35,907 nt of DNA from Methylophilaceae bacterium (GTDB lineage: Bacteria; Pseudomonadota; Gammaproteobacteria; Burkholderiales; Methylophilaceae), in NCBI GenBank assembly GCA_009926205.1, contig RFPI01000013.1:1-35907 (forward strand), in the 5' to 3' direction. Positions 1 through 35,907 of the stretch are shown one piece after another; the first letter of the stretch is position 1; the number at the start of each line of letters is the position of its first letter. Under the pieces are notes generated by a model that was given only the letters and a program-made list of their open reading frames with translations, made no database searches and had not been told where the DNA came from. A program made the translations under genes and the position numbers.

Positions 1-27
1 TGTATAGCGCTTACCTGAGTTTGACAT
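1..27 (-). CDS. Start of an unidentified gene, cut by the window edge
   Basis: Nine codons are visible, reading MSNSGKRYT, and the frame is open to the window edge. The start is supported by a strong ribosome-binding site, AAGGAG on the minus strand at 35-40, seven bases before the ATG at 27-25. The gene lies 57 bases downstream of the 84-aa gene on the same strand, so the two are probably co-transcribed. No function can be assigned from nine residues. Confidence 0.55.
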
Positions 28-84
28 CTCTAATCTCCTTACCAATTGATGAGTCTATCCTCTCTCAATACCTGGTACAAAAAA

Positions 85-339
85 TTAACTCAGTTCAGTA
101 GCCTTATACAGCTTATAGTTGGCCAAGTTGCTGACTAAATATAAATTGTCCTTGCCGTTGCCAGACTGGGTAAAATCAAAGGTGACTTGGTTTTCTACAC
201 CGATATAAACGGAGTCGACTTTATTGGTGCCATTGATATAGATGGTTTGGTTATCTAATACTGCGTCGGAATAGTCGATATTGAATTTCGCTAGTCCACT
301 GGTATTGTTTTTCATAAAATAACGCGAGACTTTTGCCAT
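85..339 (-). CDS. Small protein of unknown function (84 aa)
   Basis: I do not recognise this gene. The start ATG at 339-337 has an AGGAT ribosome-binding site six bases upstream (minus strand, 346-350), which supports translation. The product is short, polar and predicted rich in beta strands, with no signal peptide, membrane segment or cysteine. Its second half has alternating hydrophobic and polar residues (DSVYIGVENQVTFDFTQSG, then DNLYLVSNLANYKL). This faintly resembles the N-terminal or repeat modules of large secreted RTX or adhesin-like proteins, but that is an impression only. A second gene with a strong ribosome-binding site follows immediately (1-27), so this may be the first cistron of an operon or a short stand-alone module of a larger secreted protein. 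It diverges from secB, 209 bases away. Confidence 0.6.
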   Translation of the reverse strand: MAKVSRYFMKNNTSGLAKFNIDYSDAVLDNQTIYINGTNKVDSVYIGVENQVTFDFTQSGNGKDNLYLVSNLANYKLYKATELS

Positions 340-393
340 TTAGCAATCCTTTTTAATTTTTTGCGCTTTTCTTGTTGTTATGCGCTTGTTAGG

Positions 394-423
394 TGGGCAT
401 GGTGCCCAATTATGAAGATTATA
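394..423 (-). promoter_or_regulatory. Possible promoter -10 box and leader palindrome of the 84-aa gene
   Basis: On the minus strand a perfect TATAAT lies at 423-418, with no convincing -35 box at 16-18 bases. Directly after the expected start point is a palindrome, TGGGCA-TGG-TGCCCA (394-408). In the transcript it would form a tight hairpin, or as DNA it could be an operator. About 55 bases then separate it from the 84-aa gene's start codon. Confidence 0.35.
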
Positions 424-548
424 ATACCATTAAATATGTATGAATGAATTATTTAGTGTACAAATTGCAAGTCACCCGATTGGCTTAATTAGGGTAAAAT
501 GGGCAAGTTTTTAACAACTTTAAAACCCAGTTTATTTAAGGAACCGTC

Positions 549-1049
549 ATGGCTACTAAACAACCGGCAGCCCAACCATCAGGAGAGGCGCAAGCCGCTG
601 CTCAAAATTCAGATCCTAGCTTTGTCATTGAAAAGCTCTATGTAAAAGATATGTCTTTGGAAATCCCTAATGCACCGCAAGTGTTTACACAGCGTGAAGT
701 GCCACAAATTGGCATTGAAATCGGTAATTACTCTGCTGTATTAGAACAAGGCATTTATGAAGTGGCTTTGCGTGTCACCGTAACGGCTAAAGTGGGTGAA
801 TCCACTGTGTTTTTAATCGAAGTACAACAAGCTGGTATCTTCCGCGTACAAAACGTACCTGACGAACATATTGAGCCTATCTTGGCGATTACTTGCCCGA
901 ATATTCTGTTCCCTTATGCACGTGAAGTGGTATCCGACATCTCCATTCGTGCAGGTTTCCCGCCAGTGACTTTGTCACCGGTCAATTTTGAGGCGATTTA
1001 TGCGCATCAAAAGGAACAAGAAGCACAACAAGCGCAAGCAAAGCACTAA
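549..1049 (+). CDS. secB: Protein-export chaperone SecB
   Basis: SecB is a cytosolic tetrameric chaperone that holds unfolded outer-membrane and periplasmic precursors and passes them to SecA. The 166-aa product matches the family in length and contains the conserved stretches CPNILFPYARE (about residues 117-127) and RAGFPPVTLSPVNFEAIY near the C-terminus. An Ala/Gln-rich variable N-terminus of about 22 residues precedes the core, and the C-terminus is a charged Gln/Ala-rich tail. The ATG at 549 is preceded by AAGGA at 538-542. The gene is followed by a clear terminator and then by gpsA, a common secB-gpsA arrangement in proteobacteria. Confidence 0.97.
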   Translation: MATKQPAAQPSGEAQAAAQNSDPSFVIEKLYVKDMSLEIPNAPQVFTQREVPQIGIEIGNYSAVLEQGIYEVALRVTVTAKVGESTVFLIEVQQAGIFRVQNVPDEHIEPILAITCPNILFPYAREVVSDISIRAGFPPVTLSPVNFEAIYAHQKEQEAQQAQAKH

Positions 1050-1064
1050 TTGAATAGTGATCAG

Positions 1065-1085
1065 CGCCCCGTCAGGGGCGTTTTT
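1065..1085 (+). terminator. Intrinsic terminator after secB
   Basis: The perfect stem CGCCCC / GGGGCG with loop GTCA is followed by five T residues, 15 bases after the secB stop. It should separate secB from gpsA at least partly, although gpsA begins only 32 bases later, so some readthrough or a promoter overlapping this region would be needed for gpsA. Confidence 0.85.
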
Positions 1086-1117
1086 ATTCAAGGCTATTTC
1101 AAGGTCAAGGAGTGGAA

Positions 1118-2107
1118 ATGAAAGTTGCAGTGTTGGGCGCTGGCGCATGGGGAACGGCCCTTGCGATGCATATTAGCCAACAGCATTCGGTATGCTTGTG
1201 GGCACATAAGCAATCGCATGTGGATGGCATGCGTCGCGTACGCGCAAATCCCATGTATTTGGGCGACTTTCCTTTTAATGACCATTTAAGCGTATCAGCT
1301 GACTTAGCCGAGACCATCCAAGGTGCTGCCTTTGTCTTGAGTGTGGTGCCAACTTCTGGCTTTAGAGCCACCTTGCAACAACTCAAGGATTTGCAGTGTC
1401 AGGTGCCGATTGTTTGGGCGAATAAAGGCTTGGAGCCACAAACAGCACTGTTGCCGCATGAGGTTGCTGCAGAAGTGTTGGGTAAAAATTATGCTTGGGG
1501 TGCTTTATCTGGCCCAAGTTTTGCCGCGGAATTAGTGCGGGGATTACCTACGGCAGTGACATTGGCGATGAATGATGCGAGCGCAGCTAAGCTTGCTGCA
1601 TCAGCTTTGCATGCAGGTAGTTTGCGCATTTATACCAGCGATGATGTGACTGGTGTCGCGGTAGGTGGAGCGCTGAAAAACGTGATGGCGATTGCCGCCG
1701 GGATATCCGATGGTATGCAGTTTGGTAATAATGCGCGTGCCGCGATGATTACGCGTGGCTTGGCCGAGATGACACGGTTTGGTGTTGCCTTGGGCGCACA
1801 AAAAGATACTTTTATGGGGTTGGCAGGCGCGGGTGATTTGATTCTGACTTGTACCGGACAGTATTCCCGTAATCGTGAAGTTGGCTTGCAACTTGCCAGC
1901 GGTCGTCCTTTAGAGGAAATCCTGAAAACACTTGGTCATGTGGCGGAGGGCGTATATACCGCCCGTGAGGTGTATCAGCGCGCCAAAACACTAGGGGTTG
2001 ATATGCCCATTACGGACGAGGTCAATCAGGTATTAAGTCATGGCAAATCAGCACGCGATGCGGTGATGGATTTGCTTGGGCGTGAGCAAAAAGCGGAGAA
2101 CGCTTAA
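1118..2107 (+). CDS. gpsA: Glycerol-3-phosphate dehydrogenase [NAD(P)+]
   Basis: GpsA reduces dihydroxyacetone phosphate to sn-glycerol 3-phosphate, the backbone precursor of phospholipids, in the cytosol. The N-terminal Rossmann motif GAGAWGTALA spans residues 7-16. Conserved lysines lie in WANKG (K103) and GGALKNV (K187), and the C-terminal substrate domain contains GLAGAGDLILTCTGQYSRNR. The ATG at 1118 was chosen over a GTG at 1112 because AAGGAG (1107-1112) is an ideal ribosome-binding site five bases before 1118 and would overlap the GTG. The product is 329 aa, normal for the family. The gene converges on trmL with only 23 bases between stops and no obvious terminator. Confidence 0.97.
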   Translation: MKVAVLGAGAWGTALAMHISQQHSVCLWAHKQSHVDGMRRVRANPMYLGDFPFNDHLSVSADLAETIQGAAFVLSVVPTSGFRATLQQLKDLQCQVPIVWANKGLEPQTALLPHEVAAEVLGKNYAWGALSGPSFAAELVRGLPTAVTLAMNDASAAKLAASALHAGSLRIYTSDDVTGVAVGGALKNVMAIAAGISDGMQFGNNARAAMITRGLAEMTRFGVALGAQKDTFMGLAGAGDLILTCTGQYSRNREVGLQLASGRPLEEILKTLGHVAEGVYTAREVYQRAKTLGVDMPITDEVNQVLSHGKSARDAVMDLLGREQKAENA

Positions 2108-2130
2108 AGCAATTCTGGCGCTTGAGTTGC

Positions 2131-2595
2131 CTACATCCCGCCATCAAAACCAAGCTGTCGCCAAGCTTCATACAACACGACGGCGACCGAGTTAGATAAA
2201 TTTAGACTGCGACTTTCCGGCAGCATAGGCAATCTTAATCGATGCTCAGCGGCAAATTCTTCTCGAACTTCCAATGGCAAGCCGCGTGTTTCAGGGCCAA
2301 ATACGAATACATCCTCATCGGCAAATTTTTCCAAATGATAATGACGTGAGCCTTTGGTGGTGAGCGCAAACATGCGTTTACCGGCAAGGGCCTGTTTGCA
2401 ATGTGCCCAGTCTTCATGCACTTGCATACTGGCGAACTCATGATAGTCCAGCCCAGCACGGATTAATTGCTTGTCTTGCAGACGAAACCCCATGGGTTCA
2501 ACCAAATGCAATTGCGCGCCAGTATTGGCACATAAGCGAATGATATTGCCGGTGTTGGGAGGAATTTCTGGTTCGAATAGGACGATATGCAGCAT
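2131..2595 (-). CDS. trmL: tRNA (cytidine/uridine-34-2'-O)-methyltransferase TrmL
   Basis: TrmL methylates the 2'-hydroxyl of wobble nucleotide 34 in certain leucine tRNAs, using S-adenosylmethionine. The 154-aa length and the SPOUT-fold signatures fit well: [13 protein letters not shown] (about 14-26), FGPETRGLP (about 99-107), and the trefoil-knot motif [22 protein letters not shown] in the C-terminal third, split here as [14 protein letters not shown] and VAVVLYE. It starts 27 bases after the comF stop on the same strand, so the two probably form a transcription unit. Related SPOUT enzymes exist, but the short single-domain form is typical of TrmL (YibK). Confidence 0.93.
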
Positions 2596-2622
2596 AACAA
2601 TATAGGGTGGGTTAACTCTTTG

Positions 2623-3348
2623 TTAATCGTGGTGTTCTGTTCTTGCGACCAACCAACATTGTACATGAGCTGCCCCATGTTGTTTTAGCTGTCGGGCCAG
2701 TTCATTCAAACTCGCACCTGTGGTCATCACATCATCCACAATGGCAATTTTTAACCCTCGTATATCTTGCCCACAACTAAAGGCGCCTCGAATATTACGA
2801 ATTCTTTGTTGCGCATCCAGACCGGCTTGCGGCGGTGTATGGATGATTCTTCGACAGCATTGCTGCAGCGGAATATGCAGGGCTAGGCTGATCATCTTGG
2901 CGAGTTCAAAGGATTGATTAAAGCCACGCTCAGCAACACGCAGCGCGTGCATAGGCATGGCTATGATGATGTCAGGCCGTTGTTTAAGTTGCTGGGCTAG
3001 TGTGACGATGAGGGCTTGTGCCAATGGCAGAGCAATATGCTGTTGCTGGCGATATTTGTATGCAGCGATGAGCTTTTCGACGGGATAGCGATAATGAAAA
3101 GCGGCGATGGTTTGGTCAAAATAAGGGGGTTTAGTTAAGCATTGACCACATAATTCACCCCAGCTGGGATTGCCACACTGCGGACAAGAGGGGCTGTCTC
3201 GCCAAGGTAAATGACGCTGACAGTCTTTGCAAATGCAGTTTGGGTGCGGGTTGGGGCTAAGTTTTACAGGGGTTTTGCACAAGACACAACGAGTGCCTAA
3301 CAAGGCATTTTTGAACAAATGAACAATTTTTAAGCAATTGTTTAGCAT
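2623..3348 (-). CDS. comF: ComF family phosphoribosyltransferase-like protein
   Basis: ComF-type proteins are associated with uptake of transforming DNA; E. coli GntX/YhgH is a relative. The N-terminal third holds cysteine pairs typical of the family's zinc-binding region (C21/C24, C40/C43, C55/C58, C67/C70). The C-terminal part is a type I phosphoribosyltransferase fold with the PRPP-binding signature IAIVDDVMTTGAS at about residues 202-214. The length of 241 aa is typical. The ATG at 3348 has only a weak, distant AAGGAT upstream. The gene diverges from the biotin operon and precedes trmL. Its exact biochemical role is not settled in any species, and nothing else here indicates competence. 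Confidence 0.88.
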   Translation of the reverse strand: MLNNCLKIVHLFKNALLGTRCVLCKTPVKLSPNPHPNCICKDCQRHLPWRDSPSCPQCGNPSWGELCGQCLTKPPYFDQTIAAFHYRYPVEKLIAAYKYRQQQHIALPLAQALIVTLAQQLKQRPDIIIAMPMHALRVAERGFNQSFELAKMISLALHIPLQQCCRRIIHTPPQAGLDAQQRIRNIRGAFSCGQDIRGLKIAIVDDVMTTGASLNELARQLKQHGAAHVQCWLVARTEHHD

Positions 3349-3363
3349 TATTTGGTATTATCC

Positions 3364-3390
3364 TTAACAGCTTGTTTTTACGTGTATAAT
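3364..3390 (+). promoter_or_regulatory. Probable promoter of the biotin operon
   Basis: TTAACA (3364-3369, five of six matches to the -35 consensus) and a perfect TATAAT (3385-3390) are separated by 15 bases, slightly shorter than ideal. Transcription would begin near 3397, about 32 bases before the first gene of the biotin cluster. I saw no clear inverted repeat of BirA-operator type over it. Confidence 0.5.
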
Positions 3391-3428
3391 CGTGCCGTTT
3401 TAATGATTTTTATATATGAGAGAAAGTG

Positions 3429-3857
3429 ATGACCGCAGACTCACGTCGTCCTAACAGGACTACTGTCACTCGCCAAATAAGCGCCAAACAACAAATGCGT
3501 TCGGCACAGAGTTTTACATTCTTCTCTTGTTTGGCTGTGCTAGCCCTTCCGCTGGTAATCCCTATGTTTATTTGGGTAGCGGCGTCTATTTTTATGTATG
3601 CCGCTGCCGCTCACCATCCCAATCCTAAGGTAGTGGATTATGTGCGCTACGCTGGATATCGTTTTTATGCGACGTTTGCATTATTAGTGGTGATGGGATT
3701 TTTTGGCTTTATGTTGGCGGAATGGATAGGGCGTTTGAATTTGATTTTGTTAGTTTGGGCCATCACCATCTTGCTGGTGATTCCCTTGGGTGTTCGTGAT
3801 ATGTGGCGTGCGGCAAAAGACGATTGGCAGGATATAACCGTGGAGGTAGAGGCATGA
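3429..3857 (+). CDS. Small inner-membrane protein of unknown function, coupled to bioB
   Basis: I do not recognise this family. The 142-aa product has a basic, Ser/Thr/Arg-rich N-terminus of about 28 residues, then three predicted membrane segments (about 29-60, which may be one long or two short helices, then 77-97 and 104-121). It ends in a charged tail, [19 protein letters not shown]. The tail suggests a cytoplasmic C-terminus, but topology is uncertain. The ATG at 3429 was preferred to an adjacent GTG at 3426; the ribosome-binding site is weak. Its stop overlaps the bioB start (ATGA at 3854-3857), so its translation is coupled to bioB. Being first in a biotin operon invites a link to biotin or precursor handling, but the sequence shows no known transporter signature such as BioY. 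Confidence 0.8.
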
Positions 3858-4864
3858 GTGAATTGAGTACGAGCGAAATTGATTTGAGCCAGTTAAAGCG
3901 CAACCAACATGAGCATCATTGCTCGGAGTCGGTTGAGCGTTGGACCATAGAGCAAATTGAGGCGTTGTATGCCTTGCCATTTAATGACTTGCTGTTTCAG
4001 GCGCAAACCGTTCACCGCAATCACTTCGACGCGAATGCTGTTCAAGTCAGCACCTTGCTCTCCATTAAAACTGGAGGGTGCTCCGAAGACTGTGGCTATT
4101 GCCCACAAGCGGCACGCTATCATACAGGCGTAGAGAACGAGCCTTTGATGGCGTTGGATGACGTGCTGCAAGCAGCGCGTGAAGCCAAAGCCAATGGCGC
4201 GAGTCGATTTTGTATGGGGGCTGCTTGGCGTAGCCCTAAACAAAAAGATCTAGAGCCCGTATTAAAAATGATTGCCGAGGTGAAATCACTGGGCTTGGAG
4301 ACCTGTGCTACTTTGGGCATGCTGAAACAAGGTCAAGCCGAGCAACTCAAGCAAGCGGGCTTAGATTATTACAATCACAATCTGGACACTGCGCCAGAAA
4401 TGTATGGCGATATTATTTCTACGCGTACTTACCAAGATCGCTTAGAGACATTAGATAGCGTACGCGAAGCCGATATCAATGTATGCTGTGGTGGCATTAT
4501 TGGTATGGGCGAAAGTCGCAGTCAGCGTGCAGGTTTGATTGCACAATTGGCGAATATGTCTCGCCCACCAGAAAGTGTCCCTATCAATCTGCTCACCCAA
4601 GTCGAGGGTACGCCTCTGTATGGCACGGATGAACTCGATCTATTCGAATTTGTACGCACCATTGCGGTGGCACGTATTACCATGCCGACCAGCTATGTAC
4701 GCTTGTCCGCTGGTCGTCAAAGTATGCATGAAGGGATACAAGCTTTGTGTTTCTTGGCGGGTGCAAACTCGATTTTCTATGGTGAAAAATTACTCACCAC
4801 CGGGAATCCAGAAGCCGATGCAGATCGTCAGTTGTTTGCCAAATTAGGCATACATCCGATTTAA
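3854..4864 (+). CDS. bioB: Biotin synthase
   Basis: BioB is a radical SAM enzyme that inserts sulfur into dethiobiotin to give biotin, the last pathway step. The [4Fe-4S]/SAM motif CxxxCxxC is seen as C76, C80 and C83 ([12 protein letters not shown]), with the family motif [13 protein letters not shown] further on and a conserved [13 protein letters not shown] region. The start ATG at 3854 was chosen because GGAGG (3842-3846) precedes it by seven bases and it overlaps the upstream stop. Reading frames extending further upstream lie inside the preceding gene. The 336-aa protein has about 20 extra N-terminal residues compared with E. coli BioB. bioF follows after 13 bases. Confidence 0.97.
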
Positions 4865-4877
4865 CTCTTCCCTCACG

Positions 4878-6038
4878 ATGCTGAAACAACTACAAGCCGA
4901 GCTGGCGCAACGCGCCAAATCAGGACTGATGCGTCAGCGCCGTGTGTTGTCTGGAGCTCAACAGCCAGAAATCGACTTAGATGGGCAAGCCTTATTAGCC
5001 TTTGCTAGTAACGATTATTTAGGTTTGGCACACCATCCACAATTGATACAAGCCACCCAACAAGCCCTAGGACAAGTTGGTGTCGGCGCCGGCGCTTCGC
5101 ATTTGATTAATGGCCACCATGCGCTGCATGAGCAAGCCGAAAAAACCTTGGCGGCATTTGTTGGCTACCCAAACGGACTGTTATTTAGCACTGGATATAT
5201 GGCCAATTTGGGTATCGTCTCTGCCTTGCTTGGGCGCGAAGATGCCTTGTTTGCGGATAAACTCAATCATGCTTGCTTGAACGATGCCGCCATATTATCC
5301 CGTGCAAGTTTTCAGCGATATGCGCATCAGGACTTGGCTGCTTTAGAACGATTGTTGGCCAATAGCCATGCGCGGCGAAAGTTAGTCGCGGTTGATGCAG
5401 TATTTAGTATGGATGGCGATATTGCCGATGTTCCGCGCTTGTTAGCTTTATGTGAGCAATATGATGCCTATTTGTTGTTGGACGATGCGCATGGATTTGG
5501 GGTGTTAGGCCAACAAGGTCGCGGCATCCTCAGTCATTTTTCAGTCAGCTCAGAGCGCATTATCTATATGGCGACGCTAGGCAAAGCTGCTGGTGTGGCC
5601 GGTGCATTTGTCGCGGCGACACCAGTCATCATGGAGTATTTGATGCAGTTTGCGCGCACCTATGTGTATACCACCGCAACACCTCCTGCATTGGCGGCTG
5701 CGCTGATCCAGAGCGTTGCTGTGATGCAGCAAGAGCCTCAGCGACAGCAACATTTAATCGATTTAATTGCCTATCTGAAACAACATTGTGTATTGCAACA
5801 TTGGCATTTGATGCCGTCTGATACCGCGATACAACCTTTGTGGGTAGGGGATGCAGAAATGGCCGTCAGATTGAGCCTAAAGTTAATGCAGGCGGGCATT
5901 TATGTCCCCGCGATACGCCCACCCACCGTGCCACAAAATAGCGCCAGATTACGCATCTCACTGAGTGCCGCGCATACCCAAGCGCAAGTGCAACAGCTGA
6001 TAGCAGCCCTGCATCAAGCAGAAAGTGAATTGGCGTGA
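4878..6038 (+). CDS. bioF: 8-amino-7-oxononanoate synthase
   Basis: BioF condenses pimeloyl-ACP (or -CoA) with L-alanine, using pyridoxal phosphate, to make KAPA, the first step of biotin ring assembly. It belongs to the alpha-oxoamine synthase family. Visible motifs are AFASNDYLGL near residue 41, GAGASHLINGHH (about 70-81), the cofactor-binding LDDAHGFGVLG (201-211) and the Schiff-base lysine K236 in TLGKAAGVAGAFV. The length of 386 aa is normal. No ribosome-binding site is visible in the pyrimidine-rich 13-base gap after bioB, so translation probably relies on ribosomes finishing bioB. The bioF stop overlaps the bioH start. Confidence 0.97.
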   Translation: MLKQLQAELAQRAKSGLMRQRRVLSGAQQPEIDLDGQALLAFASNDYLGLAHHPQLIQATQQALGQVGVGAGASHLINGHHALHEQAEKTLAAFVGYPNGLLFSTGYMANLGIVSALLGREDALFADKLNHACLNDAAILSRASFQRYAHQDLAALERLLANSHARRKLVAVDAVFSMDGDIADVPRLLALCEQYDAYLLLDDAHGFGVLGQQGRGILSHFSVSSERIIYMATLGKAAGVAGAFVAATPVIMEYLMQFARTYVYTTATPPALAAALIQSVAVMQQEPQRQQHLIDLIAYLKQHCVLQHWHLMPSDTAIQPLWVGDAEMAVRLSLKLMQAGIYVPAIRPPTVPQNSARLRISLSAAHTQAQVQQLIAALHQAESELA

Positions 6039-6823
6039 GTGCCTTGTATATCGAGCAAATAGGAGCGGGTCAGCCCTTGGTGATATTGCATGGTTGGGGA
6101 ATGCATGGGGGTATTTGGCAAACCGTGCGCGATGGACTCGCCGAGCATCACCGTTTGTATATTGTCGACTTGCCCGGTATGGGATTTAGTGATGCACTGT
6201 TGGCCGAGCATTTGCCCCAAGTCGCCAACGCAATGCGCGCCGAATTAAATCAACTGATTGCACAACCATATCACCTGATTGGATGGTCGTTAGGTGGCTT
6301 GCTGGCCATGCAGATGGCCTTACAGGAATCCTCTGCCATCGCTAAATTGATATTGGTCGCAACCACGCCTTGTTTTGTCGATAGACACGATTGGCAACAT
6401 GGGGTGCCTAAACAAGTATTCCACGGCTTTTTCAAAGAGGTGATGCAAGATTTTGCCAGTGCCTTAGAAAAATTTTTGGCGCTGATTGCGATGGGGAGTA
6501 GTCATACTCGTCAAGAAGTAAAAATGCTATTGCAAGTAATGCTGCAGCGTCCTCATCCTAGGCTGCAGTCTTTGCAAGCAGGATTGAAATTACTATTAGA
6601 GTCAGATTTGCGTGAGCAACTGCAAGATATCCAACAGCCTGTGTTATGGATACATGGTGAGCGCGATCGCTTATGTCCAGTCTCGGCGGCGCAATGGGCG
6701 ACGCAACAATTGCCCCAAGCCACACTAGAGATTTTTCCGGCTGCAGGGCATGAGCCCTTCATTTCGCATCCTCAACAATTTGTGCAAAGCGTCAACGCAT
6801 TTTTAGGAACCTCATCGTCATGA
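6035..6823 (+). CDS. bioH: Pimeloyl-ACP methyl ester carboxylesterase
   Basis: BioH removes the methyl group from pimeloyl-ACP methyl ester, ending fatty-acid-style chain growth and releasing the substrate for BioF. It is an alpha/beta hydrolase. The oxyanion region LHGWGMHGGIW spans 18-28, the nucleophile is S85 in GWSLGG, and the acid and base are D211 (HGERDRLCP) and H239 (AAGHEPF), all near the E. coli BioH positions. The GTG start at 6035 overlaps the bioF TGA by four bases and gives the expected N-terminus. The bioH stop in turn overlaps bioC (ATGA), making a tightly coupled chain of three genes. Its place between bioF and bioC makes BioH much likelier than another esterase. Confidence 0.94.
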   Translation: MSALYIEQIGAGQPLVILHGWGMHGGIWQTVRDGLAEHHRLYIVDLPGMGFSDALLAEHLPQVANAMRAELNQLIAQPYHLIGWSLGGLLAMQMALQESSAIAKLILVATTPCFVDRHDWQHGVPKQVFHGFFKEVMQDFASALEKFLALIAMGSSHTRQEVKMLLQVMLQRPHPRLQSLQAGLKLLLESDLREQLQDIQQPVLWIHGERDRLCPVSAAQWATQQLPQATLEIFPAAGHEPFISHPQQFVQSVNAFLGTSSS

Positions 6824-7755
6824 GCGACGATCAATACAGCTTAGATAAAGCCCAAGTGCGATTGGCCTTCAGCCGTGCCGCGCAGGACTATGATGCGCAT
6901 GCGGTATTACAAAGTGAGGTGCGCGCACAGATGCTAGAGCGTTTGGATTTACTCAAGTCGCCGCCTACCCGTATTTTAGATTTGGGTTGTGGCACTGGCG
7001 TGGCTGGAGCGGCATTGGCTAAACAGTTCAAGCACGCACACATCATCAGTTTGGATTTGTCCGAGGCGATGCTAGAAAAAGCTCGTGCACAACATGGTGG
7101 ATGGGGACACTGGCTGCAAAAAGGGTTAGCGAAATTAGGCTTTGCCAAGCAGCAACAACATCACTACCTGTGTGCTGATATGGAGCGTTTACCGCTGGCG
7201 GATGCCAGTGTGGATATGGTGTGGTCCAACTTGGCTTTACAGTGGTGTAACGATTTGGATGCCACCTTTGCGGAAATTCATCGCGTGTTAAAACCAGATG
7301 GCGCGCTCATGTTTGCCAGTTTTGGGCCCGACACCCTAAAAGAATTGCGTTTAGCGAGTCAGCAAGTAGATGGGCATATACACGTTAATCGCTTTATTGA
7401 TATGCATGATGTGGGCGATGCATTAGTGCGTGCAGGTTTTGCCGGGGTAGTTCTTGATGTGGACTACTTTACTTTGCAATATGCGGCAGTGATCGATTTG
7501 ATGCGGGACTTAAAAGCCATCGGGGCACACAACGCTGCGCAGGGTCGCCGACGCGGATTGTCGGGTCGACGCTTTTTGCAAGATTTAGCGCAAGCATATG
7601 AAGCTTTTAGACGCGATGACAAACTGCCTGCCAGCTATGAAGTCGTCTATGGTCATGCTTGGCGTCCGCAGCAAAAACCGAGTACCAAGTTTGATATGCC
7701 AGATGTTGCGCCTATCAATTTTGTCAGCAAAAAAGACGATGGCTTAGAAAGGTAA
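6820..7755 (+). CDS. bioC: Malonyl-ACP O-methyltransferase
   Basis: BioC methylates the free carboxyl of malonyl-ACP with S-adenosylmethionine, disguising it so that the fatty-acid synthase can elongate it to a pimeloyl chain. The class I methyltransferase motif LDLGCGTG lies at residues 53-60, with LSEAMLEKA and DMERLPLADASVDMVWSNLALQW supplying later motifs (split here by eye). The 311-aa protein is about 60 residues longer than E. coli BioC. The extra sequence lies partly in a Gln/His-rich insertion near residue 105 and partly at the C-terminus. It overlaps bioH by four bases and is followed by bioD after five bases. Confidence 0.94.
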   Translation: MSDDQYSLDKAQVRLAFSRAAQDYDAHAVLQSEVRAQMLERLDLLKSPPTRILDLGCGTGVAGAALAKQFKHAHIISLDLSEAMLEKARAQHGGWGHWLQKGLAKLGFAKQQQHHYLCADMERLPLADASVDMVWSNLALQWCNDLDATFAEIHRVLKPDGALMFASFGPDTLKELRLASQQVDGHIHVNRFIDMHDVGDALVRAGFAGVVLDVDYFTLQYAAVIDLMRDLKAIGAHNAAQGRRRGLSGRRFLQDLAQAYEAFRRDDKLPASYEVVYGHAWRPQQKPSTKFDMPDVAPINFVSKKDDGLER

Positions 7756-7760
7756 ATCGC

Positions 7761-8420
7761 ATGCAATCTCAACATCAGCGCGCTATGTTTGTGACAGGGA
7801 CCGATACCGATGCAGGCAAAACCTATATCAGTGCAGCGCTATTGCGTCATTTTGCTGCGCAGTCCTTGCGCGTCGTGGGGATGAAACCAGTGGCGTCAGG
7901 CGTAACTGAATTGGATGGTGTATTACACAATTCAGATGTGACGCAACTGAGACAAGCCAGCAATGTGCAAGCAGATGTGCGCTGGATCAATCCTTATTGT
8001 TTTGCCCCGGCGATTGCTCCACATATTGCTGCCCAACAAGCCGGCGTGACCATCGATTTACAACAGATTAAACAAGCTTATGAGCAACTATGTGGCATGG
8101 CGGATGTGGTCGTGGTGGAGGGCGCAGGTGGTTGGTTGGTGCCTCTCAATGGTCAGCAAACAATTGCAGATTTGGCGCAATTGCTCGATATCCCAATCGT
8201 CTTGGTGGTGCGCATCCGTTTGGGCTGTATCAATCATGCCCTGTTGAGTGTGGCGGATATCCAGCGTAGAGGCTTGACTCTGTTGGGCTGGGTGGCGAAT
8301 TGTATGGAGGATGAGATGCCGGTCATGCAAGAAAATATTGCCACTTTGCAGCAGCTTATCGCCGCGCCTTGTTTGGCGGTGGTAGGTCATCACGGCCAGG
8401 TAAACTTTAACGGAATTTAG
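7761..8420 (+). CDS. bioD: ATP-dependent dethiobiotin synthetase
   Basis: BioD uses ATP and CO2 to close the ureido ring of 7,8-diaminononanoate, giving dethiobiotin for BioB. The N-terminal P-loop GTDTDAGKT (13-21) is the family hallmark, followed by MKPVASG (41-47) and VVVEGAGGWLVPL around residues 113-125. The length of 219 aa is normal. A GAAAGG sequence at the end of bioC probably serves as its ribosome-binding site. This is the last gene of the biotin operon and it converges on nadD with only 12 bases between stops and no terminator. bioA, which supplies the BioD substrate, is not in the window. Confidence 0.96.
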   Translation: MQSQHQRAMFVTGTDTDAGKTYISAALLRHFAAQSLRVVGMKPVASGVTELDGVLHNSDVTQLRQASNVQADVRWINPYCFAPAIAPHIAAQQAGVTIDLQQIKQAYEQLCGMADVVVVEGAGGWLVPLNGQQTIADLAQLLDIPIVLVVRIRLGCINHALLSVADIQRRGLTLLGWVANCMEDEMPVMQENIATLQQLIAAPCLAVVGHHGQVNFNGI

Positions 8421-8432
8421 TTTTCAATTAAA

Positions 8433-9122
8433 TCAATGAGTCACAGCATACAGGCCATGCTGGGCGATATAGTCTGCCACTTGCGGACACACTAGATGCT
8501 GCAAACTCAATCCTTGTTGAACACGTTGGCGAATATCACTAGACGCAATATTGGGTGCGTCTATATCTAGCATCACTATCCGTCCATGTGCTGTGGCATG
8601 TAATTCAGACCAGTCCTGAGCGCCATGTTGCTGCCATAACGCTGCTGCGCCACCCTGCCAATCTTGTTCGCAATTTGGTCTGGCAATCACAGCGAAATGG
8701 CAATAGTCGAGTAAGCGATCCCATGCTTTCCAATGCTCAATTTGCGCGAATGCGTCGCTGCCTAACAGCCAAACCAAACGGTCATCCCAGCCTAATTCCT
8801 CACGCAGGGATTGCAAACTGTCTATCGTATAAGAGGTGCCGCCACGCAATATTTCACGTTGGTCTATGCACATATGTTGTTGTTGCAAAGCGGGCAAGGA
8901 TTGCAGGGCGAGTTGCAGCATATTCAGCCTATCCAAACTGCTGGTGCTGGGCTGGTCTTTTAGTGCAGGAATCGCGGTAGGGATAAAACGCAGTTGCTGA
9001 AGCTTGAGTTGTTTGAGTGCGTTTTGTGCGATATGCGTATGGCCCAGATGCACGGGGTTAAACGTGCCTCCGAGTATGCCTATGGCCGGGAATGAGTCAG
9101 CTAAAAGAGGGGCGCTTGGCAT
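8433..9122 (-). CDS. nadD: Nicotinate-nucleotide adenylyltransferase
   Basis: NadD joins nicotinate mononucleotide and ATP to deamido-NAD, a central step in NAD synthesis. The nucleotidyltransferase signature GILGGTFNPVHLGHTHIA covers residues 14-31 (GxFNPxHxGH), and ASSDIRQRV near the C-terminus matches the ISSTxIR motif. The 229-aa length is normal. The ATG at 9122 lies eight bases after the proA stop and has no clear ribosome-binding site, so it is probably translated by coupling to proA. In many proteobacteria nadD is followed by rsfS and rlmH; here the next gene is the convergent bioD. Confidence 0.96.
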   Translation of the reverse strand: MPSAPLLADSFPAIGILGGTFNPVHLGHTHIAQNALKQLKLQQLRFIPTAIPALKDQPSTSSLDRLNMLQLALQSLPALQQQHMCIDQREILRGGTSYTIDSLQSLREELGWDDRLVWLLGSDAFAQIEHWKAWDRLLDYCHFAVIARPNCEQDWQGGAAALWQQHGAQDWSELHATAHGRIVMLDIDAPNIASSDIRQRVQQGLSLQHLVCPQVADYIAQHGLYAVTH

Positions 9123-9130
9123 CGCTAGAA

Positions 9131-10387
9131 TTAGCTGCGCACCTGACCATCACCCAGCACGATATATTTTTCTGAGGTGAGACCTTCTAGACCGACAGGA
9201 CCTCGCGCGTGTAGCTTGTCGGTAGAAATCCCAATTTCTGCACCCAAGCCATATTCGAAACCATCGGCAAATCGCGTCGAGGCATTCACCATCACGCTAC
9301 TACTATCTACCTCGCGTAAAAAGCGACGTGCTTTGCTGTAGTTTTCTGTGACGATGGATTCAGTGTGCTGCGATGAATATTGATTGATATGTGCAATCGC
9401 TGCATCCAGTCCCGCAATTACCTTGCAAGAAATGATCGCATCCAAATACTCGGTATAGTAGTCTTGCTCGGTAGCCGCTTTGGCTTGAGGAAGCCATTGT
9501 CTAGTCTGCTCACAACCACGAATTTCCATGCCTTTATCCAATAACATTTTGCCTATGAGAGGCAAAGCGCGCTCAGCGATAGAGGCCGCCACCAAGAGTG
9601 ACTCGGCAGTATTGCAGGTACCAAGGCGCTGCGTCTTGGAATTCTCGACAATACGCAGGGCTTTGTCTAAATCCGCTTCATCATCAATATACACATGGCA
9701 GTTACCATCCAAGTGTTTAATCACAGGAATCGTTGCTTCGTTGCTTATACGCTCGATCAAACTTTTACCACCGCGTGGCACGATCACATCGACATATTGT
9801 TTCATGGTAATCATGGCGCCAACGGCAGCACGGTCAGTAGTCTCTATCACTTGCACAGCAGCACTGGGTAAGCCAGCGATTTGCAGACCTTGTTGCACGA
9901 TATTGGCCAATACTTGATTGCAATGAATGGCCTCTGAGCCGCCACGCAAAATGGTGGCATTGCCGGACTTGATACATAGGCCTGCCGCGTCTACCGTGAC
10001 ATTGGGTCTGGCTTCATAAATGATGCCTATCACACCAAGAGGCACGCGCATCTTGCCCACTTGTATGCCTGAAGGACGATATTTGAGATCGCGAATCTCG
10101 CCAATAGGGTCGGCTAAGGCTGCAATTTGTGACAATCCTTCGGCCATGCCATGGACGGACTTTTCTGTTAGTGTCAGGCGATCTAGCATGGCGCTATCCA
10201 AGCCATTGGCCTTGGCTTGCGCGAGGTCTTGTTGGTTGGCGGCCAAAATTTTGTCTTGCTGACGCAATATCATGTCGGCAATCGCATTCAGCGCTTGATT
10301 CTTGGTGCGCGTGTCGGCCTTGGCCATCGCACGTGAAGCCTCGCGGGCTTGCACCCCAACCTGATTCATATATTGCGCAATATCCAT
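9131..10387 (-). CDS. proA: Glutamate-5-semialdehyde dehydrogenase (gamma-glutamyl phosphate reductase)
   Basis: ProA reduces gamma-glutamyl phosphate with NADPH to glutamate-5-semialdehyde, the second step of proline synthesis. It belongs to the aldehyde dehydrogenase superfamily. The catalytic cysteine is C258 in [11 protein letters not shown]. Other conserved blocks are [20 protein letters not shown] (about 124-143), VPRGGKSLI and the C-terminal [11 protein letters not shown]. The length of 418 aa is typical. AGGGAA seven bases or so before the ATG at 10387 is a good ribosome-binding site. The partner kinase gene proB is not in this window. Confidence 0.97.
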
Positions 10388-10453
10388 GCTATTCCCTGTC
10401 TGACTTGTTGGTCTGAATAATGACCATCGTCTTCGTCTGTCTGTAAAAATATT

Positions 10454-11482
10454 TTATCTTGTTCTGCTTTGTCTGGCGGCTATCCTTGCCAAGCCGATAC
10501 TCAAGCGGTCTAACTCTAGCCATGGATCGCCTTGCAAAATGCCTTTGACCATTTTATCAATATCCGCCAACTTTAGCAGTGCGGCTTGCAGTTGGCGCAG
10601 AGTGTAACGGCTTAGCGCACGTTTGGCCAATTGTTGACGATCGCCAAATAACTTCGCTTGAGCAAGAGCAGTCTGTTGAGACATGCCTTGCGCCTCGGCT
10701 TGCTTCACCTTAAGCACGGGGCGTAATGTCCAAATCAAAGGATTCATGACGGCGATGGCGGCTACGCCTTCTTCTTGCAAGCCATTCAGCATGCGTGAGG
10801 TGCGAGCAATATCACCATTAAATATCGCTTCACTCAGTTGATTTTCATCAAAACGCGAGACATTCAACACGGCAGCACGGATCGCTTGACCGTCGATGAC
10901 ACCCGCAGGAAACATCAGTGCTAGCTTCTCAATTTCCTGATGAGCGGCGAGTAAATTGCCCTCAACTTGTTGTGCCAAAAACTTTAGCGTGTCGGTATCT
11001 GTGCTTTGTTGGTTTGCCGCCATGCGTTGCGCTATCCATGTAGGCAATTGCTCCGGGGGCACCTCTAGCAAAGGGATAAAAACGCTATCCTGTTCAAACT
11101 GTTGATAAGCCGTGGCTTTGGTTTCACGCCAGTCTAGCTCGGGCATCATCACAATACACACAGTATCAGGCAGACCATCACGCGCAATTTGCGCCAGTAC
11201 TGGCCAGCCTTCAACGCCAGGTTTGCCATTTGGAATACTGAGTTCTAGGATTCTCAAACTCGAGAACAGGGATTGGGATTGCGCAAAGGTTTGGATTTGC
11301 TTCCAATCAAAATAGCGGTCGCAGATAAAGGCCTGCCGCTCTGAATAGCCTTTTTGCTTTAGGCTGCTTCGTAATAAATCTAGGGATTCTTTTAACGCGA
11401 GAGGTTCATCTCCGACCAAGGCATAACAAGGTTTCAAGCCTTTCTCTAGATGCGCGGCGAGTTGTGATGCCTGCAATCTCAT
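10454..11482 (-). CDS. holA: DNA polymerase III subunit delta
   Basis: HolA is the delta subunit of the clamp loader that opens the beta sliding clamp for loading at replication sites. The 342-aa product matches the family across its length. It has the N-terminal region CYALVGDEPLALKESLDLLR (about 19-38), a middle section with QSLFSSLRILELSIPNGKPG where the clamp-binding residues normally lie, and the C-terminal collar helices ending LDRLSIGLARIAARQ. It starts five bases after the lptE stop. The lptE-holA pair downstream of leuS is a classic proteobacterial arrangement, which strengthens both calls. Confidence 0.95.
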   Translation of the reverse strand: MRLQASQLAAHLEKGLKPCYALVGDEPLALKESLDLLRSSLKQKGYSERQAFICDRYFDWKQIQTFAQSQSLFSSLRILELSIPNGKPGVEGWPVLAQIARDGLPDTVCIVMMPELDWRETKATAYQQFEQDSVFIPLLEVPPEQLPTWIAQRMAANQQSTDTDTLKFLAQQVEGNLLAAHQEIEKLALMFPAGVIDGQAIRAAVLNVSRFDENQLSEAIFNGDIARTSRMLNGLQEEGVAAIAVMNPLIWTLRPVLKVKQAEAQGMSQQTALAQAKLFGDRQQLAKRALSRYTLRQLQAALLKLADIDKMVKGILQGDPWLELDRLSIGLARIAARQSRTR

Positions 11483-11487
11483 GGTGA

Positions 11488-12054
11488 TTATTGCGGAGTT
11501 TCGGTTTCTTCGGATTGATTGCTGACCGAGGGTTGATGAGCAGAGAGTGCGCGCATAATTTGTCTGATGGCGTCACTACGCATATTGTCATATAGGATAA
11601 CTTCCTCATAAGCTTTACCTAAGGCTTCAGCATCTGCATAGGAGAAATCACGGCGATTTTCAATCGATTGGCTTCTGGCCCAAGTGCTCTGGCCTTTATC
11701 TTTCAATCTATAAGATACAGTATAAAAAAGCTCAAATTCACGCACCGCACCGCTACTGGTACCTACCGAACTACCCAAGGATAAAATACGCTTAGATTTA
11801 CTTTCATTCATTATTTCTAAGCTGACATCAGCAAGATCGGGATTGTTGACGACTTTGACGCCGCTATTTTTCATACTGCGTGTCAATTCACGCCCCAACT
11901 CTGATTGGCCGTTAGAAATATAAATCGTTTTGAAAGAGAGGTTAGCGTAACCTTTTAGATGAAAGCCACAAGCACTGACCATCAATAACAATGCGATTAA
12001 CAGGCCTCTTAAAGTCCTTTGGGAAATAGAATTGTTAATGTCAGCCAATTGCAT
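11488..12054 (-). CDS. lptE: LPS-assembly lipoprotein LptE
   Basis: LptE is the outer-membrane lipoprotein that plugs the LptD barrel and helps insert lipopolysaccharide into the outer leaflet. A lipoprotein signal peptide ends in LMVSAC, with the acylated cysteine at C29, followed by GFHLKG, the typical start of mature LptE. The mature domain (about 160 residues) contains the usual DLADVSLEI and VREFELFYTVSYRL strands. The C-terminal 20 residues are Ser/Glu-rich and probably disordered. The gene sits two bases after the leuS stop, so it is co-transcribed and probably translationally coupled. Confidence 0.93.
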   Translation of the reverse strand: MQLADINNSISQRTLRGLLIALLLMVSACGFHLKGYANLSFKTIYISNGQSELGRELTRSMKNSGVKVVNNPDLADVSLEIMNESKSKRILSLGSSVGTSSGAVREFELFYTVSYRLKDKGQSTWARSQSIENRRDFSYADAEALGKAYEEVILYDNMRSDAIRQIMRALSAHQPSVSNQSEETETPQ

Positions 12055-12056
12055 GT

Positions 12057-14660
<2,604 letters not shown>

Positions 14661-14677
14661 TCAAAAAAATGCTAATT

Positions 14678-14683
14678 ATTATA
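14678..14683 (-). promoter_or_regulatory. Probable -10 box of the leuS operon promoter
   Basis: The minus strand reads TATAAT at 14683-14678, 32 bases before the leuS start codon, which gives a leader of about 25 bases. No good -35 box is present at 16-18 bases upstream. A T-run follows in the leader. It is the only promoter-like element in the 76-base gap between ychF and leuS. Confidence 0.5.
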
Positions 14684-14721
14684 CCTGAACAGGGCTCATG
14701 GGTTCTCTGCGTGCCGCGGAA

Positions 14722-15807
14722 CTAGACGTTAAATCTAAAATGCATCACATCGCCATCTTGCACGATATAGTCTTTACCTTCCAAGCGCATCTTGCCGGCT
14801 TCTTTCGCCGCTTGTTCACCCTTGTACTGGATGTAGTCGGCATAGCTAATCACCTCGGCACGGATAAATCCACGCTCAAAGTCGGTATGAATCACACCCG
14901 CAGCTTGAGGTGCCGTTGCGCCTTTGCGTATGGTCCAAGCGCGAACCTCTTTCACCCCAGCGGTGAAATAGGTCTCCAACCCTAGTAACTGATAGGCAGC
15001 GCGGATAACGCGATTTAGGCCAGGTTCATCCAAACCCAATTCGGATAAAAACAATAATTTATCTTCATCACTAAGATCAGAAATTTCTGCCTCAATCTTG
15101 GCACAAATGCTCACCACGGGCGCATTTTCTTGTTTGCCTAGCGCCAACACTTTGTCTAGGTGAGGATTGTTATCAAACCCTTGTTCGTCGACATTGGCGA
15201 TATACATCACCGGTTTTACAGTGATTAGACACAAGGGCTTGATTAATTGATATTCGTCTGCGCTAAGTCCAAGCGTGCGCGCTGGTTTGCCTTGATTCAG
15301 ACCTTCTTGGATGCGATTAAGGATGGCACATAAAGCAATGGCCTCTTTGTCTCCGGATTTGGCTTTTTTGCCCTCGCGTTGCAAAGTCTTTTCAACGGTT
15401 TCCATATCTGCCAATGCTAATTCCGTATTGATGGTTTCAATATCTGCCAGCGGGTCTACCTTGTTGGCCACATGCACCACATTGGCATCATTAAAGCAAC
15501 GCACCACATGGGCGATGGCGTCGGTTTCGCGAATATTGGCCAGAAACTTATTACCCAAACCTTCACCTTTGGACGCACCAGCGACCAAACCTGCGATGTC
15601 GACAAACTCAACGATGGCCGGCTGCACCTTTTGAGGTTGCACAATATCAATCAAAGGTTGCATGCGTGGATCGGGCACTTCCACCACGCCCACATTGGGT
15701 TCTATGGTACAGAAGGGATAGTTCTCAGCTGCGATACCTGCTTTGGTAATGGCGTTGAACAAGGTGGATTTGCCTACATTAGGAAGGCCAACAATACCGC
15801 ATTTCAT
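14722..15807 (-). CDS. ychF: Redox-regulated ATPase YchF (OLA1 family)
   Basis: YchF is a universally conserved Obg-related P-loop NTPase that prefers ATP and binds ribosomes. It has been linked to stress and redox responses. The 361-aa product shows the P-loop GLPNVGKST (7-15), the switch region [10 protein letters not shown], the G3-like [18 protein letters not shown] and a C-terminal TGS domain ending in [11 protein letters not shown]. It lies 19 bases after pth on the same strand; the pth-ychF pair is widely conserved in proteobacteria. GTGAG upstream serves as a modest ribosome-binding site. Confidence 0.97.
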
Positions 15808-15826
15808 AATTTACTCACTTTAGCGT

Positions 15827-16444
15827 TTACTTATTTGATAGATTTGCTTTTGCATCTGTATGCAAGCGTAACATGGCTTGTTCAAAATCACCCTGCAATA
15901 GTAATGGAAGCACAAGCAGACTCTGATCCATAGATGATTCAATCGCATTCATTTCATTCAAGCTAGGGGCGCGCAACACAAAATTGACCACCTCTTCGCT
16001 TTTGCCGGGATGGCCTATGCCCATTCTTAGCCGCCAAAAATCTGGGGTACCCAAGGCGGCAATAATATCGCGCAAACCATTGTGTCCGCCGTGCCCACCC
16101 CCCTTTTTGAGCTTGCTTACGCCCACAGGCAAATCGAGCTCATCATGGATGACCAAAATCGCTTGTGGTGGGATTTTGTAAAACTTGGCCAAAGCTGACA
16201 CCGCACGACCACTCGCATTCATAAAAGTGTCAGGTTTTAATAACCAAACATCCTGTGATGGTTTGCTCGTGGCAGATGAAAAATTGAGTTTGCCAGCCTG
16301 ACCGAAAAATTTACTTTCTTGATTCAAGCGACTATTGCTTTGCGCGCACAACAAATCCACCCACCAAAATCCTGCATTGTGGCGGGTTTTGCTGTATTCG
16401 TTACCCGGATTACCGAGCCCGACGATGAGTTGTATCGCTTGCAT
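15827..16444 (-). CDS. pth: Peptidyl-tRNA hydrolase
   Basis: Pth releases peptides from prematurely dropped-off peptidyl-tRNAs so that the tRNA can be reused. The N-terminus LIVGLGNPGNEYSKTRHNAGF carries the catalytic histidine H22 (motif written here as GLGNPG and TRHNAGF). DELDLP and GGHGGHNGLRDI are also present, and the 205-aa length is normal. The ATG at 16444 has a GAGG ribosome-binding site that directly abuts the T-run of the terminator upstream. That makes its expression sensitive to readthrough from rplY, unless a promoter lies inside the terminator region. Confidence 0.97.
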   Translation of the reverse strand: MQAIQLIVGLGNPGNEYSKTRHNAGFWWVDLLCAQSNSRLNQESKFFGQAGKLNFSSATSKPSQDVWLLKPDTFMNASGRAVSALAKFYKIPPQAILVIHDELDLPVGVSKLKKGGGHGGHNGLRDIIAALGTPDFWRLRMGIGHPGKSEEVVNFVLRAPSLNEMNAIESSMDQSLLVLPLLLQGDFEQAMLRLHTDAKANLSNK

Positions 16445-16455
16445 TAGTTAGCCTC

Positions 16456-16494
16456 AAAAAAATAACGCGCGTCCTGATAGGAATCGCGCGTTAT
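16456..16494 (-). terminator. Intrinsic terminator between rplY and pth
   Basis: On the minus strand a perfect ten-base stem ATAACGCGCG / CGCGCGTTAT (arms at 16494-16485 and 16471-16462) is extended inward by TCCT/AGGA pairing with a two-base bulge, and is followed by seven T residues. It lies 20 bases after the rplY stop and ends only a few bases before the pth ribosome-binding site. Confidence 0.88.
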
Positions 16495-16513
16495 ATTTTG
16501 CATCATGGCAATA

Positions 16514-17149
16514 TTAGCCTTCGGCAGCTGGTGCCTCAGCAGCTGGTGCCGCGCTGGATTCTTCATCAGCACTTGAGCTACCACGAGTCTTAGCAACGCT
16601 GGCAACTGCAGCGTCGTTACCATGGGAGAGTTGTACGAACTCTACGCCAGATGGCAATTTAATTTCGGACAAGTGGATAGATTGACCGATATTCAGGTTG
16701 CCCATATCGACTTCGATAAATTCTGGCAAGTCTTTAGGTAAGCAGCTGATGTCAGCTTCGGTCAAGATGTGTGCAGGGATACCGCCGTTTAACTTAACAC
16801 CAGGACATGTATCTGCATTCACGAAGTGCAATGGCACCTTCACGTGAATCTTCTCTGTCGCGCTCACACGTTGGAAGTCGATGTGTTGCAAGGTATTACG
16901 CACTGGGTGCATTTGATAGTCACGTAATAAAACGGACTCTTTATTACCTTCAACATTCAAGGTCAAAATTGACGCATGGAAAGCTTCGTGACGGAACTCT
17001 AAGAACAGTTCTTTGTGGTCAAATTCCACATTGACTGCATCCTTGTGTGCGCCATAGATAATGCCTGGTACTTTACCTGCGCGGCGAAGACGGCGGCTCG
17101 CACCCGTTCCTTTCGCGTTACGCAGTGTTGCTCTAATTTCAATAGCCAT
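16514..17149 (-). CDS. rplY: 50S ribosomal protein L25/general stress protein Ctc
   Basis: L25 binds 5S rRNA in the large ribosomal subunit; the long two-domain form is known as CTC or TL5. The 211-aa product has the N-terminal L25 domain ([29 protein letters not shown], residues about 4-33, shown in part here), followed by the TL5-type beta domain. It ends in a disordered Ser/Ala/Glu tail with repeats of the kind [14 protein letters not shown] lies seven bases before the ATG at 17149. It is preceded by a 136-base leader with two hairpins after prs and followed by a terminator. Confidence 0.96.
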
Positions 17150-17171
17150 TTGCTACTCCTAAAAATAAATT

Positions 17172-17259
17172 GGCTCGGTATTGCAACCGAACCAACCGGT
17201 TTATGCTGACACCCGCGACCAGATGACAGCGATGAATGGCAAAGTGTTGAGACTTTGCC
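17172..17259 (-). promoter_or_regulatory. Two hairpins in the prs-rplY gap
   Basis: In the minus-strand transcript an eight-base perfect stem GGCAAAGT / ACTTTGCC with loop CTCAAC (17259-17238) is followed by a second stem GGTTCGGT / ACCGAGCC with one G-U pair and loop TGCAAT (17193-17172). The second ends about ten bases before the rplY ribosome-binding site. Neither is followed by a T-run, so neither looks like a terminator. They could be a processing or stability element of the prs-rplY message, or a regulatory leader of rplY. Confidence 0.45.
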
Positions 17260-17285
17260 GAAAAACTTAAATTCTTTGCAACAAA

Positions 17286-18218
17286 TTAGTCCTCAAACAG
17301 AGAACTAACAGAATCTTCATTACTAATGCGGCGTATGGTTTCCGCCATTAATTCGCCTACGGTAAGCTGGCGTACTTTCTTGCAACGCACAGCGTCATCA
17401 CGCAATGGGATGGTATCTGTTACCACTAGTTCATCTAAGTCAGAGAACTCGATGCGTTCTACCGCAGAACCTGACAGTACTGGGTGTGTACAGTAGGCGA
17501 CTACTTTTTCTGCGCCTTTTAGTTTCAACGCAGTCGCTGCTTCGCAAAGGGTATTCGCGGTATCCACCATATCGTCCATAATGACGCAGGTACGGCCAGC
17601 AACATCACCAATAATATTCATTACTTTCGAAACATTGGGTTTGGGACGACGTTTATCAATAATCGCCAAGTCAGAGCCCATTTGTTTCGCCAATGCTCGG
17701 GCGCGAACTACACCGCCTACATCAGGAGAAACCACCACTAAATTATCGTGGTTCAGTTTTGTTAAATCGCTCAATAACACCGGTGAGGCATAAATATTAT
17801 CTACCGGGATATCAAAAAACCCTTGAATCTGGTCTGAGTGCAAATCCATAGTGAGCAAACGATTCACACCTACGCTGGTGAGCATATTCGCTACCACCTT
17901 AGCGGTAATGGCGACTCGTGCAGAGCGTGGTCGACGATCTTGGCGCGAATAACCAAAATAAGGAATCGCTGCAGTAATACGACCCGCTGAGGCACGACGA
18001 AGTGCGTCAACCATCACCATCACTTCCATCAAACTGTCATTGACAGGCTGGCAAGTGGATTGCAACAAAAACACATCTTTACCACGCACATTGTCGAGGA
18101 TTTCGACCATCACTTCGCCATCACTGAAGCGGTCGACCGTAGCGCGCCCCATTTGGATACCCAAATGCTTTACAACTATCTCGGCCAGCTTTGGATTGGC
18201 TGTGCCGGTAAATACCAT
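17286..18218 (-). CDS. prs: Ribose-phosphate pyrophosphokinase (PRPP synthetase)
   Basis: Prs makes 5-phosphoribosyl-1-pyrophosphate from ribose 5-phosphate and ATP, feeding purine, pyrimidine, histidine, tryptophan and NAD synthesis. Family motifs include [11 protein letters not shown] near residue 33, [18 protein letters not shown] around 94-111, the divalent-metal and PRPP-binding region [18 protein letters not shown], and [14 protein letters not shown]. The start at 18218 gives 310 aa, the usual size, with an AGAGG ribosome-binding site. Frames running up to 18305 add an unlike 29-residue stretch that overlaps the terminator after tRNA-Gln and were rejected. The gene is followed by rplY, a common pairing. 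Confidence 0.97.
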
Positions 18219-18274
18219 GATGTCGCCTCTGGCCACAGTGGGATTCCTCGTCGTTTTAGTGCATGATACAAAAA

Positions 18275-18301
18275 CAAAAAAGCGTGTATTGCCTACACGC
18301 T
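18275..18301 (-). terminator. Intrinsic terminator after tRNA-Gln
   Basis: On the minus strand an eight-base perfect stem AGCGTGTA / TACACGCT with loop GGCAA (18301-18281) is followed by six Ts and then a second T-run after one G. It lies ten bases past the CCA end of the tRNA and about 57 bases before the prs start codon. Confidence 0.85.
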
Positions 18302-18311
18302 CCAAAAAATT

Positions 18312-18388
18312 TGGCTGGGGAGGAAGGATTCGAACCTTCGCATGCCGGAATCAAAATCCGGTGCCTTAACCAGCTTGGCGACTCCCCA
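18312..18388 (-). tRNA. tRNA-Gln (anticodon UUG)
   Basis: The 77-base minus-strand gene folds as a cloverleaf. Acceptor arms are TGGGGAG and CTCCCCA, with discriminator G and an encoded CCA end. The anticodon stem CCGGA/TCCGG encloses the loop TTTTGAT with anticodon TTG, and the T arm GAAGG/CCTTC encloses loop TTCGAAT. It lies 13 bases after the ispE stop, with a small hairpin AACGCA/TGCGTT in between that could help separate it from the ispE message. It is followed by its own terminator. The ispE-tRNA-Gln-prs order is conserved in many proteobacteria. Confidence 0.97.
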
Positions 18389-18401
18389 AACGCATTCTGC
18401 G

Positions 18402-19364
18402 TTAAGCACTCAAATTATACAGCGGATGCTGCGTTAAACCGAGAGCAAAACAAGAAAAAAGTGCTACTCCAGCAAGCTGATTTGGTATGTTGAGCTGACG
18501 CATATACAGGTCGGCATCATTCACCATCTCTGACTGTTGAAGTTGTATAAATGCCGAGGCACCTGAACCACTCATTTTTGCCCTTCCATGCATAGATAAC
18601 CATTGCAGGCAGGCCTTTACAGCAGGGTAACGTTGACATACCACAGCTTCTAAATCATTGTGAAATTGCTTGGCATTTTCATCTCGATGAGAAACTGAAT
18701 CTTGCTTGCTTTCAGAGGTAGGCAAATTGCCTGCCTCGAAAAAGGCGGCTATTGTCGTGGGATTTGTGTTTCTTGTCAATTCCTCAGCGCGAAATATTTC
18801 AGCGGTAGAGACATGGATATGTGGCGTTAATACTAGATATTGGGCAGGTGCTAAGTGAATTGGGCTGAGCTGTTCCCCTATGCCTTGCACCCAAGCGTTT
18901 TGGCCAAAAATAAAAAATGGCACATCTGCGCCCAATTGCAATCCCAAGGTCATTAATTGCTGGCGATTTAAACCGCACTGCCACAGGTGATTGAGCGCGA
19001 TCAAAACTGTTGCAGCGTCCGAACTGCCGCCGCCTAGTCCCGCACCCATAGGAATGCGTTTGTCCAGTGCTATCTCTACCCCATGTGGAGATTGCGTTTC
19101 GCTTTTCAGTAATTGAGCTGCACGAACGCACAAGTCTTGATCTGGCGGCGTGTTAGGCAGAGGTGTGAGTTGGCGTATTTGCCCATCATGGTTGGTTTTG
19201 AGATATACCGTGTCTTGCAAGTCAATCAGACGGAACACGCTTTGTAACAGGTGATAACCATCGTCACGCCGCCCTGTAATATGTAAAAATAAATTCAGTT
19301 TGGCGGGTGCGGCAAAGGCTTCAAAGCCTTGTTCAGTCCAATGATGTGAGCTAGCAGATTCCAT
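18402..19364 (-). CDS. ispE: 4-diphosphocytidyl-2-C-methyl-D-erythritol kinase
   Basis: IspE phosphorylates CDP-methylerythritol in the non-mevalonate isoprenoid pathway. It is a GHMP-family kinase. The N-terminal substrate motif APAKLNLFLHITGRRDDGYH (about 18-38) and the ATP-binding glycine-rich loop PMGAGLGGGSSDAATVL (about 105-121) are clear, as is the C-terminal MSGSGASAF. At 320 aa it is longer than the usual 280-300, mainly because of an extra polar stretch (TSESKQDSVSHRDENAKQF) before the conserved NDLE motif. It starts 12 bases after the lolB stop without a strong ribosome-binding site. Confidence 0.96.
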   Translation of the reverse strand: MESASSHHWTEQGFEAFAAPAKLNLFLHITGRRDDGYHLLQSVFRLIDLQDTVYLKTNHDGQIRQLTPLPNTPPDQDLCVRAAQLLKSETQSPHGVEIALDKRIPMGAGLGGGSSDAATVLIALNHLWQCGLNRQQLMTLGLQLGADVPFFIFGQNAWVQGIGEQLSPIHLAPAQYLVLTPHIHVSTAEIFRAEELTRNTNPTTIAAFFEAGNLPTSESKQDSVSHRDENAKQFHNDLEAVVCQRYPAVKACLQWLSMHGRAKMSGSGASAFIQLQQSEMVNDADLYMRQLNIPNQLAGVALFSCFALGLTQHPLYNLSA

Positions 19365-19376
19365 AAGGATGGAACT

Positions 19377-20018
19377 CTAAAGCATGACTTGCCAATCGTC
19401 TATGATGAAACGCAGATAAATTTTCGGGTGGCGTAGGGTGAGTTTGGTCGGCAAACTATACTTCTCCACCTCTTTGTATTCAGCATATTCAACAGACCAG
19501 TCACTTTGATTTAATTTGATTAATTTGCCAGCGCTATCCCATTGTTGCGCAATCACTGGCCCTGGAGCAGGGCGTCCTAAAATCCAATCATGCAAAAGTC
19601 TGACGGGCAAAGGCCAACCGAGGATTTGTTCAGTCAGTTGTTCGGCATCTTGGGCAGAGTATTGTTTATTATCACTCGTGACCAACATCACGCCATCTGC
19701 GCTTGCATTGATATCAGCGATGGTATTGCCTAGAGGGGAAATAAGAGAGATTTGTTGGCTATCCCCTGTTTTATGCCAATGAATTTGGCAACTGTAACCA
19801 CGCCCATCATATTGCACTGCCATACGACCTTCCAGGGCAAAATCATTCAGACCTACCAAGCTATGTTGATGCTGAAGAGCTGCTAAAGGAATGTCATCGG
19901 CAAACCCCATTATCGGGCATATTAAAAAGACTACAGAAACTAGCCAAGCTAATAGCACACCCGGCAAATCAAAACGACTTTGCCGGATGTATTGATGGTT
20001 GGACAACAAGAGAATCAC
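19377..20018 (-). CDS. lolB: Outer-membrane lipoprotein receptor LolB family protein, apparently without a lipobox
   Basis: LolB takes lipoproteins from the periplasmic carrier LolA and inserts them into the outer membrane. The mature domain fits the family from FALEGRMAVQYDGRGYSCQIHW through SLISPLGNTIADI, the LGWPLPVRLLHDWILGRPAPG block and the C-terminal strands, shown here in parts. The N-terminus is odd. A hydrophobic segment (about 21-39) contains one cysteine, C34, but it sits in VFLIC, with Ile before it, which is not a normal lipobox. A signal-peptidase I site after GFA (residue 40) looks better, which would make this a soluble periplasmic LolB. The GTG start at 20018 overlaps, as GTGA, the ancestral stop of the upstream TPR gene; no ribosome-binding site is visible. 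Confidence 0.88.
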   Translation of the reverse strand: MILLLSNHQYIRQSRFDLPGVLLAWLVSVVFLICPIMGFADDIPLAALQHQHSLVGLNDFALEGRMAVQYDGRGYSCQIHWHKTGDSQQISLISPLGNTIADINASADGVMLVTSDNKQYSAQDAEQLTEQILGWPLPVRLLHDWILGRPAPGPVIAQQWDSAGKLIKLNQSDWSVEYAEYKEVEKYSLPTKLTLRHPKIYLRFIIDDWQVML

Positions 20019-20104
20019 AGAGAGGGAGCTAAGCGTTTAATAGTCGCTTTTAAAGCATTGTTATCAGGATGCATTGCAGAGGCTTCATTCCAAATACGCA
20101 AGGC
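20015..20104 (-). pseudogene. Displaced C-terminal codons of the upstream TPR gene
   Basis: In the frame not used by the intact upstream reading frame, this stretch encodes 29 residues ending in a TGA at 20017-20015. It begins ALRIWNEASAMHPDNNALK and ends TIKRLAPSL. This is the expected last TPR-like helix of the lipoprotein gene, which instead continues into an unrelated 18-residue tail. The TGA shares bases with the lolB GTG start, the sort of four-base overlap expected of the unbroken ancestral operon. The break lies near 20105-20112. Confidence 0.75.
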
Positions 20105-21795
20105 CTACCTTTTGCCCACAGCACTTCACCCAAATGCGCTGAAATTTCAGGATCGGCTTGGGTTTGGTGGGCAAGTTTTAGGTAATGCAAGGATTCGTCA
20201 TACAGACCCAATCGATATAGCACCCAGCCCAAACTATCGATTACATAGTGGTCATTTGGGTTGATTTGCAATGCGCGCTCAATCAGATAGCGAGCCTCTT
20301 TCAAATTAATATTTCTATCAGCGAAAGAATAGCCAAGTGCGTTATAGGCTTGGGCATGGTCCGGACGATTGGCAATGATGCGGCGCAGCTGTTTTTCTAG
20401 CACGTCATATTTCTTAAGCTGCTCAGCTTGCATAGCATATTCATAGGCCAAATCATAAGCGTCAGGTAAGTTGGTGACCGCTTTGCTCAGCAGGTCAAAG
20501 GCCTGTTGATGACGATTCGCTTGGCTGAGCAAGTTGGCTTGCATCAAAATGACTGAAGATAGCTGCTGATTCGTTAAGTGGTGCATTTCATCTAAAAATG
20601 CCACAGCGGCATCAACACCCTTGCTACGGTTGAGCAGGTTAGCAATATTAAGGTTAGCCTCTACATAATGATTCTGTGAGGCGAATTCAGGATGATGCTC
20701 CGCCATCATATTGTCATTCTGTACTTGCTTGTACCAAAAGATGGCTTGCGCCTCATCAAGTTTTTTCTCAGCCACTTGGCCTAGGTATAAATAAATTTGA
20801 TCCTTATCTTTTATTTCAAGGTTCAATGCTTGCTTGAAATACTTTTCAGCGCCGTCATAGTCGCCAGACTCTGCAGAGAGAAGACCTAACACGATAGTGA
20901 TTTCGGCTACATGATCTTTCACGGCCAACAATGAAATCAATTCTTGCTTGGCCTCTAAAAATCGTTTGCTAGCCACTAACATTTTGGACATATTCAAACG
21001 GGCATCATAGGCCTCTGGATGTTTGCTAATAAATCCTTGATAGAGTTTAACGGCTTGTTCTGGCGAGCGTCTAAACAGTGCGTCAGCCCAATGAATGATG
21101 CCAATTTCCCATTCAGGATGTAATTGGTTAGCACGCTCTGCCTGACTGATGGCTAATTCAATATTGCCACTATGCAAAGCGGCTTGGCTAATGGCTAAGA
21201 ATGCTTCTGGTAAATCGGGGTAAGGCTGAGCAAGTTCTTGCACGAGATTGAGCACGGCACTTTTGTCTGGTTGAGAGCCAAGCAATGACTCCAACTGAAG
21301 AAACGCGGTCGGCCTATTGTCGCTGAGGGCCATTAACTTTTTTAAGTAGGGCTTTGCTGATTTAGGATCGCCAGAAAAGATAAAAAACTGAGCTACAGTT
21401 TGATTAGCTTCGATAGACTCAGGAGCCAATGTCGTCCATAGCTTTGCCGCCTCAAGCGCTAACCTTGGTGATTTGGCATAGAACGCCATTTTAGTGGAGC
21501 GTTCTGCAAAACTTGCATCCCCTAATGCATTGGCTAATTCAAAGAATAATTGCCCGGATGCCAAAGGTTCGCCACGTTGGCTGGCAACTTCAGCAAGAAG
21601 ATACTTGAATACATATTCAGCCTGCTTATCATTTTCGTTAGTGGACTCAACACGAGCTGGGGCAGCAGCCTGCGGAGCTTTCTTTTGCGTTTGGCTCGCC
21701 TGAGGCTTATCTTTTTTTACGTCTGCATGCGTACATGCAGTGAGGCCAAGTAAGCTGGCAATAAGCAAGCAAGCGGGAAGGTTTTTTAGCGTCAT
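20050..21795 (-). CDS. TPR-repeat lipoprotein, 3' end frameshifted
   Basis: The 581-aa product starts with a lipoprotein signal peptide, LLGLTAC with C21 as the likely acylated cysteine. A Lys/Gln/Ala linker (about 25-50) follows, then many degenerate tetratricopeptide repeats to the C-terminus, including PEAYDARLNMSKMLVASKRFLEA and PDHAQAYNALGYSFADRN. TPR lipoproteins of this kind commonly sit before lolB and ispE in betaproteobacteria; their function is unknown, probably protein scaffolding at the cell envelope. The last 18 residues (RPCVFGMKPLQCILITML) do not look like TPR sequence, while the lost 29 residues are readable in another frame down to 20015. A net loss of a few bases near 20105-20112 explains this; comparison with the usual spacing of the motif suggests about ten bases. 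The protein may still fold, lacking only its last repeat. Confidence 0.88.
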   Translation of the reverse strand: MTLKNLPACLLIASLLGLTACTHADVKKDKPQASQTQKKAPQAAAPARVESTNENDKQAEYVFKYLLAEVASQRGEPLASGQLFFELANALGDASFAERSTKMAFYAKSPRLALEAAKLWTTLAPESIEANQTVAQFFIFSGDPKSAKPYLKKLMALSDNRPTAFLQLESLLGSQPDKSAVLNLVQELAQPYPDLPEAFLAISQAALHSGNIELAISQAERANQLHPEWEIGIIHWADALFRRSPEQAVKLYQGFISKHPEAYDARLNMSKMLVASKRFLEAKQELISLLAVKDHVAEITIVLGLLSAESGDYDGAEKYFKQALNLEIKDKDQIYLYLGQVAEKKLDEAQAIFWYKQVQNDNMMAEHHPEFASQNHYVEANLNIANLLNRSKGVDAAVAFLDEMHHLTNQQLSSVILMQANLLSQANRHQQAFDLLSKAVTNLPDAYDLAYEYAMQAEQLKKYDVLEKQLRRIIANRPDHAQAYNALGYSFADRNINLKEARYLIERALQINPNDHYVIDSLGWVLYRLGLYDESLHYLKLAHQTQADPEISAHLGEVLWAKGRPCVFGMKPLQCILITML

Positions 21796-22066
21796 CGTCT
21801 CTACTTTATATATATTTATAAATAAGCAAATTTTTTACATTCGCCAAACTGTTTGGATAAGGACTTTATCAGTTCTTTAGTCAGTGACAGCGTCAGCAAG
21901 TTCATACATAATGAGCGCAGACTATAGCCGCTTCAGGGAAACTTTCCAATAGCAAGCGCTCTAAGCCATGTAATTAAAGCTTTATAGCGTGTCGCGGGCA
22001 AGTTTCAAACTTTTTTTAAGTCGATTTTTATTCGGAACGGCGAACTCAACATTAGTGCCATTAATC

Positions 22067-22096
22067 AAACGCTTGACATCTGTCAGGCGTTTTTTT
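22067..22096 (+). terminator. Terminator-like hairpin upstream of the ABC operon
   Basis: AAACGCTTGACA pairs with TGTCAGGCGTTT through one G-T wobble, and the 3' arm runs into seven Ts (22090-22096). This looks like a strong intrinsic terminator for plus-strand transcription, yet no plus-strand gene precedes it since mutually divergent genes flank the region. It could end a small RNA, attenuate the ABC operon, or act only as DNA, because its 5' arm contains a -35 box. Confidence 0.6.
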
Positions 22097-22101
22097 AATG
22101 T
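22073..22101 (+). promoter_or_regulatory. Candidate promoter of the ABC operon, inside the hairpin
   Basis: A perfect -35 box TTGACA (22073-22078) is followed after 17 bases by TAATGT (22096-22101), which keeps the key T1, A2 and T6 positions of a -10 box. Transcription would start near 22108, giving a leader of about 43 bases with GGAG at 22136-22139 before the ATG at 22151. Confidence 0.5.
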
Positions 22102-22150
22102 GATGCCCCCTCATGACAGGGCAATAATACATCTCGGAGTGAAGTTTTAA

Positions 22151-23095
22151 ATGGCAAAAGAGACAAAAACCAATATGGCTGAAATCACTGTTAGTGCCAA
22201 CCATCTAACCCGGTTATATGGTGGCAGGGCTGCCGTGAGTGATGTGAGCTTCACCCTTAGTAAAGGTGAAGTGTTAGGATTTTTGGGCCCCAATGGTGCG
22301 GGTAAATCTACCACGATGAAAATGTTGACCGGCAACTTGGCCCCTAGCGCTGGTAGTGTGAAAATTTGTGGTATCGACATGATAGAGAATCCCAAAGAAG
22401 CCAAAGCATTGATAGGCTATTTGCCCGAGACTCCGCCGCTTTATCGTGAATTGACAGTGGATGAATTTTTGACGGTCACTGCTAGATTGCATGGAATCTC
22501 CTCTAAGGCCATTAAGTCTGCGGTTGATCGTGCCAAGCAGCGCTGTGGTTTAACTGAAATGAGCAAGCGTCTGATTGAGAATCTTTCTAAAGGTTATCAA
22601 CAACGTGTCGGTATCGCCCAAGCGATTATTCACAATCCTATGGTAGTTATCCTAGATGAACCAACAGTCGGTTTGGATCCGATTCAAATCCGAGATATTC
22701 GTACATTGATTAAAGAGTTGGGTAAAGAACACAGTGTGATTCTCTCTACTCATATTCTTCCAGAAGTTGAAATCGTTTGTGATCATGTACAGATTATTGA
22801 TAAAGGCCAGTTGATATTCAATGGCTCTATTGATCTGTTGAAAAAACAGCGTCAGGGTAATCGTCTATTAATAGGTTTGCGTAATGCACCAACATTAACT
22901 TCACTTGAGAAAATTGCTCAAGTAGAGAAAGCAGAGTCATTAGACAATGGCTTGATTCGCGTTTACTTCACTCCCGGTGAGTCACCTGCAGAAAAAATTG
23001 TCGCAGCAGCGGTGAAAGGTGACTGGGGTTTATTCCAAATTCAACCTGATCAAACATCCTTAGAAGATGTATTTGTTCAGTTGACGCATCAATAA
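22151..23095 (+). CDS. ABC transporter ATP-binding protein, GldA-like
   Basis: This is the ATPase of an ABC-2 type system. The 314-aa product has Walker A GPNGAGKST (46-54), the signature LSKGYQQRVGIAQA (146-159), Walker B VVILDEP (165-171), a D-loop GLDP and the switch histidine H201. The C-terminal 90 residues form the extension common to GldA/NodI/CcmA-type exporters. The ATG at 22151 is used; a second ATG eight codons later (MAEITVS) is possible. It heads a four-gene operon with an ABC-2 permease, a GldG-like protein and a DUF4340 protein. In Bacteroidetes the homologous GldA/F/G set is tied to gliding, but similar sets occur in non-gliding proteobacteria, where the substrate is unknown. 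Confidence 0.9.
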   Translation: MAKETKTNMAEITVSANHLTRLYGGRAAVSDVSFTLSKGEVLGFLGPNGAGKSTTMKMLTGNLAPSAGSVKICGIDMIENPKEAKALIGYLPETPPLYRELTVDEFLTVTARLHGISSKAIKSAVDRAKQRCGLTEMSKRLIENLSKGYQQRVGIAQAIIHNPMVVILDEPTVGLDPIQIRDIRTLIKELGKEHSVILSTHILPEVEIVCDHVQIIDKGQLIFNGSIDLLKKQRQGNRLLIGLRNAPTLTSLEKIAQVEKAESLDNGLIRVYFTPGESPAEKIVAAAVKGDWGLFQIQPDQTSLEDVFVQLTHQ

Positions 23096-23115
23096 TTTTT
23101 CAAGCGAGCATAGAT

Positions 23116-23862
23116 ATGATTTGGCATTTGGCGAGAAAAGAAATTAAAAGTTTATTTGCTTCCCCTATGGGCTGGGTGATTTTGGCTCTATTGCAATTCT
23201 GGTTGGGGCTGAAGTTTTACAGTGGCATCAATAATTATTTCCAAGTGATGTCCGGCATTATTCGTCCTGCGGAACGTATGGGGGTGACCTCTTTTATAGG
23301 ACAAAGTGTATTCGGTGACGCTTCCTTCTTTATGTTGGTGGCGGTTCCTTTGCTATCCATGCGCTTGATTAGTGAAGAGCGTAAGAGCAATACCTTGCCA
23401 TTTTTAATGACTGCACCTATGTCACTGACACAAATCGTGATTGGCAAATTCTTAGGTTTAGTGGCGTTCTTATCCATATTGATTGGCTTTGTACTCATTA
23501 TGTTGTTAACCCTAGGTTTATGGGCCGACATCGATTATGGCTACTTAGTCTCCAATACATTGGGTCTTTGGTTATTGGTGGCCAGCTTCTGTTCTTTGGG
23601 CTTGTACTTTTCTAGCTTGACGGCGCAGCCTGTGGTGGCGGCCATCATCACCTTTATTGCTTTATTTGGCTTGATGATTTTCGATCGTTTCTTTACCGGC
23701 AACGAGGGTAGCATCATGAATTACCTCTCTATGATGCAGCATTTTCAGCCCTTTGCGCGTGGCTTGATTGACACCGCAGATATTGCCTATTTCTTGCTGT
23801 TTATTATTGCTTTTTTAACTTTAACCATACGCCGCCTAGATGCGGATCGTCTGCGCGGATAA
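23116..23862 (+). CDS. ABC-2 type permease, GldF-like
   Basis: The 248-aa product has six predicted membrane segments (about 20-35, 68-84, 106-133, 143-165, 172-190, 220-238). Between the second and third is the ABC-2 coupling region SEERKSNTLPFLMTAPMS (about 86-103), which contacts the ATPase. It starts 20 bases after the ATPase gene stop with a weak ribosome-binding site and ends 10 bases before the GldG-like gene. It is the membrane channel of the system. Substrate cannot be told from sequence. One permease gene is visible, so the transporter would be a homodimer unless the GldG-like partner contributes. Confidence 0.88.
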   Translation: MIWHLARKEIKSLFASPMGWVILALLQFWLGLKFYSGINNYFQVMSGIIRPAERMGVTSFIGQSVFGDASFFMLVAVPLLSMRLISEERKSNTLPFLMTAPMSLTQIVIGKFLGLVAFLSILIGFVLIMLLTLGLWADIDYGYLVSNTLGLWLLVASFCSLGLYFSSLTAQPVVAAIITFIALFGLMIFDRFFTGNEGSIMNYLSMMQHFQPFARGLIDTADIAYFLLFIIAFLTLTIRRLDADRLRG

Positions 23863-23872
23863 AGGTTGCACG

Positions 23873-25279
23873 ATGAAGACTCAACTCAAATTACGTTTAC
23901 AGCTGCTGATGCAAAATAGCTTTTTTGTTATTTTGTTTTTGATATTAATTGGCTTGATTGGCTGGATTACACATCAATACCATGTGGCCACCGATGTCAC
24001 ACAGAGCTCACGCAATATTCTCAGTGAGGGTAGTGTGAATGTCCTCAAACAAATGAAGTCTCCGATCACGATTACAGTGTTTGCCTCGGCAGATAATGCC
24101 TCTCATGGGGAAACTTATCGTAAAGGTGTGAAAGACTTTATCTATCGTTACCAACGCACCAAACCGGACATTAAAGTCGAATTCGTTAGCCCAGCCGAAG
24201 ACCCCAAGCGAACCCAGGAAGCTGGTGTTGTCGCAGAGGGAGAGCTGATTGTCGAGTACGAAAAACGCTCGGAGCATCTGTTGCCACCCTATGCGGAACA
24301 AGAGATGACTAATTTGTTAGTGCGTTTATCACGTACTCGTCAACAGGCGATTATGTATCTGGACGGCCATGGTGAAAGAAATCTGATTGGTAAAAAAGAT
24401 CATGATATCGGAGAGTTTGGTAAACAGCTTGAAGATAAAGGTTTCAAGTTTGCGAATCCAGACTTAGTCAGTGGTAAAAACATTCCAGAGCAAAGCTCTA
24501 TGCTGGTGATTGCTGGCCCGCAAAAAGATCTTTCAGACATCGAAGTAAAGAAAATCAAGGCTTGGTTAGATAGCGGTGGCAATTTACTTTGGATGTTGGA
24601 TGATGATAATTATCGTGGCATGAAGGTCATCGCTGAATACCTAGGATTAAAAGTTTCCAGTGGTGTTGCAGTCGATCCATCTTCATCAAAAGATGGCGTC
24701 AGTGCTAAACATGTATTTAGCTACCAGTATGGCGACCACGCAATTACTCGTAACTTTATGCTTCGCACCTTGTTCCAAGAAGCTCATCAAGTCAATGCGC
24801 AAGGCAATGATGACAACGGTTGGCAAGTATCCAATCTGATTGATGTTGCGGCATCTGGTTGGTTGGAAAATGACCGTAAAGAGTTATCAGGCGATGTTAA
24901 TAAAATTAGCTATGATGCCAAATCCGACGTTTCAGGACCGATCAATATTGCCGTTGCTCTTGAGCGCAAATATGGCAAAAAGGGTCAGCGTGTGGTTGTC
25001 ATCGGTAACGCTAATTTCTTGTCGAATACCTTTGTGGCTACCCAAGGTAACTTAGACTTGGGCGTGAATATTGTGAACTGGCTTGCAGGGGATGATTCTT
25101 TAATTACGATTCAACCAAAACCTCTGAAAGATGCCAATGTGAATATCAAACCAGGTATTCTGACATGGCTGATTTTCTTGCCTATCTTTGATAAACCTCT
25201 AGGTTTATTTATGGTGGTGATTCCTTTGGCATTGTTGGTATCCGGTATTTTACTTTGGTTGAAACGCCGCAAAGCCTAA
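23873..25279 (+). CDS. GldG-like ABC-associated membrane protein
   Basis: The 468-aa product has an N-terminal membrane anchor (about 16-33) and a long extracytoplasmic domain. This opens with the family-typical DVTQSSRNILSEGSVNVLK, followed by ITVFASAD and later YLDGHGER near residue 163. A C-terminal membrane helix (about 438-460) is followed by a KRRK tail. The domain matches the ABC-type uncharacterised transport auxiliary family (related to GldG and to IFT52). The start at 23873 was chosen because AAAGG lies eight bases before it; a longer frame to 23840 runs inside the permease gene. It probably forms the periplasmic part of the complex with the permease. Confidence 0.87.
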   Translation: MKTQLKLRLQLLMQNSFFVILFLILIGLIGWITHQYHVATDVTQSSRNILSEGSVNVLKQMKSPITITVFASADNASHGETYRKGVKDFIYRYQRTKPDIKVEFVSPAEDPKRTQEAGVVAEGELIVEYEKRSEHLLPPYAEQEMTNLLVRLSRTRQQAIMYLDGHGERNLIGKKDHDIGEFGKQLEDKGFKFANPDLVSGKNIPEQSSMLVIAGPQKDLSDIEVKKIKAWLDSGGNLLWMLDDDNYRGMKVIAEYLGLKVSSGVAVDPSSSKDGVSAKHVFSYQYGDHAITRNFMLRTLFQEAHQVNAQGNDDNGWQVSNLIDVAASGWLENDRKELSGDVNKISYDAKSDVSGPINIAVALERKYGKKGQRVVVIGNANFLSNTFVATQGNLDLGVNIVNWLAGDDSLITIQPKPLKDANVNIKPGILTWLIFLPIFDKPLGLFMVVIPLALLVSGILLWLKRRKA

Positions 25280-25314
25280 TGGATTGATAGCAATAAATGG
25301 AGTGAGATGCTGAA

Positions 25315-26217
25315 ATGAAGTCGCGCTGGATTTTAAATTTTGTATTGTTATTGGTGGTGCTGATTGTCGGTGCTGTGGTGTATTTTAGCCCCAAACAATC
25401 ACAACAGCAGGTACAGGATTATGAGGTCTCTTCGTTAAGGTTGGCGGATATGAATGCCATCAGCATTGAGTTTCCAGCCCAAGCCTCATTGAAGTTTGAG
25501 AAGCGTGATGGCTTTTGGTACTTGCAACAACCTTATGCTGCGCGTGCTGACCAACAATTGGTAGGCAGATTGATGTCGATTGTGGCAGCTCGCAGCAAAC
25601 AAAAATTCCCTGCAGATGATGCCGCTAAGTTTGGCTTGGACCAACCTAAGTTGGTATTGCGTTTAAATGATGCGGTGTTTACTTTTGGTACCTACAACAC
25701 AGTCAGCCAAGAGCAATATGTTGCATACAATGGCTCGGTGTTTATGTTGCCCACCATCTATGCCGAAAATGCACAAATCCAAGTGACTGAGTTTCTAGAT
25801 AAGAACTTGTTCCGACCTACTGAGAAGGTTGCTGGTTTTGATTTTGGGCATTTGGAGCAGTGGCAAGGGACTAAATTAAATGTAGATTTAGTGGATGGTA
25901 GCTGGAAAGTTTCTTTGCCCAAGGCACAGGCAAAACAGTCAGAAATGCAAGAGTGGTTTGATGGGTTTTGGCGCAATATTGCAGCCCCTCGTGTTGAGCC
26001 TGACAAAATTGATAAACGCATGAACTATCCCTATTTCGATGTCAAAATGCAAGGCGGTAGCAAAGTGCGCTTTTATAAAGTGCAAGAGTCACCAGAGTTG
26101 TTGATTTATCGCGACGATGAGGGCTTGTTATACCATTTGCCTTCAGACCTTGGTTTTACCTTATTAAACCCACCAGTCAATTTGCCTGACGATAAAAAGT
26201 CCGCTGGCGCAAAATAA
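25315..26217 (+). CDS. DUF4340 domain protein, membrane-anchored
   Basis: The 300-aa product has a short cytoplasmic N-terminus, one membrane segment (about 7-24), then an extracytoplasmic region rich in beta structure with repeated motifs of the kind FEKRDGFWYL and KFGLDQPKLVLRL that mark DUF4340. The C-terminus is polar (DDKKSAGAK). DUF4340 genes usually follow gldG-like genes, as here after a 35-base gap, so it is likely an accessory subunit of the ABC system. No catalytic residues can be named. mutM follows after 27 bases and may be co-transcribed. Confidence 0.85.
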   Translation: MKSRWILNFVLLLVVLIVGAVVYFSPKQSQQQVQDYEVSSLRLADMNAISIEFPAQASLKFEKRDGFWYLQQPYAARADQQLVGRLMSIVAARSKQKFPADDAAKFGLDQPKLVLRLNDAVFTFGTYNTVSQEQYVAYNGSVFMLPTIYAENAQIQVTEFLDKNLFRPTEKVAGFDFGHLEQWQGTKLNVDLVDGSWKVSLPKAQAKQSEMQEWFDGFWRNIAAPRVEPDKIDKRMNYPYFDVKMQGGSKVRFYKVQESPELLIYRDDEGLLYHLPSDLGFTLLNPPVNLPDDKKSAGAK

Positions 26218-26244
26218 TCCTGTATCCCTTCAGGAATCTAGACC

Positions 26245-27099
26245 TTGCCCGAACTACCCGAAGTTGAGATTAGCAAGCGAGGTCTAGAGCCCTTGCTTGG
26301 CGCCACTATCGCGCAAGTGAATATCCATTTCCCTACCTTGCGCTGGCCTATTCCTCCAGAGCTCAGCAGCGTATTGCCGCAGGCTCAGGTCGCAACATTA
26401 TCCCGCCGTGCAAAATATATTTTGGTAGCGTTTCGCAATCAACAAGGTCATTTAGGCACGATGCTATTGCACTTGGGGATGTCGGGTAGATTATGTTTGT
26501 TACCAGCGCAAGAGCCTAGGGCTAAGCATGACCATATCGAGTGGTTATTTACCGATGGAAGAATACTGCGCTTACGTGACCCGCGTCGATTTGGCGCAGT
26601 GCTATGGATTCCTGCAGATAATGAGCAAGCCCAATTGCAGGCCTTACAGCAACATCCTTTACTAAAATCTTTAGGACCAGAGCCCTTGTTGGCAGACTTC
26701 GACGCTGAATACTTATACCGCAGTACGCGAGGTAAAACTGCTGCAATTAAATTGGTCATTATGGACAGCCATATGGTGGTGGGGGTGGGGAATATATATG
26801 CCAGTGAAAGTTTGTTTAGGTCTGGCATACACCCGCAAAAACCGGCTGGAAAACTAAGCAAAACGCAATGTGCTAGATTGGTAGAGGAAATTAAATCCAC
26901 ATTGGCCGAGGCGATACAGGCGGGTGGAAGTAGTTTGCGTGATTTTTTTGGTGCGGATGGCAACCCCGGCTATTTTCAACAGCACTACTTCGTTTATGCG
27001 CGACCAGGTTTGGCATGCGAGAGATGCCAAAGCGTTATCCGACAAATCAAACAGGGACAGCGCTCAACCTTTTTCTGTCCCAAATGTCAGCGCAAATAG
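26245..27099 (+). CDS. mutM: Formamidopyrimidine-DNA glycosylase
   Basis: MutM (Fpg) removes 8-oxoguanine and formamidopyrimidines from DNA and cleaves the abasic site. The mature N-terminus must be PELPEVE, with the catalytic Pro2 and Glu3. This fixes the start at the TTG codon 26245, with AGGA about nine bases upstream. Other features are LLHLGMSGRL, the conserved lysine in RRAKYILVAF, and the C-terminal zinc finger CERC-x16-CPKC (VYARPGLACERCQ, STFFCPKCQRK). The length of 284 aa is slightly above the usual 270. It is transcribed with or just after the ABC operon and converges on the symporter gene across 19 bases. Confidence 0.97.
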   Translation: MPELPEVEISKRGLEPLLGATIAQVNIHFPTLRWPIPPELSSVLPQAQVATLSRRAKYILVAFRNQQGHLGTMLLHLGMSGRLCLLPAQEPRAKHDHIEWLFTDGRILRLRDPRRFGAVLWIPADNEQAQLQALQQHPLLKSLGPEPLLADFDAEYLYRSTRGKTAAIKLVIMDSHMVVGVGNIYASESLFRSGIHPQKPAGKLSKTQCARLVEEIKSTLAEAIQAGGSSLRDFFGADGNPGYFQQHYFVYARPGLACERCQSVIRQIKQGQRSTFFCPKCQRK

Positions 27100-27118
27100 C
27101 GCAACTGTACGCCGCATC

Positions 27119-28600
27119 TTAACGGTTTGAGTGCGAAGCATGTTCGTGCAAATAGCCACGAGGATGCTCAGGCAGTTCATCGCGTATCCATTGTGGAATT
27201 AAACTGCCTATCAACATTCCCAATGCGCTCGCAATTAAACCAGCAAGTTGTGCAGGAATCAGCGGATCATCGGCAAAAATCAGCACGCTTAACCAAGTCA
27301 ATAAGCCTGCGTAGATGGCAAACAAGGCGCCCTGATTGGTCGCGCGTTTCCAGAATAAGCCGCATACCAATGGAATAAATGCCATCACCAAGGTGACTTG
27401 ATAGGCGTTCTCGACCATCTTAAAAATACTGGCCTTGGAATTCACTGCATACAAGGTCACCAAAATAGTAAAGATAAAGGTCACGCCGCGCATGGTGGCC
27501 AACAGTTGTTTGTCACTCATCCCATGTTCGCCGCGGCGACGAATTAGCATAGGCTTTAAAATATTTTCGGTGAAAGTCACAGATGGCGCCAATAGCGTCG
27601 CAGAGGCACAACTCATAATGGCAGCCAATAGTGCGCCAAAGAACATGACTTGAGCGACAAGCGGCGCATGTTGCAAAATCAATGAGGGCAGAATCATTTG
27701 TGGGTCAGCGTTAATATGACTTTGCACTAGGTTTGGATCTATGAGTGTGGCGGAGTAAGCCAAGAACATAGGCACAAAGGCAAATAAGAAATATAGAGTG
27801 CCACCAATCACCGAACCCCACACCGCAATTTTAATCGTCTTTGAGGATTGTACGCGTTGGAATACGTCTTGTTGTGGTGTTGAGCCCAGCATCATGGTAA
27901 TCCATGCAGCAAAGAAGGCAATCATTTGCTTGAGATCCGCCTGAGGCCAAAATTCGAATTTACCAGCATTACGTGCATGTTCAATCACCGTGCCCACCCC
28001 ACCCAATTGATCACTCAACAGGAAGCCAATAAAAAGCATGCCAACCATAATCACTATCATTTGGATAAAGTCAGTAATGGCGACCGCCCACATCCCGCCA
28101 TGGACGACGTAAACCAAAATAGTCATCGAGCCCATCCACATCCCCGTGGTTTTGCTGATCATGCCATCCGTGAGCACGTTAAATACCAAGCCTAGAGCAG
28201 AAATTTGTGCACCTACCCAGCCCAGGTAAGAAATCACAATCGCAATCGAGGTCAGTGCTTCTGCTTTGCCCCCAAAGCGACGGCGATAGAAGTCACCGAT
28301 GGTCAATAAATTCATCCGGTATAAAGGGGCGGCAAAAACCAAGCCAACCAAGATTAAGCAAAGTGAAGAGCCGAACGGATCGGCCACCACGCCATGCAAT
28401 CCTTCTTTCAAAAATACGGCAGGAATGCCAAGTACGGTCTCTGAGCCAAACCAAGTCGCGAATACGGTGGCAATGACGATAGGCAAAGGCAAATGCCGAC
28501 CGGCAATGGCAAAATCTTTAGCGCTATGAACACGAGAGCTGGCATACAAACCGATGCCAATCGACAAAATCCAATAAGCAATCACAAACCAGAGTAACAA
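27119..28600 (-). CDS. Sodium:solute symporter family protein
   Basis: This is a secondary transporter of the SSS family (PutP/PanF fold), which couples solute uptake to sodium entry. Thirteen or so hydrophobic segments span the protein. The N-terminal family pattern SRVHSAKDFAIAGRHLPLP and ATWFGSETVLGIP is clear, as is SYLGWVGAQISALG, and the C-terminus is a His-rich tail (HLHEHASHSNR-like). The start was set at TTG 28600, because GGAG lies six bases before it and it begins just ahead of the first membrane helix, giving 493 aa. A longer frame from TTG 28675 (518 aa) lacks a ribosome-binding site. The substrate cannot be inferred, and neighbouring genes give no clue. Confidence 0.88.
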   Translation of the reverse strand: MLLWFVIAYWILSIGIGLYASSRVHSAKDFAIAGRHLPLPIVIATVFATWFGSETVLGIPAVFLKEGLHGVVADPFGSSLCLILVGLVFAAPLYRMNLLTIGDFYRRRFGGKAEALTSIAIVISYLGWVGAQISALGLVFNVLTDGMISKTTGMWMGSMTILVYVVHGGMWAVAITDFIQMIVIMVGMLFIGFLLSDQLGGVGTVIEHARNAGKFEFWPQADLKQMIAFFAAWITMMLGSTPQQDVFQRVQSSKTIKIAVWGSVIGGTLYFLFAFVPMFLAYSATLIDPNLVQSHINADPQMILPSLILQHAPLVAQVMFFGALLAAIMSCASATLLAPSVTFTENILKPMLIRRRGEHGMSDKQLLATMRGVTFIFTILVTLYAVNSKASIFKMVENAYQVTLVMAFIPLVCGLFWKRATNQGALFAIYAGLLTWLSVLIFADDPLIPAQLAGLIASALGMLIGSLIPQWIRDELPEHPRGYLHEHASHSNR

Positions 28601-28751
28601 GCGGCTCTCCAGGAGAATATTGAGGGTTGATGATGTTGTAAGGGCATGCGCCGCTTCCGCTGATAATTTTAACAAAAAGCGATAGGGCAGGGCGAGCCCA
28701 TAGCATGGTCAGCGTTAATTTAATTCGATGGACTCGCCTAAGAAAATATTC

Positions 28752-28779
28752 TTGACGGCTCAACAAGAGACGCTAGAAT
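28752..28779 (+). promoter_or_regulatory. Probable sigma-70 promoter of the TPR-glycosyltransferase gene
   Basis: TTGACG (28752-28757, five of six) and TAGAAT (28774-28779, five of six) are separated by 16 bases. The predicted start point near 28786 gives a leader of about 80 bases. Confidence 0.6.
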
Positions 28780-28788
28780 GAAGAACAT

Positions 28789-28820
28789 TGTTTACAAAAT
28801 AAAAAATAATATTGTGAACA
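28789..28820 (+). promoter_or_regulatory. Imperfect inverted repeat in the leader of the TPR-glycosyltransferase gene
   Basis: TGTTTACAA (28789-28797) and TTGTGAACA (28812-28820) are inverted copies with a single mismatch, or G-U pair in RNA, separated by 14 AT-rich bases. The repeat begins at or just after the predicted transcription start, a position suited to a repressor operator or a leader hairpin. Confidence 0.4.
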
Positions 28821-28865
28821 GAGCCTATTGACCAAACATAACAATAAATGCACTCGAGGCGATAT

Positions 28866-30494
28866 ATGCGAAATCCATCTCTATTGCAAAATGCAAAGCC
28901 GCAGACTTCTGTGCGCTCAAATCAATCCATCAATATCCCCGCTTTATTTCAACAGGCAACACACTGGCATCAGCAGGGAGATCTGAATAAAGCCGAGCAA
29001 CTGTATCTGCAATTAGTGGCGCGCAAACCACATCACTTTGACGCCTTACATCATCTTTGTATGATTGCACTGCAGAAAAAAGAGTTGTCACAAGCCTTAA
29101 ATTGGATAGACCGCGCGCTTATAGAAAATCCCCTGCATGCCCTTGCCCATGCCAATCGCGGCATCGTGTTACATCATTTACAGCGTTATGCTGAAGCGGT
29201 GCGAAGCTACGACCTTGCAATACGCTTACATCCTCAGTATGCTCAAGCATATTGCAACCGCGGTATAGCATTGCGTGAATTAGGCAGTGTCGATTTGGCT
29301 ATTAGCAGTTACGACCAAGCCATCGCACTAAAACCTGACTATGCAGAAGCCTATGCTAATCGTGGCAATGCTTATTTAAAATTAAATGCGTTGGAGCAGG
29401 CTCTTCAGGATGCCAGTCGTGCCATCCAACTCAAGCCAAAGATGGCGCAATACTATTGCAACCGGAGTGTCATTTGGCATGCCATGCAGCAATTCACGGA
29501 GTCCTTGCAAGATGTCAATTATGCGATTCAGTTGCAGCCAGATAATGCTTTGGCTTATTGGAATCGCTCTAATATTTATTTGCTGCATGGGCAATTTGAT
29601 TTGGGTTGGCAAGATTATGAGTGGCGTTTGCTGCTTGAGCATTATCCGGCGACATGTTTCACAGCACCACGCTGGCGTGGTACGCAGTCGCTGCAGGGAA
29701 AATCCATCTTGCTGTATGCCGAGCAAGGCTTGGGCGACACCCTGCAATTTTGCCGTTATGTCCCATTGGTCGCGGAATTAGGTGCCAAAGTTTACTTGCA
29801 AGTGCAGCCAAGTTTGCGGGCTTTATTACAAACCTTGCCTGGCGTACATCGATGGGTTGATGAAGGTGTTGATACCAGCCAGATGGACTATCAATGCGCT
29901 TTGATGTCACTGCCTATGGCATTTAAAACCAATCTGCAAAGTATCCCTAGCCCCCGTCATTATTTATCTAGCAGCCACGAATATAGGCAGTTATGGCGCA
30001 AAAAATTAGCTAGCAGTGATCGTCTGCGCGTTGGCATCGTATGCAGCGGAAGCCCAAGCCATGCAAATGACAATCAGCGATCTATTCCCTTACAGATATT
30101 GCTAGATGCCTTACCTAAGAATATGCAATTGATCAGCTTGCAAAATAATATACGTCACTCCGATAGTGCTGCGCTTAAAGCAGGAAGAGTCAAATATTTT
30201 GGTCAAGAAATACATGACTTCAGAGATACGGCGGCTTTGTGCGATTTGGTCGATGTCGTGTTGACCGTTGATACTAGTGTGGCGCATTTGGCTGGCGCCA
30301 TGGGCAGGCCTACTTGCCTGTTATTACCTTTCTGCCCAGATTGGCGCTGGTTATTACACAGAACAGATAGCCCTTGGTATCACTCAATAAAAATATATAG
30401 ACAGAAAAAGCAAAATTGTTGGCACGAAATTTTGACTGAGTTGTCTCAAGATTTACTGAGCAAATTGGATCATTTCAGCCAACAAGCAAGCTAG
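28866..30494 (+). CDS. TPR protein with glycosyltransferase-like C-terminal domain
   Basis: The 542-aa product has about seven tetratricopeptide repeats over residues 25-245 (for example AEAYANRGNAYLKLNALEQAL). A C-terminal domain of about 290 residues follows, of the type seen in GT9/GT41-like TPR proteins, with LYAEQGLGDTLQFCRYVP near residue 290 and a nucleotide-sugar-binding-like VDTSVAHLAGAMGRPTCLLLP near residue 475. There is no signal peptide or membrane segment, so it is cytoplasmic. The start at 28866 has GAGG six bases upstream; an ATG at 28848 lacks this. It stands alone between the symporter and the SCO gene, so its acceptor is unknown. It could glycosylate a protein or surface structure. 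Confidence 0.85.
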   Translation: MRNPSLLQNAKPQTSVRSNQSINIPALFQQATHWHQQGDLNKAEQLYLQLVARKPHHFDALHHLCMIALQKKELSQALNWIDRALIENPLHALAHANRGIVLHHLQRYAEAVRSYDLAIRLHPQYAQAYCNRGIALRELGSVDLAISSYDQAIALKPDYAEAYANRGNAYLKLNALEQALQDASRAIQLKPKMAQYYCNRSVIWHAMQQFTESLQDVNYAIQLQPDNALAYWNRSNIYLLHGQFDLGWQDYEWRLLLEHYPATCFTAPRWRGTQSLQGKSILLYAEQGLGDTLQFCRYVPLVAELGAKVYLQVQPSLRALLQTLPGVHRWVDEGVDTSQMDYQCALMSLPMAFKTNLQSIPSPRHYLSSSHEYRQLWRKKLASSDRLRVGIVCSGSPSHANDNQRSIPLQILLDALPKNMQLISLQNNIRHSDSAALKAGRVKYFGQEIHDFRDTAALCDLVDVVLTVDTSVAHLAGAMGRPTCLLLPFCPDWRWLLHRTDSPWYHSIKIYRQKKQNCWHEILTELSQDLLSKLDHFSQQAS

Positions 30495-30556
30495 TAAAAC
30501 CCTTTATCAGTATTGGATGCCCCTCAAGATTAGCTTTATTTTAATCAATCTCGATA

Positions 30557-30615
30557 CTGACATCTTTTTATTAGAAAAAAGTATAATTCCGCCGCATTTT
30601 ATGCAGTAAAATGCG
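30557..30615 (+). promoter_or_regulatory. Candidate second promoter with palindrome upstream of the SCO gene
   Basis: CTGACA (30557-30562) and a perfect TATAAT (30582-30587) are 19 bases apart, a little long. Starting at the predicted transcription start is a perfect nine-base inverted repeat CGCATTTTA / TAAAATGCG with loop TGCAG (30593-30615). It has no T-run on the plus strand, so it looks more like an operator or leader hairpin than a terminator, though it is also the only hairpin after the preceding gene. Confidence 0.45.
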
Positions 30616-30643
30616 CGCCGTATTGATTAATTTTCTGCTTGTG

Positions 30644-30685
30644 TTGATTTACATCAAATCATGAAATGCTTTTCCTCGGTAACCT
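30644..30685 (+). promoter_or_regulatory. FNR/ANR box and class II promoter for the SCO-cco cluster
   Basis: TTGAT-TTAC-ATCAA (30644-30657) matches the FNR consensus half-sites perfectly with the required four-base spacer. TAACCT at 30680-30685 keeps the key bases of a -10 box. If it is used, the start point is about 30692, which places the centre of the FNR box at -41.5, the standard class II activating position. cbb3 oxidase genes are FNR/ANR-controlled in several bacteria, so low-oxygen induction is expected. Confidence 0.8.
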
Positions 30686-30753
30686 TTGGGCGTTGCGATG
30701 CTTAACCGTCGTGCTTCGCTCTGTATGCGTCTTTTCACTTTGTGAGGTCGATT

Positions 30754-31323
30754 GTGCGATTCTTATGGCTGTTAATGCTAATGAGCGTATTGCTTGGATG
30801 TACTCAAAAATCAGAGACATTCACGGCCACCGATGTGACAGGCGCAGACTTTGCTCATGGGTTTAGTCTGACGGCGCAAGATGGCACGCAAAAAAGTTTA
30901 CAAGATTTCAAGGGTAAGGTGGCAGTGGTGTTTTTTGGCTATACCCACTGCCCAGATATTTGTCCGACAACGATGCATGACCTTGCCAACGTCATGAAAT
31001 TATTGGGTAAAGATAGTCAGCAAGTGCAAGTGTTGTTTGTGACGCTTGACCCAGAGCGGGATACTGTGGCGGTATTGAAACAATATGTCCCTGGCTTTGA
31101 TCCGAGTTTTATTGGGTTGACCGGTTCATCAAAGCAGATAGAAGCAGTGGCGCAACAGTTTAAGATTTATACGCAGAAGCAAGCAGGCAAAGATGCTCAG
31201 CAATACAGCATAGACCACAGCGCTGGTGCTTATGTGTATGACAAACAAGGTCGATTAAGACTGTACTTTAAATATGCGCAAAGTCCTGAAGACATGGCGC
31301 ATGATTTAAAATTATTGATGTAA
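30754..31323 (+). CDS. SCO1/SenC family copper chaperone (lipoprotein)
   Basis: SCO proteins bind copper and deliver it to the active site of haem-copper oxidases. This 189-aa product has a short lipoprotein signal peptide ending LLGC (C16), so it should be membrane-tethered in the periplasm. The thioredoxin-like domain carries the copper ligands C66 and C70 in CPDIC and H155 in YSIDHSAG, as well as FVTLDPERDT. The start was set at GTG 30754, six bases after GAGG; an in-frame GTG at 30742 is overlapped by that site. Its position in front of ccoN, behind an FNR box, suggests it supplies copper to this cbb3 oxidase. Confidence 0.92.
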   Translation: MRFLWLLMLMSVLLGCTQKSETFTATDVTGADFAHGFSLTAQDGTQKSLQDFKGKVAVVFFGYTHCPDICPTTMHDLANVMKLLGKDSQQVQVLFVTLDPERDTVAVLKQYVPGFDPSFIGLTGSSKQIEAVAQQFKIYTQKQAGKDAQQYSIDHSAGAYVYDKQGRLRLYFKYAQSPEDMAHDLKLLM

Positions 31324-31337
31324 AAGATTTTTGTTTT

Positions 31338-31352
31338 TGACAAGCGATGTCA
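31338..31352 (+). repeat. Palindrome in the gap between the SCO gene and ccoN
   Basis: TGACA-AGCGA-TGTCA is a perfect 5-5-5 inverted repeat, 14 bases after the SCO stop. It lies about 100 bases ahead of ccoN in a 130-base gap that otherwise shows only a weak CAAAC/GTTTG repeat near 31366-31380. The spacer length does not fit FNR. It could be a regulator site for ccoN or an mRNA hairpin; there is no T-run close by. Confidence 0.35.
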
Positions 31353-31453
31353 TTTGGTTAAGCGCCAAACAACATGTTTGTGAGAAATAAAATTTAGGCT
31401 CCCTTGAGAGATTTTTTGTGTGAGTTGTTAATTTAGTTGCAGGAGGCGTGGTA

Positions 31454-32860
31454 ATGGCCACAACCAGTACGATAAATAAGGAACAATACGATTACGATAT
31501 TATTCGTAAATTTACGATCATGACTCTGGTTTGGGGGGTGGTGGGTATGCTGGTCGGGGTGTATATCGCCTCTGAATTAGCTTTCCCAGTGCTCAACTTT
31601 GACATTCCTTACATCACATTTGGTCGTTTACGCCCAGTCCACACTGGGGCGGTGATTTTTGGTTTTGGTGGTAGTGCGCTATTCGCGACGTCCTATTATG
31701 TCGTTCAACGAACATGTCAAACGCCTTTGTTTGCTAAGGGATTGGCAAACTTCACTTTCTGGGGTTGGCAAGCGGTGATTGTGTTTGCCGCCTTGGGCGA
31801 TGTGATGGGGCATACGCAAGGCCGTGAATATGCTGAGATGGAATGGCCGATAGACTTATTGATTGAAGTGGTTTGGGTGGCTTATCTGGTCGTGTTTGTG
31901 GGCACCTTGATGCGTCGTAAACAACCGCACATCTATGTAGCAAACTGGTTCTATTTGGCGTTTATTTTGGCAACAGCTTTGTTGCATACCTTTAACAATC
32001 TTGCTGTTCCTGTCAGCTTGTTCTCCATGAAATCCTATAGCTTGTTCTCTGGTGCGCAGGATGCGATGACTCAGTGGTGGTATGGTCACAATGCGGTTGG
32101 CTTCTTCTTGACGGCTGCCTTCTTGGGCATGATGTACTACTTTGTTCCCAAGCAAGCCGGTCGCCCTGTATATTCATATCGCTTGTCGGTATTGCACTTC
32201 TGGGCATTGGTCTTTATGTACATGTGGGCTGGTGCACACCACTTACATTGGACAGCAATTCCAGACTGGACCTCTACTTTGGCAGCGACCTTCTCTATCA
32301 TGTTGTTACTCCCATCATGGGGCGGTATGGTGAACGGTATTCTGACCTTGTCCGGTGCTTGGGACAAAATGCGTACCGATCCAATTATGCGTTTCTTGAT
32401 TGTGGCATTGTCTTTCTACGGGATGTCTACTTTCGAAGGCCCGATGATGTCATTGAAAGACGTCAATGCCTTATCACACTACACTGACTGGACAGTCGGT
32501 CACGTTCACTCTGGCGCTCTTGGTTGGGTGGCGATGGTGTCTTTCGGTAGTTTGTATCACTTGATTCCAAAATTGTGGAATACGCAAACCTATAGCAATC
32601 GTCTGATCAATGTGCATTTCTGGTTGGCCACAATCGGCATCTTGCTGTACATCACTGCGATGTGGATTTCCGGCATTATGCAAGGTCTGATGTGGCGTGC
32701 ATTTGATGATTTCGGCAACTTGCAATACTCATTTATCGAGTCAGTAGCTGCCGCACATAACCTTTATGTGATGCGTGCCATAGGCGGACTATTCTTCCTG
32801 AGCGGCATGGTAGTGATGGTCTACAACATGACCAAGACTATCCGAAGCGGCAAGGTTTAA
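31454..32860 (+). CDS. ccoN: Cytochrome c oxidase cbb3-type, subunit I
   Basis: CcoN is the catalytic haem-copper subunit that reduces oxygen to water at the b3-CuB centre with high affinity. The 468-aa membrane protein shows the ligand set: H63 (RPVHTG) and H352 for the low-spin haem, H350 for haem b3 (WTVGHVHSG), and H212, H262 and H263 for CuB ([13 protein letters not shown]). The cross-linked tyrosine of the cbb3 class is Y256 in FMYMWAG. A perfect AGGAGG at 31441-31446, seven bases before the ATG at 31454, supports strong translation and this start. It is followed by ccoO after 81 bases that contain a hairpin. Confidence 0.97.
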
Positions 32861-32874
32861 GTGGCAAAAGATTG

Positions 32875-32897
32875 AGACTTGGACTGGATCCAAGTCT
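32875..32897 (+). repeat. Hairpin between ccoN and ccoO
   Basis: AGACTTGGA and TCCAAGTCT form a perfect nine-base stem with loop CTGGA, 14 bases after the ccoN stop. No T-run follows, so it is not an ordinary terminator. It probably protects or processes the ccoN message, allowing different levels of CcoN and the downstream subunits. A short direct repeat AAGTCTAGT overlaps its 3' arm and recurs before ccoO. Confidence 0.6.
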
Positions 32898-32941
32898 AGT
32901 CAGATTAAAAGTAATTAAAGTCTAGTGAAACTGGAGTTAGC

Positions 32942-33676
32942 ATGAAACACGATAATATTGAACGCAATGTAGGGATACTTTTGGTACTCACTATGTTGGC
33001 TATCAGTGTAGGCGGTATGGTTGAAATTGTTCCGCTGTTTTTTATCAAAGAAACGGTGGAAAAAGTCGAAGGTGTACGCCCTTATTCGCCACTTGAATTG
33101 CGTGGCCGCGATATCTATATCCGCGAGGGTTGTTATTTGTGTCACTCACAAATGATACGTCCATTCCGCGATGAGGCTTTGCGTTATGGTCACTATTCAT
33201 TAGCAGCTGAATCTAAATATGATCACCCATTTCAATGGGGTTCAAAACGTACAGGTCCAGATTTGGCGCGTGTAGGTGGCAAGTATTCTAATGACTGGCA
33301 TACCCAACACTTGACCGCACCAAGATCATTGGTGCCTCAGTCTGTGATGCCTAACTACCCTTGGTTGGTAAAAACCAATTTGGATTATTCCGATATTCAG
33401 GGGCGTATGAAAGCCTTGCGTGTAACAGGCGTGCCATATTCCACCAATCAAGCTGAGTTCGAGCGTAATGTGAAAGAGTTTGGTGAAGAGGTTGCCAAGA
33501 ACCTACACATTCCAGATGCTGAAAAGAATCTATTAGCCCAAGCGCAAGCCGGCAACTACGACACAAATCCAGATAATTTGACCGAGATGGATGCATTGGT
33601 CTCTTATCTGCAAGTGTTGGGCACGATGGTCGACTTTAAGAAGTACGACGACGATTACTTTGTGAAATTCCGCTAG
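32942..33676 (+). CDS. ccoO: Cytochrome c oxidase cbb3-type, subunit II
   Basis: CcoO is the membrane-anchored monohaem cytochrome c of the cbb3 complex, passing electrons to CcoN. The 244-aa product has one N-terminal membrane helix (about 10-33) and the haem c motif CYLCH with C64, C67 and H68. The surrounding [18 protein letters not shown] is diagnostic for Cco[11 protein letters not shown] in the middle provides a likely axial methionine. TGGAG six bases or so before the ATG at 32942 supports the start. It is followed by ccoQ after 42 bases. Confidence 0.97.
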
Positions 33677-33718
33677 ACGGAAACAGAGTTGCAACAAGAC
33701 TAAGAAGGAATGTTTTAA

Positions 33719-33886
33719 ATGGACTGGATATTATGGTTTACCAAATTTGAGAATACCAAGCCATTGGCATTGGTAATCTTTTTTGCGGTTTTTTGCGGGG
33801 TGGTGTTCTACCTGTATGGCAATAAAAACCGTAGTGAAAAACTAGAGTCTTATAAAAACATCCCTTTGCAAGATGATGACAATTAG
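33719..33886 (+). CDS. ccoQ: Cytochrome c oxidase cbb3-type, subunit CcoQ (55 aa)
   Basis: This short gene encodes 55 residues beginning MDWILWFTKFENTKPLAL. A single membrane segment covers about 14-34 and is followed by a basic NKNRSEK stretch and an acidic DDDN end, typical of CcoQ. CcoQ is a small non-catalytic subunit that helps keep the cbb3 complex assembled and stable. AAGGA at 33705-33709 provides the ribosome-binding site. Position between ccoO and ccoP, in the standard NOQP order, makes the call firm despite the small size. Confidence 0.9.
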   Translation: MDWILWFTKFENTKPLALVIFFAVFCGVVFYLYGNKNRSEKLESYKNIPLQDDDN

Positions 33887-33900
33887 GTAGGGAATTGATG

Positions 33901-34842
33901 ATGAGTCAGGATAAAAGAAACGTAAATAAACAGACCACCGGTCATGTCTGGGACGATGATCTGGAGGAATTAACCAATCCGCTACCGATGTGGTGGGTAT
34001 GGGGCTTTTATATCACTTGTGTATTCGCCATCGTTTACTGGTTGCTATATCCAGCATGGCCAGTTGCGAGCAGCTATACCAAAGGTCTGCCAGCGATTAA
34101 TACGATTACCTATACGGCGACAACGGTGGATGGTAAAGAAGTACAAAAAACCACGCACTGGAATATGCGCTCTAAATTTATGGCCGAGATGAATGAACTC
34201 AAGGCAGCGCAAAAACAATGGTTCGACAAAGTGGCTTCCACTTCTTATGAAGCCGTTGCCAGTGATGCGGACTTGATGCAATTCGTGAACTCAGCGGGTA
34301 AAACCTTGTTCACTGATAACTGTATGCCATGTCACCAAGCGGGTGGCCAAGGGAAAATTGGTATAGCACCTAACTTGACCGATGACTATTGGCAATACGG
34401 TGGCAGTTACCAACAAATCAACACCACTATAGTGGCTGGTCGCCACGGTGTGATGCCAGCATTCAAGCAGGTGTTGAGTGCAGATGAACTCAATCAAGTG
34501 GTTAATTATGTCTTGAGCTTGTCAGGCGAGCCTCACAATGCTGACAAGGCTAAAGCAGGCGACAGTTTGTTCCATGGCCCTAAGGCTGGTTGTTATGTTT
34601 GTCACGGCGATGATGCTAAAGGCAAAGTGGAATTAGGTTCTGCGAATTTGACCGATAAGATTTGGTTATGGGCAGACGTTGCTGGAGCAGCGAATGAGCA
34701 AGAAAAGGTGACTTTGCTCACTAATCTGATTTACGCCGGTATCAACCGCGGGGTCATGCCAGCTTGGTCTGCACGACTAAATCCAGAGCAAATCAAGTTG
34801 CTGACTGTGTATGTTCACGACAGCCTTGGTGGTGGTAAGTAA
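33901..34842 (+). CDS. ccoP: Cytochrome c oxidase cbb3-type, subunit III
   Basis: CcoP is the dihaem cytochrome c subunit that receives electrons from soluble carriers. The 313-aa product has one N-terminal membrane helix (about 31-51), preceded by TTGHVWDDDLEELTNPLPMWW (diagnostic; given here as HVWDDDLEELTNPLP). Two haem c sites follow, CMPCH (C141, C144, H145) and CYVCH (C231, C234, H235), with likely axial methionines in GVMPAF and GVMPAW. Three adjacent start codons exist (TTG 33895, ATG 33898, ATG 33901); 33901 has the best spacing, seven bases, to AGGGA. The gene ends the oxidase block and is followed by a terminator. Confidence 0.97.
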   Translation: MSQDKRNVNKQTTGHVWDDDLEELTNPLPMWWVWGFYITCVFAIVYWLLYPAWPVASSYTKGLPAINTITYTATTVDGKEVQKTTHWNMRSKFMAEMNELKAAQKQWFDKVASTSYEAVASDADLMQFVNSAGKTLFTDNCMPCHQAGGQGKIGIAPNLTDDYWQYGGSYQQINTTIVAGRHGVMPAFKQVLSADELNQVVNYVLSLSGEPHNADKAKAGDSLFHGPKAGCYVCHGDDAKGKVELGSANLTDKIWLWADVAGAANEQEKVTLLTNLIYAGINRGVMPAWSARLNPEQIKLLTVYVHDSLGGGK

Positions 34843-34852
34843 TTAGCATGGC

Positions 34853-34870
34853 GGAGGGCGCGAGCCCTCC
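34853..34870 (+). repeat. GC-rich hairpin just after ccoP
   Basis: GGAGGGC and GCCCTCC form a perfect seven-base stem with a stable GCGA tetraloop (GNRA type), ten bases after the ccoP stop. There is no T-run after it. It probably shields the 3' end of the oxidase message, upstream of the true terminator. Confidence 0.6.
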
Positions 34871-34886
34871 CTATGTGGAATCATTC

Positions 34887-34916
34887 AAGGCTTGCATGAA
34901 ATTGCGAGCCTTTTTT
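34887..34916 (+). terminator. Intrinsic terminator between ccoP and ccoG
   Basis: AAGGCTTGC and GCGAGCCTT form a nine-base stem with one G-U pair around an eight-base loop, followed by six Ts (34911-34916). It separates the structural genes from the assembly gene ccoG, which begins 52 bases later and therefore depends on readthrough or on its own promoter. Confidence 0.85.
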
Positions 34917-34968
34917 GTTGTCATACGATGTTGTGGGTACTTTACGCACCATCGAGAAGGTCTAAATC

Positions 34969-35907
34969 ATGGATAGTCATAGCGTTGAAAAACCGCTTTA
35001 TCAAAAGCATATCCCCATTATCACGCGTTCAGTTCAGGGAAAGTTTAGAAACTTCAAGACGGCAATCCTGATACTCGCTTATTCCGTTTTCTTCCTTTTG
35101 CCTTGGTTGCCATGGGCAAGACAAAGTGGCGCACCACAGGCGATTATGTTTGATCTGTCATCCAGACGTTACTTTATTTTCGATTTAATCGTATACCCTC
35201 AAGACGTTTTTTGGTTGGCGATGCTGTTATTTATTGCGGCTGCATTTTTGTTCTTTATCACAGGCCTGCTTGGTCGTGCATGGTGCGGATATTTCTGTTT
35301 TCAAACCCTGTGGTCGGACTTATTTATTTGGATAGAGCATTGGTTACAAGGCGAACGTCCTGCGCGTATGAAGTTAAAAACGCAGCCATGGAATCTAGAA
35401 AAGATATTTAAAGTCGGTGGTTCACACCTGCTGATGATATTGATTTCATTTTGGACCGCGGTCACCTTTTGTGCTTTTTTCACCTATACCCCCCAATTTG
35501 TTCAAGATGTATTTAGTTTGAATGCGGCCGCTGGCGGCTATTTAGCGATTACGGTTTTGACTGTCACGACCTACTTGGCTGGAGGTGTGGCACGCGAGCA
35601 AATTTGTATGTATTTCTGCCCGTATGCCAGATTTCAAGGGGTGATGTATGAACCTGATACCTTGGCCGTTAGCTATGATGCGCGTCGTGGTGAGGGAGAA
35701 CTTGGACGTGTCGCGCCCAAAGCTGGATTAAAAACCCATGAGGAAAGGCAGGCGGCAGGCCATGGCGATTGTATCGATTGTGGCTTCTGCGTGCAGGTTT
35801 GTCCCACCGGTATCGATATTCGTAATGGTCTGCAATATCAGTGTATCTCCTGCGGTTTATGTATCGATGCTTGTAACAATATTATGGATTCAGTCGGCTA
35901 TCCACGT
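34969..35907 (+). CDS. ccoG: Cytochrome c oxidase accessory protein CcoG (partial)
   Basis: The first 313 residues are visible and the gene runs past the window. CcoG (RdxA/FixG) is a membrane iron-sulfur protein needed for cbb3 assembly; it has been implicated in reducing copper for the oxidase. Membrane segments lie at about 31-47, 78-98, 153-173 and 187-206. Cysteine motifs include WCGYFC (106-110), CMYFCPYARFQG and two ferredoxin-type 4Fe-4S sites with C268, C271, C274, C278 and C292, C295, C298, C302. AAGG lies eight bases before the ATG at 34969. ccoH, ccoI and ccoS usually follow and would be outside the window. Confidence 0.95.
   Translation, partial: MDSHSVEKPLYQKHIPIITRSVQGKFRNFKTAILILAYSVFFLLPWLPWARQSGAPQAIMFDLSSRRYFIFDLIVYPQDVFWLAMLLFIAAAFLFFITGLLGRAWCGYFCFQTLWSDLFIWIEHWLQGERPARMKLKTQPWNLEKIFKVGGSHLLMILISFWTAVTFCAFFTYTPQFVQDVFSLNAAAGGYLAITVLTVTTYLAGGVAREQICMYFCPYARFQGVMYEPDTLAVSYDARRGEGELGRVAPKAGLKTHEERQAAGHGDCIDCGFCVQVCPTGIDIRNGLQYQCISCGLCIDACNNIMDSVGYPR

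Follow-up and report, generated by a model that had tools for sequence, protein, structure and literature searches.

In the window (the whole stretch of DNA analyzed, a single complete contig of 35,907 bases from a genome of 1.5 Mb that is 96% complete), we identified a conserved operon that belongs to a known, uncharacterized transporter family and constitutes a variant of it with a conserved DNA-repair gene. Its core comprises four genes, whose identities had been proposed for positions 22151–26217 in an earlier note on this DNA and are confirmed by their open frames and Pfam matches. The same note described a four-gene operon, a count that has to be extended, since mutM is a conserved fifth member in Gammaproteobacteria (used throughout in the GTDB sense). 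The five genes are as follows.

22151..23095, + strand: GldA/DrrA-like ABC ATPase, 314 aa, with intact nucleotide-binding motifs
23116..23862, + strand: GldF-like ABC-2 permease, 248 aa, with about six membrane spans by hydropathy peaks
23873..25279, + strand: GldG-like subunit, 468 aa, with PF09822 and DUF7088 domains and two membrane helices
25315..26217, + strand: DUF4340 protein, 300 aa, with one N-terminal membrane helix (residues 3–24)
26245..27099, + strand: mutM/fpg, formamidopyrimidine-DNA glycosylase, 284 aa, the fifth gene

The ATPase matched ABC_tran in Pfam (1.5e-32), and its Walker A, signature, Walker B, and H-loop motifs are all intact. The permease exceeded the Pfam cut-off for PF12679 (ABC2_membrane_2, 5.2e-15) and had no PDB sequence match at E <= 1. 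For the GldG-like subunit, hereafter GldG, Pfam reported ABC_transp_aux (PF09822, 4.8e-21) and DUF7088 (5.2e-13); its open frame covers 23840–25279 (479 aa), and the inner start at 23873, giving 468 aa, better fits the N-termini of its homologues. With this start, the four core genes, all on the + strand, are separated by gaps of 10 to 35 bases. The fourth protein matched PF14238 (1.3e-15, 58.5 bits against a Pfam cut-off of 25). MutM, encoded from 27 bases past the DUF4340 stop, scored 343.1 bits against the NF002211 cut-off of 212 and carries three Pfam domains, including the zinc finger PF06827. The presence of an ATPase, an ABC-2 permease, and a PF09822 subunit in a single cluster places the operon in the GldAFG-like ABC family. 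The genome has one DUF4340 match and one PF09822 match; its GldG protein is 66–71% identical to those of Methylophilaceae relatives, including Ca. Methylopumilus, which makes this family the most likely one for the host, and a tblastn search with DUF4340 against plasmids returned no match.

The closest named counterpart is the GldA-GldF-GldG system of Bacteroidetes, which serves gliding and supports type 9 secretion; its ATPase, permease, and GldG are homologous to those of the window and share the permease-then-GldG order. However, the window's subunits all score under the curated NCBIfam cut-offs (ATPase, 313.9 bits against 402.6 for TIGR03522, GldA; permease, 110.2 against 288.5 for TIGR03518, GldF; GldG, 62.3 against 389.85 for the GldG equivalog), so that a gliding role is not to be read from the names, and the unit adds DUF4340 and mutM. 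To our knowledge, the classical gldAFG set comes without DUF4340. A gliding or surface-motility system would account for the family similarity to GldA, GldF, and GldG, and excerpts of the genome paper of Thiothrix nivea, a filamentous gliding gammaproteobacterium, tie that organism's own three similar genes to gliding by analogy. Against this stand the three scores under the equivalog cut-offs and the occurrence of the system in about half to two thirds of our broad class sample; we consider the idea barely credible and rejected gliding as the function for want of support. By the tests made, the operon is not a gliding system. As to the remark in the earlier note that the region has no gliding gene, the GldL model TIGR03513 had no match in the window's genome and none in any control genome either, so this result does not demonstrate absence.

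The grouping of the core genes is widely conserved. We searched the profiles PF14238, PF09822, and PF01149 in the same 140 Gammaproteobacteria genomes, taken from different families, and found DUF4340 in 70, GldG in 96, and mutM in 127 of them. All 70 genomes bearing DUF4340 also carry GldG, and 80 of the 81 DUF4340 matches have a GldG match no more than 3 kb upstream on their own strand; the grouping is thus not due to chance, and the four genes are co-conserved. With custom profiles, the order ATPase, permease, GldG, DUF4340, mutM recurs across the fetched loci. Of the class families sampled, about half to two thirds contain GldG/DUF4340 transporters. Within the window's own family, the operon was kept in 22 of 24 other genomes, including genomes of 1.3 and 1.4 Mb, and such retention argues for a basic envelope role. 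PF09822 is absent from 44 of the 140 class genomes, indicating that the system is dispensable for many lineages.

The window's operon is an ordinary member of the ABC_transp_aux (PF09822)/DUF4340 (PF14238) transporters found across bacteria, an example being P. aeruginosa PA4040. These nevertheless fall into three size classes within Gammaproteobacteria, of which the window's class alone is linked to mutM. We split the GldG matches by frame length and rank, with boundaries of our own setting, into class A (the window's, ~450–500 aa), class B (~630 aa), and class C (mostly >=960 aa, with the permease fused). Of the 83 class-A loci, two are weak matches (G052:C3 on the + strand, and G060:C19) and one is a likely foreign copy (G103:C11). 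In class C, permease and GldG similarity are found in one open frame of 913 to 1170 aa, and these natural fusions make it very likely that GldG is an obligate partner of the permease. Three class-A loci (L185, L186, L188) have a GldG frame of 688–722 aa with neither a separate permease nor DUF4340, probably representing an independent permease-GldG fusion as judged from frame length and content. At L210 and L211, in two genomes, GldG is broken across two frames, which may reflect decay of the system or an assembly error. The second GldG copy at L209 (G103:C11) clusters with out-of-class sequences in a quick tree and is possibly a transfer.

Outside the class, in the same phylum, 18 loci in 17 genomes carry ATPase-permease-GldG, 17 of them with DUF4340. 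The Pfam profile overlooks many DUF4340 proteins: among 20 fetched loci lacking a Pfam match, a custom profile detected DUF4340 beside GldG in 15, one of these matches being weak and partial. Of 89 in-class loci placed in a GldG tree, 63 have both DUF4340 and mutM, 11 DUF4340 only, 12 mutM only, and 3 neither, the last label being wrong for L191, where mutM overlaps the GldG end and went uncounted; at L139 and L187, ~1 kb separates GldG from mutM and may hide a diverged DUF4340. DUF4340 is therefore missing at 15 of the 89 loci and not always needed. On this tree, built by a quick method that leaves 45 of 104 inner branches open, the fewest changes are 10 for DUF4340 and 14 for mutM, rough figures given the weak branch support. 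At 11 loci, mutM directly follows GldG at a distance of 197–310 counted from where the GldG match stops, too little to accommodate DUF4340. Together with the changes on the tree, these loci indicate that DUF4340 is replaceable and that mutM can outlast it.

The GldG model, built from 74 sequences (pLDDT 91.3, pTM 0.83), consists of an N-terminal helix (residues 2–35), a thioredoxin-like domain (~55–153), a GIFT domain (~155–411), and a C-terminal helix (445–467). By VIA-align, the GIFT domain aligns with IFT52 (Z 23.0, rmsd 2.6, 217 aligned) and OST48 (Z 20.5, rmsd 3.3, 231 aligned), and GldG scores Z ~15 with ThuA-like proteins and Z ~13 with glutamine amidotransferases. A sequence profile likewise recovered IFT52 (7.7e-7), as well as a protein disulfide oxidoreductase (4e-4), and Pfam assigned the GIFT family PF23355 (5.5e-9); the GIFT fold is thus accompanied by similarity to IFT52. 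Unlike the IFT52 and OST48/Wbp1 GIFT proteins, which share the fold of residues ~155–411, GldG combines it with two membrane helices and a thioredoxin-like domain and is tied to an ABC pump. A CxxC motif occurs in 0 of 74 alignment rows of the thioredoxin-like region, and the window's GldG contains no cysteine at all, so this part is not a redox enzyme and a catalytic thioredoxin is ruled out. The GIFT domain opens with a GHGER loop conserved in nearly every row (E168 in 74 of 74, G165 in 73, H166 in 72, G167 in 70, R169 in 69), which is a candidate binding site. Sugar binding has been proposed for GIFT domains in a review available in excerpt, and partial accounts of the solved OST48 and IFT52 structures describe their GIFT domains as scaffolds.

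The DUF4340 model, built from 65 sequences (pLDDT 95.6, pTM 0.84), shows a membrane helix and two similar alpha/beta units. None of its 692 listed Foldseek matches against the PDB reached E <=0.001, the best VIA-align match (Z 3.1, rmsd 3.0, 49 aligned) points to no solved relative, BFVD gave 0 matches at E 0.001, and a profile search against PDB sequences returned only PezT at E 0.1; these results do not prove a new fold. The two halves align to each other by hhalign at E 4e-4 to 6e-4 with a probability of only 29–35%, making an internal repeat suggestive.

The preferred reading, to which we assign a probability of roughly 40%, is that the operon encodes an inner-membrane ABC-2 exporter or flippase with GldG and DUF4340 as its periplasmic part. 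The pump would be built from two copies each of the ATPase and the permease, a dimer stoichiometry that we infer. GldG, anchored by its two membrane helices, would be an integral periplasmic subunit whose non-catalytic thioredoxin-like and GIFT domains act as scaffold or receptor, and DUF4340, anchored by one helix, a second, replaceable periplasmic module. ATP hydrolysis would carry an amphipathic envelope molecule, such as a lipid or glycolipid, across to the periplasmic face, and GldG and DUF4340 would receive or relay it there. The placement of the permease in ABC-2 families and the intact ATPase motifs point to such a pump. Characterized members of the ABC-2 family are exporters or flippases, and it is from this class that the direction of transport and the kind of substrate are predicted. 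ABC-2 exporters that carry large outer domains (ABCA type, DrrAB, and Wzm-Wzt) have the permease class and the DrrA-like ATPase in common with the window's system, whose outer domains are, in contrast, separate subunits of an unrelated fold.

The earlier note had favored a mechanical or envelope-remodelling role rather than export, for which we found no positive support. In its explicit form, this would be a mechanotransmission or regulatory machine resembling FtsEX or MacB, in which ATP hydrolysis sets GldG and DUF4340 in motion to act on a partner in the periplasm or outer membrane, with nothing being transported. Two large periplasmic subunits would suit such a machine, and the scaffold role of GIFT domains in the solved OST48 and IFT52 structures, as far as our excerpts describe it, leaves a non-transport role open. 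However, the permease falls in ABC-2 families, from which the FtsX/MacB type is distinct, and no partner was found; we consider this alternative a serious rival, though less likely than export.

Published information on the proteobacterial system is sparse. Neither a function for the operon nor a paper linking mutM to the transporter was found in the open-licence PMC literature (subscription journals and preprints not covered), in agreement with the previous description of a known family with no established substrate. In the portions of the literature available to us, DUF4340 is named in two papers, one using P. aeruginosa PA4040 (DUF4340) as a map point and the other reporting the DUF4340 domain of Verrucomicrobium spinosum VSP_RS39600 as essential by transposon sequencing; PA4037 and PA4039 are listed solely in tables of mutations.

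The window's variant is linked to mutM, which is found no more than 5 kb downstream, on the strand of the operon, at 67 of 83 class-A loci and at 0 of 41 class B or C loci in the 140 genomes; the first count is a lower bound, because several of the 16 loci lacking mutM sit at contig ends (e.g., G073 and G044). The gene itself is present in 79 of 80 genomes with class A and 48 of 60 without, a difference that genome reduction may explain in part. Counting the window and 21 further loci of its own family, mutM starts no more than 36 bases past the DUF4340 stop in 19 of 22. In 41 loci from other families, the gap is at most 55 bases in 31, with overlap in nine, and exceeds 1 kb in seven, where one or more other genes intervene. 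The short spacing is operon-like, and in Gammaproteobacteria the same transcript very probably also makes MutM, as far as gene arrangement can tell. A mutM profile matched at 0 of the 18 out-of-class loci, one of which (L177) lies on a contig that ends too early to judge, and scanning the genes downstream of the out-of-class operons by eye revealed none recognized as repair genes. The four-gene core is thus the wider unit, and mutM belongs to the class.

The mutM linkage is probably no more than frozen gene order and uninformative about the pump: the core occurs without mutM outside the class, 16 of 83 class-A loci have no mutM within 5 kb downstream, and in other bacteria mutM resides in mixed operons. 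Yet the linkage holds in 67 of 83 loci across different families, the gap stays within 55 bases in 31 of 41 loci outside the window's own family, and mutM follows GldG at 11 loci where DUF4340 has gone, although all of this may still be inertia. A distant alternative is that the transporter and MutM form one functional unit, an envelope system answering oxidative or aldehyde damage. The pump would export or clear a damaged envelope molecule (or a released damaged base) while MutM repairs the DNA, with the operon's own regulator acting at the conserved element near the -35 and DUF4340 as an auxiliary module in the periplasm whose fold has yet to be solved. Export of damaged bases as the function in itself was set aside and survives only inside this scenario. 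In Flavobacteriia, gldG precedes dnaN, and gldD is a neighbor of mutY and ssb, according to the portion of PMC5682007 available to us, placing gld genes beside replication and oxidized-base repair genes in a second phylum; under the functional-unit reading, these neighborhoods would be another sign of that tie. Were the mutM tie functional, it would link envelope transport to the repair of oxidized DNA. The conserved pairing of pump and mutM, which spans dozens of bacterial families, is a first handle on the possible role of the pump. Together, the mutM tie, the GIFT fold in common with the eukaryotic IFT52 and OST48, and the retention in small genomes make the question of the Gld-type ABC substrate testable in non-gliding bacteria, and the five-gene unit with its GIFT and DUF4340 folds makes the function testable.

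Upstream of the ATPase, between it and the divergent TPR gene, the window contains two operon-specific conserved blocks (21884–22101), possibly an operator, an attenuator, or a small-RNA terminator.

22073..22101, + strand: promoter-like TTGACA-17-TAATGT, with an inverted repeat (22067–22092) over the -35 and spacer
21884..21912, + strand: a further promoter-like block, GTGACA...CAAGTTCATACATAAT, between the divergent genes, which may act in either direction

The block CGCTTGACAnnnGTCAGGCGTTTT, with a perfect -35 hexamer, 17 bases, and a -10-like hexamer, is found at 12 of 21 family loci under the rule TTGAC[A/T]-17-TAAnnT (or ATAAGT), and at 13 of 21 if TACTTT of L093 is admitted; 500 mononucleotide shuffles gave a mean of 0.03 and a largest count of 2. 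From its sequence, the element at 22073..22101 is a candidate promoter and operator of the operon, or a candidate intrinsic terminator, as 22067–22092 forms a terminator-like hairpin. We prefer the promoter, because the element holds at the 12 loci, including those where the inverted repeat is lost (L089, L096, L104), although the block may be a terminator instead. The CGCTTGACAnnnGTCAGGCGTTTT pattern, allowing up to 2 mismatches, had 9 matches in 26 genomes, 7 of them directly at this operon and two weaker ones elsewhere (G172:C6 and G149:C50); the reversed control had no match in the same genomes, and of the 16 searched genomes belonging to the window's own family, 7 match. The block GTGACA-n7-CAAGTTCATCCATAAT had one match each in 10 of the 26 genomes, all upstream of the operon by coordinates. 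In the smallest genomes (L105, L106), the first block was not found by the element rule. A small RNA in the divergent intergenic region is no more than a possibility: the + strand of 21915–22105 folds with z -2.40 (5 of 200 shuffles as good), partly due to the hairpin at 22067–22092, and a - strand stretch with z -0.15. No Rfam family reached its gathering score there, with weak, chance-level matches only.

Both in the window and in its taxonomic order, TPR-lolB-ispE is the divergent neighbor of the operon. This neighborhood lends itself to a role in handling lipoproteins of the outer membrane or proteins at the cell surface, as in F. johnsoniae, in which, according to excerpts of a review, GldJ and GldK levels are lowered in GldA mutants and GldK depends on GldF for its stability, such that loss of GldA or GldF destabilizes GldJ and/or GldK. 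Among the loci examined, however, lolB adjoins the operon only in the window's order, the divergent neighbors elsewhere including hydantoinase/oxoprolinase and fatty-acid desaturase genes. Outer-membrane lipoproteins in Proteobacteria are, moreover, handled by the Lol system, and a lipoprotein role thus appears improbable.

In three other families, the hydantoinase/oxoprolinase genes precede the operon in divergent orientation (L117:2752-4755, L121:2037-4031, and L124:2131-4065, all on the - strand). Other families have fatty-acid desaturases close to the operon or to its mutM (L117:1457-2635 and L124:909-2087 on the - strand, L082:11743-12951 and L110:12944-14131 on the + strand), and in 4 of 4 tested, a C-terminal stretch matches the transposase family DDE_Tnp_ISL3, reflecting either an odd fusion or a mislabelled Pfam family. 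Finally, window positions 28848–30494 encode a 548-aa protein rich in TPR repeats whose C-terminal part weakly matches heptosyltransferase I, which makes it a possible sugar transferase.
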